Source: Herbidospora daliensis
GTDB lineage: Bacteria > Actinomycetota > Actinomycetes > Streptosporangiales > Streptosporangiaceae
Reading direction: 5' to 3'
NCBI RefSeq assembly: GCF_001570585.1
Contig: NZ_BBXF01000005.1
Span: forward strand, 186,001-250,000
Length of the DNA stretch: 64,000 bases
Every line of letters starts with the position of its first letter. Position 1 is the stretch's first letter. The notes beneath the pieces were generated by a model. That model did not search any database and had not been told where the DNA came from. It saw only the letters and a program-made list of their open reading frames with translations. This document shows positions 1-64,000 of the stretch, piece by piece. The translations under genes and the position numbers were made by a program.

Positions 1-142
1 TGGCACGGGCGTGGGCGTTCCGCTGGTGGCCGAGGTGGTCGGGGCGGCGGAGGACGTGGGCGGCTTGACGGGTTTGTCGGGTCGGGGAAATGGCGTTGCG
101 GGATTGTCGGTGGGCGGGGCTAGGGTCGGGTTTTGTGGCTGA
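1..142 (+). CDS. Possible 3' end of an upstream gene (partial)
   Basis: The second forward frame is open from the left edge to a TGA at 140-142 and reads as a Gly/Val-rich tail (GTGVGVPLVAEVV...). I cannot assign it to a family. If real, it ends 8 nt inside the GTG start of the ABC ATPase and would be translationally coupled to it. It could equally be chance in G-rich DNA. Confidence 0.25.
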   Translation, partial: GTGVGVPLVAEVVGAAEDVGGLTGLSGRGNGVAGLSVGGARVGFCG

Positions 143-1058
143 GGAACCGTTGATTGTCGCGCGTGGGCTGGTCAAACGCTTCGGGGAGTTCACGGCGGTC
201 GACGGGATCGACGTGTCGGTGGAGCGGGGTGAGGCGTTCGGTTTTCTGGGGCCGAACGGGGCCGGTAAGTCGTCGACGATGCGGATGATCAGTTGTGTGT
301 CGCCGCCGACGGCGGGTGAGTTGCGGATTCTGGGGTTGGATCCGGTGCGTGACGGGGTGGCGATCCGGGGGCGGTTGGGGGTGTGTCCGCAGTTGGGCAA
401 TCTCGACACTGATTTGTCGGTGTTCGAGAACTTGACGACGTATGCGCGCTATTTCGGGTTGTCGCGGGCGGAGGCGCGGCGGCGGGCGGGTGAGCTGCTG
501 GAGTTCGTGCAGCTGGCCGATCGGGCGAAGGGGAAGGTGGAGCCGCTGTCGGGGGGCATGAAGCAGCGGCTGACGATCGCGCGGGCGCTGGTGAACGATC
601 CGGAGATCGTGTTGCTCGACGAGCCGACGACGGGGCTTGATCCGCAGGCGCGGCATCTGTTGTGGGAGCGGCTTTATCAGCTGAAGCGTCAGGGGGTGAC
701 GCTGGTGCTGACGACGCATTACATGGATGAGGCCGAGCAGTTGTGTGATCGGCTGGTGGTGATGGACGGCGGGCGGATCGTGGCGGAGGGGTCGCCGCGG
801 GATCTGATCGGGCGGTATTCGACGCCTGAGGTGGTGGAGTTGCGGTTCTCCGGGGGCGGGGATGTGGCGGGGAAGCTCGACGGGGTGGGTGAGCGGGTCG
901 ACGCGTTGCCTGATCGGGTGCTGGTGTATGCGCGTGATGGTGACGCGGCGGTGGCGGAGGTGCATCGGCGGGGGCTGGCGCCGTTGAGTGTGCTGGTGCG
1001 GCGGTCGACGTTGGAGGATGTGTTCCTGCATCTCACGGGCCGGACGCTGGTCGACTGA
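135..1058 (+). CDS. ABC transporter ATP-binding protein (DrrA/NodI type)
   Basis: ATPase of a two-permease ABC-2 exporter, expected to power export of a drug or lipid-like substrate. Numbered from the GTG at 135 (about 307 aa): Walker A GPNGAGKSS near 39-47, signature LSGGMKQR near 138, Walker B IVLLDEPTTGLD near 158-168, and the switch histidine in TTHYMDEAE near 195. The C-terminal extension ending in TLEDVFLHLTGR is typical of DrrA/NodI proteins. An upstream ATG at 90 would add 15 unconserved residues, so the GTG is preferred. The TGA overlaps the next gene's ATG (ATGA). Substrate unknown. Confidence 0.92.
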   Translation: MAEEPLIVARGLVKRFGEFTAVDGIDVSVERGEAFGFLGPNGAGKSSTMRMISCVSPPTAGELRILGLDPVRDGVAIRGRLGVCPQLGNLDTDLSVFENLTTYARYFGLSRAEARRRAGELLEFVQLADRAKGKVEPLSGGMKQRLTIARALVNDPEIVLLDEPTTGLDPQARHLLWERLYQLKRQGVTLVLTTHYMDEAEQLCDRLVVMDGGRIVAEGSPRDLIGRYSTPEVVELRFSGGGDVAGKLDGVGERVDALPDRVLVYARDGDAAVAEVHRRGLAPLSVLVRRSTLEDVFLHLTGRTLVD

Positions 1059-1816
1059 TGGCGCATTCGACGGTGGCGGTGCTGGAGCGGCATCTGTCGC
1101 TTTATCGCAGGTTGTTCTGGGCGTCGGCGTTGTCGTCGTTCGTGCTGCCGGTGTTGTTCCTGGTGTCGATCGGGATCGGGGTCGGCGGTTATGTGGGTGA
1201 GCTCGGCGGGGTGTCGTATCTGCAGTGGATCGTGCCGGGGGTGATGGCGTCCACGGCGTTCCAGATGGCGATCGGTGAGACGACCTATCCGGTGCTGGGC
1301 GATTTCAAGTGGTCGCGGGGGTATCACGCGATGCGGGCGACGCCGGTGCGGATCGGTGACATGGTGGCCGGTCAGGTGCTGTTCATGGTGGTGCGGGTGC
1401 TGCCGCAGACGGTGGTGTTCCTGCTGGTCGTGGTGGCGTTCGGCGGGTTGCGGTCGTGGTGGTCGGTGGTGACGCCGCTGGTGTGCGCGGCGGTGGTGGT
1501 GGCGTCGGCGTTGCCGGTGATGGGGTTTTCGGCGCGGATCGACAACGACGGTTATTTCGCGTTGTTGTTTCGGTTCGTGATGATTCCGATGACGTTGTTC
1601 TCGGGGGTGTTCTTCCCGGTGGCGCAGCTGCCGGTGGTGGCGCAGTGGCTGGCGTGGGTGTCGCCGTTGTGGCATGGGGTGGAGTTGTGCCGGGCGGCGA
1701 CGCTGGGGGTGGCGCCGCCGTGGCCAATCTGGGCGCATCTGTCGTGCCTGGTGGCGTGGACGGTGGCGGGCGGCTGGTTCGCGATGCGCGGGTTCGCCCG
1801 CCGGTTGGCGGTGTGA
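1058..1816 (+). CDS. ABC-2 type transporter permease 1
   Basis: Membrane subunit, 252 aa, with about six hydrophobic segments. The internal pattern (VPGVMASTAFQMAIGETTYPVLGDFKW, split here as VPGVMASTAFQ and ETTYPVLGDFKW) and the final SPLWHGVELCR segment are those of NodJ/DrrB-like ABC-2 permeases. It starts in an ATGA overlap with the ATPase and is followed after 4 nt by a second, related permease, so the three genes form one exporter, probably with a heterodimeric membrane part. Confidence 0.9.
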   Translation: MAHSTVAVLERHLSLYRRLFWASALSSFVLPVLFLVSIGIGVGGYVGELGGVSYLQWIVPGVMASTAFQMAIGETTYPVLGDFKWSRGYHAMRATPVRIGDMVAGQVLFMVVRVLPQTVVFLLVVVAFGGLRSWWSVVTPLVCAAVVVASALPVMGFSARIDNDGYFALLFRFVMIPMTLFSGVFFPVAQLPVVAQWLAWVSPLWHGVELCRAATLGVAPPWPIWAHLSCLVAWTVAGGWFAMRGFARRLAV

Positions 1817-1820
1817 CGCG

Positions 1821-2642
1821 ATGATGACGGCGTGGGTGGCGGCCCGGCGGAACCACCGTGCCGGCGGGGTGTCGGTGCGGCGGGTGGGGGCGGTGCTGGG
1901 CCGCAACGTGGGGGCGTTGCGGTCGGGGCCGGCCTATTGGCTGGTGTTGTTGTCGGGGTTCTTCGAGCCGCTGCTGTATCTGCTGTCGATCGGGGTCGGG
2001 GTGGGGGCGCTGGTCGGGACGGTCCCGGTCGGGGGGCGTGCGGTCGACTACGCGGTGTTCGTGGCGCCGGCGATGCTGGCGGTGTCGGCGATGTCGGGGG
2101 CGCTGGCCGAGACGACGTTCAACGTGTTCTTCAAGTTCAAGTACGCCAAGACGTATGACGCGGTGCTGGCGACGCCGGTGCGGCCGGTGGAGATCGCGCT
2201 GGGTGAGCTGACGTGGGCGCTGGTGCGCTGCCTGTTCTACACGGTGCTGTTCCTGGTCGTGATGGTGGCGCTGGGGTTGACGTCGGCGGGTGGGGCGCTG
2301 GCGGCGTTTCCGGCGACGGCGCTGGTGGGGGTGGCGTTCGGGGCGGTGGGCATGGCGATCTCGACGTTCCTGCGGGGGTGGCAGGATTTCGATCTGCTGA
2401 CGACGGGCCAGTTCACGCTGTTCCTGTTTTCGGGGACCTTCTCCCCCGTGCAGGACTATCCGGCGGTGTTTCAGGTGATCGTGTCGTTGACGCCGCTGTA
2501 TCACGCGGTGGAGCTGGTGCGGGGGCTGGCGGTCGGGCCGGCGGGGTGGGTGCTGCTGGTGCACGCCGGTTATCTGGGGGTGATGGCGGTGGCGGGGTTG
2601 TGGCTGGCGTCGCGGCGGATCGGGAAGCTGCTGCTGGTGTAG
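1821..2642 (+). CDS. ABC-2 type transporter permease 2
   Basis: Second membrane subunit, 273 aa from the ATG pair at 1821; the frame extends upstream but that part is antisense-like Trp/Arg-rich translation of permease 1. It shares the NodJ/DrrB plan with permease 1 (AMSGALAETTFNVFFKFKY; SLTPLYHAVELVRG near the end) and has about six transmembrane segments. It starts 4 nt after permease 1 stops. The two permeases look like an old duplication. Confidence 0.9.
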   Translation: MMTAWVAARRNHRAGGVSVRRVGAVLGRNVGALRSGPAYWLVLLSGFFEPLLYLLSIGVGVGALVGTVPVGGRAVDYAVFVAPAMLAVSAMSGALAETTFNVFFKFKYAKTYDAVLATPVRPVEIALGELTWALVRCLFYTVLFLVVMVALGLTSAGGALAAFPATALVGVAFGAVGMAISTFLRGWQDFDLLTTGQFTLFLFSGTFSPVQDYPAVFQVIVSLTPLYHAVELVRGLAVGPAGWVLLVHAGYLGVMAVAGLWLASRRIGKLLLV

Positions 2643-2662
2643 GCGCTACAGTGGGCGGCCGT

Positions 2663-3130
2663 ATGTCTTATTCGGATTCGGGCCCGGTCGGGCGGTTGGC
2701 GGCGTTCGGGACTCAGCTCGTCGAGGTGCACCTGTGGTTGCGGGAGGAGCTCGATCGGCTGGTCGGCGGTGAGCTGGCGGGGCGTGACCTGCGGGTCCAC
2801 TGCGTGGCGTTCTGCACGGCGCTGGAGCGCCATCACGTGGGTGAGGACACGCGGGGGTTTCCGGCGCTGGAGGCCGACTTCCCCGAGCTCGGGCCGACGC
2901 TGGCGTTGTTGCGGCGCGACCACGACATGATCTCCGGGATCCTGGCCCGGCTGGCCGACCTGGCGCGGCAGCCGGGTGATGAGCGGATCGCCGGGGAGAT
3001 CGCGGGGCTGGCGGCGATCGTGACCTCGCATTTCGCCTACGAGGAGCGCACGATCGTGGCGGCGCTGAACCGGCTCGACGTCCCCGAGTGGCGGACCGCT
3101 CCCCCGGAGTTCCTGCGCGTCTACGGCTGA
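2663..3130 (+). CDS. Hemerythrin HHE cation-binding domain protein
   Basis: 155 aa, predicted four-helix bundle that could bind a di-iron centre. Candidate ligands appear in the expected order: H23, H57/H58 with E61 (ERHHVGED), H87 (RRDHDMI), H123 and E127/E128 (SHFAYEERT). The ATG at 2663 is preferred because the frame upstream is low-complexity shadow of the permease. It lies 20 nt after the exporter operon. The last 10 bp overlap the convergent DedA gene. Whether it senses or stores O2, NO or iron cannot be read here. Confidence 0.85.
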   Translation: MSYSDSGPVGRLAAFGTQLVEVHLWLREELDRLVGGELAGRDLRVHCVAFCTALERHHVGEDTRGFPALEADFPELGPTLALLRRDHDMISGILARLADLARQPGDERIAGEIAGLAAIVTSHFAYEERTIVAALNRLDVPEWRTAPPEFLRVYG

Positions 3131-3747
3131 GCGAGTTCGCGGGGGCGCTCGCCGCTCTCCTGCGGGGCGGGCCGGCGGCGGCGCAGGACGTACCGGACGA
3201 TCTCCACGACCGCGGTCACGGTGAGCGCGATGCCGAGGCCGAGGAGCAGGCCCTTGAAGGGGTTGTCCTCGAAGGCGGCGCCGCCGATGTAGCCGATCAT
3301 GGCGGAGTAGAGGGCCCAGGAGACGACGGCCAGGCCGTCGAAGAACGCGAAGCGGTGCAGCGGGTAGCGGACGACGCCGGTGGTGAGGGTGACGGCGGTG
3401 CGGCCGCCGGGGATGTAGCGGGCCACGACGAGCAGCAGGCCGCCGCGTTCCTCGAAGGCGGCGTGCGCCCAGCGGATGGCGGCGCGCTTCTGGAAGCGGG
3501 CGCCTCCGGCGCGGCCGATCTGGTAGGAGATGTTGTCGCCGATGAACGCCCCGGTCGCGGCGGCGGCGATGACCAGGCCGAGGGCGGGGGCGTCGGCGGC
3601 GGCGGCGAAGACGCCGGCGGTGATCACGGCGGTTTCGCTGGGCACCACCGGGAAGAAGGCGTCGATCACCGAGATGGCCAGGATGGCGGCGTAGATCCAC
3701 GGTGATGTCATCACGTCGTGCAGGAAGGTCATGATGGCATCGGTCAT
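3121..3747 (-). CDS. DedA family membrane protein
   Basis: 208 aa polytopic protein of the DedA/VTT family, whose members are implicated in lipid carrier or phospholipid flipping and membrane homeostasis. Seen: an early hydrophobic segment with the family's acidic/proline pattern (DAFFPVVPSETAVITAG), a glycine-rich GDNISYQIGR loop, and the later ARYIPGGRTAVTLTTG segment with the conserved Arg/Gly. A TAGGGT hexamer 8 nt before the start resembles a -10 element of a near-leaderless promoter. Convergent with the hemerythrin-like gene. Confidence 0.9.
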   Translation of the reverse strand: MTDAIMTFLHDVMTSPWIYAAILAISVIDAFFPVVPSETAVITAGVFAAAADAPALGLVIAAAATGAFIGDNISYQIGRAGGARFQKRAAIRWAHAAFEERGGLLLVVARYIPGGRTAVTLTTGVVRYPLHRFAFFDGLAVVSWALYSAMIGYIGGAAFEDNPFKGLLLGLGIALTVTAVVEIVRYVLRRRRPAPQESGERPRELAQP

Positions 3748-3881
3748 GTCAGCCGACCCTAGGGGCGGGCGGGGCGGGCCCGGATCCGGCGATGGTGGGG
3801 CGTGGGGGCTGACTTTCGGCAGGGGTGGGGTGCGACCTGGGGATGAGGCCGGGGGGTCGGGGCGCGGGGTAGCGTGCTGGG

Positions 3882-5042
3882 GTGCCGCGCCTGAGAGACG
3901 TGCCGTTGTGGCTGGTGTTGTGTGTTCCGGTGGTGTTCGCGCCGGTCAACCCCTATGACTGGCGGCCGCAGTCGGGGAACGTGCTGGTGGTGTCGGTGGT
4001 GGCCGGCTGCCTGGTGATCGCGGGGGCGGTGGCGCTGGCGCGGGCGCGTCCGGTGGCGGCGCTGGTGGTGGTGCTGCTGACGGGGCCGTGGGCCTCCAGT
4101 GAGGCGCTGGCGACGGTGCAGTTGTGGCCGATGAACCACTCGGCGAAGATCGGGCCGATCAACGGGTTCACGCCGGCGGTGATGACGTTGAGTTTCCTGG
4201 CGGGGATGCGGATGGAGCGGGCCCGGCCGGCGGTGTGGCTGTATGGGGTGATCGTCGTGGTGGGCGGGGTGTGCGCGGCGGTCTCGACGCTGGGGCCGGT
4301 GCCGTCGGCGGAGCCGAACGTGTGGGTGTCGGGGCTGTCGGGAGTGCTGATCTGCAGTCTGCTGCCGTGGACGGCCGGGCGCAGCGTGCGCCATCGCCGT
4401 CAGGGGCGGCTGCGGGAGCGGCTGATGGTGGAGGAGCAGGCGCGGCTGCGGGAGCGGGCGCGGATCGCCCAGGACGTCCACGACTCTTTGGGGCACGAGC
4501 TGGCGTTGATCGCGTTGCGGGCGGGCGCGATGGAGATGGCGGCCGATCTGCCGGCCCGGCACCGGGAGGCGGCGGCCGGGTTGCGGGAGGCGGCCGGGGA
4601 CGCGACGGAGCGGCTGCGGCGGGTGATCGGGATGTTGCGGGCGCAGGACGAACCGGCGACGCTGCTCCCCCACGCGCGGGCGGGCGGCATCGCCGATCTG
4701 GTGGCGCGGGCGCGCGCGTCGGGCATGACGGTGCGGCTGGACGGCGACCTGGCGGGCGCCGATCCGCTGGGGGCGGTCTACCGGGTGGTGCAGGAGGGGC
4801 TGACGAACGCGGCCAAGCACGCGCCGGGCGCGCCGGTCACGGTGGCGCTGGAGCGGCGGGAGGGGCGGGTGACGGTGAGGGTGGGCAACGACGTGGAGCC
4901 GGGCGCGGAGGCGGGCCGGCCGGGCACGGGCCTGGTCGGGTTGTCGGAGCGGGTGCGGCTGGCGGGCGGCACGTTCGCGGCGCGGGTGGAGGAGGGCCGG
5001 TTCGAGATCAGCGCCGGCCTGCCCGACGAGGTCCCGTCATGA
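3882..5042 (+). CDS. Two-component sensor histidine kinase (HisKA_3/NarL partner type)
   Basis: 386 aa membrane kinase with four to five N-terminal transmembrane segments to about residue 165, then a cytoplasmic linker, a HisKA_3 dimerisation helix with the phospho-acceptor H200 in RIAQDVHDSLGHE, and an HATPase domain (N-box EGLTNAAKHA, G-box GTGLVGLSERV). GTG start; TAGCGT lies 6 nt before it, so the mRNA is probably leaderless. It overlaps the response-regulator start by ATGA, so the pair is co-translated. There is no obvious extracytoplasmic sensor domain, suggesting an intramembrane signal, perhaps the neighbouring exporter or membrane state. Confidence 0.93.
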   Translation: MPRLRDVPLWLVLCVPVVFAPVNPYDWRPQSGNVLVVSVVAGCLVIAGAVALARARPVAALVVVLLTGPWASSEALATVQLWPMNHSAKIGPINGFTPAVMTLSFLAGMRMERARPAVWLYGVIVVVGGVCAAVSTLGPVPSAEPNVWVSGLSGVLICSLLPWTAGRSVRHRRQGRLRERLMVEEQARLRERARIAQDVHDSLGHELALIALRAGAMEMAADLPARHREAAAGLREAAGDATERLRRVIGMLRAQDEPATLLPHARAGGIADLVARARASGMTVRLDGDLAGADPLGAVYRVVQEGLTNAAKHAPGAPVTVALERREGRVTVRVGNDVEPGAEAGRPGTGLVGLSERVRLAGGTFAARVEEGRFEISAGLPDEVPS

Positions 5043-5698
5043 TCAAGGTGGTGCTGGCCGACGACGAGATGCTGATCCGGGCCGGGGTGCGGGCGATCCT
5101 GGACGCCGATCCGGGCATCGACGTCGTCGCCGAGGCCGGGGATGGGCGCGAGGCGGTGGAGCGCACGCTGGCGCACCGGCCCGACGTGGTCGTGATGGAC
5201 ATCCGGATGCCGGTCCTGGACGGGCTGGCGGCCGCCGCCGAGATCCGCCGCGCCTGCCCGGCGACGGGGGTGGTGATGCTGACGACGTTCGGGGAGGACG
5301 AGTACATCGCGCGGGCGCTGAAGGTCGGCGCGGGCGGTTTCCTGCTGAAGTCGGGCGATCCGCGCGAGCTGCTGGCCGGCATTCACGCCGTGGCGGGCGG
5401 GGCGGCGTATCTGTCGCCGAAGGTGGCCGCCCGGGTGATCGCCGAGCTGAACAACCGCGACTCGGGGCGGGCGGCGGCGGCGCGGGGCCGGGTGGCGGTG
5501 CTGACCCCGCGTGAACGCGAGGTGCTGGAGCTGGTGGGGGCGGGGTTGTCGAACCAGGCGATCGCCCGGTCGCTGCGGCTGACCGAGGGGACCGTGAAGA
5601 CGTACGTGAGCGCGATCTTGACCCGGCTGGGGGTGGCCAACCGGGTCCAGGCGGCGATCGTCGCCTACGAGGCGGGCGCGGTCACGCGGGGAGACTGA
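5039..5698 (+). CDS. NarL/LuxR family response regulator
   Basis: 219 aa. The receiver domain has acidic residues D8/D9, the phosphorylation site D54 (VVVMDIRMP) and the conserved Lys in FLLKSGDP. The C-terminal LuxR-type helix-turn-helix is at about 154-212 (LTPREREVLELVGAGLSN, then EGTVKTYVS). ATGA overlap with the kinase; the last 17 bp overlap the convergent DUF952 gene. Targets unknown. Confidence 0.95.
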   Translation: MIKVVLADDEMLIRAGVRAILDADPGIDVVAEAGDGREAVERTLAHRPDVVVMDIRMPVLDGLAAAAEIRRACPATGVVMLTTFGEDEYIARALKVGAGGFLLKSGDPRELLAGIHAVAGGAAYLSPKVAARVIAELNNRDSGRAAAARGRVAVLTPREREVLELVGAGLSNQAIARSLRLTEGTVKTYVSAILTRLGVANRVQAAIVAYEAGAVTRGD

Positions 5699-6005
5699 AG
5701 GGGGTCACCGCCGCGACCGCGTCGACCGGGAGCGGCCCGTAGATGTGCGGGAACTGCTCGGCGGTGCCTTCGGGGGCCTCCAGCACGACCGGGACGCCCA
5801 GGCGGGTGTCGTCGATGTGCAGCAGGAGCAGCGGTTCGGTGACCTCGGCGTAGAAGCGGGTGGCGACGGCGCGGGCCTGGGGCAGGTCGCGGGAGGCGTG
5901 GATGAAGCCCTCCTGCTCCAGGGTGCGGCCCAGGGTGGAGATCCGGTATTCGCCGTCTTTCTGGGCGTGCGCCCAGTCGGAGGCCAGCGCGAGATGAAAG
6001 ATCAC
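5682..6005 (-). CDS. DUF952 family protein
   Basis: 107 aa, matching the full length of the DUF952 family (glutathione S-transferase-like fold annotation, function unknown). The family pattern is visible: initial IFHLALASDW, then EGFIHASRDLPQ, LLLHIDDTRLG and FPHIYGPLPVDAV. Start is a GTG. On its strand TAGGGT lies exactly 7 nt upstream, so it may be leaderless, although a GGAAGG directly before the start could also be a ribosome site. Confidence 0.9.
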   Translation of the reverse strand: MIFHLALASDWAHAQKDGEYRISTLGRTLEQEGFIHASRDLPQARAVATRFYAEVTEPLLLLHIDDTRLGVPVVLEAPEGTAEQFPHIYGPLPVDAVAAVTPFSLPA

Positions 6006-6020
6006 CCTTCCGACCCTATG

Positions 6021-6344
6021 TCAGTGCGATCCGGACAGGTTCAGCAGGACCACGCCGCCGATGATGAGGGCGATGCCGCCCGCTTTGACCAGCGTCATGG
6101 TCTCTCCGAGGAACAGCGCGCCGATGGAGGCGATCACGGCGGTGCCGACGCCGGCCCAGACGGCGTAGGCGACTCCGACGGGCATCTGCAGCTTCAGCGC
6201 GCGCGACAGCAGCGCGAAGGAGGCGACGTAGCCGACGACCACGACGACCGACCACAGGCGGTGGGAGAAGCCGTTGCTGAGTTTCAGCGCGGTGGTGGCG
6301 AGCACCTCGGACACGATGGCTCCCGCCAGGAAAATCCACGCCAC
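6021..6344 (-). CDS. Small multidrug resistance (SMR) efflux protein
   Basis: 107 aa, four transmembrane helices, the size of EmrE/QacE proteins. The essential glutamate is E13 in TM1 (AGAIVSEVLATTALK), and AYAVWAGVGTAVIA in TM3 fits the Qac (cation export) rather than the guanidinium-specific subtype. The GTG start at 6344 follows a good AAAGGA site by 6 nt; longer upstream translation is not SMR-like. SMR proteins act as antiparallel dimers exchanging drug cations for protons. It lies 15 nt downstream of the DUF952 start. Confidence 0.92.
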   Translation of the reverse strand: MAWIFLAGAIVSEVLATTALKLSNGFSHRLWSVVVVVGYVASFALLSRALKLQMPVGVAYAVWAGVGTAVIASIGALFLGETMTLVKAGGIALIIGGVVLLNLSGSH

Positions 6345-6420
6345 AGCTGTTCCTTTCGAGTTATTTGCACCTTTTGTGACACGGTATCGGTGTGCGCGTC
6401 CGACTGGCGAGAAGGGTCGA

Positions 6421-7425
6421 ATGCGTGTTCTACTGGTCGGCATGCGTTGGGACGCACCCACCCTGCACGAGCCGGGGCCCGCGCGCCCCCGGGTCGAGCG
6501 GCAGGCGATCACCCGCGAGTTCGGCGACCTCACCTGCTACGAGGTGAGCGCCCGCACCGCCATCGAGCCCGTCCCGGCCGCCGCCGAACTCCCCTACGCC
6601 TGGGCCCTCAGCCCCTACCGCGGCTGCCAGACCGGCTGCCGCTACTGCGCCGCCCGCAAGGGCCACCGCTACCTGGGCCTCGACACCGGCGACGACTTCG
6701 ACACCAAGATCGTGGTGAAGACCGACCTGGCCGCCCGGCTGCGCCGGGAACTGGCCGCGCCCAAGTGGCGGGGCGAGCCGGTCGCGCTGGGCCTCAACGG
6801 CGACTGCTACCAGGGCGCCGAAGAGGTCTACCGCCTCATGCCGAAGATCATCAAGGCGCTGGCCGACGCCGGCAACCCCTTCACCGTGCTGACCAAGAGC
6901 CCGCTCGTCCTGCGCGACCTGCCCCTGTTACGCGAAGCGGCCAAGGTCACCCGCGTGTCGGTCGCGGTGTCGGTCGGCTTCGTCGACGACCGCCTGCGGC
7001 GCGGCCTGGAACCCGGCGCCGTCTCCCCGCAGCGCCGCCTGGAGATCTGCGCGGCCCTCAACGAGGCGGGCGTGCCGTGCGGGGTGCTGATGGCGCCCAT
7101 CCTGCCGCTGATCACCGACTCGCCCGACAGCCTGCAGGCGACCGTCCGACGCGCCGCCGAAGCGGGCGCGGTCTCCCTGGTGCCCGGGGTGCTGCGGCTG
7201 CCGCCGGGCGCGCGCGACCTGTTCCTGGCGTGGCTGGCCCGCGACCACCCGGGCCTGGTGCCGCGCTACGAGAACCTCTACGGCGGCGGCCCGCTGACCC
7301 CGCCCGACTACCGCTCCCGCATCGCCGCCCAGGTCGAGTCCCTGGCCGCCGCCTACGGCATCGGCAAGACCTCCAAACAGTGGAAACGCCGCCGCTCCCC
7401 CGACCGCCAGCTCACACTGGTCTAG
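6421..7425 (+). CDS. Radical SAM protein, SplB/Rv2578c-like
   Basis: 334 aa. The 4Fe-4S motif is C-x3-C-x2-C (C69, C73, C76 in YRGCQTGCRYCAARK), the spacing of spore-photoproduct-lyase-like and Rv2578c-family proteins. The rest is a TIM-barrel-like sequence (VALGLNGDCYQGAEE; FTVLTKSPLVLRDLP). I chose the ATG at 6421 because AGAAGGG precedes it by about 5 nt; the ATG at 6442 is an alternative. Substrate unknown: relatives are annotated as putative DNA-repair enzymes without firm biochemical proof. Confidence 0.88.
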   Translation: MRVLLVGMRWDAPTLHEPGPARPRVERQAITREFGDLTCYEVSARTAIEPVPAAAELPYAWALSPYRGCQTGCRYCAARKGHRYLGLDTGDDFDTKIVVKTDLAARLRRELAAPKWRGEPVALGLNGDCYQGAEEVYRLMPKIIKALADAGNPFTVLTKSPLVLRDLPLLREAAKVTRVSVAVSVGFVDDRLRRGLEPGAVSPQRRLEICAALNEAGVPCGVLMAPILPLITDSPDSLQATVRRAAEAGAVSLVPGVLRLPPGARDLFLAWLARDHPGLVPRYENLYGGGPLTPPDYRSRIAAQVESLAAAYGIGKTSKQWKRRRSPDRQLTLV

Positions 7426-7547
7426 CGCGGATAGAAAGCCGGCTTGCCGCGCCCCAGGGCGTGGTTTCGACAGGTCGGGTGGCTGCCGCCCCGCCCAGCC
7501 GCAAAATCGCTGGCTGGCGACCCCGGCGGATCGCTAGCCTCGCCCCC

Positions 7548-8276
7548 ATGTCCGCGCCCTTCTCCCCCGCCGACCTGGCCGCCTTCGCCCGCGACGGCTT
7601 CCTGCACCTGCCCGCGATCGTCCCCCGGGAGGTCGCCGACGCCGCCCGCGCGATCCTGTGGCAGCAGATCGGCCTGTCCCCCGACGACCCGGCCGGCTGG
7701 ACCCAGCCCGTCGTGTGGACCGCCGACGCCGTCGGCTTCGGCCCGTTCGGCCAGATGATCGGCTCGCCCCGCCTGGCCGCCGCCCTCGACCAGATCGCCG
7801 GCCCCGGCCGCTGGGGCGGCCGCACCACCCTGGGCAACATCCCCGTCCGGTTCCCGGACCTGCCCGACGCGGGCGACACCGGCTGGCACATCGACCTCAA
7901 CGCCGCCCCCGACTGGTCGAAGATCGCGGTGCGCTCCCGCAGCCTGCTGCTGCTCACCCTGTTCTCCGAAGTCGGCCCCGACGACGCCCCCACCCGCATC
8001 CGCGCCGGCTCCCAGCGCGACACCGCCGCCCTGCTCGGCGACGACGAGGTCGACCTGATGGCCTACGGCCCCCGCCTGGATGAGGCCAGCCGCCACCGCC
8101 CCCTCGCCCATGCGACCGGCCAGCCGGGCGACGTCTACATCTGCCACCCGCTCCTCGTCCACGCCGCCCAAACCCACCACGGCACCCGCCCCCGCTTCAT
8201 GTCCCAGCTCCCGATCACCCTGGACCCGCATCTGGACCCCGCCGAAGACACTCCGCTCGGCGCCGCCCTGCGCTGA
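7548..8276 (+). CDS. Phytanoyl-CoA dioxygenase (PhyH) family protein
   Basis: 242 aa Fe(II)/2-oxoglutarate oxygenase. The metal triad is visible as H114-x-D116 (TGWHIDLN) and H205 (CHPLLVHAA); R215 near GTRPRF may bind 2-oxoglutarate. TAGCCT lies 7 nt before the ATG, suggesting a leaderless mRNA. The substrate cannot be predicted. Its last 230 bp are present a second time, rearranged, at 48520-48749. Confidence 0.88.
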   Translation: MSAPFSPADLAAFARDGFLHLPAIVPREVADAARAILWQQIGLSPDDPAGWTQPVVWTADAVGFGPFGQMIGSPRLAAALDQIAGPGRWGGRTTLGNIPVRFPDLPDAGDTGWHIDLNAAPDWSKIAVRSRSLLLLTLFSEVGPDDAPTRIRAGSQRDTAALLGDDEVDLMAYGPRLDEASRHRPLAHATGQPGDVYICHPLLVHAAQTHHGTRPRFMSQLPITLDPHLDPAEDTPLGAALR

Positions 8277-8360
8277 AAAGCTCATTCCGTTACGGCTCCG
8301 CCTACTGCGGCCCCGCCCGCCGCCGCCCGTCCTCCCCGCACCCGGCGCCAACCGGCCGCG
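8277..8360 (+). repeat. Dispersed intergenic repeat, copy 1
   Basis: Begins directly after the dioxygenase stop codon. It shares with 24154-24234 (other strand) a perfect 17-mer, TCCGTTACGGCTCCGCC, placed 9 nt after a TGA in both cases. After a diverged C-rich middle both copies share CCGGCGCC, one variable base, then ACCGGCCGCG. Function unknown; a 3'-end or REP-like element is possible. Confidence 0.6.
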
Positions 8361-9010
8361 TCCCCTCCCCCCGCAACGACGGACAGGGCACCGGCCGGGC
8401 CGTCGGGGGGATGACGAATGACGACAGCGTGCAGGGCGGCAAGATCTACGCGGGACCCGACGGAATCTGCGACCGCGGTCCCGCGCCGACCGACCGGGTC
8501 GTGCGACCACTCCAAGACGCATAAACACAAGATCGACGACGATGTCCGGGTCGGCTCCGACGACTGCGCCCGGATCCGGATCGCCCCCGGTTCCGGTGAC
8601 GACCTCCCCGCTCCCGGTGACGTGCCGGAGATGACCCCCGACAAGATCGTCGCGCACCCCGCCCGGTTCCTCGACGCCGTCGTGGCGGCCGACAGCCCAA
8701 GGCCGGTGACGACGCCGCTGGGGCTACGCCTACCTGGACAGGGCCACCCCCGCTGGGGGTGGCACCCGCCTGGCCGATACGACGGGTGTGGGTGCGCGAC
8801 CTCGGGCTCCCGCGCAATCTTGTGGGCGCCGCATGCGTCATCGCAGGCCGAGGATGGACGAACGCCGCCCACAGCGCGAGCGAGGCCGGGCTGATCTCCG
8901 GGATTGGGGGCGAGCGCGTCCCGTCGCGGTGGATCGTCGAGGAGTTCTGTTCTCCTGGCCAGTCACGGTATGTATGTGCGGTGGTTTTAGGAAGATTGAT
9001 CTGGTGGGCG
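8361..9010. other. Long intergenic stretch, no supported gene
   Basis: Forward frames give only short or unconvincing products, for example a 37-residue frame from 8411 (MTNDDSVQGGKIYAG...) and a stretch near 8578-8700 (IAPGSGDDLPAPGDVPEMTP) that reads like a decayed coding piece. There is a perfect 9-bp hairpin with a 3-nt loop at 8743-8763 (GCCACCCCC/GGGGGTGGC), with no T-run on either side. I see no tRNA or operator. Confidence 0.4.
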
Positions 9011-9976
9011 ATGTCCCGCAGCGAGCGCAGGAGTGGTGTCGGGGTAGGGGACGTCTGGTACGACCCGCCCTTGACCGAAGCGCTCGAACGGGTGAGCGAC
9101 GGCAACCTCGACCTCGGCCTGAGGCTCATCAAGCAGGCGCGTGGCCGTAACGACCTGCGGGCTCTGCGCGTCTCGCGGCTCGGTGAGGCCGTCGGAGGGC
9201 ACCTCGACGTCCTGGCAGGCAAGTTCGGCGACGACCCCGACGCGCTGCTCTGGCTGGGGAGTGCCCGCGTCAGCCTCGCATGGGAGATCCGAGGCGGCGG
9301 CTACGCCAAATACGTCACCCAAGACGCCTTCCGGGGTTTCCGCGAAGTCCTGAAGACGGCGGCCGAACCGCTGTTCACCGCCGCGGACCTGGTCCCGGAC
9401 GACCCGGTGCCGTGGCAGTGCCTCCAGTGGTTCGGGCTCGGCATGAGTCTGCCCCGCCCCGACCTCGACGGGTTCTGGGCGGAGACGGAAGCCAGGGATC
9501 CCGCGCTGTGGGCGGGCCGCCACGCCCGTCTCCAAACCCTGTGCGAGAAGTGGCGCGGCTCCAACGAGGAGGCGTACGAATTCGCCAAGGAGACCGCCCT
9601 GACGGCAGAGACGGGCGACCCCGTCGTCGCGATGTTGCCCCTGGCCCACTTCGAGATCGCCGAACGCCGGATGCTCGCCGACGACGGACAGCTCGACCAC
9701 GAACTGATCGTGAAGAGCCACTTCAGCCGCCCCGAAGTACAGCGGGAACTGGCCGAGACCACCGACCGGTGGATGAGCGCCCCGCACGACCACCCGATGA
9801 CGACCGAGGCCCGCCACCTGTTCGGGGCCGCCTTCTACTACGGCGGCGACCACGACCGCGCCCGGCGCATCATGACCGACCTGCCGATGCGCATCCCGGA
9901 ATGGCTACCGTGGGGCTCGGCCTCGCTCCTGCCCCGGCGCACCTACCTCAAGGTGAGACGCGAACTGGGGGTGTAG
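9011..9976 (+). CDS. Uncharacterised actinobacterial protein, helical repeat-like
   Basis: 321 aa from the ATG at 9011. Soluble, rich in Leu/Ala helices with Trp/Arg pairs (DALLWLGSARVSLAWEIRGGG; FGLGMSLPRPDLDGFW), resembling a TPR-like solenoid. I recognise no catalytic motif. The frame is open upstream to 8759, but that part looks noncoding. The stop lies 28 bp inside the convergent S1-like pseudogene. Confidence 0.7.
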   Translation: MSRSERRSGVGVGDVWYDPPLTEALERVSDGNLDLGLRLIKQARGRNDLRALRVSRLGEAVGGHLDVLAGKFGDDPDALLWLGSARVSLAWEIRGGGYAKYVTQDAFRGFREVLKTAAEPLFTAADLVPDDPVPWQCLQWFGLGMSLPRPDLDGFWAETEARDPALWAGRHARLQTLCEKWRGSNEEAYEFAKETALTAETGDPVVAMLPLAHFEIAERRMLADDGQLDHELIVKSHFSRPEVQRELAETTDRWMSAPHDHPMTTEARHLFGAAFYYGGDHDRARRIMTDLPMRIPEWLPWGSASLLPRRTYLKVRRELGV

Positions 9977-10420
9977 CCGACGACGGGCGCTCGCGGGTGA
10001 GGAGGACGCGTCGCCTGCCGGGCTCGACCCGCGCGGCCCAGACCGTGAGCCGCTCGCCGATCTCGTGTGACGTCTCGAGCAACAGCCCTTCGACCCCGTC
10101 GGCGATCCAGACGAAGACGCCGAAAGGAACCACCTTGGTGACCCTGCCGTCGTAGGGCCGGCCGTCCACGTGACCGGCGAGGAATGCCTACGCGAGCGAG
10201 ATTCTCGCTTCGCCGTTGGTGGCGTCCATGCAGATGAAGGAACAGGTAATCCGGTCTCCGACCTGGACGACGTCGGAGATCGCCTCGACGTGCCGCCACG
10301 ACAACCGGCTCCCGGGTAGGCGGGGTGGGGCGGGCCGTCGTCCAGTGCCACGAACACGCCGAGGCGCTGGATGGCGGCCACGGTCCCGGTAAGGAGGTCT
10401 CCCGGGTTCAGGGAGGTCAC
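9948..10420 (-). pseudogene. S1-like RNA-binding protein, disrupted
   Basis: On the minus strand a GTG at 10420 overlaps the stop of the upstream S1-like gene (GTGA). It encodes an S1/OB-like start (LLTGTVAAIQRLGVFVALDD), then the frame breaks near 10305-10320. Continuation in another frame gives LSWRHVEAISDVVQVGDRI, then MDATNGEARISLA followed by an in-frame TAG at about 10190, and beyond it a second S1 unit (YDGRVTKVVPFGVFVWIADG). One frameshift and one nonsense codon in an otherwise continuous two-domain protein make this a pseudogene unless the assembly is wrong. Confidence 0.65.
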
Positions 10421-10647
10421 AAGTCGGGGTTCTCGGTCGCGGCCGAGGACAACGCGACGCGGCCGTCGGTGACGGCGATCACCTCGGCGGTGATGCGCCG
10501 GCCGACCTGGAGGACCTCCTCGGCGGGAACCTGCCACGAGGCGTCCAGTGGGCCGATCGCCGCGGGGACGCCGGCGAGGTCGCCGTCGAGCAGCACTCCG
10601 TCTTGCAGGACCGTCCCCAAGAGGACGTCACCGACTTTCACGTCCAC
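10417..10647 (-). CDS. Small S1/OB-fold-like protein
   Basis: 76 aa from a GTG at 10647 with GGAAAGG about 7 nt upstream. The sequence has the S1 rhythm: VGDVLLGTVLQDGVLL near the start and VGRRITAEVIAVTDGRVALS near the end. It overlaps the next, broken S1-like frame by GTGA, so the two were one coupled operon of RNA-binding modules. It is divergent from the PPOX gene, with a shared 42-bp promoter region. Confidence 0.6.
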   Translation of the reverse strand: MDVKVGDVLLGTVLQDGVLLDGDLAGVPAAIGPLDASWQVPAEEVLQVGRRITAEVIAVTDGRVALSSAATENPDL

Positions 10648-10665
10648 GACAGGACCTTTCCCCGG

Positions 10666-10684
10666 CCAGGTTAGGGTTACCTTA
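10666..10684 (+). promoter_or_regulatory. IdeR/DtxR-like iron box overlapping a leaderless promoter
   Basis: CCAGGTTAGGGTTACCTTA matches the 19-bp mycobacterial IdeR consensus (TTAGGTTAGSCTAACCTAA) at 14-15 positions. It overlaps the -10 hexamer TACCTT (10678-10683), which ends 6 nt before the PPOX start codon. Repressor binding would block that promoter and possibly the divergent S1-like gene. Inferred from pattern only. Confidence 0.45.
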
Positions 10685-10689
10685 GTCGC

Positions 10690-11310
10690 ATGAAGATGCG
10701 CACGGTGGAGACCGAGGAGCAGTTGCGGGAGATCGTCAAAGAGCCTCCGCAGACCGCCTGGGACAAGGACATCGCCCGGATCGACAACCACGCGCGCACG
10801 ATCATCGCGCACTCCCCCTTCGTCCTGCTCGCCACCGCCGACGCCGACGGGACCTGTGACGTCTCACCGCGCGGTGACCCCGCCGGGTCGGTGCTCGTGC
10901 TGGACGACCACCACCTGGTGCTCGCCGACCGGCCGGGGAACCACCGAGTCGACAGTCTGCGGAACGTGCTGCGTAATCCCCACGTCGGGCTGCTGTTCAT
11001 CGTGCCCGGCATGAACGAGACGCTACGCGTCAACGGCACCGCGACGCTCGTGTCGGACGCGCCGTTCTTCGACGACCTGGTCGTGCAGGGCAAGCGGCCC
11101 CGGCTGGCGGTGGTGGTCGAGGTGACGGAGCTCTACATGCACTGCGCGAAGGCGTTCCTGCGCTCGTCCCTGTGGAAGCCGGACACCTGGCCCGACCGCG
11201 GCAGCCTGCCCTCTCTGGGACGGATCGCGAAGGACCAGATGGGGCTGAAGGTCCCGGCGAAGGTGATCGACGCGGGCCTGGCCCTCGACGCCAGGACGAA
11301 CCGCTACTAG
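10690..11310 (+). CDS. FMN-dependent PPOX-type flavoprotein (MSMEG_1061-like)
   Basis: 206 aa pyridoxamine-phosphate-oxidase-fold protein with the split-barrel signatures FVLLATADADGTCDVSPRGDPAG and GNHRVDSLRNVL (residues about 48-100) and the family-specific tail MHCAKAFLRSSLWKPDTW. Such proteins bind FMN or F420; the substrate is unknown. The transcript is probably leaderless. The TAG stop (11308-11310) lies inside the CTAG that flanks the adjacent insertion sequence, so insertion left the reading frame intact. Confidence 0.88.
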   Translation: MKMRTVETEEQLREIVKEPPQTAWDKDIARIDNHARTIIAHSPFVLLATADADGTCDVSPRGDPAGSVLVLDDHHLVLADRPGNHRVDSLRNVLRNPHVGLLFIVPGMNETLRVNGTATLVSDAPFFDDLVVQGKRPRLAVVVEVTELYMHCAKAFLRSSLWKPDTWPDRGSLPSLGRIAKDQMGLKVPAKVIDAGLALDARTNRY

Positions 11311-12221
11311 GACGTGTCTTCAAAGTGATCTAGGTTGTACGGGATCATCATGGAGTGATTCGTCGTCATGAGCTGACCGACCAGGAATGGGACGCGCTCA
11401 AGGAGTTACTCCCGCCTGGTCGGATGGGGCGTCCGCGTGAAGATGACCGGCGGGTGCTGAACGGGATCGTGTGGAAGATCCGCACCGGCAGCGCCTGGCG
11501 TGACGTCCCAGAACGGTACGGGTCGTGGCGGACGCTCTACACCCGCTTCCGGCGGTGGGCGCTGGACGGCACGTTCACCGCGATGCTGTCGGCGGCCCAG
11601 GCCAGAGCCGATGCCGCCGGGGACATCGACTGGCTGGTGGCGGTCGACTCCACCATCGTCCGGGCCCATCAGCACGCGGCCGGAGCCCGAAAAGGGGGCA
11701 CCGGCCGGGTGCCGGTCCAGCGGATCACGCCCTGGGACGATCCCGTGGCGGACTGACCAACAAGATCCACCTGGCCTGCGACGGGCTCGGCCGCCCGCTG
11801 TCGGTGCTGGTCACCGCCGGGAACGTCAACGATTGCACCCGCCTGATCCAGGTCCTGGCCGGCATCCGGGTGGCCCGGATCGGACCAGGACGTCCACGCA
11901 CCCGCCCAGATCATCTGGTAACCGACAAGGGCTACAGTTCCCGCGCCATCCGCCGGTATCTGCGAGGTCGCGGCATCAGCCACACCATTCCCGAGCGAGC
12001 AGATCAGATCGCCGGACGCAAGCGGCGCGGCAGCAACGGCGGGCGGCCACCGGCCTTCGACCGGGACATCTACCGCCGCCGCAACGTCATCGAACGCTGC
12101 TTCAACCGGCTCAAGCAGTTTCGCGGCCTGGCCACCCGCTACGACAAGACCGCCACGTCCTACACCGCCGTGGTCACCCTCGCATCGCTACTGCTCTGGT
12201 TATGACCTTTGAAGACACGTC
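11311..12221 (+). mobile_element. IS5-family insertion sequence (911 bp)
   Basis: Perfect terminal inverted repeats GACGTGTCTTCAAAG at 11311-11325 and, reversed, at 12207-12221. Both ends are flanked by CTAG (11307-11310, 12222-12225), a plausible 4-bp target duplication. The interior is a transposase in two overlapping frames. The near-intact structure suggests a recent insertion. Confidence 0.88.
11355..12205 (+). CDS. IS5-family transposase with -1 frameshift
   Basis: Frame A (11355-11756, GTG start) has the N-terminal domain (HELTDQEWDALKELLPPG, WRDVPERYGSWRT) and the first catalytic Asp (VAVDSTIVRAHQHA). Frame B continues to 12205 with GRSRGGLTNKIHLACDG, the second Asp (VTDKGYSSRAIR) and the Glu (RNVIERCFNRLKQFRG). 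The join is a -1 slip, most likely at AAAAGGGGG (11690-11698), which reads HAAGARK then KRGHRPG and PADHALGRSRGG. Programmed frameshifting at this site is common in such elements, so the transposase is probably functional. Confidence 0.85.
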
Positions 12222-12225
12222 CTAG

Positions 12226-12404
12226 GGCCTGTGCCGAAAGTGGATCTCGGGTTTGCTTTGTTTGTGCCGCGTAGAGATCTGACGGACGCCGTGCTGGAGC
12301 TGCTGTCACCGAAGGGCACGAAGCCACCGATATCGACCCGGCGGCAGCAGATCGACGGCATACGGTTCCGGGTTCGGTCCGCTACGAGACAACCGTACTG
12401 GTAG
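12226..12404 (+). mobile_element. Truncated second IS5-family element
   Basis: Immediately after the first IS and its CTAG, GGGCCTGTGCCGAAAGTG looks like the end of another element. A GTG at 12264 opens a 46-residue frame (RRDLTDAVLELLSP, then TRRQQIDGIRFRVRS) matching the N-terminal domain of IS5-type transposases, then stops at 12402-12404. No matching right end is found, so only the left stump remains. Confidence 0.6.
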
Positions 12405-12492
12405 CGGGCATCAACGAGTGGCTGTGACCCTCTCCGAGGCGGCCAGCAGCTGATGAACCGATCGCCCAAGCCTGAGCGCTACGGCGGTGATG

Positions 12493-12858
12493 TCACGAAG
12501 ACGTCAGGCAGAAGGGGTGGCCAGCCGGATCCAGGAGTACCCGCCAATGTCCGTCGCCGGGTTGATGGTCCGGTTTGGCCGCGCCGAGCTTCAGAGCCAG
12601 CTCTTCCATCGCATCAAGGTCGTCAGCGCGGAAATCCAGGTGGAACTGTTGCGGCACGTCCTGACCCGGCCACTGCGGAGCCCGGTATCCGTCAACCCTC
12701 TGGAACCCTAGATCACAGCCGGAGTCGTTCGTCAGAGCGACGAACTCGTCCGTACTGAAGAGTTCGCGCATCCCGGTCAGTGCACCGTAGAAGCTCGCCA
12801 GCTTCTGCGGGTCGGCACAGTCCAGAGTCACCCCTCGCAATACAGCGCCTGGCACCAT
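12493..12858 (-). CDS. VOC (glyoxalase/bleomycin resistance) family protein
   Basis: 121 aa from the ATG at 12858, which has GAAGGAG just upstream; the longer frame to 12918 is not needed. The single VOC module is recognisable: RGVTLDCADPQKLASFYGALTG at the start, FHLDFRADDLDAMEELALKLGA in the middle, and WRVLLDPAGHPFCL at the end (candidate metal or substrate residues H and E/D). Function may be dioxygenase, isomerase or drug binding. Confidence 0.85.
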   Translation of the reverse strand: MVPGAVLRGVTLDCADPQKLASFYGALTGMRELFSTDEFVALTNDSGCDLGFQRVDGYRAPQWPGQDVPQQFHLDFRADDLDAMEELALKLGAAKPDHQPGDGHWRVLLDPAGHPFCLTSS

Positions 12859-13739
12859 CCGCTCCTTCGCGTCCGTCTCCGTGAGCCGCCGCCGCACGCG
12901 ATCACCGGCCACGGCCACACCGTACTCGCCACCTCCACCGCTGAAGTAGCGGTTTACCCCTGCCTCGCTGTGACCGGCGCTTTCGATACACGCCCTGGCC
13001 GGAAAAGAAGACAGTCACCCGGTGCGAGCCGGGTGACTGATCCGTGCAAGAGAAGGCGCTCGTCAAACGTCTGATGCGGACCATCACGAAGAAGAAGATG
13101 CACGGCCACGCCGATGATGCCGACCTGGGTCAGCGGAAGGCCCGAGGAAGCGGACGCCTCCCATACCGCCGCCCGTTCGGCCATCTTGGCCTTGGTCAGG
13201 GGTCCGGTCGTGGGGACATCGGCAACCGCGCCCGACGTCACCGTGGTCGAGGCAGTACCTCGGGGGCCGGCAGCCGGTTATGCGCGTCGATCACAGAACC
13301 TGGTCGCAACGGTGGCGGCGGCCATGCTGGTCGAGATGGTCGGCCAGCTGATGGAACGGGCCGGCTCCGACGACGGTGCCGTCGCCGGCGGGTGGCGGAG
13401 AGGTCGGTGTCATCGAGTGGGCCGAGGACCGTCGCGCCGGGTGGGGGCGGAGCCGGGTAACCGGTCCGAAACGCTTTTGCGCGGCGCTTCGGTGTAGGCA
13501 ATGGCCCGCTCCAGCCAGTCATGGCCGAGGGCGTTCCAACGCGCGTGGGATAGGTAGGCAAGGGTGGTGGCTTCCAGCACGCGTGCGGTAAGAGGTGGGT
13601 CTGCGGACGTCCATCGCCGCGTCAATCACGGCTTTGGCGGCAGGCGGCGCCCTGCGGTGCCGGCACAGCCAGAACCGCCAAGGCCGCCAGCGCCGCCAGA
13701 ACCCGCCAGGGCCGCCGAGACCGCTGGAGCGCCGCCCGC
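12859..13739. other. Gene-poor region, probably decayed sequence
   Basis: Short frames occur on both strands; the least unlikely are minus-strand 12954-13241 (LTKAKMAERAAVWEASAS...) and 13410-13625 (VLEATTLAYLSHARWNALG...). None shows a recognisable domain, a good start and a full length together. A Pro-rich run of CCGCC-type repeats lies at 13660-13735. I interpret the region as remnants between the IS elements and the ankyrin gene. Confidence 0.4.
13012..13039 (-). terminator. Strong hairpin, possible minus-strand terminator
   Basis: CAGTCACCCGG / CCGGGTGACTG is a perfect 11-bp stem with a 6-nt loop. In the minus direction it is followed by TCTTCTTTTCC, a pyrimidine/T-rich tail, so it could terminate transcription of a now-decayed minus-strand gene. 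The plus direction has no T-run. Confidence 0.45.
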
Positions 13740-15272
13740 TCAGCTCGACCCAGATGGCCGCTCCTGCCGTTCCATCGCCTTCCTGCGTTCCGGCCGTTCC
13801 GATGCCTCCGGCCCTTCCGATGCTTCTCGGTGTGCCGACGCCTCCCGGTGTTCCGATGCCTCCCGGAGCACGGCCGCTGCCCGGAGCTTGCCGCCGTGTT
13901 CCGCCCAGCCCAGCGGTGTGGCCTCGAACCGGGTGTCGAGGATCCCCGGATCAGCCCCGAGTTCGAGCAGCGCTCTCACCGTCGCGACGTCGTCGTTCCA
14001 CGCCGCCTCGTGCAACGGAGTCGACGACGCCCGGTGGTCGACGTCGAACCCCAGCCGCGCCAGCAGCCGCACCGCCTCCGTCTTGCCCAGCCCGGCCGCC
14101 CGGTTGATAAGCCCCGGGAACCCGGCCAGCGCCCGTGCAAGCACCTCGGGCCCGAACCCCGCCACGGTGGCGGCGTCGGCACGCAGGCACGCCGCGACGA
14201 ACGCGTCCATCTCCTCCAGCTCCGCCGACGCCCCGGCGGCGGCGAGCACCTCGGCGGCCTCGGTGTGCCCGTTGAGCAGCGCCAGCTCGTAGGGGCTGCG
14301 TCCGCCGAACGCCGGATGGTTCCCGCGCCCGTCGACATCGGCGCCGTGTGCAAGTAGTAGCCGCGCCCGCCGTGGGCCGCCCCGCAACGCCGCGGTGGCC
14401 AGTTCCTCCCGCAGCAGCTGCCGGGGTGAGGACAACGTCGGGCCGAGCCGTCGATGCCATGGCCCGCCCGGACCGGCCCCGAGGCCGAACTCCAGCAGCA
14501 GCTCCAGATGGGACACGTCGTCGGAGAACGAACCGCCCAGCCCTCGGTTGTAGAGCGTCTGGGCGTCGTTGGGGTCGGCCCCGGCCTCCAGCAGCAGCCG
14601 TGCCAGCGCCGGCCCCTGCGGATGCGCCGCCTGGTCGCCCTCCCCGCCGCCGAACGCCCCGGTCAGCGCCGTGAACGGCGACGTCAGCCCGTCCCACAGG
14701 AACCCCGCGTCGGGGTCGGCGCCGTGGCGGAGCAGCAGCCGCGCCGCTCCCACCCAGTCACCGGGCTCCGCGAGCCGGGCGTAGGCCAGGTAGAGCAGCG
14801 GCTCCCACCCGAACGGCCCACCCTGAGCCCGCGCCAGCGCGGGGTCGGCGGCCAGCGTCTCGGCCAGGGCGTCGGCGGAGCCGGTGGCCGCCATCGTGAA
14901 GACGTTCGCGGTGGCGAGGTCGGGATGGCGGGCCAGCAGCAGGTCGGCCTCGTGGGTCCGGCCGGGATGATCGGCCCCGTAGGTGAGGCACGCGAGCCGC
15001 AGGAACTCGCCCGGCAGGTCGCCGACGGGGTGCACCAGGTGGGGTGAGCGGGAGTAGCGGGCGACGGTGTCGAGGTGCTCCTTGAGCCGGGGCCAGCTCG
15101 CGAATCCGTACATGCGCGCGATCACCAGCTGCGCATCGGCCAGCTGGAGAACGCGGGGCGGCCGGGGGTGGAACTCGGTGACCAGCTCGGGGGAAGGCCG
15201 CCTAAGCAGGGTCTTGGCCTGCTTGCGGAGCCACTCGATGCTCGGGTTGTCCGGCAGACGACGAACGGACAT
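13740..15272 (-). CDS. Ankyrin repeat domain protein
   Basis: 510 aa from the ATG at 15272 (GAGG 5 nt upstream). The N-terminus (LPDNPSIEWLRKQAKTLLR) is a frequent cap in actinobacterial ankyrin proteins. At least six ankyrin units follow, e.g. AARLLLRHGADPDAG, LARLLLEAGADPND, RARLLLAHGADVDGRG, GRSPYELALLNGHTEAAEVL and STPLHEAAWNDDVATVRALLELGADPG. The last 45 residues are a low-complexity tail of REASEH/REASAH/REASEG units encoded by an imperfect tandem DNA repeat (13780-13870). Likely a protein-interaction scaffold; partner unknown. Confidence 0.88.
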   Translation of the reverse strand: MSVRRLPDNPSIEWLRKQAKTLLRRPSPELVTEFHPRPPRVLQLADAQLVIARMYGFASWPRLKEHLDTVARYSRSPHLVHPVGDLPGEFLRLACLTYGADHPGRTHEADLLLARHPDLATANVFTMAATGSADALAETLAADPALARAQGGPFGWEPLLYLAYARLAEPGDWVGAARLLLRHGADPDAGFLWDGLTSPFTALTGAFGGGEGDQAAHPQGPALARLLLEAGADPNDAQTLYNRGLGGSFSDDVSHLELLLEFGLGAGPGGPWHRRLGPTLSSPRQLLREELATAALRGGPRRARLLLAHGADVDGRGNHPAFGGRSPYELALLNGHTEAAEVLAAAGASAELEEMDAFVAACLRADAATVAGFGPEVLARALAGFPGLINRAAGLGKTEAVRLLARLGFDVDHRASSTPLHEAAWNDDVATVRALLELGADPGILDTRFEATPLGWAEHGGKLRAAAVLREASEHREASAHREASEGPEASERPERRKAMERQERPSGSS

Positions 15273-15275
15273 CAC

Positions 15276-15660
15276 AACCTCGTTTCCGTCTGGCCTGGCA
15301 TCCGCATGATCAGGCCGGAAAGAGGTCGGGCCGTGGCGCTGGTGAAGCGATCAGGTGGGCTCGGCCCTTCCCGCGGATCGGTCGCGCCCTGAGCGCGCCC
15401 CACCAGGGTACGCCAGGCCCGTCATACACCCCCTCGACGAAGCCGAACGCGCCGCCAGGACCTGGAGCACCGGCGGACCTCATGCAGGTCGACGGGTACG
15501 GCGCCTTCGTGCGCCGCCTGCCGCCGATCCCGCTCATCTTGCCCCGGAACGCCTGAGGCGACCCGCTGCCCGGTCCCCGCCTCCGTCAGGCCCTTCCCCG
15601 CCGCCTTCTCGCCGTCGACGTGGACCTCGATCCGGCCACCGGCCGCGCGGGCCCGCGTGG
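15276..15660. other. Intergenic region with possible gene remnant
   Basis: No complete gene. The forward frame ending with the TGA at about 15554-15556 reads DLMQVDGYGAFVRRLPPIPL, which looks like a protein C-terminus without a start, possibly a remnant. Minus-strand frames here are Arg/Gly-rich and unconvincing. Confidence 0.3.
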
Positions 15661-16422
15661 TCAGAAGCGGTCGAGTTCGTGTGGGTCGTGGGCGCTGAAC
15701 ACCCGGACCTCCTCCGGCAGGTCCCGCAGCCGGGCCACGTTCTCCAGGCGCTGGCGGTGGTCGGTCGCCAGCAGCCGCTGCGTCAGCGACAACACGCGCG
15801 GGCAGTGCGGCGGGGAGGCGACCTCGCCGTGGAACCAGTAGGCGTCGCCGGCGTGCAGCAGCCAGCCCGAGCCGGTGTCGACCGCCACCCCCGAATGGCC
15901 GCGCGAATGGCCCGCCAGCGGCACCAGCGCCAGATCGGGCAGGTCGTGCAGGGGGCGGATGGCCGACAGGCCGAACAGGGTCTCGCCGCCGAGGTCGTCG
16001 TAGGTCATCCAGTCGACGCCGTGCGCCCACTGCCTGGGCCGGTAGCGGCCCTTGTCGGCCGAGGTGGCGGGGCGGGTGGCGGCGGCGTGCTCGCGGGCGT
16101 GCAGGTGGACGCGGGCCCAGGGGAAGTCGCGCAGGCCGCCGGCGTGGTCGACGTCCAGGTGGGTCACCACGATGTCGCGCACGTCGCGCGGGTCGTAGCC
16201 GAGCGCGATCACCTGGTTGACGGCCGCCTCGGAGTCGAGCAGGGCGGGGCGGATCAGCGGGCGGTAGTAGCCGGGCAGGGCGCCGAAGGCCGCCTCTCCG
16301 ATGCCGAAGCCCGTGTCGACCAGGCACAGGCCGCGCGGGGTTTCCAGGAGCAGGCAGTGGCAGACGATGGGGAACCCGCCCGGAGGGCGCATCGTGCCGC
16401 AGTTGAGGTGGTGGACCTTCAC
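15661..16422 (-). CDS. MBL-fold metallo-hydrolase
   Basis: 253 aa from a GTG at 16422. The metallo-beta-lactamase motif appears as THLDVDHAGG (an H-x-D-x-D-H variant usual in lactonase-like proteins), with further ligands in VPLAGHSRGHSGVAV and LHAGDAYWFHGE. Homology is to AHL-lactonase/MBL hydrolases in general; the substrate cannot be read. It is divergent from the small membrane protein gene 36 nt away. Confidence 0.88.
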   Translation of the reverse strand: MKVHHLNCGTMRPPGGFPIVCHCLLLETPRGLCLVDTGFGIGEAAFGALPGYYRPLIRPALLDSEAAVNQVIALGYDPRDVRDIVVTHLDVDHAGGLRDFPWARVHLHAREHAAATRPATSADKGRYRPRQWAHGVDWMTYDDLGGETLFGLSAIRPLHDLPDLALVPLAGHSRGHSGVAVDTGSGWLLHAGDAYWFHGEVASPPHCPRVLSLTQRLLATDHRQRLENVARLRDLPEEVRVFSAHDPHELDRF

Positions 16423-16458
16423 CGCCCCATAGTGGCGGCTAAGGGTAACGTTGGGGTC

Positions 16459-16638
16459 ATGTTTGCGCGTAAGCCCCTGGAGGAGCGGATCGCCGACCGC
16501 GTCGCCAAGCGGCCCCCGTTGAAAGAGGGCCGGCACTTCGAGCACCGGCCCGCCTTCATCGTGTTCTGCATCGTGCTGGGGGTCGTCGTGGTCAAGTTCG
16601 CGGGGGCGCTGCTGCTCATGCAGCTCGGAGTGCGCTAA
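16459..16638 (+). CDS. Small single-pass membrane protein
   Basis: 59 aa: a basic N-terminus (FARKPLEERIADRVAKRPPL), then one hydrophobic helix at about 33-55 (FIVFCIVLGVVVVKFAGALL). TAACGT sits 7 nt before the ATG, so transcription is probably leaderless, which supports it as a real gene. Its stop overlaps the 3' end of the convergent L,D-transpeptidase gene by 4 bp. Function unknown. Confidence 0.65.
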   Translation: MFARKPLEERIADRVAKRPPLKEGRHFEHRPAFIVFCIVLGVVVVKFAGALLLMQLGVR

Positions 16639-17840
16639 GCCTCCAGGGCGCTGCCCTTCTTCCACTTGGCGAACGACATCTGCCAGAAGCCCCAGCCGTT
16701 GTTCCACTCCAGCTCGCGGTCGGTGCCGACGATGTCGACGACGTCGCCGCGCTGGAAGTTGTCGTAGTACCACTTGGCCTGCGTCGGGCCGGCGTTGATG
16801 CAGCCGTGGCTGACGTTGGCGCGGCCCTGGGAGCCGACCGACCAGGGGGCCGAGTGCACGTACTCGCCCGAGTTGGAGATCCGCACCGCGTGGTTGACGA
16901 TCTCCTTGTAGTAGCCGGGGTCGCCCTCCTTCTTGCCGGGCGAGATCATGATCTCGGGGTTGTGCTTGGACATCGTCAGGTGCACGCCGCTCGTGGTGGT
17001 GTACTCGCGGGTGTCGCCCTTGCCGGCGCTGATCGGCATGCGCTGCTTCACCTTGCCGTCGACGCGCACGACCATCTGGTGGGTGCGGGTGTCGACCTTG
17101 CTGATCTGCGAGGCGCCGATCTTGATGCTCTGGGTGAAGGACTTGGTGCCCCACATGTCGCCCGCGCCGCGCACACCCGCGAGGTCGGCGGTGAAGACGA
17201 CCTTCTGGTGGGGCTGCCAGTACTTGGCGGTCCGGTAGATGACCAGGCGGTCGGAGATCCACCGCCAGGCGCCGGTGGCCTTCTTCTCCGACTCCACCGT
17301 CAGGGCGGCCTCGACGGCGGCCTTGTTGGTGACGTCGTTGTTGAACGTGACCATGATCGGCATGCCGACGCCGACAGTCTCGCCCTTGATGCCGGGGGTG
17401 ATGTCGATGACGGCCAGTTCCCGCTTCGGCTTGAGCGTGGTGAACTCGCTGGTCAGCGCGGCGGGGCCGCCCGCGCCGGTGGCCTTGGCCGACACCGTGT
17501 AGGTGGTGGAGGGCTTCAGCGGCTTGCTGGAGGTCCACTTGGTGCGGGTGGCGTCGAACTCGCCCTCGACCGGCTGGCCCTGCGACTGCACGGTCACCTC
17601 GTCGAGTTCGCCGCCGGCGGCGGTCACCACGACGTTCTTGTCGGGACGGACCTTCTGGGCCCCTTCGGCGGGGGACACCTTGATGGCGGGCGCGGCCACG
17701 GAGGGCTTGTCGCCGCCTGTCACGTTCCCGCCGCCGCCGGGCGCCGGCGTCGTCCCCCCCGAGCATGCCGTCAGCACCGCCGTCATCACGACGGCGGCCG
17801 TGACGAAAGGCAGTTTCCGGCGACCTGTCTTGCTGTTCAC
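16635..17840 (-). CDS. L,D-transpeptidase (YkuD) lipoprotein
   Basis: 401 aa. The signal peptide has a lipobox (VLTACSGG), so a membrane-anchored extracytoplasmic enzyme. Two Ig-like domains precede the catalytic YkuD domain, as in mycobacterial LdtMt2, with the active site SHGCINAG (H345, nucleophile C347). It makes 3-3 cross-links in peptidoglycan and usually resists most beta-lactams except carbapenems. The C-terminal WGFWQMSFAKWKKG tail is family-typical. The 165-bp region upstream is AT-richer than the surroundings and probably holds its promoter. Confidence 0.93.
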   Translation of the reverse strand: MNSKTGRRKLPFVTAAVVMTAVLTACSGGTTPAPGGGGNVTGGDKPSVAAPAIKVSPAEGAQKVRPDKNVVVTAAGGELDEVTVQSQGQPVEGEFDATRTKWTSSKPLKPSTTYTVSAKATGAGGPAALTSEFTTLKPKRELAVIDITPGIKGETVGVGMPIMVTFNNDVTNKAAVEAALTVESEKKATGAWRWISDRLVIYRTAKYWQPHQKVVFTADLAGVRGAGDMWGTKSFTQSIKIGASQISKVDTRTHQMVVRVDGKVKQRMPISAGKGDTREYTTTSGVHLTMSKHNPEIMISPGKKEGDPGYYKEIVNHAVRISNSGEYVHSAPWSVGSQGRANVSHGCINAGPTQAKWYYDNFQRGDVVDIVGTDRELEWNNGWGFWQMSFAKWKKGSALEA

Positions 17841-17975
17841 AACTACTCCCCCACAGTGGCAAAGCGCATCTAAAACCCTATTAGGGCTTACCTGGCTTGT
17901 GAGCCACTTTCACCTGACTTGACTCACAATTCGGTAGCGATGCCACTTGAGACGTCTGACGATCTAGTAAGGTTC

Positions 17976-18003
17976 ACGATCTGATCTTGCGAAGTCAGAT
18001 CGT
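17976..18003 (-). terminator. Inverted repeat just past the recD2 stop
   Basis: ACGATCTGA (17976-17984) and TCAGATCGT (17995-18003) form a perfect 9-bp stem with a 10-nt loop, 2 nt after the recD2 stop. The following minus-strand sequence is only weakly T-rich. It may be a terminator, or an operator for the transpeptidase promoter. Confidence 0.35.
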
Positions 18004-18005
18004 TG

Positions 18006-20195
18006 TCAGAGCAGCCGGTGCGTCAGCCCGGTGTGGCGGCGTCCGGCGCCCTTCACCCTGACCGCCTGGCCCAGCGCCCGGCGCGAGCCCACCACGACGA
18101 CCAGGCGTTTGGCCCGGGTGATCGCCGTGTAGAGCAGGTTCCGCTGCAGCATCATCCACGCGGAAGTCGCCAACGGAATCACCACCGCCGGATATTCCGA
18201 GCCCTGTGAGCGGTGGATGGACACGGCGTAGGCGTGCGCGAGTTCGTCCAGTTCGTCGAAGGCGTAGTCGACGCTCTCGTCCTCGTCAGTGGAAACGGTC
18301 AGTTTGTGATCGTCGGGAGTGATCGCGGTCACCACGCCGACCGTTCCGTTGAACACCCCGGCGGCGCCTTTGTCATAGTTGTTGCGCAACTGGGTGACCT
18401 TGTCGCCGACGCGGAAGACGCGGCCGCCGTACCGGCGCTCCGGCATGCCCTCCCGGAACGGGGTGAGCGCCTCCTGCAGGGCGCCGTTGAGCGCGCCGGC
18501 GCCGGCCGCGCCGCGGTGCATGGGGGCCAGGACCTGCACGTCGCGGCGCGGGTTGAGGCCGAACTTGGCCGGGATGCGCTTGGCGACGACGTCGACGGTC
18601 AGGGCGGCGATCTCCTCGGGGTCCTCGGCCGGGAACAGGAAGAAGTCGGGGAACTCCCGCACCAAAGGCAGCTGCCCGGCGTTGACGCGGTGGGCGTTGA
18701 CGACCACGCCCGACTGCTGGGCCTGGCGGAAGATCTGGGTCAGCCGCACCCGCGGCACGTCGGGGGCGGCCAGCAGGTCGCGCAGCACCTCCCCGGCGCC
18801 GACCGAGGGCAGCTGGTCGACGTCGCCGACGAACAGCAGGTGCGCGCCGGGCGCGACCGCCTTGGCCAGCTTGTTGGCCAGCAGCAGGTCGAGCATCGAG
18901 GCCTCGTCGACGACCACCAGGTCGGCGTCGAGCGGGTTGTCGCGGTCGAAGGTGGGCTCCCCGCCGGGCCGCAGCTGGAGCAGCCGGTGGACGGTGGTCG
19001 CCTCGTGGCCGGTCAGCTCCGCCAGGCGTTTGGCGGCCCGGCCGGTCGGGGCGGCCAGGATAACCTTGGCGCGTTTGGCGCGGGCCAGCGTGACGACCGA
19101 GCGCACGGTGAAGCTCTTGCCGCAGCCGGGGCCGCCGGTCAGCACCGCGACCTTCTCGGTCAGCGCCAGCCTGACCGCCTGGTCCTGCTCCTTGGCCAGG
19201 TCGGCGCCGGTCTGGGTCTTCAGCCAGGCCAGCGCCTGGGGCCAGTCGACGTCGGCGAAGGCGCGCAGCCGGTCGCGGGAGGAGTGCAGCAGGCCCAGCA
19301 CGGTGCCCGCCAGGGAACGTTCGGCGCGGTGGAAGGGCACCAGGTAGACCGCCGGGACGGTCCCCTCGGCGACCGGCACCTCCTCGCGGACGACGCCTTC
19401 GTCGGCGACGAGTTCGTCCAGGCAGGCCGAGACGAGCTCGGCCGGGACGGTGAGGATCTTGACGGCGTCGGCGACCAGGTTGGGGGCCGGGAGGTAGACG
19501 TGGCCGTCGTCGGCCGCCTGCGAGAGCGTGTAGCGCAGGCCCGCCTTGACGCGCTCGGGGCTGTCGGCGGCGATGCCGACCGCCTGGGCGATGGTGTCGG
19601 CGGTCTTGAAGCCGATGCCCCACACGTCGTCGGCCAGCCGGTAGGGCTCGGCGCGCACGACGTCGATGGAGGTCTCGCCGTACTGCTTGAAGATGCGCAC
19701 CGCGATGGACGTCGAGACGCCCACCCCCTGCAGGAAGATCATCACCTCCTTGATGACCTTCTGCTCCTCCCACGCGGCCGCGATCATCTTGGTGCGCTTG
19801 GGGCCCAGCCCCGGCACCTCGACGAGCCGGCCCGGCTCCTCCTCGATGATCCGCAGGGTGTCGACGCCGAAGTGCAGGGTGATGCGCTCGGCCATCTTCG
19901 GGCCGATGCCCTTGATCAGCCCCGAGCCCAGGTAACGCTGGATGCCCTGGATCGTCGCCGGGAGAACGGTGGTGTACGACCAGACCTCGAACTGCTTGCC
20001 GTAACGCGGATGGGAGGTCCAGCGGCCGGTCAGCCGCAGCGACTCGCCCGGCTGGGCGCCCAGCAGCGGGCCCACCACCGTCAGCAGGTCGGGGCCCGAC
20101 CGTTCGGTGGCCACGCGCGCGATGGTGTAGCCGGTCTCCTCGTTGGCGTAGGTGATCCGTTCGAGGACGGCCTCGATGACGGAGCCCGATTCCAC
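18006..20195 (-). CDS. recD2: RecD2-type ATP-dependent DNA helicase
   Basis: 729 aa, the long-N-terminus RecD2 type that acts without RecBC. Helix-hairpin-helix-like elements (SGLIKGIGPKMAERI near 91; VPGLGPKRTKMI near 127) precede the SF1 helicase core: Walker A GGPGCGKS at 354-361, Walker B VVVDEASMLD, motif III VGDVDQLPSVG, and the C-terminal SIHRSQGSEYPAVV and YTAITRAK motifs. GTG start at 20195; TACAGT lies 7 nt upstream, suggesting leaderless mRNA. A 5'-3' helicase role in replication-fork or break repair is family knowledge. Confidence 0.95.
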   Translation of the reverse strand: MESGSVIEAVLERITYANEETGYTIARVATERSGPDLLTVVGPLLGAQPGESLRLTGRWTSHPRYGKQFEVWSYTTVLPATIQGIQRYLGSGLIKGIGPKMAERITLHFGVDTLRIIEEEPGRLVEVPGLGPKRTKMIAAAWEEQKVIKEVMIFLQGVGVSTSIAVRIFKQYGETSIDVVRAEPYRLADDVWGIGFKTADTIAQAVGIAADSPERVKAGLRYTLSQAADDGHVYLPAPNLVADAVKILTVPAELVSACLDELVADEGVVREEVPVAEGTVPAVYLVPFHRAERSLAGTVLGLLHSSRDRLRAFADVDWPQALAWLKTQTGADLAKEQDQAVRLALTEKVAVLTGGPGCGKSFTVRSVVTLARAKRAKVILAAPTGRAAKRLAELTGHEATTVHRLLQLRPGGEPTFDRDNPLDADLVVVDEASMLDLLLANKLAKAVAPGAHLLFVGDVDQLPSVGAGEVLRDLLAAPDVPRVRLTQIFRQAQQSGVVVNAHRVNAGQLPLVREFPDFFLFPAEDPEEIAALTVDVVAKRIPAKFGLNPRRDVQVLAPMHRGAAGAGALNGALQEALTPFREGMPERRYGGRVFRVGDKVTQLRNNYDKGAAGVFNGTVGVVTAITPDDHKLTVSTDEDESVDYAFDELDELAHAYAVSIHRSQGSEYPAVVIPLATSAWMMLQRNLLYTAITRAKRLVVVVGSRRALGQAVRVKGAGRRHTGLTHRLL

Positions 20196-20225
20196 GCGCC
20201 AGACTGTAGACCATAGCCTGACCCC

Positions 20226-21569
20226 ATGGTCTTGGAGAGTACGGCGCGGGCCCTCGCGCTACGGGTGGCCACCGAGCAGGCCACCGCCCGCATCCCCGCC
20301 CTGGCGGTCGCCGTGATCCGCGGCGGCGAGCTGATCTGGTCGGGCTACCGGGGCCGCGTCGGCGACGCCCCGCCGACCGCCTCGACCCAGTTCCGGGTGG
20401 GGTCGATCACCAAGAGCATGGTCGCCGTCATGATCATGCGGCTGCGCGACGAGGGGCTGCTCGACCTGCTCGACCCGCTGGAGAAACACCTGCCCGGCAC
20501 CCCCGCCGGGGAGGTGACGATCGCCCAGCTGCTCTCGCACACCGGCGGGCTGACCGCCGAGCCGCCCGGCGAGTGGTGGGAGCGCACGCCCGGGGTGCCG
20601 ATCCCCGAGCTGATCGGCCTGCTCGACCACATGACCGGCCGTCACCGGCCCGGCCGCCGCTTCCACTACTCCAACCTCGGCTTCGGGTTCCTCGGCGAGG
20701 TGGTGGCGCGCAAACGCGGGCGCGGCTGGGCGCAGGCCGTCCACGACGAGGTGCTGGCCCCCCTGGGCATGCGCGACACGACCGAGCGGCCGAGGGCCCC
20801 GCACGCGACCGGCTACGCGGTCCACCCGTGGGCCGACGTGCTGCTGCCCGAGCCCGAGCACGACGCGGTCGCGCTGGCCCCGGCCGGGCAGATGTGGTGC
20901 TCGCCGGCCGACCTGGCCCGGTGGGCGATCTTCGTCGGCGGCGACGGCGCGGGCGTGCTGCGCCCGGCCACGATGGCCGAGATGCGCGAACCGGCCACCG
21001 TCGAAGACGGCCCGTCGTGGACCTCCGGCTACGGCCTGGGCCTGCAGCTGCGCCGCCACAACGGGCGCCGCCTGGCCGGGCACACCGGGTCGATGCCCGG
21101 CTTCCTGGCCACCGTGTGGGCCGACCCCTCCGACGGCGTCGGCGTGCTGTTCCAGGCCAACACCACCAGCGGCGTCAAGGGCAACGCGCTGACCGGCGAC
21201 CTGCTCGACATCCTCGACGAGCACGAGCCCGCGCTGCCGGCCGAGTGGCGGCCCGCCCCGGTCGACGACGACCTGCTGGCCCTGACCGGCCCCTGGTACT
21301 GGGGACCGGCCGCCTATGTGATGCGCGCCCTGCCGGGCCGGGGGCTGGCGCTGACCCCGGTCGGCGAGACCGGGCGCGCCTCCCGGTTCGCCGCGCTCGC
21401 CGACGGAACCTGGCTGGGCCTCGATGGTTACTACGCCGGGGAGACGCTCCGCGTGGTGCGCACCGGCGAGGGCGTTCACCTCGATCTCAACACGTTCGTC
21501 TTCACTCGTGAGCCCTATGGGCCGCCCGGTCCGGTGCCCGGCGGAGTCGACCCCGAAGGCTGGCGCTGA
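20226..21569 (+). CDS. Serine hydrolase, beta-lactamase/class C PBP family
   Basis: 447 aa without a clear signal peptide. Catalytic motifs: S60-x-x-K63 (VGSITKSMVAV), Y148-S-N (FHYSNLGFGFLG) and the HTG motif in LAGHTGSMPGF. The last 100 residues form an extra beta domain seen in esterase-like members. Start ATG 20226 with TAGCCT 6 nt before it; the divergent recD2 start is 30 bp away and its -10 lies in the same short gap. Likely an esterase or peptidase; substrate unknown. Confidence 0.9.
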   Translation: MVLESTARALALRVATEQATARIPALAVAVIRGGELIWSGYRGRVGDAPPTASTQFRVGSITKSMVAVMIMRLRDEGLLDLLDPLEKHLPGTPAGEVTIAQLLSHTGGLTAEPPGEWWERTPGVPIPELIGLLDHMTGRHRPGRRFHYSNLGFGFLGEVVARKRGRGWAQAVHDEVLAPLGMRDTTERPRAPHATGYAVHPWADVLLPEPEHDAVALAPAGQMWCSPADLARWAIFVGGDGAGVLRPATMAEMREPATVEDGPSWTSGYGLGLQLRRHNGRRLAGHTGSMPGFLATVWADPSDGVGVLFQANTTSGVKGNALTGDLLDILDEHEPALPAEWRPAPVDDDLLALTGPWYWGPAAYVMRALPGRGLALTPVGETGRASRFAALADGTWLGLDGYYAGETLRVVRTGEGVHLDLNTFVFTREPYGPPGPVPGGVDPEGWR

Positions 21570-21691
21570 CGTTACTCCCACAATGTGTTGATTGTCCAAG
21601 TTTGACCGATTCTGGGAGTTGTACTACCTTCTGGGGAACTCGAGGCGGTGTGACCTACGTAACCGCAGGTCAGCCGCCGAAAGGAAGACAA

Positions 21692-21880
21692 CTAGAGATC
21701 GCCGAATCCGCGCGCCCCGCGCGGAACCGGGGAACCAGCGAGGACCCGGTGATCATCTCCCGATCACCACGCACCACCCACCGGGTCCTCTGGGGTGAAT
21801 CGGCCTGCCAACCCCTCATCGGCAGGCCGTAGGGCGGCTTCCACGCCCGAGTCCGTCAGCTAACCCGGTAGGCGCATGGA
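21692..21880 (+). ncRNA. c-di-AMP riboswitch (ydaO-yuaA)
   Basis: The leader before the CHAP gene carries the hallmark 3' core CCGAGTCCGTCAGCTAACC followed by CGGTAGGCG (21847-21874), together with GGGGAACC (21729-21736) and GGGGTGAATCGG (21792-21803). The intervening GC-rich hairpins (e.g. GCCTGCC...GGCAGGC) fit the paired arms. In actinobacteria this class sits before cell-wall hydrolase genes and turns expression off when c-di-AMP is high. Boundaries are approximate. Confidence 0.9.
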
Positions 21881-21901
21881 AGCAAGGAGTCAACCCCACC
21901 C

Positions 21902-22594
21902 ATGCGAGCCCCCAACCCTGGAATTCGCGCTGTCCTGGCCACCGGCCTGATGACGGCGGCCCTGGTCACCGGCGGCACCCTCGCCGCCGTCGACCTGACC
22001 CCCGTCGCCCACGCCGAAGCCGCCGCCCCCGCGGGGGCGGCACCCGAGGGCGTCGCCCCGGCCTACAGCCCCCTGCTGGAGGTCGCCAAGCGGCTCCCCA
22101 GGGTCAGCGCCCAGCAGGTGCTCCACCTCGCCACCAGCCAGGTCGGCATCAGCGAGAACACGTACGGCGGTGGAACAAAATTCCACGACTGGTACATGAA
22201 CTCCGACCGCGCGGCCCAGACCATCGCGCGTGACGGCGGAACCCGCCTCGGATACCGCAACGCGGCCTGGTGCGACATGTTCGTCAGCTGGGTCGGCAAC
22301 CAGCTCGGCATCAGCCCCGTGCTCGGCGAGGACGCCTACACCGTCCGCCACGCCGAGTGGTTCGAGCAGAACAACCGCTGGGGCACCGTCCCCACCCCCG
22401 GCGCCGTCGTGTTCTTCGACTGGAACGGCGGCAAGGACATCCACGACATCCAGCACGTCGGCTTCGTCATCAAGGACAACGGCGACGGCACCATCGAGAC
22501 CGTGGAAGGCAACACCGGCAACGGCGTGGTCGAGGTCCGCGAGCGGCAGACCGCCGACGTCGTGGGCTACGGCTACCCCGTCTACACGGCCTAG
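21902..22594 (+). CDS. Secreted CHAP-domain cell-wall peptidase
   Basis: 230 aa. Signal peptide about 1-38 (hydrophobic core VLATGLMTAALVTGG, AHA cleavage). The CHAP/NlpC-like catalytic residues are probably C124 (NAAWCDMFVSWVG) and H185 (IQHVGFVI). A helical segment at 55-85 precedes the domain. Controlled by the c-di-AMP riboswitch upstream, which fits a role in peptidoglycan remodelling during growth or osmotic adjustment. Last 4 bp overlap the convergent SRPBCC gene. Confidence 0.9.
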   Translation: MRAPNPGIRAVLATGLMTAALVTGGTLAAVDLTPVAHAEAAAPAGAAPEGVAPAYSPLLEVAKRLPRVSAQQVLHLATSQVGISENTYGGGTKFHDWYMNSDRAAQTIARDGGTRLGYRNAAWCDMFVSWVGNQLGISPVLGEDAYTVRHAEWFEQNNRWGTVPTPGAVVFFDWNGGKDIHDIQHVGFVIKDNGDGTIETVEGNTGNGVVEVRERQTADVVGYGYPVYTA

Positions 22595-23322
22595 ACATCC
22601 CCCAGCCAGGCCCGCCAGGCGGTCTCCGCCTGCGGCCTGGCGATCTCCCCCGGAAAGGCGTGGTACTCCGCGACGACGGCGTCGCGGTACCCGTGGACGA
22701 GCGTGATCAGCGCCGTCGCGGTCACCACGCACAGGAACCCCGACTCGGCGAACACGACCTGCGCGTCGTCGGGGTTCAGGCCCGGAACCGAGACGCGGCC
22801 CTTCTCCGGTGGCTGCCCCAGAGAGAAGGCGTCGAGAAAGGCCGCCCACACCCTCGCGGCATCGGGGGTGGGGCGGCCGATCTCGAACAGCGCGTAATCG
22901 GCGGTGAGGCCCGGGAAGTGCGTCAGATAGGCGTGCAGTTTGCGCAGGTAGAGGCCGTCGCCCACGGACAGCGCGTCGTACTGGTCCTCCCAGTCGCCGG
23001 TCAGCAGCCCCGAGTGCACGAACCGCAGCACGGTGCTGCCGCCCGACCGGCCCTCCAGCAGGTATTCGAACGCCATGAACGACCCGTCGGCCGCCGTGTC
23101 GGTCGTGAACGCCAGCCGCTCACCCGGATCCCAGCCCGTGACGGTGGCATTCGTCGTGAACCCGGCGACCGTCTGACGGCCCGCGCCGCCCACCCCGGGC
23201 TCGAAGTCGTTGGCGCCCATGAACCACGAGTCGACCCCCGGCCCGGTCGCGATCGCCTCCCACACCTCCTCGGTGGTGGCGGGCAGGACGATTTCCTCAC
23301 GGACCTCGAACTCATGCGACAT
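22591..23322 (-). CDS. SRPBCC (START/AHSA1-like) domain protein
   Basis: 243 aa. The N-terminal half has the SRPBCC pattern (VREEIVLPATTEEVWEAIATGPGVDSWFMG; GERLAFTTDT; GSTVLRFVHSGLL). The C-terminal half (from about 150) is a second module of unknown type, common in actinobacterial AHSA1 proteins. TAGTCT lies 7 nt before the ATG, so probably leaderless. Likely binds a hydrophobic ligand. Confidence 0.85.
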   Translation of the reverse strand: MSHEFEVREEIVLPATTEEVWEAIATGPGVDSWFMGANDFEPGVGGAGRQTVAGFTTNATVTGWDPGERLAFTTDTAADGSFMAFEYLLEGRSGGSTVLRFVHSGLLTGDWEDQYDALSVGDGLYLRKLHAYLTHFPGLTADYALFEIGRPTPDAARVWAAFLDAFSLGQPPEKGRVSVPGLNPDDAQVVFAESGFLCVVTATALITLVHGYRDAVVAEYHAFPGEIARPQAETAWRAWLGDV

Positions 23323-23344
23323 GCCCGCCAGACTAGCGACGCGG

Positions 23345-24133
23345 CTAGCGGGACAGGTTCCGGTAGGCCCGCACCGAGAGCGGCGCGAAGATCGCCGTGA
23401 TGACCAGCGGCCACACCAGGGCCAGTTCCAGCGCGTGCGCGGCCGCCCAGGTGTCGTTGGCCCAGCCGGGATTGCCGAACAGCTCCCGGGTCGCCGCCGC
23501 CGTCGACGACAGCGGGTTCCAGTCGGCGATCACGCCCAGCCAGCCCGGCATCGTGGCCGGCGAGGTGATGGCGTTGGACAGGAAGGCGATCGGCCACACC
23601 AGGATCTGCAGCGCCATCACCGCCTCCGGGTTGCGGATCTTCAGGCCGAGCCAGATCCCCGTCCACAGCAGCGCGAAGCGCAACCACAGCAGCAGCCCGA
23701 CGGCGGCCAGCGCATCGCCGAAGCCGTTGTGGGCGCGCCAGCCGATCGCCAGCCCGCTGACGATCAGCACCGCCAGCGACAACACCGTGGTCAGCAGGTC
23801 GGCCGCCGCCCGGCCCGACACCACCGCCGAGGAGGCCATCGGCAGCGACCGGAACCGGTCGGTGACGCCCTTGGTGACGTCGGTGCTGATGGCGGTGAAG
23901 GTGCCCTCCAGGCCGAAGACCATCGTCATGGCGAACATGCCGGGCATCAGGAACTCCCGGTAGTCGCCGCCGGGCACCTCGATGCCGCCGCCCAGCAGGT
24001 AGGCGAACAGCAGCAGCACCATGACGGGGAACAGCAGCCCCGCGACGAGCCCTCCGGGGTTGGCGGTCCAGTGGGTGACCTCCCGCCGGGTGACGGTCCA
24101 GCCGTCGGCGAAGGCCCAGGTCAGTCGGTTCAC
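23345..24133 (-). CDS. ABC-2 type transporter permease (DrrB-like)
   Basis: 262 aa, six predicted transmembrane segments. Conserved DrrB features: FLMPGMFAMTMVFGLEGTFTAISTDVTKGVTDRFRSLPM (the cytoplasmic loop that contacts the ATPase, here cited as TDVTKGVTDRFRSLPM) and NPLSSTAAATRELFGNP near the end. It lies 103 nt downstream of its ATPase gene with a dispersed repeat in the gap. Forms a TetR-controlled drug-type exporter. Confidence 0.88.
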   Translation of the reverse strand: MNRLTWAFADGWTVTRREVTHWTANPGGLVAGLLFPVMVLLLFAYLLGGGIEVPGGDYREFLMPGMFAMTMVFGLEGTFTAISTDVTKGVTDRFRSLPMASSAVVSGRAAADLLTTVLSLAVLIVSGLAIGWRAHNGFGDALAAVGLLLWLRFALLWTGIWLGLKIRNPEAVMALQILVWPIAFLSNAITSPATMPGWLGVIADWNPLSSTAAATRELFGNPGWANDTWAAAHALELALVWPLVITAIFAPLSVRAYRNLSR

Positions 24134-24153
24134 GCGTGACTCCTCGGTGCGGG

Positions 24154-24234
24154 CGCGGCCGGTCGGCGCCGGATACGGCGGGCGCCGGCGGCGGCGGTCG
24201 GGGCAGGGTGGGCGGAGCCGTAACGGAGCGGGAT
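24154..24234 (-). repeat. Dispersed intergenic repeat, copy 2
   Basis: Between ATPase stop and permease start, on the minus strand: 9 nt after the TGA comes the same 17-mer as at 8286-8302, then a C-rich diverged middle and a shared CCGGCGCC...ACCGGCCGCG end. See copy 1 (8277-8360). Confidence 0.6.
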
Positions 24235-24236
24235 TT

Positions 24237-25163
24237 TCACGCGGCGCTCCGGGTGAGGTGCAGGAAGACCTCGTCGAGGGTGGGGCGGCGGATCGCGACG
24301 TCGTCGGCGGCGATGCCGCCGGCCGCCAGGTCGTTGACGACCGCCGTCAGGGTCGCCATGCGGTCGGGGGCGGGCGCGCTGACGCGCCGGGTGTCGGGGT
24401 CGGTCTCGGCATCGGGGCCGAGCAGGGCCGCGGCGGCCGGGAGGTCCGCCGGGTCGTGGACGACGATCTCCACCCGGTCGCCGCCGACGGTCTTCTTCAG
24501 CTCTTCGGGCGTGCCCTCGGCGACCTGGCGGCCCTCGTTGACCACGCTGATGCGGTGGGCCAGTTGGTCGGCCTCCTCCAGATACTGCGTGGTCAGCAGC
24601 ACCGTGGTGCCGTCGGCGACCAGGGCGCGCACCGCCGCCCACACCTCGGCGCGGCCGCGCGGATCCAGGCCCGTGGTGGGCTCGTCGAGGAACATCACCG
24701 GCGGCGACAGGATCAGCCCGGCCGCCAGGTCCAGGCGGCGGCGCATGCCGCCCGAGTAGTGCTTGACCGCCTTGCGGCCGGTGTCGCCCAGCCCGAACCG
24801 GTCGAGCAGCTCCCCGGCCCGGCGCGCGGCGGCCTTGGGACGCAGATGGGACAGCCGGCCGAACATCTCCAGGTTGGCGCGGCCCGACAGGGCCTCGTCG
24901 AGGGCGGCGTGCTGGCCGACCAGGCCGATGTGGCGGCGCACCTCGGCGCCGTCGCGGGTCACGTCGAACCCGGCCACCCGGGCGAGGCCTTCGTCGGGAC
25001 GCAGCAGCGTGGTCAGCACGCGCACCGCCGTGGTCTTGCCCGCCCCGTTGGGGCCGAGCAGGCCGTGGACCGTCCCCTCCGGGACGGTCAGGTCGAACCC
25101 GTCGAGGGCGGCGCGGTCGCCGTAGCGCTTGACGAGGCCGCGCGCCTCTATCGTGTACGTCAT
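24237..25163 (-). CDS. ABC transporter ATP-binding protein (daunorubicin-resistance type)
   Basis: 308 aa from the ATG at 25163. Walker A GPNGAGKTT at 37-45, signature YSGGMRRRLDLA, Walker B PPVMFLDEPTTGLD, H-loop in LLTTQYLEEADQLA (Gln in place of the usual His), and the DrrA-type C-terminus TLDEVFLHLT. The start codon lies within the TetR operator and 7 nt after TACGCT, so the mRNA is most likely leaderless and directly repressed. Works with the permease downstream. Confidence 0.92.
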   Translation of the reverse strand: MTYTIEARGLVKRYGDRAALDGFDLTVPEGTVHGLLGPNGAGKTTAVRVLTTLLRPDEGLARVAGFDVTRDGAEVRRHIGLVGQHAALDEALSGRANLEMFGRLSHLRPKAAARRAGELLDRFGLGDTGRKAVKHYSGGMRRRLDLAAGLILSPPVMFLDEPTTGLDPRGRAEVWAAVRALVADGTTVLLTTQYLEEADQLAHRISVVNEGRQVAEGTPEELKKTVGGDRVEIVVHDPADLPAAAALLGPDAETDPDTRRVSAPAPDRMATLTAVVNDLAAGGIAADDVAIRRPTLDEVFLHLTRSAA

Positions 25164-25187
25164 GCCGTACAGCGTACCGTACGGCAT
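25162..25187 (+). promoter_or_regulatory. TetR operator (perfect palindrome)
   Basis: ATGCCGTAC / GTACGGCAT, 9-bp perfect arms with an 8-bp spacer, placed between the divergent ABC ATPase and TetR genes. It covers the ATPase start codon and its -10 (TACGCT on the minus strand). This is the expected site for the adjacent TetR protein. Confidence 0.75.
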
Positions 25188-25220
25188 ACGGTTAAGCGTC
25201 CCGAGTAATCTGGCCGCATC

Positions 25221-25991
25221 ATGACGACCGAATACATCGGACGCGGCGACCCCGCGCGCACACTGGCGCTGCTGTGGCGCGACCCCTCCCGCGCCCGCGA
25301 GCGCGCCCCCCGCAAGGGCCGCCCCGAACTGACCGCCGACCGGGTCATCGCCGCCGCGATCGAGGTCGCCGACGCCGAGGGCCTGGCCGCGCTGTCCATG
25401 CGCAAGGTCGCCGACCACCTCGGCGTGGGCACGATGTCGCTCTACACCCACGTCCCGGGCAAGGCCGAACTGATCGACGTCATGCTCGACACCGTCTACA
25501 AGGAGACCTTCGCCGACGCGGCGGTCCCCCAGGGCTGGCGCGCCCGGGTCGAGCGCATCGCCCGCGACAACCTGGCCCTCTACCGCCGCCACCCGTGGAT
25601 CCTGCAGGTCGCCGTCAGTCGCCCCCCGCTCGGCCCCGGCACGCTGGGCAAGTACGAACACGAACTGTCGGCCCTCGACGGCATCGGCCTGAGCGACCTG
25701 GAGATGGACAACGTCCTGACCCTGGTCGCCGCCTACGTCCACGGCGCGGCCCGCGGCGTGGTCGAGGCCGCCCGCGCCGCCCAGGAGACCGGCATGACCG
25801 ACGAGGAGTGGTGGCGCGCCCACGAGCCGTTCCTGGCCGCCGCCGGCGACTTCTCCGCCTACCCGCTCGCCGGCCGCGTCGGCAGCGCCAGCGGCGAGGC
25901 CTACAACGCCCCCGCCGACCCGACCGGCGCCTTCGAGTTCGGGCTGGCCCGCCTCCTCGACGGGATCGCGGTCCTCATCGAGGGGCGGTGA
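25221..25991 (+). CDS. TetR family regulator (TetR_C type)
   Basis: 256 aa. The N-terminal helix-turn-helix (ADRVIAAAIEVADAEGLAALSMRKVADHLGVGTMSLYTHV) lies at about 40-85 after an unusual 35-residue basic extension. The C-terminal ligand-binding domain resembles that of tetracycline-type repressors. Divergent from the exporter it probably controls. The stop overlaps a GTG of the sigma-factor gene (GTGA), or ends 3 nt before its ATG. Confidence 0.9.
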   Translation: MTTEYIGRGDPARTLALLWRDPSRARERAPRKGRPELTADRVIAAAIEVADAEGLAALSMRKVADHLGVGTMSLYTHVPGKAELIDVMLDTVYKETFADAAVPQGWRARVERIARDNLALYRRHPWILQVAVSRPPLGPGTLGKYEHELSALDGIGLSDLEMDNVLTLVAAYVHGAARGVVEAARAAQETGMTDEEWWRAHEPFLAAAGDFSAYPLAGRVGSASGEAYNAPADPTGAFEFGLARLLDGIAVLIEGR

Positions 25992-25993
25992 CG

Positions 25994-26863
25994 ATGACCC
26001 CCGAGCGGCTGGCGCGCTTCGAGGCCAACCGCCGCCGCCTGTTCGGGGTGGCCTACCGGCTGCTCGGCGAGGCCACCGCCGCCGAGGACGTCGTCCAGGA
26101 CGCCTACCTGCGCTGGGAGCGCTGCGACAGCGCGGTCGTGCCCGAGGCGTGGCTGACCAAGGTCGTCACCAACCTGTGCCTCGACCGGCTCACCTCCGCG
26201 CGGGCCCGGCGCGAACGCTACGTCGGCACCTGGCTGCCCGAACCGGTCCTCACCGGCGGCCCCCACGACCCGCTGGAGGTGGTGGCCCAGCGCGACCTGC
26301 TGTCCATCGGCCTGCTGGTCCTGCTGGAACGCCTCACCCCGCCCGAACGCGCGGTGTTCGTGCTGCGCGAGGCGTTCGGCCACAGCCACCGCGAGATCGC
26401 CGACATCCTGGAGGTCACCGAGCCGCACGTCCGCCAGCTCTACCGGCGCGCCCAGGCGCACGTCGCCGAGGAGCGCCGGCGCTTCACCCCCGCCCCCGGG
26501 CAGGGCGAGGAGCTGCTGAGACGGTTCATGGCCGCCACCCTCGCCGGAGACGTGGCCGCGCTCGAACGCCTGCTCGCCGACGACGTGGTCGCCTGGGCCG
26601 ACGGCGGCGGCAAGGCCCCCGCCACCCGCGTCGCGGTCTCCGGCCGCGAACAGGTCCTGCGTCACCTGCTCGCCCTGACCCGCCACGCCGCCCGGATCCG
26701 CCTCGAACCCGAGACCGTCAACGGCCAGCCGGCCCTCGCCCTCTACCTCGACGGCCACCTGTCCGGCGTCACCGTCGTCGAGGTCGCCGGCGGCCGGATC
26801 ACCGCCATCCACGCCGTCGCCAACCCCGACAAGCTCGCCTACCTCGTCAACCAGAAAAACTGA
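25994..26863 (+). CDS. SigJ-like ECF sigma factor (ECF41 type)
   Basis: 289 aa: region 2 (RRLFGVAYRLLGEATAAEDVVQDAYLRW), region 4 (LTPPERAVFVLREAFGHSHREIADILEV), then a SnoaL-like C-terminal domain (about 170-289) ending in the conserved NPDKL motif of ECF41 sigma factors, which control their own activity through that domain. A GTG at 25988 is an alternative start. ECF41 factors usually neighbour a redox enzyme, as here with the FAD oxidoreductase. Confidence 0.9.
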   Translation: MTPERLARFEANRRRLFGVAYRLLGEATAAEDVVQDAYLRWERCDSAVVPEAWLTKVVTNLCLDRLTSARARRERYVGTWLPEPVLTGGPHDPLEVVAQRDLLSIGLLVLLERLTPPERAVFVLREAFGHSHREIADILEVTEPHVRQLYRRAQAHVAEERRRFTPAPGQGEELLRRFMAATLAGDVAALERLLADDVVAWADGGGKAPATRVAVSGREQVLRHLLALTRHAARIRLEPETVNGQPALALYLDGHLSGVTVVEVAGGRITAIHAVANPDKLAYLVNQKN

Positions 26864-26916
26864 AGATTTCCGCGGCCCGGCTGTCACGGATCGCGGCACT
26901 GTCCCGTTCATCGCGC

Positions 26917-28047
26917 ATGACGACACCACCCCGCATCGCCGTCCTGGGAGCCGGATACACCGGGCTGACGATCGCCAAACTGCTCGCCCGCCGCACCGGC
27001 GCGCCGGTCACCCTCGTCAACGACCGCGACCACTTCGTCGAACGCATGCGCAACCACCAGGTCGCCGCCGGCCGCGCCGTCACCCGCCGGCCGCTGCGCG
27101 ACCTGGTGCGCGGCAGCGGCGTCCGGCTGCTCGTCGACCGGGTCACCCGCCTCGACCCGGCCGCCCGGCACGTCGAACTCGCCGCCGGCGAACCCCTCGG
27201 CTACGACCTGCTGGTGTACGCCCTGGGCAGCCACGCCGACCTCGACGCCGTCCCCGGCGCCGCCGACCACGCCTTCGCCGTGGCCGGCGTCGAACAGTCG
27301 GAACAGCTGCGCGACCGGATGCGCACGGCCGATACGGTCGCGGTCATCGGCGCCGGGCCCACCGGCCTGGAGACCGCGACCGAACTGGCCGAGACCCACC
27401 CCGGCCGCACCGTGCGCCTGATCACCGGCGGGCCGCTGGGCCACCAGCTGACCGAACCCGGCCAGGAACACCTGCGCCGCGCCCTGGACCGCCTCGGCGT
27501 CCGGGTGCACGAGAACACCACCGTCGCCAAGGTCGACGCCGGCGGCGTGCTGCTCGACGACGGCCGCCACCTGGCCGCCGACGCGGTCGCCTGGACCGCC
27601 GGATTCCGGGTCGCCGGCCTGGCCGCCGAGGCCGGGCTCGCCGTCGACGGGACCGGCCGCATGCTCGTCGACGGCACCCTGCGCTCCCGCTCCCACCCCG
27701 AGGTGTACGGCATCGGCGACGCCGCCGCCGCCCGCACCAAGGACGGCCACGTGCTGCGCATGGGCTGCGGACCCGGCGGCCTGGCGGGCGCCTGCGCCTA
27801 CCACGCCATCACCGCCCGCCTGGCCGGACGCGACCCCCGGCCCCTGCGCCTGGCGGCCGACACCCTGTGCGTCAGCCTCGGCGCGTGGGACGGCGTCCTC
27901 CAGCACACCGACCTCGACGGCGTCCCGCACGGCACGCCCATGACCGGCCGCCGGGTGGCGCTCATCAAGAAGGCGGTCCTGCGGGTCGCGGGCCGCTACA
28001 ACCCGCGCCACCCCGGCATCAGCGTGCTCACCGCCCGGCAGGGCTGA
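26917..28047 (+). CDS. FAD-dependent NAD(P)H oxidoreductase (NDH-2-like)
   Basis: 376 aa two-dinucleotide-fold flavoprotein: FAD motif VLGAGYTGLTIAK near 8, NAD(P) motif VIGAGPTGLETATELAE near 145, and the second FAD motif VYGIGDAAAA near 265. It lacks a clear C-terminal membrane anchor. Placed 53 nt after the SigJ-like gene; likely a direct target or partner of that sigma factor. The last 20 bp overlap the convergent phosphatase gene. Confidence 0.9.
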   Translation: MTTPPRIAVLGAGYTGLTIAKLLARRTGAPVTLVNDRDHFVERMRNHQVAAGRAVTRRPLRDLVRGSGVRLLVDRVTRLDPAARHVELAAGEPLGYDLLVYALGSHADLDAVPGAADHAFAVAGVEQSEQLRDRMRTADTVAVIGAGPTGLETATELAETHPGRTVRLITGGPLGHQLTEPGQEHLRRALDRLGVRVHENTTVAKVDAGGVLLDDGRHLAADAVAWTAGFRVAGLAAEAGLAVDGTGRMLVDGTLRSRSHPEVYGIGDAAAARTKDGHVLRMGCGPGGLAGACAYHAITARLAGRDPRPLRLAADTLCVSLGAWDGVLQHTDLDGVPHGTPMTGRRVALIKKAVLRVAGRYNPRHPGISVLTARQG

Positions 28048-29344
28048 GCAGGTCGGGGACGCGGACCGCCAGCACGACGATGTCGTCGACGTTGCCGTCG
28101 GCGCCCGCGATCTCGTCGGTCAGCTTCTCCAGCAGGGCGGGCAGCGGATCGCCGCCGTAGCGGGGCAGCGCCGCGAGCAGGCGCCCCGTCGCGACGTCGA
28201 GGTCGACGCCGGGGGCCTCGATCAGGCCGTCGGTGAACATCACCAGCAGCGTGCCGGGAAGCAGCAGCCGGGTGGACTCGGTGCGGGGGCCGTGGCCCTC
28301 GTGCTGTTCGAGCGTCGGGAAGAACATCAGGTCGTGGGCGGTGAGCTCCTCGACCCCGCCGCCGGGGTGGACCAGCACCGGCGGCGGGTGCCCGGCGTTG
28401 GTCCAGGTCAGCTCCCAGCCCTCCGGCCGCGGCGTCAGGTGGCCGTGGACGAGGCTGCCGGTGGCCTGCGGGAGCACGAGCCGGCAGGCGTGCTCCAGCG
28501 CCGCCACCGAAGTGGCCGGGCCGCGCCCGGGATGGTCGACGTCGGCCTGGCGCAGCATGCTGCGCACCTGGCCCATCAGGGTCGCGGCCTGCATGTCGTG
28601 GCCCGTGATGTCGCCCACCGTGACGGCCAGCGCCCGGGGGCCGTCACCGGGCAGGCCGAGGAAGTAGGCGTCGTACCAGTCGCCGCCGACCAGGTCGGCC
28701 GTCACCGCCGGCCGGTAGAGCGCGGCGACCTCCAGGCCGGAGATCTCGGGCAGGTCGGTCAGCATGGCCCGCTGGAGCTGGTGGGCGACCGACACCCGCT
28801 CGTGCAGCCGCTGGGCGCGCTCGACCGCCCGGCCCGTGTAGCCGGCCACCGCGAGCAGCACGGCGCGCTCCTCCACGTCCACCGTGTGGGGCCGGTCCCA
28901 GCCGAGCACCAGCACCCCCACCGGGCCGCCCACGCCGGGCAGCGGGACGCACACCGCCGAGGCCAGGCCCAGTTCGGTGAACGCCGCCAGCGCCGCCTCG
29001 CCGTGGCCCGCCCGCAACATCTCCGGGCCGGTGATCTCGACGACCCGCTGCCGCCGGAACGCCTGCGCGGTCGGCCACTCGGGACCGACCTCGTACTGCC
29101 GGGCCACCGTCTCGACCGTGCGGGGGATCTCGTCGTCGACGACCCGGCGCAGCCGCCCCTCCTCGGCCAGCACCAGGCCGACGTAGCTCGGTTTCAGGTC
29201 GGAGACGACCAGGTCACGGACCCGGCGCCGGATGTCGACGAGGTTGTCGGTGTCGGCCAGATCCTCGGCCGTGCGCAGCAGCAGCTCCGACCGTGACAAC
29301 GCGGCCTGGGCCTGAGCGAGCCGGTCCCGTCCTACCCACGTCAC
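28028..29344 (-). CDS. GAF-PP2C (SpoIIE-like) serine phosphatase
   Basis: 438 aa. A GAF domain (about 40-180, ending VLAVAGYTGRAVERAQ-like) is followed by a short coiled linker and a PP2C/SpoIIE domain (about 195-430) with metal-binding Asp motifs VGGDWYDAYF, VGDITGHDMQAA, FTDGLIE and NVDDIVVLAV. GTG start with GGGAGG upstream. Such proteins usually dephosphorylate anti-sigma-factor antagonists; no partner is next to it. Confidence 0.93.
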   Translation of the reverse strand: MTWVGRDRLAQAQAALSRSELLLRTAEDLADTDNLVDIRRRVRDLVVSDLKPSYVGLVLAEEGRLRRVVDDEIPRTVETVARQYEVGPEWPTAQAFRRQRVVEITGPEMLRAGHGEAALAAFTELGLASAVCVPLPGVGGPVGVLVLGWDRPHTVDVEERAVLLAVAGYTGRAVERAQRLHERVSVAHQLQRAMLTDLPEISGLEVAALYRPAVTADLVGGDWYDAYFLGLPGDGPRALAVTVGDITGHDMQAATLMGQVRSMLRQADVDHPGRGPATSVAALEHACRLVLPQATGSLVHGHLTPRPEGWELTWTNAGHPPPVLVHPGGGVEELTAHDLMFFPTLEQHEGHGPRTESTRLLLPGTLLVMFTDGLIEAPGVDLDVATGRLLAALPRYGGDPLPALLEKLTDEIAGADGNVDDIVVLAVRVPDLLSPAGR

Positions 29345-29394
29345 CTGAGCCTCCCGGACAGCTTCTCCTTACCTTCCCCTACCCGGAAAGGGGC

Positions 29395-30069
29395 TCAGGT
29401 TGCCACCCCCATGGCGTGCCCGACGGTCGAGGGCTGGGTCGCCATGGCCAGCATCGCCGCGGCCAGGTCGGCGCGCGGGATCGACAACCCGCCGCGCAGG
29501 TTGCGGTCGGGGGCGGTGCGGTAGCGGCCGGTGCCGGGCTTGTCGGTCAGCCGGGGCGGGCGCACGGCCGTCCAGTCGAGGCCGCTCTCGCGCAGCACGT
29601 CTTCGGCGGCCGACAGGTCGGCGCACACCGAGGGAAGGGCCCGTTTGACGATCGGGGTCAGCACGTGGCGGGCGAAGAAGCCCTCGCCCGGGTCGTGCCG
29701 GGGGGCGTCGGGGTTGCCCGGGGTGGGGATGGTCGAGACGGGGGCGGCGCTGACGATGAGGATCCGGCGGGCGTGGGCGGCGTGCATGGCGGCCACGATC
29801 ACGCGGGTCGCGGCGGTGACCACGCCGCGGTCGTGCTGGGGCGAGCGCGGGCCGACGCACGAGAGCACCGCGCCGGCGCCCTCGCAGGCCACGATCAGCT
29901 CCTTGGCGTCGGGGGCGATGCGCAGGTCGGCGACCATGACGTGGTGGGGGTCGAGCGACAGGCGGGCGGCGTCGCGCACGACGACGGTGACCTCGTGGCC
30001 GGCCTCCATGGCCAATCTGAGGCATTCGCTGCCGACGCCGCCGGTGGCGCCGAATATCGTGATCTTCAC
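29395..30069 (-). CDS. NAD(P)H-binding atypical SDR
   Basis: 224 aa. Starts with the Rossmann motif ITIFGATGGVGSE and follows the NmrA/atypical SDR plan (VLSCVGPRSP; RRILIVSAAPV; DWTAVRPPRLTDKPGTG). Divergent from a MarR gene whose operator-like palindrome lies in the 40-bp gap; likely controlled by it. Confidence 0.88.
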   Translation of the reverse strand: MKITIFGATGGVGSECLRLAMEAGHEVTVVVRDAARLSLDPHHVMVADLRIAPDAKELIVACEGAGAVLSCVGPRSPQHDRGVVTAATRVIVAAMHAAHARRILIVSAAPVSTIPTPGNPDAPRHDPGEGFFARHVLTPIVKRALPSVCADLSAAEDVLRESGLDWTAVRPPRLTDKPGTGRYRTAPDRNLRGGLSIPRADLAAAMLAMATQPSTVGHAMGVAT

Positions 30070-30089
30070 GGAATCCTCCGAAACACGAA

Positions 30090-30108
30090 TAGTATGAGAG
30101 TCGTATTA
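30090..30108 (+). promoter_or_regulatory. Putative MarR operator
   Basis: TAGTATGAGAGTCGTATTA is an imperfect palindrome (TAnTAnGA...TCnTAnTA) in AT-rich DNA between the divergent SDR and MarR genes. It overlaps the likely -10 elements of both. Confidence 0.5.
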
Positions 30109-30109
30109 T

Positions 30110-30547
30110 ATGGTTTCAGTATCTTCTATCCAGGATGCGCTGCGCGCGTTGACCGCCCAGGTGTCGCTGCTCAACCAGCAGGTGGGCGGGCGGCTCGACC
30201 TGCGCCCGGTCGACCGTGACTGCCTCTACCTGATCTCCCGGCACGCGCCCATGACGCCCTCGGCGCTGGCCAAGCTGACCGGGCTCCACCCGGCGACCAT
30301 GACCGGCGTGCTCGACCGGCTGGAGAAGGGCGGCTGGATCGCCCGCGAACGCGACCCGCGCGACCGGCGCGCGGTGCTCATCCGCCCGCTCCCCGACCGG
30401 GTCCCCGAGATCGTCTCCCTGTACGCCGGCATGACCCGCGCCCTCGACGGCATCTGCGACGGCTACTCCCCCGAGGAGCGTGCCCTCCTCCTCGACTTCA
30501 TCACCAAGGTCACCGATGCCGCTGACGCGGCGAAAAATTCCCTATGA
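30110..30547 (+). CDS. MarR family transcriptional regulator
   Basis: 145 aa winged helix: APMTPSALAKLTGLHPATMTGVLDRLEKGGWIARERDPRDRRAVLIR at about 43-90 is the classic MarR recognition helix plus wing. Start ATG at 30110 has no ribosome site; a short leader or leaderless transcript is likely. Its stop is directly before another palindrome in front of the hydrolase gene. Confidence 0.9.
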   Translation: MVSVSSIQDALRALTAQVSLLNQQVGGRLDLRPVDRDCLYLISRHAPMTPSALAKLTGLHPATMTGVLDRLEKGGWIARERDPRDRRAVLIRPLPDRVPEIVSLYAGMTRALDGICDGYSPEERALLLDFITKVTDAADAAKNSL

Positions 30548-30564
30548 CTCCCTATCGTAGGGAG
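30548..30564 (+). promoter_or_regulatory. Palindrome CTCCCTATCGTAGGGAG
   Basis: Perfect 7-bp arms around TCG, just upstream of the -10 TAGGGT (30568-30573) of the alpha/beta hydrolase gene. A regulator-binding site is likely. It differs in sequence from the palindrome before the MarR gene, so a different regulator may act here. Confidence 0.55.
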
Positions 30565-30579
30565 TGTTAGGGTGCGTAC

Positions 30580-31401
30580 ATGGACATCTTCACTTCCCCC
30601 GACGCCGGGCGCGCCCTCCTGGGCCGTTATGCGGAGCTGCTGGACACCTGGCCGGTCCCGGCCGAGCGGCTGACCGTCGCGACCTCGCTCGGCGACACCT
30701 TCGTGCTCGCCTCCGGCCCGGCCAACGCGCCGCCCGTGATCCTGGTCCACGGCGCGATGGCCAACTCCCTCACCTGGTACGGCGACATCGCCGCCTGGTC
30801 GCGGCATCACCGCGTCTTCGCGGTCGACATCCCCGGCGAGCCCGGTCTGTCGGCCCCCAACCGGCCGCCGATCGGCGACTACCCCGGCTGGCTCGGCGAG
30901 GTCATGACCGGCCTCGGCGTCGAGTCGGCCACCGTCGTCGGCCTGTCGCTGGGCGGCTGGATCGCCACCGGCCTCGCGGTCGCCGACCCCCGGCGCGTCG
31001 AGCGGCTCGTGCTGATCTGCCCCGGCGGCATCGGCAAGGTCCGGCGCGGCATCCTGCTGCTGGCGCTGCTCCTGCTGGCCGTCGGGCAGCGCAGGCGCTC
31101 CCAGAAGCTCATCCTGGGCGCCGACCTGAGCGACACCGGCTGGTTCGGGGAGTTCTTCGACCGCATCAACCGCGACTTCAAGCCCCGCCGGACCGATCTG
31201 CCGATCTACACCGACGCCGAGCTCGCCGGCCTGACCATGCCGCTACTGGTCCTGGCCGGCGACCGCGACGCGCTCATCAACGGGCCCGAGACGGCGCGGC
31301 GGGTGCGCGCCGTCGTCCCCAAGGCCGACGTCCGGCTGCTGCCCGGCGTCGGGCACCTGGTCACCGGCCAGACCGCGACGGTCGCGGCGTTCCTGGGCTG
31401 A
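30580..31401 (+). CDS. Alpha/beta hydrolase
   Basis: 273 aa: oxyanion/HG motif VILVHGAMANSLTW, nucleophile elbow GLSLGGWIA, acid in VLAGDRDALING and catalytic His in LPGVGHLVTGQ. The ATG has TAGGGT 6 nt upstream (leaderless). About 159 bp of its 3' end are antisense to the longer-than-usual reading frame of the enoyl-CoA hydratase gene. Confidence 0.9.
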   Translation: MDIFTSPDAGRALLGRYAELLDTWPVPAERLTVATSLGDTFVLASGPANAPPVILVHGAMANSLTWYGDIAAWSRHHRVFAVDIPGEPGLSAPNRPPIGDYPGWLGEVMTGLGVESATVVGLSLGGWIATGLAVADPRRVERLVLICPGGIGKVRRGILLLALLLLAVGQRRRSQKLILGADLSDTGWFGEFFDRINRDFKPRRTDLPIYTDAELAGLTMPLLVLAGDRDALINGPETARRVRAVVPKADVRLLPGVGHLVTGQTATVAAFLG

Positions 31402-32115
31402 GACCAGCCCGTGGGCGAACAGCTCGCTGTCGAGCTGGGTGAGATCGCCCTGGCGGTGGCTGTTCTCCATGGCCCGCACCATGGCCTTGGCCACCCGCAT
31501 CCCGCCGGGGTCGCGGCGGGCGAGCTTGCGGGCCAGCACGTCGGCCGCCCTGATCAGGCGGTCCTCGGGCACGACCTGGTGCAGCAGGCCGTACTGGAGC
31601 GCGGTGGGGGCGTCGACGGCGTCGCAGGTCAGCACCAGGTGCCTTAGCCGGGACACCCCGATGTCCATGGCCAGCCGCGCCGCCGTGCCGCCCCAGGCGG
31701 GCGGCACGCCCAGCGCCAGCTCGGGCAGCCGGAAGGTCGCGGTGTCGGCGCCGACCCGCAGGTCGCAGTGGGCGGCCAGGCACAGGCCGGTGCCCGCCAC
31801 CGCGCCGTGCAGCCGCGCGACGGTGACGGCCGGGCTGTCGGCGATGGCCCGGCACACCCGATGCCCCAGGTCGGCGGCGCGGCGCACCGCGTCGACGCCG
31901 CCCTCGCCGCCCGCCAGCGCGAGCAGCTCGGCGACGTCGCCGCCCTGGCAGAAGCTCGGCCCCTCCCCCGACACCACGATCACCGCGGCCGATTCGAGAC
32001 TCTCGAACGCGGCCAGGAGCTCGCGCAGCATACGCAGGGAGACCGTGTGGTGCGGGGGCGGGCAGTGCAGCCGCACGTGGCCGATGCGCCCATCGCGGTC
32101 GACGGTGACGCTCAC
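31243..32115 (-). CDS. Enoyl-CoA hydratase/isomerase family protein
   Basis: 290 aa crotonase-fold protein: CoA/oxyanion loops VVSGEGPSFCQGGDVAELL (near 48) and ARLHGAVAGTGLCLAAHCDLRVG (near 98), ELALGVPPAWGGTAARL (near 133) and VVPEDRLIRAADVLARKLA. The conserved part ends near residue 240; the remaining 50 residues are Asp/Gly/Arg-rich and run antisense through the hydrolase gene, so the original stop may have been lost. GTG start overlapping the P450 stop (GTGA): one operon. Confidence 0.85.
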   Translation of the reverse strand: MSVTVDRDGRIGHVRLHCPPPHHTVSLRMLRELLAAFESLESAAVIVVSGEGPSFCQGGDVAELLALAGGEGGVDAVRRAADLGHRVCRAIADSPAVTVARLHGAVAGTGLCLAAHCDLRVGADTATFRLPELALGVPPAWGGTAARLAMDIGVSRLRHLVLTCDAVDAPTALQYGLLHQVVPEDRLIRAADVLARKLARRDPGGMRVAKAMVRAMENSHRQGDLTQLDSELFAHGLVSAQERRDRRGLAGDQVPDAGQQPDVGLGDDGAHPPRRLGPVDERVAVAGQDQ

Positions 32116-33338
32116 GCGAGCGTCACCTCCAGCGCGGTGACGTCGCGGAAGGCCAGGCCGCGCGGCCTGACCGGCGGGGCGGCCAGCGCCAGGCGGGCGC
32201 CGAACCGTCGCAGCAGCAGCGGCAGCACGGCCTCGGCCTCGACCTGGGCCAGCCGCGACCCCAGGCAGTAGTGCGGGCCGAGCCCGAAGGCCAGCGACCG
32301 GCGCGAGGAGGTCCGGGTGACGTCGAACCGGGCCGGGTCACCGTCGCCGCCGTCGCCGGGGTCGCGGTGCGCGGCCCCCACCATCAGGTAGACGGCCACG
32401 CCCTCGGCGACCGGCCGGCCGTGCAGGGTCGCGCCGGGCCCGGCGACGCGCACCAGGATCTGCACCGGCGGATCCCAGCGCAGCACCTCGGCGACCGCCT
32501 GCGGCACGAGCCCCGGGTTCTTGATGAGGTCGCGGGCCTGGGCGGGGTGCGCGGTCAGGGCCAGGACCATGGAGTTCAGCATCGAGCTGGTGGTCTTCCA
32601 CCCCGCGATGATCATCGTCTGGGCCTGGATGGCCAGCCAGTGCCGCTCCCGGAAACCCACCGTCTCCAGCAGCGCCGCCAGCAGCCCCGGCCGGGGCCGC
32701 CGCCGGGTCTCGTCGACCATGGCCAGGCAGTACTCGTACAACCGCCGGGTCTGCTCCTCCAGCTCCCGCAGCTCGTGCCGCCCCGGGGAGATCTCCAGCA
32801 TGAGCTGACTGTCGGCGGCCAGCTTGCCCAGCGTCGCCGGATCGCCGAACGGATCCCCGAGCAGGTCGCACAGCACCTGCAGCGGCAGCGCGTCGGCGAC
32901 CAGCTCGGCGTAGTCGGCCCGCCCCCACTCCGCCAGCCGCCCGGCCAGCCGCTCGACCGCCGCCGCCGCGTGCCCCTCGATCACCGGCTGCAGGTCGCGC
33001 ACGGTCCGGGCCGACATGTGCCGCAGCACCAGCGCCCTCTGGTCGCCGTGCTCAGGCGGGTTCAGCTGCATGAGCGCCTCGGAGACCACGCCGACCATCG
33101 GGTAGTCCCGCCAGCGCGGCACCCACCGGTCCTTCCACTCCGGGTCGGGCATGCGCCAGTTCGGCGAGGCCGCGAGCTCGGCGCACGAGGCGTAGTCGGT
33201 CACCAGCAGCGCCCCCAGCGGCGACTCCACCGCCGGTCCCATCGCCCGCAGCCGCTCGTAGAGGGGATAGGGATCCTGCCTGCCCTGCCCCGATCGCAGC
33301 CGCACGAGCAGCCTGCCGACCTCTCCTGCCGTCGTCAT
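32112..33338 (-). CDS. Cytochrome P450 with atypical I-helix
   Basis: 408 aa. Haem-binding loop FGLGPHYCLGSRLA with C358 as axial ligand; ExxR at E284-R287 (EVLRW). The I-helix reads IIAGWKTTSS: where most P450s have AG-x-(D/E)-T, this protein has Lys at 248. It may therefore use a different proton path or have lost monooxygenase activity. ATG 33338 with AAGGTGG upstream. Co-transcribed with the hydratase. No ferredoxin gene is adjacent. Confidence 0.9.
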   Translation of the reverse strand: MTTAGEVGRLLVRLRSGQGRQDPYPLYERLRAMGPAVESPLGALLVTDYASCAELAASPNWRMPDPEWKDRWVPRWRDYPMVGVVSEALMQLNPPEHGDQRALVLRHMSARTVRDLQPVIEGHAAAAVERLAGRLAEWGRADYAELVADALPLQVLCDLLGDPFGDPATLGKLAADSQLMLEISPGRHELRELEEQTRRLYEYCLAMVDETRRRPRPGLLAALLETVGFRERHWLAIQAQTMIIAGWKTTSSMLNSMVLALTAHPAQARDLIKNPGLVPQAVAEVLRWDPPVQILVRVAGPGATLHGRPVAEGVAVYLMVGAAHRDPGDGGDGDPARFDVTRTSSRRSLAFGLGPHYCLGSRLAQVEAEAVLPLLLRRFGARLALAAPPVRPRGLAFRDVTALEVTLA

Positions 33339-33455
33339 CGTCCACCTTGTTCGTCCGCGGCTTCCCCCAGCGGTTGAATCATCAAGTACCTGGTGGCGGA
33401 CGAAAGGGACCTTGATCAAGACCTGGCGAACGTTGATCGGATCTATCCTTCACCG

Positions 33456-34770
33456 ATGCCCCGCGAATCGGCCCTGCTCCGCGAATACCGGTGCGCGACC
33501 CCCGACGAATCCCACGGACGCCTGCTCGCCGCCGCCCTCGCCGACCGAGGCCACCGCTGGGTACGCCTGCGCCCCGCCTACCTCCCGCACCTGGATCCGG
33601 CGCACCCCTGGTTCGGCAAGCCCGAGTTCTCCTGGCCGGAACTCGAAGGCTGGTGGCACGTCACCTCGGTGGTCGACGAACTCGCCGTGGACGACGACGC
33701 GGAAGACCACCAGTGCGAATGTGAAGAGGCCGCGGTCGCCGCGCTCGCCCGCGACCACGGCGGTTTCATGGACGGCGGATCCATGGCCGACCGCGAAACG
33801 CTCCTGCGCGTCCTGGACCTGCGAGGCCTGCTCCACGACCCCCCGCAGGAACAGGCCCACGAACGGCGCGCGGCTATCGTGCGATCCTTCCCGGCCCTGC
33901 ACACCGGTCCGAGCATCACAACAATTACCGCACCGAGCGTCGCCTCGAGTACCGTCGCGGGCCCGCTCATAGACGTGGTGCAGGCGGTCGCGTGCCGGGT
34001 GGCGGCCGACGGTGCGGCGGGACCGGAGATCAGCTGGTGGCTGACCGAGGAAACCAGGCAGGTCGGCGACGACGAGTTGGTGTCCGAGTTCTGGGACTCC
34101 GTCTTGCACCAGGGCACCTGCTCCCCGCACACCGCCGTACAGATCCCGCTGCTGGCCGGGGTCATCGGACACGACCGGATCGCCCCTGTCCACCGGGCTC
34201 ACCTGCTGTTCCTGCTCGCCGAGGCGCCGGCACGCGGCCCGCGACGCCGACCGGCGATCGGCCCTCGGGCTCGGTTTCGGCGAGGACCCGGAGGAGACGG
34301 CGACCCGGCACGCCATAGAGGCAGCCGCGCCGGCGCTGCTGCGCCGCTGGCCGGAGGAGTGCGAAGCCGTCCAGTGCGCGCTGGCCTTCCTCGCCGCGGC
34401 GTTCCCCCAAGCTGCCCACGAGGCCGACGTCATCGGGCCGATCGCCAACCTGGCCGCGACCTGTTCCGAACCTCACCGCGCCGCTACCGAGCCCCACCGC
34501 ACCGGTTCCGTACCTCACCGCGTCGCGTCCGAGCCTCACCGCGCCCTGCCCGAACCTCACCGCACCGCGTCCGAGCCCCACCGCGCCGCGATGCTCCGCC
34601 TCGCCCTCGCCGCCGCAGACGAGCGGGCGCTCGCGGCCGTCTATGCCGAGGCGCTCGCCGTCACCCCCATCAGGCGCACCCGGGTGCCGGGCCCGGCCGC
34701 CCCGGCCATCGCCGCGGCCCTGTACGTCCTGCATCACATGCTCGAACTGGAGCTTGAACAAATCAGCTGA
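33456..34770 (+). pseudogene. Helical-repeat protein with PHR heptapeptide array, frameshifted
   Basis: ATG at 33456 with TATCCT 6 nt upstream (leaderless). The first frame codes for about 256 residues (ESALLREYRCATPDESHGRLL... to LLFLLAEA). Near 34226 one extra C shifts the frame; the continuation is clearly coding (RHAARDADRRSALGLGFGED...) and ends at the TGA 34768-34770. It includes six 7-residue units, SEPHRAA, TEPHRTG, SVPHRVA, SEPHRAL, PEPHRTA, SEPHRAA (21-nt tandem repeat, 34466-34593). HEAT-like helices flank it. Either a pseudogene or a sequencing slip. Confidence 0.7.
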
Positions 34771-34803
34771 AGTCACGACACCTCACCCGCTACCGTCATG
34801 ATC

Positions 34804-35535
34804 GTGACCAAGCTCAACCAGATCCTGGCCGTCGAGAAAGGCGTCAAGGCCGACGTCCAGCGCAAGGTGGCGGACGCCAACACGCTGATCCAGAAGGCGC
34901 CGCTGCTGTCCGGCATCTCCCGCACCTACCAGCCGATCGACGACGAGGGCGAGCAGCTGCCGCCCGAGTCGACGCGCGTGCAGGTGCAGGCCGAGCAGGT
35001 GCTGCGCGACGTCACGGTCACCCTGACCCGGCTGTTCGACGTGACCGCCACCAAGGACGTCGCCAACTGCGCCGCCAAGGCCGACGTCGTCGTCGACGGC
35101 GCGACCCTGGTGCGCGACGTGCCGGTGACGTACCTGCTGTTCCTGGAGAAGCAGCTCACCGACCTGCACGCGCTCATCTCCCGGCTGCCCACGCTCGACC
35201 CGTCGGAGACGTGGTCGCTCGACGGCAACACCGACACCTGGCGCACCGAGCCGGTCCGCACCACCCGGACCAAGAAGGTGCCGCGCAACCACGTGCTCGC
35301 CGAGGCCACCGAGAAGCACCCGGCGCAGGTGCAGGTGTTCACCGAGGATGTCGTCGTCGGCTACTGGACGCGCGTCGCCTTCTCCGGCGCGCTGCCGCAG
35401 CGGCGCGTCAACGAGCTGCTGACCCGGCTGACCAAGCTCCAGGAGGCGGTCAAGTTCGCCCGCGAGGAGGCCAACGGCACCGAGATCACCGACCAGCGGA
35501 TCGGTGAGGCGCTGTTCGGTTACCTGCTCGGGTGA
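34804..35535 (+). CDS. Uncharacterised protein upstream of tRNA-like RNAs
   Basis: 243 aa from GTG 34804, which has TACCGT exactly 7 nt upstream; an ATG at 34798 is the alternative but leaves only 1 nt. Soluble and mixed alpha/beta, with a helical N-terminus (KLNQILAVEKGVKADVQRK), a basic stretch RTTRTKKVPRNH near 155 and a conserved-looking FTEDVVVGYWTRVAFSG. It resembles a widespread family of actinobacterial hypothetical proteins, but I cannot name it with certainty. No TROVE, vWA, RtcB or nuclease motif is visible. It is 39 nt upstream of the first tRNA-like RNA on the same strand; an RNA-binding role is inference. Confidence 0.8.
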   Translation: MTKLNQILAVEKGVKADVQRKVADANTLIQKAPLLSGISRTYQPIDDEGEQLPPESTRVQVQAEQVLRDVTVTLTRLFDVTATKDVANCAAKADVVVDGATLVRDVPVTYLLFLEKQLTDLHALISRLPTLDPSETWSLDGNTDTWRTEPVRTTRTKKVPRNHVLAEATEKHPAQVQVFTEDVVVGYWTRVAFSGALPQRRVNELLTRLTKLQEAVKFAREEANGTEITDQRIGEALFGYLLG

Positions 35536-35574
35536 CCCCACAGACCCCCGCCCGCAAGGGATGGGGAGCGCGAT

Positions 35575-35703
35575 GAGCGCAAGCTGAAACTGAAGCATCA
35601 CGACTGAACGACGGTGACAGCGCAGGTTCGACTCCTGCCCCCCGCATCCACGCGGGGGTGGCCCAATCGGTAGAGGCAGCCGTTCAAACTCAGGCTCTCG
35701 CTC
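35575..35703 (+). ncRNA. Circularly permuted tRNA-like RNA 1
   Basis: Order along the DNA: anticodon 3' strand ACGGT (35611-35615), variable GACAGC, T-arm GCAGG-TTCGACT-CCTGC (35622-35638), acceptor 3' strand CCCCCGC (35639-35645), 6-nt loop ATCCAC, acceptor 5' strand GCGGGGG (35652-35658), T-G, D-arm GCC-CAATCGGTAGA-GGC (35661-35677) with the invariant GG, then anticodon 5' strand GCCGT (35679-35683). The acceptor pairs at 7/7, the anticodon stem at 5/5 with one wobble. Outside, TTCA/TGAA, TCAG/CTGA and CGCTC/GAGCG pair to make a long imperfect stem from 35575 to 35703. Topology like the tRNA-mimic module of YrlA Y RNAs. Confidence 0.75.
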
Positions 35704-35720
35704 CAGACTCAGCATTGCCG

Positions 35721-35740
35721 CCGGTCGCCGGAGCGACCGG
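35721..35740 (+). other. Perfect hairpin between the two tRNA-like RNAs
   Basis: CCGGTCGC / GCGACCGG, 8-bp stem with a CGGA tetraloop. It separates the two elements; it may be part of the stem region of RNA 2 or a processing/terminator hairpin. No T-run follows. Confidence 0.6.
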
Positions 35741-35844
35741 TCGCGGACGAAAGTCGTCAGGTTGGGGGTTCGAATCCCACCGGGTGCTCTCCTTGCGCCC
35801 GTAGCTCAACGGAAGAGCGGACGACATGACCGTGATCCGCGGCC
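35739..35844 (+). ncRNA. Circularly permuted tRNA-like RNA 2
   Basis: Anticodon 3' strand TCGTC (35754-35758), 5-nt variable loop AGGTT, T-arm GGGGG-TTCGAAT-CCCAC (35764-35780, one mismatch), acceptor 3' strand CGGGTGC (35781-35787), 7-nt loop TCTCCTT, acceptor 5' strand GCGCCCG (35795-35801), T-A, D-arm GCTC-AACGGAA-GAGC (35804-35818), G, anticodon 5' strand GACGA (35820-35824). Acceptor 7/7 with one G-U; D-stem 4/4; anticodon stem 5/5. Outside, GGTCGCGGA (35739-35747) pairs with TCCGCGGCC (35836-35844). GACGAAAG at 35746-35753 matches the Y-RNA Ro-site pattern GNCGAAN(0-1)G as I recall it. Confidence 0.75.
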
Positions 35845-35880
35845 TTCAAAGGCTCCGGCGCCGCGATGTGGCGGCGTAAC

Positions 35881-35913
35881 GGCCCCCGGGATTCAGGGTA
35901 TTTCCTGGGGGCC
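35881..35913. terminator. Hairpin at the convergent 3' ends
   Basis: GGCCCCC (35881-35887) and GGGGGCC (35907-35913) form a 7-bp stem between the tRNA-like RNAs and the end of the MarR gene. Without a T-run on either side, it is only a possible bidirectional terminator. Confidence 0.35.
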
Positions 35914-36378
35914 ACCGCCGTTTCCGAGGTGCTCCCGCAGCGCTGCTGCGAGCTCGCCCGCCGCGGTGACCTGCGCCGGGGTGAGCCCGTCGACGAACAG
36001 TTCGCGGATGGCGCGCAGGTGCGGCACGGTCGCCCCGTGGAAGGCCGCGGCGCCCTCCTCGGTCAGCACCGCCTCCGCGCCCCGGTTGTCGCCGGTGCAG
36101 TTCTCCCGCCTGATCAGCCCCCGTTTGTCCATGCGCCCGAGGTGGTGAGACAACCGGCTGCGTTCCCAGCCGATCGTCGCGGCCAGCTCCGAGGAGCGCA
36201 GCCGCCCGTGCTCGGCCTCGCTCAACGCCAGCAGGACGCTGTAATCGCCCGTCGACAACCCCGACTCGCTCTGCAGCCGGGCGGCCATCGCGGCCCGCAG
36301 CGCGTCGGTGGTCTCGATGAAGTCCCGCCAGATCCGCAGCTCCTCCCGGGTGGGGAACCGGCCTCTACGCTGCGTCAA
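35893..36378 (-). CDS. MarR family transcriptional regulator
   Basis: 161 aa from a TTG at 36378, chosen because GGAGG precedes it by 8 nt; the longer frame to 36417 would run through the operator. Winged helix at about 60-105 (RLRSSELAATIGWERSRLSHHLGRMDKRGLIRRE). Divergent from the luciferase-like operon it probably represses. Confidence 0.88.
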   Translation of the reverse strand: MTQRRGRFPTREELRIWRDFIETTDALRAAMAARLQSESGLSTGDYSVLLALSEAEHGRLRSSELAATIGWERSRLSHHLGRMDKRGLIRRENCTGDNRGAEAVLTEEGAAAFHGATVPHLRAIRELFVDGLTPAQVTAAGELAAALREHLGNGGGPQEIP

Positions 36379-36404
36379 CGTGCTCTCCTCCCATCGGGAA
36401 TATA

Positions 36405-36434
36405 ATTGACACGTCAATCATTTCCGATCATATG
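36405..36434 (+). promoter_or_regulatory. MarR operator and promoter of the LLM operon
   Basis: ATTGAC-AC-GTCAAT (36405-36418) is a perfect palindrome of MarR type. Its TTGACA (36406-36411) is also a good -35, followed after 17 nt by CATATG (36429-36434) as -10. Repressor binding would mask the -35. The predicted start near 36441 excludes the ATG at 36432 and supports 36450 as the first codon. Confidence 0.65.
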
Positions 36435-36449
36435 ACGTTGAGGCACGAC

Positions 36450-37490
36450 ATGTTCGAACTGGGGCTGAACTCCTTCGGCGAGGTCGCCACGGACGGCGGG
36501 CGGACCCTGTCCGACGCCGAGACCGTGCGGCTGATCGTCGAGGAGGCCCGGCTCGCCGAGGCGGCCGGGCTCGACGTGTTCAGCCTGGGCGAGCACTACC
36601 GCGAGGGCCACACCGACTCGGCCACGCCGGTGCTGCTGGCCGCCATCGCCACCGCCACCGACCGGATCGCGCTCGGCACCTCGGTGACCGTGCTGAGCAC
36701 CAACGACCCGGTGCGGCTCCACCACGAGTTCGCCACCCTCGACGCGGTGTCGGACGGCCGGGCCCGCATCGTGCTCGGCCGCGCCTCGGCCACCGAGTCG
36801 TTCCCGCTGTTCGGCTACGACCTGGCCGACTACGAGCGGCTGTTCGAGGAGAAGCTCGACCTGTTCCTCCGCCTCGAACGCGAGGAGGAGGTCACCTGGT
36901 CGGGCACGGTCAGAACCCCCTTGATCCGGTACGCCCCCCGCCCCCGCATGCGCCCCGGAGGCATCCCCACCTGGATCGGCGTCGGCGGCAGCCCGAACTC
37001 GGTGCTGCGCGCCGCCCGCCACGGCCTGCCGCTCATGATGGCGATCATCGGCGGGCGGCCCCAGCGGTTCGCCGGCAACGTCGACCTCTACCTGACCGCG
37101 CTGCGGCGCGCGGGCCGGCCGGAACTGCCGATCGGGCAGCACTCGCTGGGCCTGGTCGCCGACACCGACGAGGAGGCCCGCGAGACCTGGTGGACCCACT
37201 GGCAGCCGGTCGTGGCCGCACTCGCGGCCGAACGCGGCTTCTACGCCCCCACCCGCGACCGCTTCGAAGCCGAACTCGACCAGGGCGCCCTGTACGTCGG
37301 CTCCCCCGAGACCGTCGCCCAGAAGATCGTCAGAACCGCCCGTGACCTGCGGCTCAGCCGCTTCGACCTCAAGTACGACATCATGCGGCTCCCCCGCGAC
37401 GCCCGAGCCCGCACCATCGAGCTGCTCGGCCGCGAGGTCGCCCCCCGTGTCCGCGAACTCCTCTCCTCCCCGAAAAGAAGAAGCGCATGA
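36450..37490 (+). CDS. LLM-class flavin-dependent oxidoreductase 1
   Basis: 346 aa bacterial-luciferase-fold monooxygenase. Starts [11 protein letters not shown]; family segments [57 protein letters not shown], and [15 protein letters not shown]. May use FMNH2 or F420H2. Paired with a homologue (next gene, ATGA overlap) and an F420-reductase-like gene. Confidence 0.92.
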
Positions 37491-38524
37491 GCGACATCAC
37501 CTTCGGCCTGGACACCTTCGGCGACGTGCCGGCGGACGACTCCGGCGCCCCCCTGTCCCACGCCGCCGCGATCCGCCAGGTCCTCGACGAGGCGGTGATC
37601 GCCGACGAGCTCGGCGTCGACGTGATCGCCCTGGGCGAGCACCACCGGCCCGAATACTCCATCTCCACGCCCGAGACCGTGCTGGCCGGCATCGCCACCC
37701 GCACCTCGCGCATCCGCCTGGCCTCCGGCGTGACCGTGCTGAGCTCCGACGACCCCGTCCGGGTGTTCCAGCGCTTCGCGACCGTCGACGCGCTGTCGAA
37801 CGGACGCGCCGAGGTGATCCTCGGCCGCGGCTCCTTCACCGAGTCGTTCCCGCTGTTCGGCTACGACCTGGCCGACTACGACCAGCTGTTCGAGGAGAAG
37901 ATCGAGCTGTTCGTCAAGCTCCTCGACGAGAAGCCGGTCACCTGGAACGGCACCGTCCGCGCCCCGCTCCAGGACGCCGACGTCTACCCCAAGACCGAGT
38001 CGGGCCGCCTGTCGACGTGGGTCGGCGTCGGCGGCTCGCCGCAGTCGGTCGTCCGCACCGCCCACTACGACCTGCCGCTGATGCTCGCCATCATCGGCGG
38101 CGCGCCCGACCGGTTCGCGCCCTACATCGACCTGTACAAGCGGGCCGCCGAGCAGTTCGGCACCACCGCCCACCCGGTCGGCATGCACTCGCCCGGCTTC
38201 GTCGCCGACACCGACGAGGAGGCGCGCGAGGGGTTCTGGCCCGGCTACAAGGTGATGCGCGACCGGATCGGCGCCACCCGGGGCTGGCCGCCGATCAGCC
38301 GCTCGGAGTACGACGCCGAGATCGCCCACGGCTCCCTCTACATCGGCTCGCCCGAGACCGTCGCCCGCAAGATCGCCAAGGCGGTCGGCACGCTCGGCGT
38401 CGCCCGGTTCGACCTCATCTACAGCGTCGGCCCGCAGCCGGTCGCCGCCCGCACCAAGGCCGTGGAGCTGTTCGGCGGCAAGGTCATCCCGATGGTCCGC
38501 GACATCCTGGGCGAGCGCTCATGA
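37487..38524 (+). CDS. LLM-class flavin-dependent oxidoreductase 2
   Basis: 345 aa, a clear paralogue of the preceding gene ([68 protein letters not shown]). ATGA overlaps on both sides make a tight three-gene operon. A tandem duplication with later divergence; the pair may form a heterodimer like luciferase, or have separate substrates. Confidence 0.92.
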
Positions 38525-39198
38525 CGACCATCGGCATCCTGGGAGCGGGCAAGGTCGGCACCGTCCTGGCGCGGCTGGCGCTGGCGGCCGGACACCGCGT
38601 GCTCCTGGCGGGCTCCGGCGACCCCGCCAAGATCGCCCTCATCGTCGAGGTGCTCACCCCCGGCGCGACCGTCGTCACCGCGCGGGAGGCGGCGGCCCAG
38701 GCCGACGTGACGATCCTGGCGCTGCCGCTCGGCAAGCACCGCAACGTCCCGGCCGACGCGCTCGACGGCAAGCTCGTGATCGACGCCATGAACTACTGGT
38801 GGGAGGTCGACGGCGTGCGCGACGACCTGACCGACCCCCGCACCACCTCCAGCGAGATCGTGCAGGAGTTCCTGGCGGGCGCGCGGGTGGTCAAGGCGTT
38901 CAACCACATGGGCTACCACGACCTGGAGGACGGCGCGCTGCCGCCGGGCGCGCCCGGCCGCCGCGCCATCGCCGTCGCCGGCGACGACCCCGCCGACGTG
39001 GCGGTCGTCTCCGGGATCGTGGACGACCTGGGCTTCGACCCCGTCGTCGCCGGGCCGCTGGCCGAGGGGGTGCGGATGGAGCCGGGCACCGAGCCGTTCG
39101 GCGCCAACGTCGAGGCCGCCGAACTGCGCGCGATGCTCGACCGCTTCCCGCAGTCGGAGCGCGGCCGGGCCCGCCGCGAAGCGCTTCCGCGACAGTGA
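38521..39198 (+). CDS. NADPH-dependent F420 reductase-like protein
   Basis: 225 aa Rossmann protein: [25 protein letters not shown] near the start, [16 protein letters not shown] and [18 protein letters not shown] as in F420H2:NADP oxidoreductases (Fno) and their relatives. It would supply or drain reduced F420 for the two monooxygenases. ATGA overlap with LLM 2. Confidence 0.88.
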
Positions 39199-39250
39199 GC
39201 CCATCGTCCCGATTTCTTCGCCATCATGAAGGACAACGGGAGGGGACAGG

Positions 39251-39847
39251 TTGACCCTGGGGGTACCGGCCGCCGGCAGGACGGCCGACACACTGAGTTA
39301 TCCGCCGGGATCGTTGGTGATCCTGACCGGCCTGCCGGGCGCCGGGAAGACCACGCTGCTGCGCCGCCTCTACGCCCTCGACGGCGACGAGACCCGGCCC
39401 GTCGCCCGGGGCGGGCTGACCGTCATCGACAGCTACCAGTCGCGGCTCCACTGGCGGGCCCGCATCCCCTGGGCGCCCAAACCGGTGCGCACCGCGATCA
39501 CCTGGGTCACCCACATGTCCCGCATCTCGCGGGCCATGCGCACCGGCCCGGTGATCGCCCACAACCGGGGTTGCGGCGTCCTCCCGCTCTACGTGCTGGC
39601 GTGGCTGGCCGTGCGGCGCGGCACCCGGCTGCACCTGCTGATGCTCGACACCCCGCCCGAACTGGCGATGGACGGGCAGCGCTCCCGCGGCCGGGTGGTG
39701 CCCAAGGCCGCCTTCGGCCGGCACATCCGCAGGTGGGGGCGGCTTCTTGGCCGCGTACAGGAAGGAGACCCGGCGCCCGCCCTCACGGCCCACGTGCTGA
39801 CGCGGGCCGGGGCCGACCGGCTCAAAGAGGTCAGGTTCGACCGCTGA
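39251..39847 (+). CDS. P-loop NTPase (AAA/kinase-like)
   Basis: 198 aa from a TTG with GGGAGGGG about 6 nt upstream. Walker A GLPGAGKTT near 27-35; a later acidic stretch LHLLMLDTPPELAMDGQRSRGR could serve as Walker B/lid. Resembles small zeta-toxin/kinase-like ATPases of actinobacteria; substrate unknown. 3' end overlaps the convergent DUF5946 gene by 17 bp. Confidence 0.8.
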   Translation: MTLGVPAAGRTADTLSYPPGSLVILTGLPGAGKTTLLRRLYALDGDETRPVARGGLTVIDSYQSRLHWRARIPWAPKPVRTAITWVTHMSRISRAMRTGPVIAHNRGCGVLPLYVLAWLAVRRGTRLHLLMLDTPPELAMDGQRSRGRVVPKAAFGRHIRRWGRLLGRVQEGDPAPALTAHVLTRAGADRLKEVRFDR

Positions 39848-40301
39848 GCCGCTCGACCGTCGCGGCGGCGACGGCCTCGACGCGCCGGCCGTAGGGCTCG
39901 GCGCCGTCGAACACGAAACTGCCGCCGACGACGGGAAGCGCGCTGAACGAGGCCGCGAAGCCCGTCGCCGGCGCGTCGGGCGGCAGCGGCGTGTACTTCT
40001 CGAACGGCGTCATGTCATAGCCCTGCCGGGAGGCGTGCCGGTTGCGGGCGACCTGGTGGGCCGCGACCCGGATCACCGCGTCGACCCCCTGGTCGAGCAG
40101 CAGCTGCAACCAGCGGAACTGCACGTCGAGGTGCTTGGCGTGGCCCTCGGCCGGGTGTTGCAGCAGGTAGGCGCAGACGACGGGGTTGTGCCAGCGGTAC
40201 ATCCCGGGGTTCGACTGCTCCTCGGCGAGGATCGCGTAGTAGTAGTCGGCGCACCGGCCCAGCGGCCCGGCGGGCGCCCCGCAGTCACAACGATCCGTCA
40301 T
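39831..40301 (-). CDS. DUF5946 family protein
   Basis: 156 aa with a Cys cluster at the N-terminus (CDCGAP...RC) and the family pattern YYAILAEEQSNPGMYRWHNPVVCAYLLQHP. TATGAT lies 7 nt before the ATG at 40301, so probably leaderless. Function unknown; the Cys/His residues could bind metal. Confidence 0.82.
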   Translation of the reverse strand: MTDRCDCGAPAGPLGRCADYYYAILAEEQSNPGMYRWHNPVVCAYLLQHPAEGHAKHLDVQFRWLQLLLDQGVDAVIRVAAHQVARNRHASRQGYDMTPFEKYTPLPPDAPATGFAASFSALPVVGGSFVFDGAEPYGRRVEAVAAATVERLSGRT

Positions 40302-40319
40302 GGCCTGGATCATAGGTGG

Positions 40320-41084
40320 GTGGACGACCGTGACGTGCTCTACCGCCGGGTGGCGGCCGACCTCCGCGAGGCCGTCGCGGGCGGGGTCTACGGCTCCGAC
40401 GGCCGGCTCCCGGCCGAGTCGGCGCTGGCCGAGCACTACGGCGTCTCACGCGGCACGATCCGGCAGGCGCTGGCGCTGCTGCGCGCCGGCGGCGTGGTCA
40501 CCTCGCGGCGCGGCACCCGGCGGGTGGTGCTCGGCGCGGCCCCGGCGCAGAGCTTCGCCGAACTGCTGAGCTTCACCACCTGGGCCCGCTCCATCGGCGA
40601 GGAGCCGGGCGGGGTGCTCGAATCGCTGACCGTGCGGCCCGCCGACGAGGAGGAGCTGACCCGGCTGCGGCTGCGCCCCGGCACTCAGGTGTACGCCGCC
40701 CTGCGGCTGCGCACCCTGTCGGGACGCCCCGTGATGATCGAGCGCACCGCCTACCCGTCGCGGGTCGGCCGCATCGTGGCCGCGCTGCCCGCCGACACCG
40801 TCTCCTACACCGAACGCCTGCTCGGCCACGGCATCGTCTTCGCCGACGCCGAGCACACCATCGACCTGGCCTTCGCCGACCCCGACGACGCCCGCCTGCT
40901 CGGCTGCCCCGAAGGGGCCGCGCTGCTGCGCGAACGCCGCCGCACCACCGACCCGGCCGGCCGGCCGGTGGAGTGGTCCGAAGACCGCTACCTGCCCGGG
41001 ACGGTGGCGTTCACCGTGCACAACTCCATCGCGACCTCGACGTTGTCGCGGCTGCGCTCAGCCGCGCAGCAGCCGGGCCAGTAG
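40320..41084 (+). CDS. GntR family regulator with UTRA domain (PhnF-like)
   Basis: 254 aa from GTG 40320. GntR winged helix at about 5-70 (GRLPAESALAEHYGVSRGTIRQALALLRAGGVV), then a UTRA ligand domain (about 85-245) with the family ends RLRTLSGRPVMIERTAYP and VEWSEDRYLPGTVAFTVHN. UTRA regulators of this type often sense phosphonates, which agrees with the adjacent convergent phosphonate oxidation gene (27-bp overlap). Confidence 0.9.
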   Translation: MDDRDVLYRRVAADLREAVAGGVYGSDGRLPAESALAEHYGVSRGTIRQALALLRAGGVVTSRRGTRRVVLGAAPAQSFAELLSFTTWARSIGEEPGGVLESLTVRPADEEELTRLRLRPGTQVYAALRLRTLSGRPVMIERTAYPSRVGRIVAALPADTVSYTERLLGHGIVFADAEHTIDLAFADPDDARLLGCPEGAALLRERRRTTDPAGRPVEWSEDRYLPGTVAFTVHNSIATSTLSRLRSAAQQPGQ

Positions 41085-42626
41085 CGGCCGGAAGTGCGCG
41101 AACGCGGGCGTCGCCGCCCCCGCGACCTTCGCCGCGTCGTCGAAACGCCGCACCGCGACCGCGTCGGCCGCGCCCGGCAGCGCCGCGAACCCGGCGGCCT
41201 CCTGCGCGCTCATCGGGCCGCCCTGGACCTGGAGGGTGAACTCCGACGCCTCCGAGAGCCGCGCCCGGTAGTCCGGCTCGACCGCGCACAGGTAACGCTT
41301 GGCGGCGACGTGCAGCCGGACCGGCTCGGTCACCTCCGGCCCGAACCAGCGGCCCAGCAGGTCGGCCCCGGTGTGGCTGTGCCGGTTGTCGACGCCCGCC
41401 ATCAGCTCCGCACCGCCGTCGAGGTGCCCCAGGTCGTGCAGCAGCGCCGACGCGACCAGGTGCGCGGACGCCCCGGCGGCCTCGGCGAGCGCGGCGGCCT
41501 GGAGCATGTGCTCGGCCATGGTGACCGGTTCGCCCAGGTAGTCGCCGGTGCCGGGCCCGGTGAAGAGCGCCTCGAGCTCGTCCAGCGCGATAGTCCTGCG
41601 CAGCACCGCGAGCGTGCTCGCCAGGCCGTCGAGGTCGGCGTACGCGCCCTGCAGGTGCCGCGCGCCGCTCTGCTCGAAGGCGGTGCGGGCGTGCAGGAGC
41701 CGCGTGTTGTCGAAGATCAGGCAGTCGCCCGGCCCGAGCCGGAACGTCAACATCAGCTCGGGCCGCGCCAGCACCTTCGCGAAGGCGCGGTAGGCGTCAT
41801 AGAACCCGCCGGGTGAGCGCAGCGTGCCGAACGACCGGTTGTTGAACCGGACCTCCCGCACGTGCCCGAGCGGATCGACGTCGATGAGCGGCCGGAACGC
41901 GCTCAGCTCGGTCTGCGCGTCACGGTAGACGAACGGCACCGGCGTGCGCGCCAGCACCGCGAACGCGCCGGGGTCCTCCGCGCGCAGCAGCGCGGCGGCG
42001 TGGAACCCGTCGACGAGCCCCGAGTCGCCGCCCTCGGCCGCGTTGGTGAGACAGTGCAGCAGCTGGATCGTCGGCACCGGGTCGCGGTAGGGGTTGTCGG
42101 TGTGCGGGGCGATGGCCCGCGAGGTGAAGGCCAGGTTGCCCGGCGCGGGCTCCACCCGCACGTCGAAGAGCCGCCCGTAGTTGGTCTCCCGGACGTACCC
42201 GAACGACTCCGCCACCTCGAGGACCTGGCCCTCCTCGACGGGCACCCCTCGAAGCAGCGCGAACCCGAGCCGCTGCACGGCTTCCAGGACACGGAGCCGT
42301 TCGGCGGGCATGGACAGGTAAGTGTGCCAGTCGGCTTCGGGAAGGGCTTCCGGGGCTTGGGTCAGGTCGGCGGCGGACCACAGGCGTTTGCCCGCTTCGC
42401 TGCGGTGGTCGACTGCGGCCGGGGCGGTCAGCCAGGCGCGGGGGTAGACCGAGCGGTGCCCGTCGGGGAACCAGGTCACCTCGATCTGGTCCGCGCGTTC
42501 GGCCAGCGTGCCGATGGCCAGGTCGTCGGGCAGGTCGGTGATCTGGAAGAACTTCTGGCCGCTGTGCGGGTCGCGGCAGTCGGGGCACGGGCAGTTGTCC
42601 CGCAGCCACATCGGGTTGTCCAGCAT
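41058..42626 (-). CDS. Fused phosphonate hydroxylase-oxygenase (PhnY/TmpA-PhnZ/TmpB type)
   Basis: 522 aa. Residues 1-80: DUF971-like zinc site (C12, C14, C17, H21 in NCPCPDCRDPHSG). 100-345: TauD/gamma-butyrobetaine-hydroxylase fold with H175-x-D177 (APHTDNPY) and H312 (NTRLLHAR). 355-522: HD/MIOX-like mixed-valent di-iron domain with H373 (EHMLQ), H397-D398 (LLHDLGH), H416/H418, H439 and D497 (FDDAAK). In the 2-AEP (PhnY/PhnZ) and trimethylammonioethylphosphonate (TmpA/TmpB) pathways these are two enzymes that hydroxylate C1 and then cleave the C-P bond to phosphate. The gamma-butyrobetaine-hydroxylase-like half favours the Tmp type. Confidence 0.88.
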   Translation of the reverse strand: MLDNPMWLRDNCPCPDCRDPHSGQKFFQITDLPDDLAIGTLAERADQIEVTWFPDGHRSVYPRAWLTAPAAVDHRSEAGKRLWSAADLTQAPEALPEADWHTYLSMPAERLRVLEAVQRLGFALLRGVPVEEGQVLEVAESFGYVRETNYGRLFDVRVEPAPGNLAFTSRAIAPHTDNPYRDPVPTIQLLHCLTNAAEGGDSGLVDGFHAAALLRAEDPGAFAVLARTPVPFVYRDAQTELSAFRPLIDVDPLGHVREVRFNNRSFGTLRSPGGFYDAYRAFAKVLARPELMLTFRLGPGDCLIFDNTRLLHARTAFEQSGARHLQGAYADLDGLASTLAVLRRTIALDELEALFTGPGTGDYLGEPVTMAEHMLQAAALAEAAGASAHLVASALLHDLGHLDGGAELMAGVDNRHSHTGADLLGRWFGPEVTEPVRLHVAAKRYLCAVEPDYRARLSEASEFTLQVQGGPMSAQEAAGFAALPGAADAVAVRRFDDAAKVAGAATPAFAHFRPLLARLLRG

Positions 42627-42719
42627 GTCATCGTCCTCGTTCGCAAAAGTTGTATAGCCAACTTTGCGGGCCGAGATGTCCGGAAGGTGAAATCCCGTTG
42701 AGCGGGACGGGCCCGGTTC

Positions 42720-43439
42720 GTGAGGCTGGGGTGCGTGCTGCTGCTCGGGATCGTCGTGGTGGGGGCGTCGGTGCAGCGGCTCACCGGGATCGGGTTCGCG
42801 CTGGTCGGCGTGCCCGCGATGGCGCTGCTGCTCGGACCCGCCGACGGGGTGCGGCTCGCCAACTGCGGCGCGCTGGTCATCAGCGCCGCCGGGCTGGCGG
42901 CCACCTGGCGGTCGGTCCGGCCGGGCGCGATGATCCCGCTGGTGCTCGCCGCGGCGGCGGCCGTACCGGCCGGGGCCTGGTTCGCCCGCGGCCTGCCCGA
43001 ACCCGCGCTGCTCGCCGTCACCGGGGCGTTCGTCACCGCCGCCGCCCTGCTGGTGATGGCCGGGGTCCGGGTGCGGTCGCTGCGCGGGCGCGGCGGCGCG
43101 CTCGCGGCCGGCGCCGCGAGCGGTTTCCTCAACGCCTCCGCCGGCGTGGGCGGCCCCGCCGTCTCCCTGTACGCCGTCAACGCCGGCTGGACGGTACGCG
43201 AGTTCGTCCCCAACGCCCAGTTCTACGGCGTCGTCGTGAACGTCTTCTCCATCGCCGCCAAAGGACTCCCCCAGCTCACCGCCCCGACCTGGGCCCTGGT
43301 CGGCGCCGGCATCGCCGCCGGGCTGGCCGCCGGATCATTGCTGGCCCGGCACGTGCCCGAACGCCCCGCCCGGTGGACCGTGTTGTCACTCGCCCTGGCC
43401 GGCGGCCTCACGACCCTGGTGAAGGGCCTGACGGGCTGA
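42720..43439 (+). CDS. TauE/SafE family transporter
   Basis: 239 aa, seven to eight transmembrane segments, GTG start. Conserved TauE pattern GASVQRLTGIGFALVGVPAMALLLGP at the N-terminus and GAASGFLNASAGVGGPAVSLYA in the middle. Family members move sulfonates, sulfite or related anions; next to the phosphonate enzyme, an organophosphonate or a product could be carried (inference). Confidence 0.88.
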   Translation: MRLGCVLLLGIVVVGASVQRLTGIGFALVGVPAMALLLGPADGVRLANCGALVISAAGLAATWRSVRPGAMIPLVLAAAAAVPAGAWFARGLPEPALLAVTGAFVTAAALLVMAGVRVRSLRGRGGALAAGAASGFLNASAGVGGPAVSLYAVNAGWTVREFVPNAQFYGVVVNVFSIAAKGLPQLTAPTWALVGAGIAAGLAAGSLLARHVPERPARWTVLSLALAGGLTTLVKGLTG

Positions 43440-44039
43440 CCCCCGCGCGTGGAACGACCACGGGGTGCGGACCGGCGGGAAGTTGTACCGGTGCACCCCG
43501 GTGACCGTGAACCCCGCGCCCTCCAGCAGCGCGACGGTGTCACGCCCGGTGTGGCACCCGCCCGCGAGCGGCGGCCAGATCGTGGCGTCGAGGGCGCGCT
43601 GCATGCGTACAAGACCCGGGGAATCGGCCCTCCCGTGCTCCAGGAACCGCAGCTCACCCCCCGGCCGCAGCACCCGCCGCGCCTCGGCGAGCGCCTGGCC
43701 GACATCGGGGATCGAGCAGAGCACCAGGCAGAACACCACCGCGTCGACACTCGCGTCGAGCGCGGGCAACCGCGCCGCCGACCCCGCGAGCACCTCGACG
43801 GGCACCGGCGCCGCGGCGGCGGAGGTCGCGGCGTGCCGCCGCAGCAGCGCCTCCGGCTCCACCGCCAGCACCCGCGCGACGGCCGGCGGGTAGTGCGCGA
43901 AGTTCGCGCCGTCCCCCGCCCCTACCTCCACGACCTGCCCCGACAGCCCCGCGAGCAGGGCACGACGGTGCTCGGTCATGCCACGACGGTCCATGGTCTG
44001 CCGCAACCGCGGCCACATCCGGGCGAAGAGCTTCGGCAT
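43386..44039 (-). CDS. Class I SAM-dependent methyltransferase
   Basis: 217 aa: motif I VVEVGAGDGANFAHYPP near 43, motif II/III VDAVVFCLVLCSIPDVGQAL and RRVLRPGGELRFLEHG. Ends in HTGRDTVALLEGAGF, the plan of UbiE-like enzymes. Similar throughout to the methyltransferase at 59136. The last 54 bp overlap the convergent TauE gene. Substrate unknown. Confidence 0.87.
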   Translation of the reverse strand: MPKLFARMWPRLRQTMDRRGMTEHRRALLAGLSGQVVEVGAGDGANFAHYPPAVARVLAVEPEALLRRHAATSAAAAPVPVEVLAGSAARLPALDASVDAVVFCLVLCSIPDVGQALAEARRVLRPGGELRFLEHGRADSPGLVRMQRALDATIWPPLAGGCHTGRDTVALLEGAGFTVTGVHRYNFPPVRTPWSFHARGSARQALHQGREAAGQGE

Positions 44040-44072
44040 GACTCCATTAGACCCACGCATAAGATCGTCCGC

Positions 44073-44810
44073 ATGGCGACGAGGCTGGTACAGATTCACA
44101 TGAAAGCCGCCGACGACGAAGCGGTCGGCCGCTTCTGGGCCGAGGCCCTCGGCTGGGGCCTGTCCAGCGAGGGTCCGGGCGTGACCAACCTCGAACCCGA
44201 AGGGCTCACCTATCCCGACCCGACGGTCGTCTACATCGACGTCGTCCACGACCCGCTGCCCAAAACGGTCAAGAACCGCGTGCACCTCGACCTCGCCACC
44301 ACCTCGGTGGCACACCAGGCCGAGCTGCTCGCCCGGCTCCGCGCCCTCGGCGCGACGCCGGTCGACGTGGGTCAGGGCGACGTGCCGTGGACGGTGCTCG
44401 CCGACCCCGAAGGCAACGAGTTCTGCGTGCTCGAACCCCGCGAGATCTACCGCGACACCGGGCCGGTCGCCGCTGTCGTCGTCGACTGCGTGGACCCGCG
44501 TGCCATGGCGGGGTTCTGGGACGAGGCCATCGACTGGACCCTCCACGAGGTGACCGACGACCACGCGCGGCTGCGGTCGGCCAAGGGGGGCGGGCCCTAC
44601 CTGGAGTTCGTCCGCACCCCTGACGTGAAGACGGTGAAGAACCGGGTGCACCTCGACCTGCGGCCCTATCCCGGCGACGAGCAGGCGGCCGAGGCGGCGC
44701 GGATCCGGGCGCTGGGTGCCGTCGACATCAACATCGGGCAGGTCAACGTGCCGTGGACGGTCTTCGCCGACCCCGAGGGCAACGAGTTCTGCGTGCTGAC
44801 CCCGATGTAG
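44073..44810 (+). CDS. Two-domain VOC family protein
   Basis: 245 aa made of two VOC modules (about 1-128 and 130-245) sharing KTVKNRVHLDL and VPWTV(L/F)ADPEGNEFCVL, so an internal duplication. TAAGAT is 7 nt before the ATG (leaderless). Common as a hypothetical glyoxalase-like protein in actinobacteria; ligand unknown. Confidence 0.88.
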   Translation: MATRLVQIHMKAADDEAVGRFWAEALGWGLSSEGPGVTNLEPEGLTYPDPTVVYIDVVHDPLPKTVKNRVHLDLATTSVAHQAELLARLRALGATPVDVGQGDVPWTVLADPEGNEFCVLEPREIYRDTGPVAAVVVDCVDPRAMAGFWDEAIDWTLHEVTDDHARLRSAKGGGPYLEFVRTPDVKTVKNRVHLDLRPYPGDEQAAEAARIRALGAVDINIGQVNVPWTVFADPEGNEFCVLTPM

Positions 44811-44885
44811 AAAACCGTTTGTCCCCGTTGCCGGCGGGCCCGTAGGTTGCCTGCGGCCACCGCAGTGAAGACAGAGGACGACCGA

Positions 44886-45017
44886 GTGACCCCGCCTGCT
44901 TTCCAGATCTGACACGTACCACCGCACACCGTAAGCCGACCCTCGCCGTCGGCTCCGCCGGGCTGCCCCGGCCACACGGCGTCTGAGGCCGCGCGTCAAT
45001 CGGCCTCGTGTCAGATC
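44886..45017 (+). promoter_or_regulatory. Leader-peptide attenuator of the DUF1062 gene
   Basis: A short frame GTG...TGA (44886-44912, VTPPAFQI) with AGAGGA about 7 nt upstream is followed by mutually exclusive pairings. GATCTGACACG (44906-44916), covering the end of the leader frame, is perfectly complementary to CGTGTCAGATC (45007-45017). GAGGCCG/CGGCCTC (44985-45007) forms a competing hairpin. Ribosome stalling on the Pro-Pro-containing leader would free the downstream arm, as in translational or transcriptional attenuators of antibiotic-response genes. The mechanism is inference; the repeats and small frame are seen. Confidence 0.65.
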
Positions 45018-45027
45018 CAGAGAGACC

Positions 45028-45588
45028 ATGTCTTCACAACCTCATATCGTGCTGCCCTGGACCGTCCGCCGAACCAGGCTGCCGCTGCTGTCCCTACGCT
45101 GCGTCGACTGCGCGTCGGCGTCCGCGACGACCGGAGAGGGCCGGTTCCGGGTCAACGCCAACGGGAAACTGCTCGACGTGTGGCTGCTCGCGCGATGCGT
45201 GCGCTGCGACCGCACGAGCAAACTGACCGTGCGTTCGCGGGTGCCGGTCGGGAGCCTCGACGCGGCGGCGCTGCGCGGCTATCGGGACAACGACCCCGGC
45301 CTGGTGGCGTCGACCCTGCTCGACCCCCTGGTCGCGTACCGGAACGGGTTCGCCCTCGACTGGACGGGGGCGTGGCGGCTTCTCGGCCCCGCGGTCCCGC
45401 TCGACGGCGGGTGGCCGGTGCGGGTGGAGGTGGGCTTCGACGACCCGGTGCCGGTCCGGCCGGACCGGCTCATCGCCCAGGGGCTCGGCCTGAGCCGGGG
45501 CGAGGTGACGCGGCGGGTGAAGTGCGACGTTTCACTGCGCCGTGCGACGAGCCTCGGGTTCTCCTTCACCGTGCTGGCCGGAGACTAG
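45028..45588 (+). CDS. DUF1062 family protein
   Basis: 186 aa. Family landmarks: LPWTVRRTRLPLLSLRCVDC, FRVNANGKLLDVWLLARCVRCDRTSKL (two CxxC pairs, likely a zinc ribbon), and RLIAQGLGLSRGEVTRRV, a C-terminal S4-like RNA-binding turn. Zinc plus S4-like features suggest a ribosome- or tRNA-linked function, in keeping with the attenuator upstream. Unproven. Confidence 0.88.
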   Translation: MSSQPHIVLPWTVRRTRLPLLSLRCVDCASASATTGEGRFRVNANGKLLDVWLLARCVRCDRTSKLTVRSRVPVGSLDAAALRGYRDNDPGLVASTLLDPLVAYRNGFALDWTGAWRLLGPAVPLDGGWPVRVEVGFDDPVPVRPDRLIAQGLGLSRGEVTRRVKCDVSLRRATSLGFSFTVLAGD

Positions 45589-45661
45589 CGGTGGTCCGGG
45601 GGGCGGTTTTCGCCGTCCCCGGCATCGCCCTGGTTTTTGAACGAGCTGCCAACATGGGCGG

Positions 45662-46177
45662 GTGACCCGATACGTGGCCCTGTTGCGCGCCGTGAACCTC
45701 GGCAGCCACAAGAAGATCGCCATGCCCGACCTGCGCGCGGTCTGCGCGGGCCTGGGCTATGACGACGTCCAGACCTATCTGCAGAGCGGCAACGTCGTCT
45801 TCTCCACCGCCGAAACCGTGGCCGAGAAGGTCGCCCAGGACCTTGAGGAGGCGCTCGCCGCCCGGCTGGGCCTGACGACGGACGTCATCCTGCGGACCGC
45901 GGATCAGATGCGCGCCCTGGTCGACGGCTGCCCCGTCGAGGTGAGCGACCCGACCAAGGTGTCGGTGCTCTTCCTGCGCGACCAGCCCGCGCCCGACTGG
46001 CTCGACGGGTTCGACGCCGGCTCCTTCACACCTGAGGCCTTGTGGACGGCGGGCCGGGACATCTACTTCCACCTGCCCAACGGCACCGGCCGGGCCAAAC
46101 TGCCCCCGGCTGTCGGACGCCGTCTCAGGACCCCGGCGACGATGCGCAACTGGCGAACCGTCACCAACCTCACCTGA
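45662..46177 (+). CDS. DUF1697 family protein
   Basis: 171 aa from GTG 45662. Full-length DUF1697: RYVALLRAVNLGSHKKIAMPDLR, YDDVQTYLQSGNVVFST, and the C-terminal TMRNWRTVTNL. Function of the family is unknown. Confidence 0.92.
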   Translation: MTRYVALLRAVNLGSHKKIAMPDLRAVCAGLGYDDVQTYLQSGNVVFSTAETVAEKVAQDLEEALAARLGLTTDVILRTADQMRALVDGCPVEVSDPTKVSVLFLRDQPAPDWLDGFDAGSFTPEALWTAGRDIYFHLPNGTGRAKLPPAVGRRLRTPATMRNWRTVTNLT

Positions 46178-46288
46178 CAGGTATTTGCGCGCGCAGCTTT
46201 CTCGCGGCGCACGGGGGTGTCGTGAAGGCACGTTGCAAGCAGACCGGCTTCTACTGCGGACAACGTCGTCCTCACCAAGGAGAATCCG

Positions 46289-46783
46289 GTGAACCGCATC
46301 GTCCGCATACTCGGCCTCGGCGCCACCGCCGGAGCCCTTTCCCTGGGCCTGTTCGCACCCGCCGCCACAGCCTCCGCTCTGGCTGATCGGACCGCGACCG
46401 GCAACGTCACGTTCGACATGATGGACTACGAGAACTTCGGCAAGAACGAGCGCTGCCGCTACACCCTCCCTCTCAGCAAAACCGGGCGGATCGGCGGGCC
46501 GGCCAAGAGCTACAAGGCCTGGGCGAAGTGCGGCGGAGAGATCCGCACCGAGATCCACTACCGGCTCCAGTGGGCCGCCTCGGGCATCCTGACCGTGGAC
46601 GACATCGCCGTGTGGTTCTTCGAGGGCAACAGCGCCGACACTCCCTGGCTGAAAGGCAAAGGGAGCATCGGCAAATTCCTGCTCTGGCCGGGGCAGACCG
46701 CCACCAGGCAGATCCGGGTGCAGAACGACGCCGACCGGCAACCTGACGACCGCACCATCCTGACGTTCACCTTGCGCAACTGA
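46289..46783 (+). CDS. Secreted protein of unknown function
   Basis: 164 aa from GTG 46289, with AAGGAG 7 nt upstream. Signal peptide about 1-32 (LGLGATAGALSLGLFAPAATASA). The mature part has two Cys (ERCRYTL; AKCGGEI) that could form a disulfide and looks beta-rich. No family recognised. Confidence 0.75.
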   Translation: MNRIVRILGLGATAGALSLGLFAPAATASALADRTATGNVTFDMMDYENFGKNERCRYTLPLSKTGRIGGPAKSYKAWAKCGGEIRTEIHYRLQWAASGILTVDDIAVWFFEGNSADTPWLKGKGSIGKFLLWPGQTATRQIRVQNDADRQPDDRTILTFTLRN

Positions 46784-47150
46784 CAGCTGGTTCCGCGGCC
46801 TCCGGCCGGTGCGGCCCGGATTCCCGCTGGGCGAGACCGTTGCCGGCGGTGGTTTCCGCTCGCGCGAGACGACTGGCAAGCCGGTGTAGAGGGCTGCCTG
46901 CGGATCCTTCGGCAGGTGGCGGTCCCGGTGAACACGAGCGTGGAGTTCTGCTGCTTCCAGGAGTGCTTCCAGCGATGGAGACCATGACCAGCACGGTCGC
47001 GGTGAAGGCCGAGACGTGCGGCCGTGCGTAAGCAAGCCGGTCGGTGCGGGGGTTACCGGTACCCCAGGAGGCCGGATGACCAAGCGGGCTCATGAACGAT
47101 GACACTCGACGAGTTCGATCGCTTCCAGGACGCGGTCGCGGATGGGGCCC
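46784..47150. other. Intergenic, no supported gene
   Basis: Frames in both directions lack start signals and domain likeness. Nothing regulatory is evident apart from the ordinary 3' flank of the coiled-coil gene. Confidence 0.4.
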
Positions 47151-48317
47151 TCACCCATCGACGGCAGGTGCGGACCTGAGCTCGGCCGCGACCGCCCGCT
47201 CCCTCAGCACGGCCGCCTCCGTACGAGCCGACTCCAGCTCCGACCGCAGATCACCCAGCCGAGCCCGCTCAAGGGCGAGTTCGGCGCGCAACGTGGCGAC
47301 GCTTTCCTGAACAGCCGCGTGTTCGGCACGAAGCCGGGTCACCTCGGCCTGGGCCGCCTCCCCCGAAGTCCTGAGCGCGGCCGCCTCGGCCTGGCTGGCG
47401 CTCAGATCCGCAGCCAACGCGTCCCTCTCCTTCCGGGCCTGGGCCATCGCCTTATCCGAGGCGGCCAGCAACCCGGTGACCCGGGACACCTCCGCCTTGG
47501 CCTCGGCCGCACCAGCGGCCGCATCGGCCCGCGCCTGATCGGCGGCCTCGGCCCGCGTGACGGCCCGGTCACGCTCGGCCTCGGCCGCGTCGGCCCGCGC
47601 CGTCGCCGCGGCGGTCGCCTTCTCGGCGGTGGCGACGTCCTTGCGCGCCTCCTGAACGTCCCGCTGCGCAGCGGCCGCCTTCGCCTCCGCCCGCCGGCCC
47701 TTCTTCTCGGCCTCCGTGGCAGCCGCCCGCGCCTCCTGCGTCTCGGCCTCCGCGTGATCGCGCCGCGCCTCGGCCTGCTCGGCCCGCCTCCGCGCCTCGT
47801 CCGCGGTCTGCTTGGCGACCCGCTCGGTCGCCGCCGCTTCCCGGAGCGCGGCCAGCGCCTGCTCCCGGGCGTTCTCGGCGTCGGTGAACGCGTTGTCCCG
47901 CTCCGCCAGCGCCTCGTCGGCGCGGTGTTCGGCCTGTTGGGCATTCCTGCGGGCGTCTTCGGTGGCGGCCCGGGCCAGGCGTACCTGCTCGAAGGCCTGT
48001 TCCCGCTCGGCCCGCGCGACGGCCACACGGGTGTGCGCCTCGGCCTGCACGGCGCTGAGGCGGGCTTCGACGCCTGCCGGCGAGAGTTCGTCGGCCAGGA
48101 CCTGGGCCAGGGGGGCGATGGCTGCGGCCAGGCCCTTCTCCATGCGGTCGTAGAGCTCTTCGGCGCGGGCCAGGGATCCGTCGAGGCCGGGGGTGGAGCG
48201 GCGCAGTTCGCGGGATTTCTTGGCGGCGGCCTGGCAGTCGCTCTCGGGACAGTACTCCTTTGGGCGGCCGCGTCCTTGGCGCAGTTCCAGGGGTCTGCCG
48301 CAGTGCTTGCAGGTCAC
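47151..48317 (-). CDS. Zinc-finger coiled-coil protein (KfrA-like)
   Basis: 388 aa from GTG 48317 (GTG 48326 is possible). Residues 1-40: zinc ribbon CKHCGRPLELRQGRGRPKEYC...C, a DNA-binding-type motif followed by basic AAKKSRELRR. From about 55 to the end, an almost uninterrupted Ala/Glu/Arg-rich coiled coil of over 300 residues. This recalls plasmid KfrA proteins (DNA binding plus long coiled coil, autoregulated) but the N-terminus differs. Two perfect AT-rich palindromes lie directly upstream. Confidence 0.82.
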   Translation of the reverse strand: MTCKHCGRPLELRQGRGRPKEYCPESDCQAAAKKSRELRRSTPGLDGSLARAEELYDRMEKGLAAAIAPLAQVLADELSPAGVEARLSAVQAEAHTRVAVARAEREQAFEQVRLARAATEDARRNAQQAEHRADEALAERDNAFTDAENAREQALAALREAAATERVAKQTADEARRRAEQAEARRDHAEAETQEARAAATEAEKKGRRAEAKAAAAQRDVQEARKDVATAEKATAAATARADAAEAERDRAVTRAEAADQARADAAAGAAEAKAEVSRVTGLLAASDKAMAQARKERDALAADLSASQAEAAALRTSGEAAQAEVTRLRAEHAAVQESVATLRAELALERARLGDLRSELESARTEAAVLRERAVAAELRSAPAVDG

Positions 48318-48332
48318 GAAGATCACTCTAGC

Positions 48333-48366
48333 ATTTCTGATTTTCTGGAAACAGAAAATCAGAAAT
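48333..48366 (+). promoter_or_regulatory. 15-bp-arm AT-rich palindrome
   Basis: ATTTCTGATTTTCTG / CAGAAAATCAGAAAT, perfect arms separated by GAAA, 16 bp before the coiled-coil gene's start. Strikingly AT-rich in this genome. Candidate autoregulatory operator or centromere-like site for the zinc-finger coiled-coil protein; a terminator reading in either direction is the simpler alternative. Confidence 0.7.
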
Positions 48367-48400
48367 AGAGATCCGTTGTGTTGGAGGCGTAGATGATCTT

Positions 48401-48424
48401 CCAACATAATCCTCGTTATGTTGG
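48401..48424 (+). promoter_or_regulatory. 9-bp-arm palindrome
   Basis: CCAACATAA / TTATGTTGG with a 6-nt spacer, 35 bp from the previous palindrome and farther upstream of the coiled-coil gene. Probable second protein-binding site. Confidence 0.55.
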
Positions 48425-48519
48425 TGGATCCCTACGGATGTGACGCGCAAGCTCGCCGGCTGTTCCGGCTCCGAATGTCCTGTCTCGTTGAAACTGGGGC
48501 ATCCTGGTGTTCGTCTCAT

Positions 48520-48749
48520 CGCAGGGCGGCGCCGAGCGGGGTGTCTTCGGCGGGGTCCAGGACGAGGTCGACCTGATGGCCTACGGCCCCCGCCTGGATG
48601 AGGCCAGCCGCCACCGCCCCCTCGCCCATGCGACCGGCCAGCCGGGCGACGTCTACATCTGCCACCCGCTCCTCGTCCACGCCGCCCAAACCCACCACGG
48701 CACCCGCCCCCGCTTCATGTCCCAGCTCCCGATCACCCTGGACCCGCAT
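48520..48749 (+). pseudogene. Rearranged fragment of the PhyH dioxygenase gene
   Basis: 48561-48749 is identical to 8043-8231 of the dioxygenase gene (189 of 189 bp). Directly before it, 48520-48560 is the reverse complement of the next 41 bp of the same gene (8232-8272) with one change. Together they cover 8043-8272, the last 41 bp inverted and moved to the front. The fragment encodes codons of the oxygenase C-terminus in frame (VDLMAYGPRLDEAS...) but cannot make the enzyme. Confidence 0.9.
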
Positions 48750-48750
48750 T

Positions 48751-49425
48751 GAAGGCATGGGCAGAGCAGCGAACGCGGGCTACTGAATTCGAGCTGGTGT
48801 ATCTGAGCGCCAAGGGCCGCTGGTTCACTGCTGGAGCGCCCGTTTCGAGAACGCGCCGCCCTGACGAACGTTCTCCTCACACCAAGGGCAGCGCAACTTC
48901 CCGGGGCTGTGGTGGTCTGCCACGACCGGCGAACACGTGGGATTCGAATCATGGTTGGAACCCGATCAGGCGATGACGCTTGACTTCTCCCCTCGAGTGA
49001 TCGGGTTCTCCTGCCAGCCGTTCCGGCTCCTCTGGTCGGAGGACGGCACGCCGCGGAAGCACGCACCCGACTTCTTCGCGCGACTGGACGATGCAACAGG
49101 CCTCGTCATTGACGTCCGGGCAGATGACCGCATAGAGCCCACCGACGCCAAAGCGTTCTCGGTGACCGCAGCGGCATGTGAGGCGGTGGGATGGGCCTCC
49201 AAACGGGCGGGCGCACTGGATCCAGTGCTGGCTGCCAATGTCCGCTGGTTAGCGGGCTATCGCCATCCTCGCTGCGACAACCACGACTACGGAGCCCGGT
49301 TGCGGCAGGTGTTCATGATTCCGACTCCGCTGCTGGACGGTGCCAACGCTGTCGGCGATCCCGTAGCAGTTCTGCCAGTGCTGTTTCACCAACTGCGGCC
49401 GGGGATTTTGTGTTCGCTGAGCTAG
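48751..49425 (+). pseudogene. TnsA-like transposase endonuclease, degraded
   Basis: An N-terminal piece (TEFELVYLSAKGRWFTAGAPV, about 48787-48850) is followed in another frame by the body, open from 48865: GQRNFPGLWWSATTGEHVGFESWLEPD, HAPDFFARLDDATGLVIDVRADDRIEP and GAVGDPVAVLPVLFH-like end. This is the actinobacterial TnsA-like endonuclease of heteromeric transposases. The nuclease triad region (E in FESWLE, D in HAPDFF, V-D-V-R) is intact, but there is an in-frame TGA (48862) and no TnsB/TnsC gene beside it. Remnant. Confidence 0.65.
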
Positions 49426-50217
49426 CCGCAGCGCCGTTGGATGGCCAGACGCTGTTGCGTTCCCTTCATCGTCTGACACGCTGCCGCCCCTCCCCATGCA
49501 CACGGCTTTCCCGCGCTCGGAGTACTACGGCGGCTCCGCCCCGGTCGCGCCTTCGGCCGACGTCGGGCCTATCCCGGCACCGCGCACCTGGACGGCGCGC
49601 AGCCGGGATCGATCGCGGACGGTTCCCACGTTCACTGCCGCCCGATCGACGGGTGAGGCACCCGGCTCTACCCCTGCGGCATCGCCACGGCTACGCCGTA
49701 GTCCTTCACCGTGGCCTCCGAACCCAGTCTGTTAAGACCCGATCCGGAGTTGCCCACCTCCCGATGACAAGGGGGCGGGTGCGCGCCGCTTCCCAGCCCG
49801 AATCCACCGGGTTAGGTCGGCGGTGCCCTACTCGTCGGTGGGCGTGGCCGCAGATGTGGTGGACAGGGCGAGGGCACCCGCTCCGTCGCCGTGCCGGGCC
49901 AGGAGGGTTGTCACGCTGGCGACCTCGCCTATACAGGTGTCGCCTACTCAATGAGTCTGAACTGATGGGTGGTCGTCGCCTGGGGCGTAGCGTCGCCACG
50001 CCGTTATGCCGTTCCGGCCGCCGGCCATGGACCCTATCGTGACCCGACCAACCAAAGAACTTCACCCAGCATCGGCCCGGGGACCGGCTACGGCGATCCC
50101 AAGATCCACACTCGCAGCGTCTGGTCCGCACCGCAGGACACGGCGATGATCTCGCCGGCCAGGGTACCGACGGCGCGGAAGAAGCCTTGGGCGCCGACGA
50201 CTGGCTCACCCGCAGGG
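49426..50217. other. Gene-poor region, remnant sequence
   Basis: Several medium frames exist but none is convincing. A frame near 49496-49735 (FPRSEYYGGSAP...SPRLRRSPSPWPP) is of the spurious type often predicted beside mobile elements. No RNA gene seen. Confidence 0.35.
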
Positions 50218-50763
50218 TCAGGTCACGCCGAGGCCGCGCAGGAAGGCGTCCGCGACGAGGTCGGCCGCCTGCGGGGGATCCACTGCGGGGAACTGGTGGG
50301 CGATGCTGTCGACGAGTGCGTCGAGGACCGCACGTGCCCAGGCCGCATCGATATCGGCGCGCAGGTAGCCCTCATCGCAAGCGCGCTGGATGAAGGTGCT
50401 CAGGCGCGCACTCTGCGCTTCACGGCGAGCGCTGGCTTCGGGGTCCTTCTGCATCATGCGGCGCGTGTCGACAGGCCACTCGCGGGCGACCGGGATGATC
50501 CCCTCCAGATAGCGGTGGAGAGCGACCGGCACCGGGGCCTCGGTCAGCCGCGCCTCGTCCAACACCCGCTCGGCCGAGTCGAGTTTGGCCTGGAAGACGG
50601 CGCGCAGCAGCGCCTCCCGATTCGCGAAGCGGCGATGAACGGTGGTGCGGTCGACACCCGCCGCAGCGGCGATGGCCGCCATCGACGTGCTTGGATCCTC
50701 CGCCAGGAGGCGGGCCCCGGTGCGGAGGACGGAGGACAGGTTGCGTGCGGCATCGGCTCTCAT
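50218..50763 (-). CDS. TetR/AcrR family regulator
   Basis: 181 aa: helix-turn-helix TSMAAIAAAAGVDRTTVHRRFANREALLRAVF at about 25-57. Divergent from the SDR-ALDH-MFS genes, with a palindrome in the 163-bp gap; likely their repressor. Confidence 0.9.
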   Translation of the reverse strand: MRADAARNLSSVLRTGARLLAEDPSTSMAAIAAAAGVDRTTVHRRFANREALLRAVFQAKLDSAERVLDEARLTEAPVPVALHRYLEGIIPVAREWPVDTRRMMQKDPEASARREAQSARLSTFIQRACDEGYLRADIDAAWARAVLDALVDSIAHQFPAVDPPQAADLVADAFLRGLGVT

Positions 50764-50837
50764 GGTCGGGCGATCCTAACCAGCAGTGGTGATTACAGCG
50801 CCATCATCCCATAGCAAGATTCATCTCATCCATCTAC

Positions 50838-50855
50838 TGCAACATCAATGTTGCA
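50838..50855 (+). promoter_or_regulatory. TetR operator TGCAACAT-CA-ATGTTGCA
   Basis: Perfect 8-bp arms with a 2-bp spacer between the TetR and SDR genes, in locally AT-rich DNA. Typical spacing for a TetR dimer. Confidence 0.75.
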
Positions 50856-50926
50856 TTTGACGAAGAAACAGCTACATTGAGGTCGCGCCCCAAGGGCGGC
50901 AAGAAGCGAGATGAGAGGAGCACGCC

Positions 50927-51766
50927 ATGTCACGGACTTGGCTGATCACCGGTGGTTCCCAGGGGCTGGGCAGGGCCCTGGTTCTTCAGGCTCTTGAGGA
51001 CGGTGATCGAGTCGTCGTGACGTCCCGCAGGCCGGAGGCTCTGGCTGATCTGAAGGCGAAGTATCCGGAGCGGCTGGAGACCATGGCGCTGGATGTCACG
51101 TCGCCGTCCGAGGCTCGGGGCGTGGTGGCGGCCGCAGTGGAGCGATTCGGCACCGTCGACGTCGTTGTGAACAACGCGGGTTACGCCACCAGCGGTTCGA
51201 TCGAGGACTTCCCGGAGGACGAGTTCCGGGCGCAGGTCGAGGCGAACCTGTTCGGCGTGATCAACGTCACCCGGGCTGCCCTGCCCGTACTGCGTGGCCA
51301 GCGGTCCGGGCACATCGTGCAGATCTCGTCCATCGGCGGCCGGGTCGGCGGCACGCCCGGGCTCAGCGCCTACCAGACAGCGAAGTTCGGAGTCGAAGGC
51401 TTCTCCGAGGTGCTGGCGAACGAGGTGGCCCCGTTCGGCATCAAGGTGGTCATCGTGGAGCCGGGCGGTATCCGCACCGGCTGGGCCGCCGGCGCCGCGA
51501 AGCCGTCCGGACCCATCGCTCCTGACTATCAGCAGACGGTCGGCGCATGGCTGGAGCAGTTCGCGGCCTACAGCGGCAACGAGCCCGGCGACCCCGCCCG
51601 AATGGCCCGGGCCGTCATCGCCGCCGTGGACGCGCCCGAGCCCCCACGCCGGCTCCTGCTCGGCAGCGACGCCCTGGAAATCGCTGTCAGCGCGGAAAAG
51701 GCTCGCCTGGCCGAGGCCGACGCATGGGCCGAAGCGAGCCGCTCCACCGACCACCAGACCGCGTAA
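50927..51766 (+). CDS. Short-chain dehydrogenase/reductase
   Basis: 279 aa classical SDR: cofactor motif TGGSQGLGRA near 8, NNAGYA near 85, catalytic Ser in ISSIGG and Y-x-x-x-K in SAYQTAKFGVEG. AGATGAGAGGAG lies just before the ATG. First gene of a TetR-controlled unit with ALDH and MFS genes, suggesting oxidation of an alcohol to aldehyde to acid with export. Confidence 0.92.
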   Translation: MSRTWLITGGSQGLGRALVLQALEDGDRVVVTSRRPEALADLKAKYPERLETMALDVTSPSEARGVVAAAVERFGTVDVVVNNAGYATSGSIEDFPEDEFRAQVEANLFGVINVTRAALPVLRGQRSGHIVQISSIGGRVGGTPGLSAYQTAKFGVEGFSEVLANEVAPFGIKVVIVEPGGIRTGWAAGAAKPSGPIAPDYQQTVGAWLEQFAAYSGNEPGDPARMARAVIAAVDAPEPPRRLLLGSDALEIAVSAEKARLAEADAWAEASRSTDHQTA

Positions 51767-51944
51767 CGACCCTGAAGCTTCGCGTGCCGTCGGTCGCCTG
51801 CCCGACGGCACGCGACCACGGGCCCGGCGACAGCGCGGATACCCGCTCTCTCCGGTGGTCTCCTCCACTCCTGCGGCATCGCCCGGGACGCACTCCCGCC
51901 CGGCCCTCGCACCCACCACGTTTCACATGAAGAGATCGACAGAC

Positions 51945-53399
51945 ATGACTGTTCGCGACAAGCTCTACATCGGCGGCTCCTGGGTCACCCCCAGCAACCC
52001 GGAGTTGCTCGACATCCTTTCCCCCCACGACCAGTCGGTGCTGGGCCGCGTGGCCCAGGCCGCACCCGCCGACGTGGACGCGGCCGTCGCCGCGGCCCGC
52101 GAGGCCTTCGACCACGGCCCCTGGCCGCGCACCACGCCCGAGGAGCGGCAGGAGATCATCCGGCGCTACGACGCCCTGCGCACCGCCCGCGCCGACGAGG
52201 TCGCTGCGGCAATCTCCGTCGAGAACGGCTCGGCCGGCTGGTTCACCAAGGTCGGCCAGCCCTTCCTGACCCGCCAGGTCAACGCTTATCTCAAGGCGGC
52301 CGAGGAGTTCGGCTGGGAGGAGGTCATCGAACCCTCCGACCCGTCGGTGGCCTTCGACACCATCGTGCGGCGTGAGGCGATCGGCGTGGTCGCCGCGGTC
52401 ATCCCGTGGAACTCGCCGTTCTCCGCCGCCACCGCCAAACTGATCCCGGCCCTGCTGGCCGGCAACACGGTTGTCTTGAAGGTCTCCCCGGAGAACTCCC
52501 TCAGCATGATGCTGCTGGCGGACCTGTGGCACGAGGCCGGGCTTCCCGCGGGCGTGCTCAGCATCCTTCCCGCCGACCGCGAGACCAGCGAGCACCTCGT
52601 CTCCCACCCGGACGTCGACAAGATCGCCTTCACCGGCTCCACGCGTGCCGGCCGGCGCATCGCCTCCATCGCCGGAGAGCACCTCAAGCGGGTCAGCCTG
52701 GAGCTGGGCGGCAAGTCCGCGGCTCTGATCCTGGAGGACGCGGACCTGGACGCCGCCGTACAGGGCCTGCGCTTCGGCTCACTCGGCAACAACGGCGAGG
52801 CCTGCATCCTGCAGACCCGCATCCTGGTCCCCCGCGAGCGTTACGAAGAGGTCGTCGCCGCGCTCAAGGACATGGTCGAATCGCTGAAGGTTGGCGACCC
52901 TTCCGCCCCCGACACCTTCATCGGCCCGATGATCCGCCCCGACCAGCAGCAGCGCGTCATCGACTACATCAACATCGGCATAGCGGAGGGCGCCCGCCTG
53001 GTCACCGGCGGCCCGCACGTCCCCGAGGGCCTGGAAAAGGGCAACTACGTCACCCCGACCCTCTTCGCCGACGTCGACAACTCCATGCGCATCGCCCAGG
53101 AGGAGATCTTCGGCCCGGTCCTGGCCGTCATCGCCTACGACGACGAGGACGACGCCGTCCGCATCGCCAACGACTCCGAATATGGCCTCTCAGGCGGCAT
53201 CTGGAGCGCCGACCCCGAGCACGCCCTGGCCGTCGCCCGCAAGCTGCGCACCGGAACCATCACCCTCAACGGCTCGCCCATCAGCTTCGACGGCCCCTTC
53301 GGCGGCTACAAGGCCAGCGGCCTCGGCCGCGAGTACGGCAAGGTCGGACTCACCGGCTACATCGAGCACAAGTCCATCACCCGGCTCCGGCAGCCGTAG
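51945..53399 (+). CDS. Aldehyde dehydrogenase
   Basis: 484 aa. NAD fold with PWN156 (IPWNSPF), FTGSTRAGR near 229, catalytic E253 (LELGGKSA) and nucleophile C287 (NNGEACILQTR), then EEIFGPVLAV. The upstream part of the frame (51294-51944) is shadow of the SDR gene. Confidence 0.94.
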   Translation: MTVRDKLYIGGSWVTPSNPELLDILSPHDQSVLGRVAQAAPADVDAAVAAAREAFDHGPWPRTTPEERQEIIRRYDALRTARADEVAAAISVENGSAGWFTKVGQPFLTRQVNAYLKAAEEFGWEEVIEPSDPSVAFDTIVRREAIGVVAAVIPWNSPFSAATAKLIPALLAGNTVVLKVSPENSLSMMLLADLWHEAGLPAGVLSILPADRETSEHLVSHPDVDKIAFTGSTRAGRRIASIAGEHLKRVSLELGGKSAALILEDADLDAAVQGLRFGSLGNNGEACILQTRILVPRERYEEVVAALKDMVESLKVGDPSAPDTFIGPMIRPDQQQRVIDYINIGIAEGARLVTGGPHVPEGLEKGNYVTPTLFADVDNSMRIAQEEIFGPVLAVIAYDDEDDAVRIANDSEYGLSGGIWSADPEHALAVARKLRTGTITLNGSPISFDGPFGGYKASGLGREYGKVGLTGYIEHKSITRLRQP

Positions 53400-53581
53400 C
53401 CGACCGGAGAGGCGCAGACCTACCGGGCCGGAACCACCCGCAGTGCGGTCGGCAGGCCCCACCTCCTGGCCGTGACCGCTCCCCGCAATCGCTGTACCGG
53501 CGTGCCACCCGCATGCGCGAGACCCGCGACCTGTCCCGCGCCGTCGTCAAGACGCCCCCGTTTCCCCGGAGAGACAACCCC

Positions 53582-54994
53582 ATGCCCAGCAAGTCCACCC
53601 GCCTCATCTTCGCGGTCCTCGCGAGCGGGGCGGGCGTGTTCTCCATGCTGCAGTCACTGATCGCGCCGGCTCTGCCGACTATCCAACACGCACTGCACAC
53701 CTCCCAATCCACCGCCACCTGGGTAATGACGGCCTACCTGCTGTCCGCCTCGGTGTGCACCCCGATCATCGGCCGGGTCGGCGACCTGGCCGGCAAGAAG
53801 CGCACCCTCGTCGCAGTGCTGCTGACCGTCCTCGCCGGCTGTCTGCTCGCCGCCCTCGCTCCGAACGTCGGCGTCTTGATCATCGCCCGCATCATTCAGG
53901 GCGCCGGAGGCGCGGTGTTCCCACTGTCCTTCGGCATCATCCGCGACCAGTTCGAACCCGGCAGGGTCAGCGGCAGCATCAGCAACCTGTCCGCCGTGAT
54001 CGCCGCCGGCGGCGGCGTCGGCATAGTCGCTGCCGGTCCCATCGTGGCCGGGCTCGACTACCGCTGGCTGTTCTGGTTTCCCGTCGTCATCGTCGCCGTC
54101 ACCGCCCTGCTAGCCCTGTGCTATGTCCCCGAGTCGCCCCGACGGGCGAAGGGACGGGTCAGCTGGTCCGGCGCGGTGCTGCTGTCCGGATGGCTGGTCG
54201 CGCTGCTCCTGCCGGTCAGCTGCGGCAGCCGGTGGGGCTGGAGCTCCGCTGCTGTGATCGCGCTGTTCGCCGCGGCCGTCGTGCTCTTCGCCCTGTGGCT
54301 GTTCGCGGAGTCCCGCTCCCGCAGCCCGCTGATCGACCTGCGCATCATGCGCGTGCGGTCCGTGTGGACCACGAACGCCGCCGCTCTGCTGTTCGGCGCA
54401 GGCATGTCTTCGGTCTGGTCGTTCCTGCCCGGCTTCGTACAGACACCCCGCTCCGCCGGCTACGGATTCGGCGCCAGCGTCACCACGTCCGGACTGCTCA
54501 TGTTGCCCATGCTGATCGCGATGTTCGTCGCCGGTGTGGTCAGCGGACGCCTGGAACCCAAGGTCGACGCCAGACGCCTGCTGATCTCGGGGGCCGTCTC
54601 CGCCGCAGTCGCCTGCGCCATCTTCGCCCTGTGGCACACCCAGGAGTGGCAGATCGCCGTCGCGGCGGGCGTTTTCGGCCTCGGCGTCGGTCTCGCCTTC
54701 GCATCCATGGCCAACCTCATCGTCGGCGGCGTACCTGCCGAGCAGACCGGCGCCGCGACCGGCATGAACGCCAACCTCCGCTCCGTCGGCGGCGCCATCG
54801 GAACCGCGATCACCAGCCTCCTGGTCACCAGCCACCTCCAGCCCTCCGGCCTGCCGTACGACTCCAGCTACATCCACAGCTTCTCCGCGCTGACCCTCCT
54901 CCTGCTCGGAGCCGCCCTCGCCGCCGCCCTCGCCCCGGCCCGCAAAGCCGTCCGTACGCCCCACCTCCAGCTGACTCCCGCCGCCGCAGAGTAA
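53582..54994 (+). CDS. MFS drug/metabolite exporter (DHA2-like)
   Basis: 470 aa, 14 transmembrane segments expected. Motif A-like GRVGDLAGKKRTL near 62, motif C-like GGGVGIVAAGPIVAG near 140, typical STATWVMTAYLL start. GGAGAG lies about 8 nt before the ATG. Third gene of the TetR-controlled set. Confidence 0.92.
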   Translation: MPSKSTRLIFAVLASGAGVFSMLQSLIAPALPTIQHALHTSQSTATWVMTAYLLSASVCTPIIGRVGDLAGKKRTLVAVLLTVLAGCLLAALAPNVGVLIIARIIQGAGGAVFPLSFGIIRDQFEPGRVSGSISNLSAVIAAGGGVGIVAAGPIVAGLDYRWLFWFPVVIVAVTALLALCYVPESPRRAKGRVSWSGAVLLSGWLVALLLPVSCGSRWGWSSAAVIALFAAAVVLFALWLFAESRSRSPLIDLRIMRVRSVWTTNAAALLFGAGMSSVWSFLPGFVQTPRSAGYGFGASVTTSGLLMLPMLIAMFVAGVVSGRLEPKVDARRLLISGAVSAAVACAIFALWHTQEWQIAVAAGVFGLGVGLAFASMANLIVGGVPAEQTGAATGMNANLRSVGGAIGTAITSLLVTSHLQPSGLPYDSSYIHSFSALTLLLLGAALAAALAPARKAVRTPHLQLTPAAAE

Positions 54995-55127
54995 ACAGGG
55001 AGCGTGCTGGCGCGCTGGAGGAGTACCAATGCCGTCCTCGTCCACACCGCACTGACCGGGCTGGACGCGCTGACCTATGCCATTGACTCGCTCGCGGGTG
55101 CTCCGCCCCATATCAGGGAGGCTGAGA

Positions 55128-55331
55128 ATGACAACACCATGGTTGCCGGTCGATGACGCTCAGAACCGGGCACGTCAGGCGACCCAGAACCGGTGCCTGG
55201 CGGCCGCCACCGCGCTGGTGGCCGACCTGGTGATACTGACCGTCGGGCGCAATGACGCCCTGCTGGCGGCGGGGGCGCTTAGCCTGGCCATCGCCGTGCT
55301 GCTCGGCGCGTACGCCTACCGCCACCGCTAA
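55128..55331 (+). CDS. Small membrane protein
   Basis: 67 aa from ATG 55128, with GGGAGG 6 nt upstream. Two hydrophobic segments (CLAAATALVADLVILTV and LLAAGALSLAIAVLLGAYAY). Function unknown. In the same frame past its TAA another hydrophobic stretch (FFILIAALAVTVAILAGVG) runs to a TGA at 55455-55457 without a start codon. Confidence 0.6.
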   Translation: MTTPWLPVDDAQNRARQATQNRCLAAATALVADLVILTVGRNDALLAAGALSLAIAVLLGAYAYRHR

Positions 55332-55626
55332 CAGGCGCACGGAGGGTCACCACCCCGCCACCTGTCCGCACCCGACCCACGCTTCTTCATACTGATCGCG
55401 GCGCTCGCCGTCACCGTGGCCATCCTGGCGGGAGTCGGCCTGCTCATCCAGTGCTGAGCGAGACGGAACATGTCCCGGCCCAGTGAAAGTGGCACCAAAT
55501 GATCGCTAAGCGTCTGTCGAACGCGGACCTTTGACACTGGATGCGCGGACTTCTTGGCACAACGAAGCGGCGGCCGACATCGATGAGACTGCGTGGCCAA
55601 GCCGAGATTGAGTCTGTTTTCCCTGG
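55332..55626. other. Intergenic, ends with a possible small-ORF remnant
   Basis: Contains the startless hydrophobic frame described for the preceding gene. Otherwise nothing recognisable; local GC falls toward 55500-55620. Confidence 0.35.
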
Positions 55627-56487
55627 TCAGAGGCCGACGTTGCGCATGGCGTTGTCGCGCCAGCGGTCCACGGCGCGGATGTAGTTCAGCACCACCGGGG
55701 AGTTGGGTGCCCAGCGGCCGTGTGCGGCGATGACCGAGGCGGCGTAGGCGACGGTCGCTCCGCCGGCGCGCAGGCTGTGCGCGGTGGCTGTCTCGGCGTT
55801 GGGAACCCCGGCCCGGACGGCGAGATCGCCGACGATGACGTTCACCGAGTCGCCGGTCAGTGAGGGGCCGACGGTGCGGTGCCTGGAGGGCCGTCGTCGC
55901 GATGCTGTTCGGCCTGGTCCAGGGCCTGTAGCCAGTCCCGCCAGGCAGCGACCGGGTCGGTCAGCGGGTGGCTGCCGCTCGGGATGGCCATGGTCTGCCC
56001 GGCCGAGTCCTTGTGGTCTTGGAAATGGCGATTCGCACCTCCAGCCCGTCGGGGACCTCCCGGACGTCGGCGCGGTGTAGCGCGACGAGTTCGCTGCGGC
56101 GGCCCATCAGGGCCGGCCCGAGCACCAGCAGCAGCCGGTCCCGGAGCCCGATCACGCTGGTCAGGTCGCAGGCGTCGATCATGGCGCGCAGGTCCGGGAT
56201 GGTCGGCGGCGGCGCCTGGCGGCGGACGTTTCCGCTGGTGGCGCGGCGTCTTATGTGGGTGCGTAGGGCCAGCCGGGCGGCCTCGGTGGCGGGCTGGCCA
56301 GGGTGTCCGGACAGCCGGTGCATGGTGCGGATGGCGGCGATGGCCTGCTCGATACTGGTCGGTGCCTGGTCGGCGGCGCACAGCGCCGCGGTGTATTCGG
56401 CCAGCGTGTGACCGGTGGCGGGCAGCGCCCGGGCCGCCTCGCTGAGGACGTAGTCGGCCGCGGTGTGCGCGACGCCACCCCCGGCAT
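55627..56487 (-). pseudogene. Tyrosine recombinase/integrase, frameshifted
   Basis: Reading minus: N-terminal SAM-like part (ADYVLSEAARALPATGHTLAEY, then APTSIEQAIAAIRTMHRLSG), catalytic core with Arg (LGPALMGRRSELVALHRADV), a frame change near 56010 to QTMAIPSGSHPLTDPVAAWRDW, another near 55850, then VIVGDLAVRAGV, H-x-x-R (AHSLRAGGA), AHGRW and the tyrosine in VVLNYIRAVDRW. All catalytic residues survive but across three frames, so the enzyme is dead. Confidence 0.75.
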
Positions 56488-56631
56488 CCTGCGGCCCGGC
56501 TGCGGGGGCGAGTGGATGCCCGCCGCCGGTTCGGTGCGGCTCCGGGAGCGCGAGCGGTCCGGTCTCGTCCTACATGCGGCTTTCATGCCCCTATTCGGTC
56601 GGGTGTCCGTGGTGCTCACGGACCGGTCTCT

Positions 56632-57007
56632 GACCTCCGATAAGGAATGACAGGGATCCGTCGACTGAGGATGATCCGTGGGATGCGGAACCCGGGCTGG
56701 GTCTCGATCTGAAATCGAGCACGGATTCGGGTGCTCCCTATGGGCGATGCGGCAATCCCGGGTGCGCCGAGCTGCGGGAGACCCCCGATGGGCAGCCGCG
56801 GCCCCTGCCCAAGCCGAAGACCAAACCGAGCCGCTACTGCTGCGAGGCCTGTAAGGACCAGGCCCGCAGGCACCGTCAGGCCGCCCCCGAAACGGGCGCA
56901 CCTGTCGCTGGCTACTGCATTTCACCGAGCAGGCCGACAAGCGCGCCGCGCTGATCGCCCAGGCGATGCAGAAGCGCGTCGTGGTCTGGCCAGCCGGGAT
57001 CGTGTAG
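56632..57007 (+). pseudogene. Zinc-finger coiled-coil protein remnant
   Basis: One frame gives CGNPGCAELRETPDGQ and SRYCCEACKDQARRHRQA, a Cys4 ribbon like the N-terminus of the gene at 47151. After a frame change near 56890 it continues as LHFTEQADKRAALIAQAMQKR. No start and no long coiled coil remain. Divergent from the broken recombinase; probably from the same lost mobile element. Confidence 0.5.
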
Positions 57008-57371
57008 GTGCCGGTGTACTGGCCTCCGGGGAGGATGAGTGCAGAAATCAGCGGTGGGCCTCAGCTGCACCTCGGTGTCGCACAGGAGTTGAGGCCGGTC
57101 GAGCTATCGAGGGTTCGCTTAAGGATCGTCTTCCGATCCCTTGTCGTGCGGTGACAGATGCCTTTCACATAGCCCAATACGACGGCATGTTCTCTGGCTT
57201 CTTAAGAAGACGGCGAGAGCCGAGAGTTCGGCGCGGATGCTTCTAGATCGTGTGGACATTCGTTGATGCACCTTGCCGGTGCCTTTTCCGCTACCAGTTG
57301 TTAGAGTTCGTGCCTGGTGAGCCGGGAAGTCTGGTCGGCGCGATTTTGCCGTCTTCGAAGGGCCCAGCGCC
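57008..57371. other. Intergenic, no supported gene
   Basis: Lower GC than the flanks. A small hairpin GGATCG/CGATCC lies at 57122-57138. The promoter of the CBS-transporter pair is expected in the right part, but I cannot place it. Confidence 0.35.
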
Positions 57372-57815
57372 ATGCGTGCACGCGATCTGCTCACCGACTT
57401 CCCCACCGTCTCCCTCGACACCCCGATCAGGGAAACCGCCCGGCTGATGGCCGAGCTCGACCTGGCCGGGCTGATCGTGCTGAACGAGGACGGGCTTCCG
57501 CACAGCGTGCTGCCGGGGACCCAGGTCCTCGCGCTCGCGGTGCCCGGCTACTGCCAGGACGACCCTGCGCTGGCCCGCGTCGTCGACGAGGCACACGCTG
57601 ACCGTTTCCTCGACGACGTCGGCGACCGAACCGTGCGGGATGCGCTGCCGCCCCAGCCGAGAGAACTCCCCGTGATCGACCCCGAGGCCACGATCTTGGA
57701 GGTGGCGGCGCTGATGGCCCGGACCCGCAGTCCGCTGATCGCCGTCGTGGAAGGGGATCGTTATCTCGGGGCGATCACTCTCACGGTGCTGTTCGACCGG
57801 GTCTCCGGCGCGTGA
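57372..57815 (+). CDS. CBS domain protein
   Basis: 147 aa, two CBS units: ARDLLTDFPTVSLDTPIRETARLMAELDLAGLIVLNEDGLP (about 3-43) and RTVRDALPPQPRELPVIDPEATILEVAALMARTRSPLIAVVEGDRYLGAITL (about 86-138). Overlaps the transporter gene by GTGA; probably its adenylate-sensing regulatory subunit. Confidence 0.92.
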   Translation: MRARDLLTDFPTVSLDTPIRETARLMAELDLAGLIVLNEDGLPHSVLPGTQVLALAVPGYCQDDPALARVVDEAHADRFLDDVGDRTVRDALPPQPRELPVIDPEATILEVAALMARTRSPLIAVVEGDRYLGAITLTVLFDRVSGA

Positions 57816-59104
57816 GCGCGCTCGCCTGGGTGTCACTGGCGGTCTTCCTGGGCGTCTACGCCCTGATCGCCTCCGAGCGGGTCCACCGGGTGGCCGCCGC
57901 GCTCGGCGGTGCGGGCATCATGCTGGGGATCCACGCCACCGACGCGGGGGCGGCGTTCTTCTCCGAAGAGACGGGCATCGACTGGAACGTCGTGTTCCTG
58001 CTGCTCGGCATGATGGTCATCGTCGGCGTGCTGAAACAGACGGGCGTCTTCGAATACCTGGCCATCTGGGCGGCCAAGCGCGCCAAGGGCCGCCCCTACC
58101 GGCTGATGGTCCTGCTCGTCCTGATCACCGCGGGCGCCTCGGCGCTGCTCGACAACGTGACCACGGTGCTGCTGATCGCCCCGGTCACGTTCCTGGTCTG
58201 TGCCCGGCTCGGACTGTCCGCGGTCCCGTATCTGATCGCCGAGGCGCTGGCCTCCAACATCGGCGGCGCGGCCACCCTGGTCGGCGACCCGCCGAACATC
58301 ATCATCGCCAGCCGGGCCGGACTGTCGTTCAACGACTTCCTGGTGCACATGGCGCCGATGGTGGTGGTCCTCGTCCTGGTGTTCCTGGGCCTGTGCCGGG
58401 TGCTGTTCAGAAAAGCGTTCGTGTACGACGAACGCCGCGCCGCCGACATCATGCAGCTCGACGAACGCGAGGCGATCTCCGACCGTCGGCTGCTCTGGCA
58501 GAGCCTCGTGGTTCTCGGCCTGGTCCTGGTGGCGTTCGTGCTGCACCCGGTGCTCCACTACGAGCCCTCGGTCGTCGCCATCCTCGGCGCCGGCATCCTG
58601 GTGGCAGCCACGAAGGTCACCACCGAGGAGGCCATCGCCGAGGTCGAGTGGCCGACCCTGGTGTTCTTCATCGGCCTGTTCGTCATGGTCGGCGCCCTGG
58701 TCGAGACCGGCGTCATCGGCCAGGTCTCCCGCCTGGCCACCGAGGCGACCGAAGGCCGTCTGGGGCTGGCCACGATGGTCATGTTGTGGGGGTCGGCCGG
58801 GATCTCGGCGATCGTCGACAACATCCCGTACGTCGCCACGATGAGCCCCATCGCCGCCGACCTTGTCCAGGCCAACGGCGGCAACGAGCACGCCCAGGTG
58901 CTCTGGTGGGCGCTGGCCTTCGGCGCCGACCTGGGCGGCAACGCCACCGCCGTCGGCGCGGCGGCCAACGTGGTGGTGATCGGCATCGCCGCCCGCAACG
59001 GCCAGCCGATCAGCTTCTGGACCTTCACCAAGTACGGCCTGGTCGTCACCGTGGTCACGGTCGCCCTGGTCACCCCTTACCTGTGGCTGCGGTACCTGCT
59101 GTAG
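57812..59104 (+). CDS. ArsB/NhaD-type (SLC13-like) membrane transporter
   Basis: 430 aa, about 11-12 transmembrane segments. Two inverted signature stretches of the ion transporter superfamily: SALLDNVTTVLLIAPVTFLV with NIGGAATLVGDPPNIIIAS, and ISAIVDNIPYVATMSPI with DLGGNATAVGAAANVVVIG. Candidate substrates are Na+/H+ or oxyanions. GTG start within the CBS gene end. Confidence 0.92.
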   Translation: MSALAWVSLAVFLGVYALIASERVHRVAAALGGAGIMLGIHATDAGAAFFSEETGIDWNVVFLLLGMMVIVGVLKQTGVFEYLAIWAAKRAKGRPYRLMVLLVLITAGASALLDNVTTVLLIAPVTFLVCARLGLSAVPYLIAEALASNIGGAATLVGDPPNIIIASRAGLSFNDFLVHMAPMVVVLVLVFLGLCRVLFRKAFVYDERRAADIMQLDEREAISDRRLLWQSLVVLGLVLVAFVLHPVLHYEPSVVAILGAGILVAATKVTTEEAIAEVEWPTLVFFIGLFVMVGALVETGVIGQVSRLATEATEGRLGLATMVMLWGSAGISAIVDNIPYVATMSPIAADLVQANGGNEHAQVLWWALAFGADLGGNATAVGAAANVVVIGIAARNGQPISFWTFTKYGLVVTVVTVALVTPYLWLRYLL

Positions 59105-59135
59105 GGATCGCGTAGAGAAATCACACCGGGGCGTC

Positions 59136-59801
59136 ATGGTCGCGTACCGACCGGCTGAGAAAACGGCTCACCGGCCGCACTATGAAGGGGTGCGGAGCCA
59201 ACGCGGAATGGAACAGTTCCACCATCCCCGCCCGGTCTGCAGCGGCCATCACGACCGGCTGCGGCCGACGCCGGAGCGCGAACAGCTGATGGCCGGGCTG
59301 ACCGGCACCGTCCTGGAGATCGGCGCGGGCGACGGGGTCAAGCTCGCCTGTTATCCGCCCGCCGTCGCGGAGATCATCCTCATCGAGCCCGACGGCTTCC
59401 TGCGCGCGGCGGCCGGCAACACCACGATCTCCACTCCGCTGCGCATCATCACCGGCGACCTCGACCGGTTGCCGGTCGCCGACGGTTCGTGCGACGCGGT
59501 GATCTGCTCGCTGGTTCTGTGCTGCTCGCGCCGCCCCGAACGGGCTTTGGAGGAGATCCGCCGGGCGCTGCGGCCGGGCGGACGGCTGCGTTTCTACGAG
59601 CACCAGCGATCGCCCAGCCCCCTGGTCGCGATGGCCCAGACGCTGGTGACGCCGATCTGGTCACCCGCCGCCGGAGGGTGCCGCCCGGCCAGGGACACCG
59701 TCGCCGCGATCGAACGAGCGGGCTTCGTGATCGAGAAGTTGGCGCGGTTCTCCTACCGCCGAATCCCCCACGTGCTGGGGACGGCGCGGCCTCACTCGTA
59801 G
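59136..59801 (+). CDS. Class I SAM-dependent methyltransferase
   Basis: 221 aa from ATG 59136; the ATG at 59208 (MEQFHHPRP) would match family length better. Motif [20 protein letters not shown], then [40 protein letters not shown] paralogue of the enzyme at 43386-44039. Last 10 bp overlap nhaA (convergent). Confidence 0.86.
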
Positions 59802-61063
59802 CAGTCGGGGATGCCGTCGCCGTCGGAGTCGCGGGTCTCGGCCTCGTGTAACCGCCGGTAGACGCGGGCCCGCATGCGCAGGATCACCGTGGCGAGCAGG
59901 GCGGCGGCCAGCGACCCGGCCAGCACCGCGACCTTGACCCCGCTCTGCCCGTCGAAGGCCAGCTCGCCGATGAGCAGGGAGACGGTGAAGCCGATCCCGG
60001 CCAGCACCGACAGTCCGACCAGGTCGATCCAGGCCAGGCCGTCGTCCAGGCTCGCCCGGGTGAAGCGGGCCACCAGCCAGGTCGCCAGCAGGATGCCGAC
60101 CGGCTTGCCGACCACCAGACCGGCGACCACGCCCAGGGCGATGGGGTCGCTCAGGGTGCCGGCCAGGCCGCTGAGGCCGCCGAGCGTGACGCCGGCGGAG
60201 AAGAAGGCGAAGACCGGCACCGCGATCCCGGCGGAGATCGGCCGGAACCGGTGCTCGAAGTGCTCGGCCAGCCCCGGGCCTTCCCCGCCGTCGCGGCGGG
60301 GCACCGGGACGGTCAGCGCGAGCAGCACCCCGGCCACCGTGGCGTGGACGCCGGAGGCGTGCACCAGCGTCCAGGTGGCGAAGGCCAGCGGCAGCAGCAG
60401 CCACCAGGCGCGCACCCGCCGCCGCGCCAGCGCGGCGAAGACCACCAGCGGCGCCAGGGCCAGCAGCAGGGGCAGGACCGACAGGTGGGCGGTGTAGAAG
60501 ACGGCGATGATGACGATGGCGATCAGGTCGTCGACCACCGCCAGGGTCAGCAGGAACGTACGCAGCCCGGCGGGCAGGTTCCGGCCGACGACGGCCAGCA
60601 CGGCCAGGGCGAAGGCGATGTCGGTGGCCGTCGGGATCGCCCACCCTCGTGCTCCGGCCTCTCCCGCGATGGCCAGGTAGAGCAGGGCGGGGATCAGCAC
60701 CCCGCCGAAGGCCGCCGCCACGGGCACCGCCGCACGGCGGACGTCACGCAGGTCCCCGGCGACGAACTCGCGTTTGAGCTCCAGCCCGGCCACGAAGAAG
60801 AAGATCGCCAGCAGGCCGTCGGCCGCCCAGGTGGCCAGGTCGAGGTCCAGGTGCAGCGCGGCGGGGCCGACCTCGACCGCGCCGAGGTCCCGGTATGCCT
60901 GCGCCCATGGGGAGTTGGCCCACACCATCGCGGCCAGGGCCGCCGCCAGCAGCAACGCGCCGCCGATGGTCTCCTTGCGCAGGATGTCGGCGATCCGCCT
61001 GGCCTCGGGCCAGGTGCTGCGGTCGAACAAACGAGGGGCACGACGGATCTGGGTGCCGGGCAT
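59792..61063 (-). CDS. nhaA: Na+/H+ antiporter NhaA
   Basis: 423 aa from ATG 61063 (GGAG 5 nt upstream). NhaA hallmarks: [32 protein letters not shown], and the ion-binding double Asp in [11 protein letters not shown]; later [17 protein letters not shown] and [15 protein letters not shown]. Unusually it ends with [12 protein letters not shown], a thrombospondin-type-3/DxDxDG calcium-binding motif not expected in NhaA. Confidence 0.94.
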
Positions 61064-61197
61064 GGAACTCCACTCTGGTAGGAGGAACGCGACAACTTCC
61101 GCCGACCAGACTTCCCGGCACACCTTCCCTGATCGTATCAATACGCCCATCGCGGGATTCTTGACGCTTTCCCTACGGGCAACCGATTGAACATCTG

Positions 61198-61212
61198 GTT
61201 AGCATGCTGAAC
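61198..61212 (+). promoter_or_regulatory. Palindrome over the tetR -10 (putative autoregulatory operator)
   Basis: GTTAGCATGCTGAAC is palindromic at 13 of 15 positions and contains the -10 TAGCAT (61200-61205), which ends 7 nt before ATG 61213. Binding of the TetR product would shut off its own leaderless operon. Flanking TTGAAC (61187) and GTTCAA (61218) could add a second pair of half-sites. Confidence 0.5.
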
Positions 61213-61836
61213 ATGCGTTCAACCGATGACCTGACGGCACGCGCCCGGATCCGGGACGCCGCCCTGGACTTGTTCGGCGCCGACGGCCCCGACGGGGTGA
61301 GCGTGCGGGCCGTCGCCGCTGCCGCGGGGGTCTCTCCCGGCCTGGTGCTGCACCACTTCGGTTCCAAGGAGGGCCTGCGCCGTGCCTGCGACGCCCACGT
61401 CGTGGCGGTGATCAGAGGCGCCGACCCCGACGTGTTGTCCGACACCTCCGGCCTGGCCGCGATGTTGGAAGCGGCCGCTCCGGTCCGCCGCTACCTGGCC
61501 CGCGCTCTGGTCGACGGCTCGGCCGACGCCGCCGCCCTGTTCGACGAGATCGTGACCCTGACCGGAGCCTGGCTGGCCGAAGGAACCCTGGAGGGCTGGG
61601 CCCAGCCGTCGGAGGACCCGCAGGCCCGCGCCGCCCTCTACGTCTCCTGGCTGCTGGCCCCGCTGATCCTGGAAAGCCATCTGGCCAGGGCACTGGACGT
61701 CGACGACCTGCACGGCATGGACGCGACCCTGCGTTACTCCCGGGTCGTCGTCGAGATGCTCACCCGCGGCGTCTTCGCCGACGCACGCGCGCTGACCGCC
61801 TGGGACGCCGTCAAGAAGGAACGGGAATCCCGATGA
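61213..61836 (+). CDS. TetR family regulator
   Basis: 207 aa from the ATG at 61213 (leaderless spacing); the ATG at 61204 lies inside the -10/operator. Helix-turn-helix VSVRAVAAAAGVSPGLVLHHFGSKEGLRRACD. ATGA overlap with the glycosyltransferase gene, so the pair is one operon and the enzyme is likely controlled with it. Confidence 0.88.
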   Translation: MRSTDDLTARARIRDAALDLFGADGPDGVSVRAVAAAAGVSPGLVLHHFGSKEGLRRACDAHVVAVIRGADPDVLSDTSGLAAMLEAAAPVRRYLARALVDGSADAAALFDEIVTLTGAWLAEGTLEGWAQPSEDPQARAALYVSWLLAPLILESHLARALDVDDLHGMDATLRYSRVVVEMLTRGVFADARALTAWDAVKKERESR

Positions 61837-63101
61837 AGGTCCTCATCCTCACCCACGGCACCCGCGGCGACGTGCAGCCCTTCGCCGCCCTCGCCCACGC
61901 TCTCCACCAGGCGGGGCACGAGGCGGTGCTGGCCGCCCCGGCGGCGTCGGCGTCCCTGGCGAGCCGCTACGACCTGCCGTTCCAGCCGCTGCACGACGGC
62001 CCGAACACCCTGATGGACGAGCCGGAGATCCGCGAGGCCATCGAGACGAACTACCGCGGGCCGCACGGCATGAGAACCGCCCTGCGGGTCATGCGCCGCA
62101 GCAAGCCCCTGATGGGGCAGGTCATCCACGACATGGCCCAGACCAGCCGCGAGGGAGCCGACCTCGTCGTCCACAGCTTCGGCATCCCCGGCCACCACGT
62201 GGCCGAGAAGCTCGGCGTGCCCTCGGTGCCGGTGGCCCTGCAACCGGTTTGGGTGCCGACCAGCGCGTTCCCGAACCCGATGTTGCCCGTCCCGCTGCCA
62301 CGCGCGCTGAACCGCGCCAGCTACTGGCCGATCAAGCTGATGTTGCGGTCGTTGGCCGGCGTCACCGACGCCGTCAGGAAAAAGGAGCTGGAGCTGCCCC
62401 GGCGGCGCGGCCGCCACGATCCGCTCCGGCAGCCTGGCGGCCCGGCCACCGTGTTCCAAGCCTTCAGCCCGCGGTTGCTGCCCTCCGACCCGCGCTATCC
62501 GGCCTGGGTGCACACCACCGGTTTCTGGTACCTGCCGGCATCCAGCGGTTGGACGCCGTCCCCCGAACTGGCGGCCTTCCTGGACGAGGGCCCGCCTCCG
62601 GTGTCCATCGGGTTCGGCAGCATGGCGGGCACCGACCCCGAGCGGTTGGGCCGCGTCGTGCTGGAGGCGATCCGGCTGGCCGGGGTGCGGGCGATCCTGG
62701 TGTCGGGCTGGGGCGGCATGAGGGTCGCCGACCTGCCCCCGAACGTCATGCTGCTCGACGAGGCCCCGCACGACTGGCTGTTCCCCCGCATGGCGGCGGT
62801 GGTGCACCACGGCGGAGGCGGCACGACCGGGGCCACGCTGGCCTCCGGGCGACCTCAGGTGATCTGCCCGTTCGTCGCCGACCAGCCGTTCTGGGCGGCC
62901 CGGGTCCACGCGGCCGGAGCAGCGCCCGAACCCCAGCCACAACGCCGCCTCACCGCCCACGGTCTGGGCGAGGCGATCGGCCGGGCGGTCACCGATCCCG
63001 GGCTCGCCGAGCGCGCCCGCCTTCTGGAGGAGGCGATGCGGGCGGAGAATGGGGTCGCCGCCGCGATCAAGGTCTTGGAGTCGGTGGCCGTCAGGCGATG
63101 A
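61833..63101 (+). CDS. UGT-type (MGT/CrtX-like) glycosyltransferase
   Basis: 422 aa GT-B enzyme of family GT1: N-terminal THGTRGDVQPFAALAHALHQAGHEA, and the donor site WLFPRMAAVVHHGGGGTTGATLASGRPQVICPFVADQPFWA. Such enzymes glycosylate sterols, macrolides or other lipophilic compounds, a usual detoxification route. 3' end overlaps the trkH remnant by 11 bp. Confidence 0.92.
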   Translation: MKVLILTHGTRGDVQPFAALAHALHQAGHEAVLAAPAASASLASRYDLPFQPLHDGPNTLMDEPEIREAIETNYRGPHGMRTALRVMRRSKPLMGQVIHDMAQTSREGADLVVHSFGIPGHHVAEKLGVPSVPVALQPVWVPTSAFPNPMLPVPLPRALNRASYWPIKLMLRSLAGVTDAVRKKELELPRRRGRHDPLRQPGGPATVFQAFSPRLLPSDPRYPAWVHTTGFWYLPASSGWTPSPELAAFLDEGPPPVSIGFGSMAGTDPERLGRVVLEAIRLAGVRAILVSGWGGMRVADLPPNVMLLDEAPHDWLFPRMAAVVHHGGGGTTGATLASGRPQVICPFVADQPFWAARVHAAGAAPEPQPQRRLTAHGLGEAIGRAVTDPGLAERARLLEEAMRAENGVAAAIKVLESVAVRR

Positions 63102-64000
63102 ACAGCGGCTCCTCGGGAAGTTGATAACGACGCGGACGGCTGGTGAGCGCGAGCGCCGCCCCGAGCGTGAGCGGCCCGACCCGGCCGACGAACATCAGAG
63201 CCACCAGAAGGAGTTTGCCCGCCGTGGGAAAGCCGGCGGTGATGCCCGTCGACAACCCGACGGTGCCGAAGGCGGAGACGACCTCGAACATCACCCGGTC
63301 CAGCGAGTGCGCAGACCACAGCAGCAGCGCGTACACGCACGGCGACCAGGCCGGCGCTGAGCACGGTGACCGCGACGGCCTGGCGCTGGGTGTCGGCGGG
63401 AAGACTGCGGTGCCCGATCTCGACGCTCGCGCGACCTCGGCAGTGCGCCCACGCGATGAAGACCAGCATGCCGAAGGTAGTGACCTTTATTCCTCCGGCG
63501 GTTCCGGCGCTGCCGCCGCCGATGAACATCAGCACGTCGGTGATCAGCCAGCTCGAATCGCTCATCTGCGCGACGTCCAGGCTGTTGAACCCGGCGGTCC
63601 GCGGCATGACCGCCGCGGAGAAGGCGGCCAGCAGCTTCGCGCCGTCACCGAGTGGGCCGAGCGTCTGGGGGTTGTGCCATTCGACGGCCAGGAAGGCCAG
63701 CGTCCCGGCGGCCAGCAGGAAAACGGTGACGGACACGGTGACCCGTGTCAGCATCGTCCACTGCCGTGGCCGACGACCTCTCAGCAGCTCGAACACCACG
63801 GGAAAACCCAGCCCGCCGACGATGGAGGCAGCGGCGACGGTCAGGCAGATCCACGGATCGGCGACGAAACGCACGAGGCTGTCGGGCCACAACGCGAACC
63901 CGGCGTTGTTGAACGCCGACACCGCGTGGAACAGGCCCAGATATGTAGCGTCTCCGATGGACCAGTCGTATCCGAGTGCGAACCGCATCGTCAGCGCACG
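63091..64000 (-). pseudogene. TrkH-family potassium transporter, frameshifted and cut by the window edge
   Basis: Minus strand, entering from beyond 64000. Pore-loop segments: SAFNNAGFALWP, PRTAGFNSLDVAQ, SAGTAGGIKVTTFG, and after a frame break near 63342 the last, SAFGTVGLSTGITAGF, ending at 63091. One extra base at about 63341-63345 (VLSAGLVAV then VYALLLWSAHSLDRVMF) separates the frames. Otherwise intact, so a recent mutation or a sequence error. Confidence 0.75.

Follow-up and report, generated by a model that had tools for sequence, protein, structure and literature searches.

Among the described systems, the closest to the locus reported here is the bacterial Y RNA YrlA (RF02553), which goes with Ro60/Rsr and in which, as in our RNA, the Rfam alignment places a permuted tRNA-like module on top of a stem, which stands where the anticodon loop would be. 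The primary paper on the permuted YrlA module is reportedly that of Chen in 2014. RNAs of the YrlA kind are expected to bind Ro60 and PNPase and to undergo modification by TruB and Dus. Bacterial Y RNAs are mostly discussed as partners of Ro60, and the passage of one report that lists yrlA in some mycobacteria leaves Ro60 unmentioned (PMC9569102). The tRNA-like domain of YrlA is reported to bind PNPase and the basal stem to hold Rsr, with the module docking on PNPase and on tRNA-modifying enzymes (PMC8394870). It has also been suggested that YrlA might compete for an anticodon nuclease (PMC7790460), and YrlA-type RNAs are reported from phages too (PMC12282133, PMC7765460). The RNA described here, which lies beside a gene of the Pfam family DUF7873, differs from YrlA in having another partner gene and other linkers; its basal stem, too, seems to be different for the most part.

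Two-piece tmRNA likewise has permuted tRNA halves, and its intervening piece is removed, by a processing thought to involve RNase P and tRNase Z (PMC3985003). In contrast, the DUF7873 RNA has a complete D-arm, two modules and a DUF7873 neighbor, and no tmRNA was called. The permuted tRNA genes of algae and archaea show the same reversal of halves (PMC3978253), but the DUF7873 RNA lacks an anticodon loop, and its outer flanks pair with each other into a long stem that is conserved. Phage ROT/TROVE proteins with a tRNA-like partner, discussed in connection with tRNA provision and RNA repair, again combine a phage-borne protein with a tRNA-like RNA (PMC7824862); there the protein family is a different one, and TROVE was detected in 1 of 13 DUF7873 phage records. 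Since a module of this kind is known from YrlA, the permutation as such is not new. A literature search found neither the term DUF7873 nor a description of a Y-RNA-like RNA family tied to it; a mention in Chen 2014, Burroughs and Aravind 2016, Wang 2018 or Sim 2018/2020 is possible.

RESULTS

Two permuted tRNA-like modules in the window

We scanned both strands of the window, that is, the whole 64-kb stretch of DNA that was analyzed, with a strict permuted-tRNA descriptor and obtained two matches (elements 1 and 2); a third, looser descriptor match lay at 48839-48909. When the window was dinucleotide-shuffled 60 times, the strict descriptor found a mean of 0.017 matches and a maximum of 1, and both elements are far above chance. 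The 3′ half is encoded before the 5′ half in both. In element 1, the acceptor strands CCCCCGC/GCGGGGG pair 7/7 around a 6-nt loop, the anticodon stem ACGGT/GCCGT pairs 5/5, the T-loop is TTCGACT, and the D-loop holds GG. In element 2, the acceptor strands CGGGTGC/GCGCCCG pair 7/7 with one G-U around a 7-nt loop, the anticodon stem TCGTC/GACGA pairs 5/5, the T-loop is TTCGAAT, and GG is again present in the D-loop. The descriptor thus reproduced the permuted order, stems and loops of both elements as they had been claimed from reading the sequence.

ARAGORN, run over the window, called neither element a tRNA and found no tmRNA, and a tmRNA identity was accordingly rejected. The Rfam YrlA model aligned end to end with element 2 (37.4 bits) and element 1 (20.8 bits), both below its gathering score of 69 bits. 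The comparison with YrlA, already drawn in the initial annotation, was therefore the right lead.

Both modules belong to one conserved RNA

The two elements, which had been taken as a tandem pair, are both present but not free-standing: they are modules of a single conserved RNA, some 330 nt long, that adjoins a DUF7873 gene on its 3′ side. This RNA extends from about 35543 to 35913, so that the range of 35575 to 35844 given earlier was slightly narrow. In an alignment of 26 loci (A2, 477 columns), the RNA opens with the 5′ hairpins and continues through a 5′ linker made up of hexamer-like repeats (AAGCTGAAACTGAA...) into module 1 and a highly conserved linker (TCAAACTCAGACTCTCGCTCCAGACTCAGCATT); after these come the basal stem with an internal loop, the upper stem of 9 bp, module 2 and, last, a terminal hairpin. 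The features in the window are as follows.

34798..35535, + strand: DUF7873 gene (245 aa; PF25283, E 8.1e-116), proposed protein partner; adjoins the RNA in most homologous loci
35543..35580, + strand: two short 5′ hairpins (GACCCCC..GGGG, GCGC..GCGC), start of the conserved RNA (A2)
35581..35610, + strand: 5′ linker AAGCTGAAACTGAAGC...GACTGAAC with hexamer-like repeats; several invariant or near-invariant columns in A2
35611..35683, + strand: permuted tRNA-like module 1 (descriptor; YrlA model)
35622-35677 plus anticodon strands, + strand: element 1 as matched by the descriptor
Within module 1, + strand: anticodon 3′ strand 35611-35615; T-arm 35622-35638; acceptor 3′ strand 35639-35645; loop 35646-35651; acceptor 5′ strand 35652-35658; D-arm 35661-35677; anticodon 5′ strand 35679-35683
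35684..35716, + strand: inter-module linker TCAAACTCAGGCTCTCGCTCCAGACTCAGCATT, kept also where module 1 is degenerate
35717..35731, + strand: basal stem of domain 2, 5′ strand; pairs with 35855-35861 and 35869-35875 (helices 1 and 2)
35739..35747, + strand: 9-bp upper stem, 5′ strand GGTCGCGGA; pairs with 35836-35844 (helix 3)
35754..35824, + strand: permuted tRNA-like module 2 (descriptor; YrlA model)
35764-35818 plus anticodon strands, + strand: element 2 as matched by the descriptor
Within module 2, + strand: anticodon 3′ strand 35754-35758; T-arm 35764-35780; acceptor 3′ strand 35781-35787; loop 35788-35794; acceptor 5′ strand 35795-35801; D-arm 35804-35818; anticodon 5′ strand 35820-35824
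35836..35875, + strand: 3′ strands of upper and basal stems with internal loop CTTCAAAG (consensus CTTAAACG) (A2, covariation)
35881..35913, + strand: G+C-rich terminal hairpin GGCCCCCGGGATTCAGGGTATTTCCTGGGGGCC, possible transcription end, without a T-run (sequence, alignment)

The linkers are kept where module 1 is degenerate (L022, L067 and L078), so selection seems to act on them in their own right. A terminator scan demanding a T-run found none at the 3′ end of the RNA, and a promoter scan saw no separate sigma-70-like promoter for it. Elsewhere in the window, we noted a c-di-AMP riboswitch (ydaO/yuaA leader, RF00379; 21690-21889, + strand, 73.1 bits) and two adjacent luciferase-like monooxygenase genes (both PF00296; 36432-38524, + strand), with a MarR regulator (35893-36417) divergent from that pair.

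Covariation of the stems

RNAalifold predicted 66 pairs on the 26-locus alignment, 34 of which had both sides changed in some sequence. When domain 2 was considered by itself (39 pairs in 24 sequences), pairing held in 96.3% of cells and fell to 38 to 48% when partners were slid. Both sides were changed in 148 cells, whereas shuffling predicts 48, and none of 500 shuffles reached 148. Double changes occurred in 5 of the 7 acceptor pairs of module 2 and in 8 of the 9 pairs of the upper stem. Compensatory changes are thus present among the 24 homologues, and the view that these elements are selected structures is borne out.

Anticodon stem pairing was not a selection criterion for the 163 modules compared; it was nonetheless complete (5/5) in 97 of them (59.5%), versus 13.7% with flanks swapped between loci. 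The flanks of this stem continue, with no loop, into a long covarying stem made up of the 9-bp stem and the longer basal stem. A further helix, joining the 5′ linker to the inter-module linker, gained no support: Watson-Crick runs of at least 6 were found in 25.6% of comparisons within viral loci versus 13.8% across them, and in 32.5% within cellular loci versus 43.6% across them. A conserved G3-U70 alanine signal was considered and rejected; it is present in module 2 of the window, but the acceptor stems of the homologues vary.

Of 225 module loops, 71 begin with a base plus CCA directly after the acceptor 3′ strand (1,000 shuffles: mean 8.1, maximum 19), and this encoded CCA and the loop resemble the intervening piece of permuted tmRNA. 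The loops are up to 74 nt long, the longest being perhaps spurious in tRNA arrays, and some long-loop descriptor matches in phage tRNA arrays may bridge neighboring tRNA genes; among 145 modules checked, ARAGORN calls overlapped modules at one locus (L174). The encoded discriminator and CCA, together with the order of the halves, are what would be expected if these were permuted tRNA genes whose transcripts are circularized and then cut into functional tRNAs, an arrangement known from some algae and archaea. Yet the acceptor stems vary freely with compensation, which in our judgment is unexpected for orthologous tRNAs, the anticodon stem leads into the covarying stems instead of a loop, and ARAGORN called neither element of the window a tRNA. 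We consider functional permuted tRNAs highly improbable.

Linkage of the RNA to DUF7873

DUF7873 was found in 14 of 60 relatives and in 7 of 396 genomes sampled across the phylum, the genome of the window being counted in both. The 53 named genome loci include Streptosporangiaceae, Streptomyces, Nocardia, Ktedonobacteria, an Anaerolineae metagenome-assembled genome (MAG) and a Blastopirellula MAG. The family also occurs in 73 of 50,697 phage records, the hosts being Gordonia, Arthrobacter, Rhodococcus, Rhizobium, Vibrio, Klebsiella/Serratia, Pseudanabaena and Microcoleus, and at 265 places in IMG/VR, of which the best 80 were analyzed. Among 14 control genomes, Deinobacterium chartae was the sole carrier of DUF7873 and also the sole carrier of TROVE.

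At the first 14 loci (L011 to L024), a YrlA-like match adjoins DUF7873 in every case, the best ones scoring 30 to 41 bits, below the cutoff. We then used a looser descriptor on 146 loci from actinobacteria, Chloroflexota, a planctomycete and phages (53 cellular, 13 from named phages and the best 80 of the 265 from IMG/VR). A permuted module lay on the strand of the gene and within 800 nt downstream of DUF7873 at 130 of the 146 loci (cellular, 51/53; named phages, 12/13; IMG/VR, 67/80), and two or more modules were found at 74 (29 cellular, 6 named phage and 39 IMG/VR loci); because near-copies are frequent among the loci, the counts lack independence. In bins of 250 nt, 155 descriptor matches fell in the first downstream bin and at most 4 in any upstream bin.

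Most of the 16 loci missed by the descriptor were recovered by reading and with R1, the covariance model described below, several having longer loops or moved positions. The RNA is present despite the miss at L053, L078, L100, L119, L123, L153, L154, L155 and L157, and modules with long loops were recognized by eye only at L172 and L176. Neither the descriptor, reading nor R1 revealed the RNA at L130 and L132, which share the same RNA-side sequence, or at L150; at L177, the sequence left (134 nt) is too short. R1 placed the RNA upstream of DUF7873 in L155 (2774-2937, + strand) and on the opposite strand, 1.2 kb from DUF7873, in L153 (4939-5105, − strand). Gene order is therefore not fixed, which fits a trans-acting RNA. 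A cis-acting element of the DUF7873 mRNA, such as a 3′ stability region or a tRNA-like sensor, would agree with an RNA that usually follows the gene on the same strand, mostly within 250 nt, and that has no visible promoter of its own. The arrangements in L155 and L153 nevertheless speak against it, as does a size of about 330 nt with two modules, which we judge to exceed what such an element needs; a cis role is, in our estimation, very unlikely.

A covariance model of domain 2 identifies the family

We built a covariance model of domain 2 (R1) from 24 sequences, those of the window and of actinobacteria. It matched full-length in 11 of 11 nontraining cellular loci tried (Chloroflexota, Nocardia and Blastopirellula; 59 to 124 bits). 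Among the 13 named phages, 5 had significant full-length matches (E < 1e-9, 43 to 85 bits), and L089 had a partial one. R1 matches near the gene were module-length, insignificant or absent in the other seven (L090 to L095 and L097), where the descriptor found one module in five, two in L090 and none near the gene in L092, which has a module-length R1 match about 2.1 kb downstream. At an E value of ≤1e-9, R1 matched 64 of the 80 IMG/VR loci, 59 of them full-length.

The initial annotation had proposed a covariance search over actinobacterial genomes. Among the 60 relatives, a search at a number of genomes for which the tool applies stricter filters, R1 scored above 90 bits in exactly 14, namely, all 14 DUF7873-positive and none of the 46 DUF7873-negative genomes, each time on the contig with DUF7873. 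Several of the 14 positives are in the training set, and the 46 negatives are therefore the informative part. The remaining R1 matches listed among these relatives scored at most 51.1 bits, and the strongest full-length match away from DUF7873 scored 47 bits (G002).

The RNA occurs without Ro60

In the genome of the window, the Ro60 gene is on another contig (C2) and not beside the DUF7873 RNA. Directly upstream of this Ro60 gene are two YrlA-like modules, tandem as in the DUF7873 RNA (40.8 and 31.4 bits, also below 69). Because the DUF7873-linked and the Ro60-linked modules are both subthreshold, the Rfam cutoff does not separate them, and the module is of the YrlA kind. TROVE/Ro60 was found elsewhere in 16 of 20 DUF7873-positive actinobacterial genomes versus 9 of 16 DUF7873-negative ones, which indicates that the association at the genome level is weak. 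Of 10 further DUF7873 hosts, the Anaerolineae MAG has TROVE, and Ro60 was not detected in the other 9, namely, five Ktedonobacteria, two Streptomyces, a Nocardia and the Blastopirellula MAG. Nor was it detected in 12 of 13 phage records with DUF7873, one being a partial genome, which brings the total without detected Ro60 to 25 of 43 DUF7873 genomes or records when the actinobacterial ones are included.

The internal-loop motif CTTAAACG is present at 59 of the 146 DUF7873 loci (33/53 cellular and 26/93 viral) and was found at none of 144 upstream controls and none of 10 Ro60 loci (those with a module, out of 11 examined). A Ro60-type motif, CGGTTATC, was found at 0 of 146 DUF7873 loci but at only 2 of the 10 Ro60 loci, so that this comparison is weak on the Ro60 side; ATATCCG occurred at 2 of 10 Ro60 loci, 2 of 146 DUF7873 loci and 4 of 144 controls. 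At an E value of ≤1e-3, R1 gave 12 matches in eight Ro60 loci, 9 of which extended little beyond the module (22 to 44 bits), while 3 were full-length and weak (L184, 37 bits; L187, 31 bits; L186, 23 bits).

These data bear on whether the locus makes ordinary Y RNAs that Ro60, supplied from elsewhere, binds in trans, DUF7873 being a neighbor or an accessory. With Ro60 elsewhere in 16 of 20 actinobacterial carriers, its use in trans is conceivable there, and the modules upstream of Ro60 in the genome of the window, as well as the weak full-length R1 matches among some Ro60-linked Y RNAs (23 to 37 bits, up to 47 bits), point the same way. The lack of detectable Ro60 in most of the further hosts and of the phages, the restriction of most R1 matches at Ro60 loci to little more than the module and the absence of CTTAAACG there argue against it, and we regard binding by Ro60 as unlikely.

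Phage loci and tRNA genes

Ordinary tRNAs lie within 3 kb at 10 of 13 phage loci (1 to 20 each), 50 of 80 IMG/VR loci and 13 of 53 cellular loci; these are raw counts without a baseline. In Rhodococcus phage NiceHouse (L087), a band-7-like membrane protein gene (4374-5246) comes just after the DUF7873 RNA and a tRNA. The virus/cell label switches 8 times on the best tree of DUF7873, and supported branches force at least 4 of these switches, which is consistent with exchange between phages and cells; the viral contigs may include proviruses. The nearness of many phage copies to tRNA genes and the patchy distribution of DUF7873 might suggest tRNA gene debris left by a mobile element. The strong covariation and the conservation of the non-tRNA parts across phyla are at odds with that notion, and we give it practically no credence.

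The DUF7873 protein

The DUF7873 protein of the window matched no NCBIfam, PHROGs or PADLOC (defense-system) model, and a search of solved chains with its sequence found nothing significant in PDB (best E value, 0.38). Its AlphaFold2 model is confident and alpha/beta (pLDDT 92.4, pTM 0.76); fold searches of PDB and BFVD returned no matches at an E value of ≤1e-3. Nothing independent therefore marks the protein as RNA-binding. Cascade subunits were rejected as fold relatives (Foldseek E values of 7e-3 or worse, TM about 0.14), and a DIP1984-type identity for the gene was a guess that gained no support. BFVD entry A0A7M1RW91 (179 aa, uncultured phage cr118_1) aligned to the model with a Foldseek probability of 1.00, an E value of 0.017 and an rmsd of 13.8. 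At L024/L025 (G028:C48:60049-60770), DUF7873 is in two overlapping frames, perhaps a frameshift, and the adjoining RNA scores 164.4 bits with R1.

DISCUSSION

Structure, covariation, genetic linkage to DUF7873 and occurrence without Ro60 are established here, and we think it likely that the locus encodes a Y-RNA-like ribonucleoprotein (RNP) with DUF7873 substituted for Ro60. Downstream of the DUF7873 gene, a trans-acting RNA some 330 nt long would be made, and DUF7873 would bind this RNA at the conserved linkers and at the basal stem with the internal loop. One or two tRNA-like modules would offer a T/D elbow and a closed acceptor stem, with no anticodon loop, and might dock on tRNA-binding machinery, as reported for the YrlA module (PMC8394870). 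By analogy with YrlA, in which PNPase sits on the module and Rsr on the basal stem, we infer that DUF7873 may hold the basal part of the RNA while the modules engage a tRNA-binding partner. Such an RNP would probably act on tRNA-handling machinery. In phages, the unit is often near tRNA genes, which suggests that its likeliest role would be in tRNA decay, repair or protection during infection.

With somewhat less assurance, we lean toward a broader reading, in which DUF7873 marks a second, Ro60-independent Y-RNP family common to actinobacteria, Chloroflexota, planctomycetes and phages. Its RNA would carry tandem permuted tRNA mimics, with RNase P perhaps cutting it next to the encoded CCA, and would give phages or hosts a means of controlling the tRNA pool, for example, as a decoy for tRNA-cleaving defense nucleases or as a scaffold for tRNA repair.

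If the DUF7873 RNP is what we propose, many relatives with another partner gene would make the permuted tRNA mimic a reusable module for different proteins. It would also provide a testable function for the Pfam family DUF7873 and would point to an RNA-based action of phages on tRNA biology.
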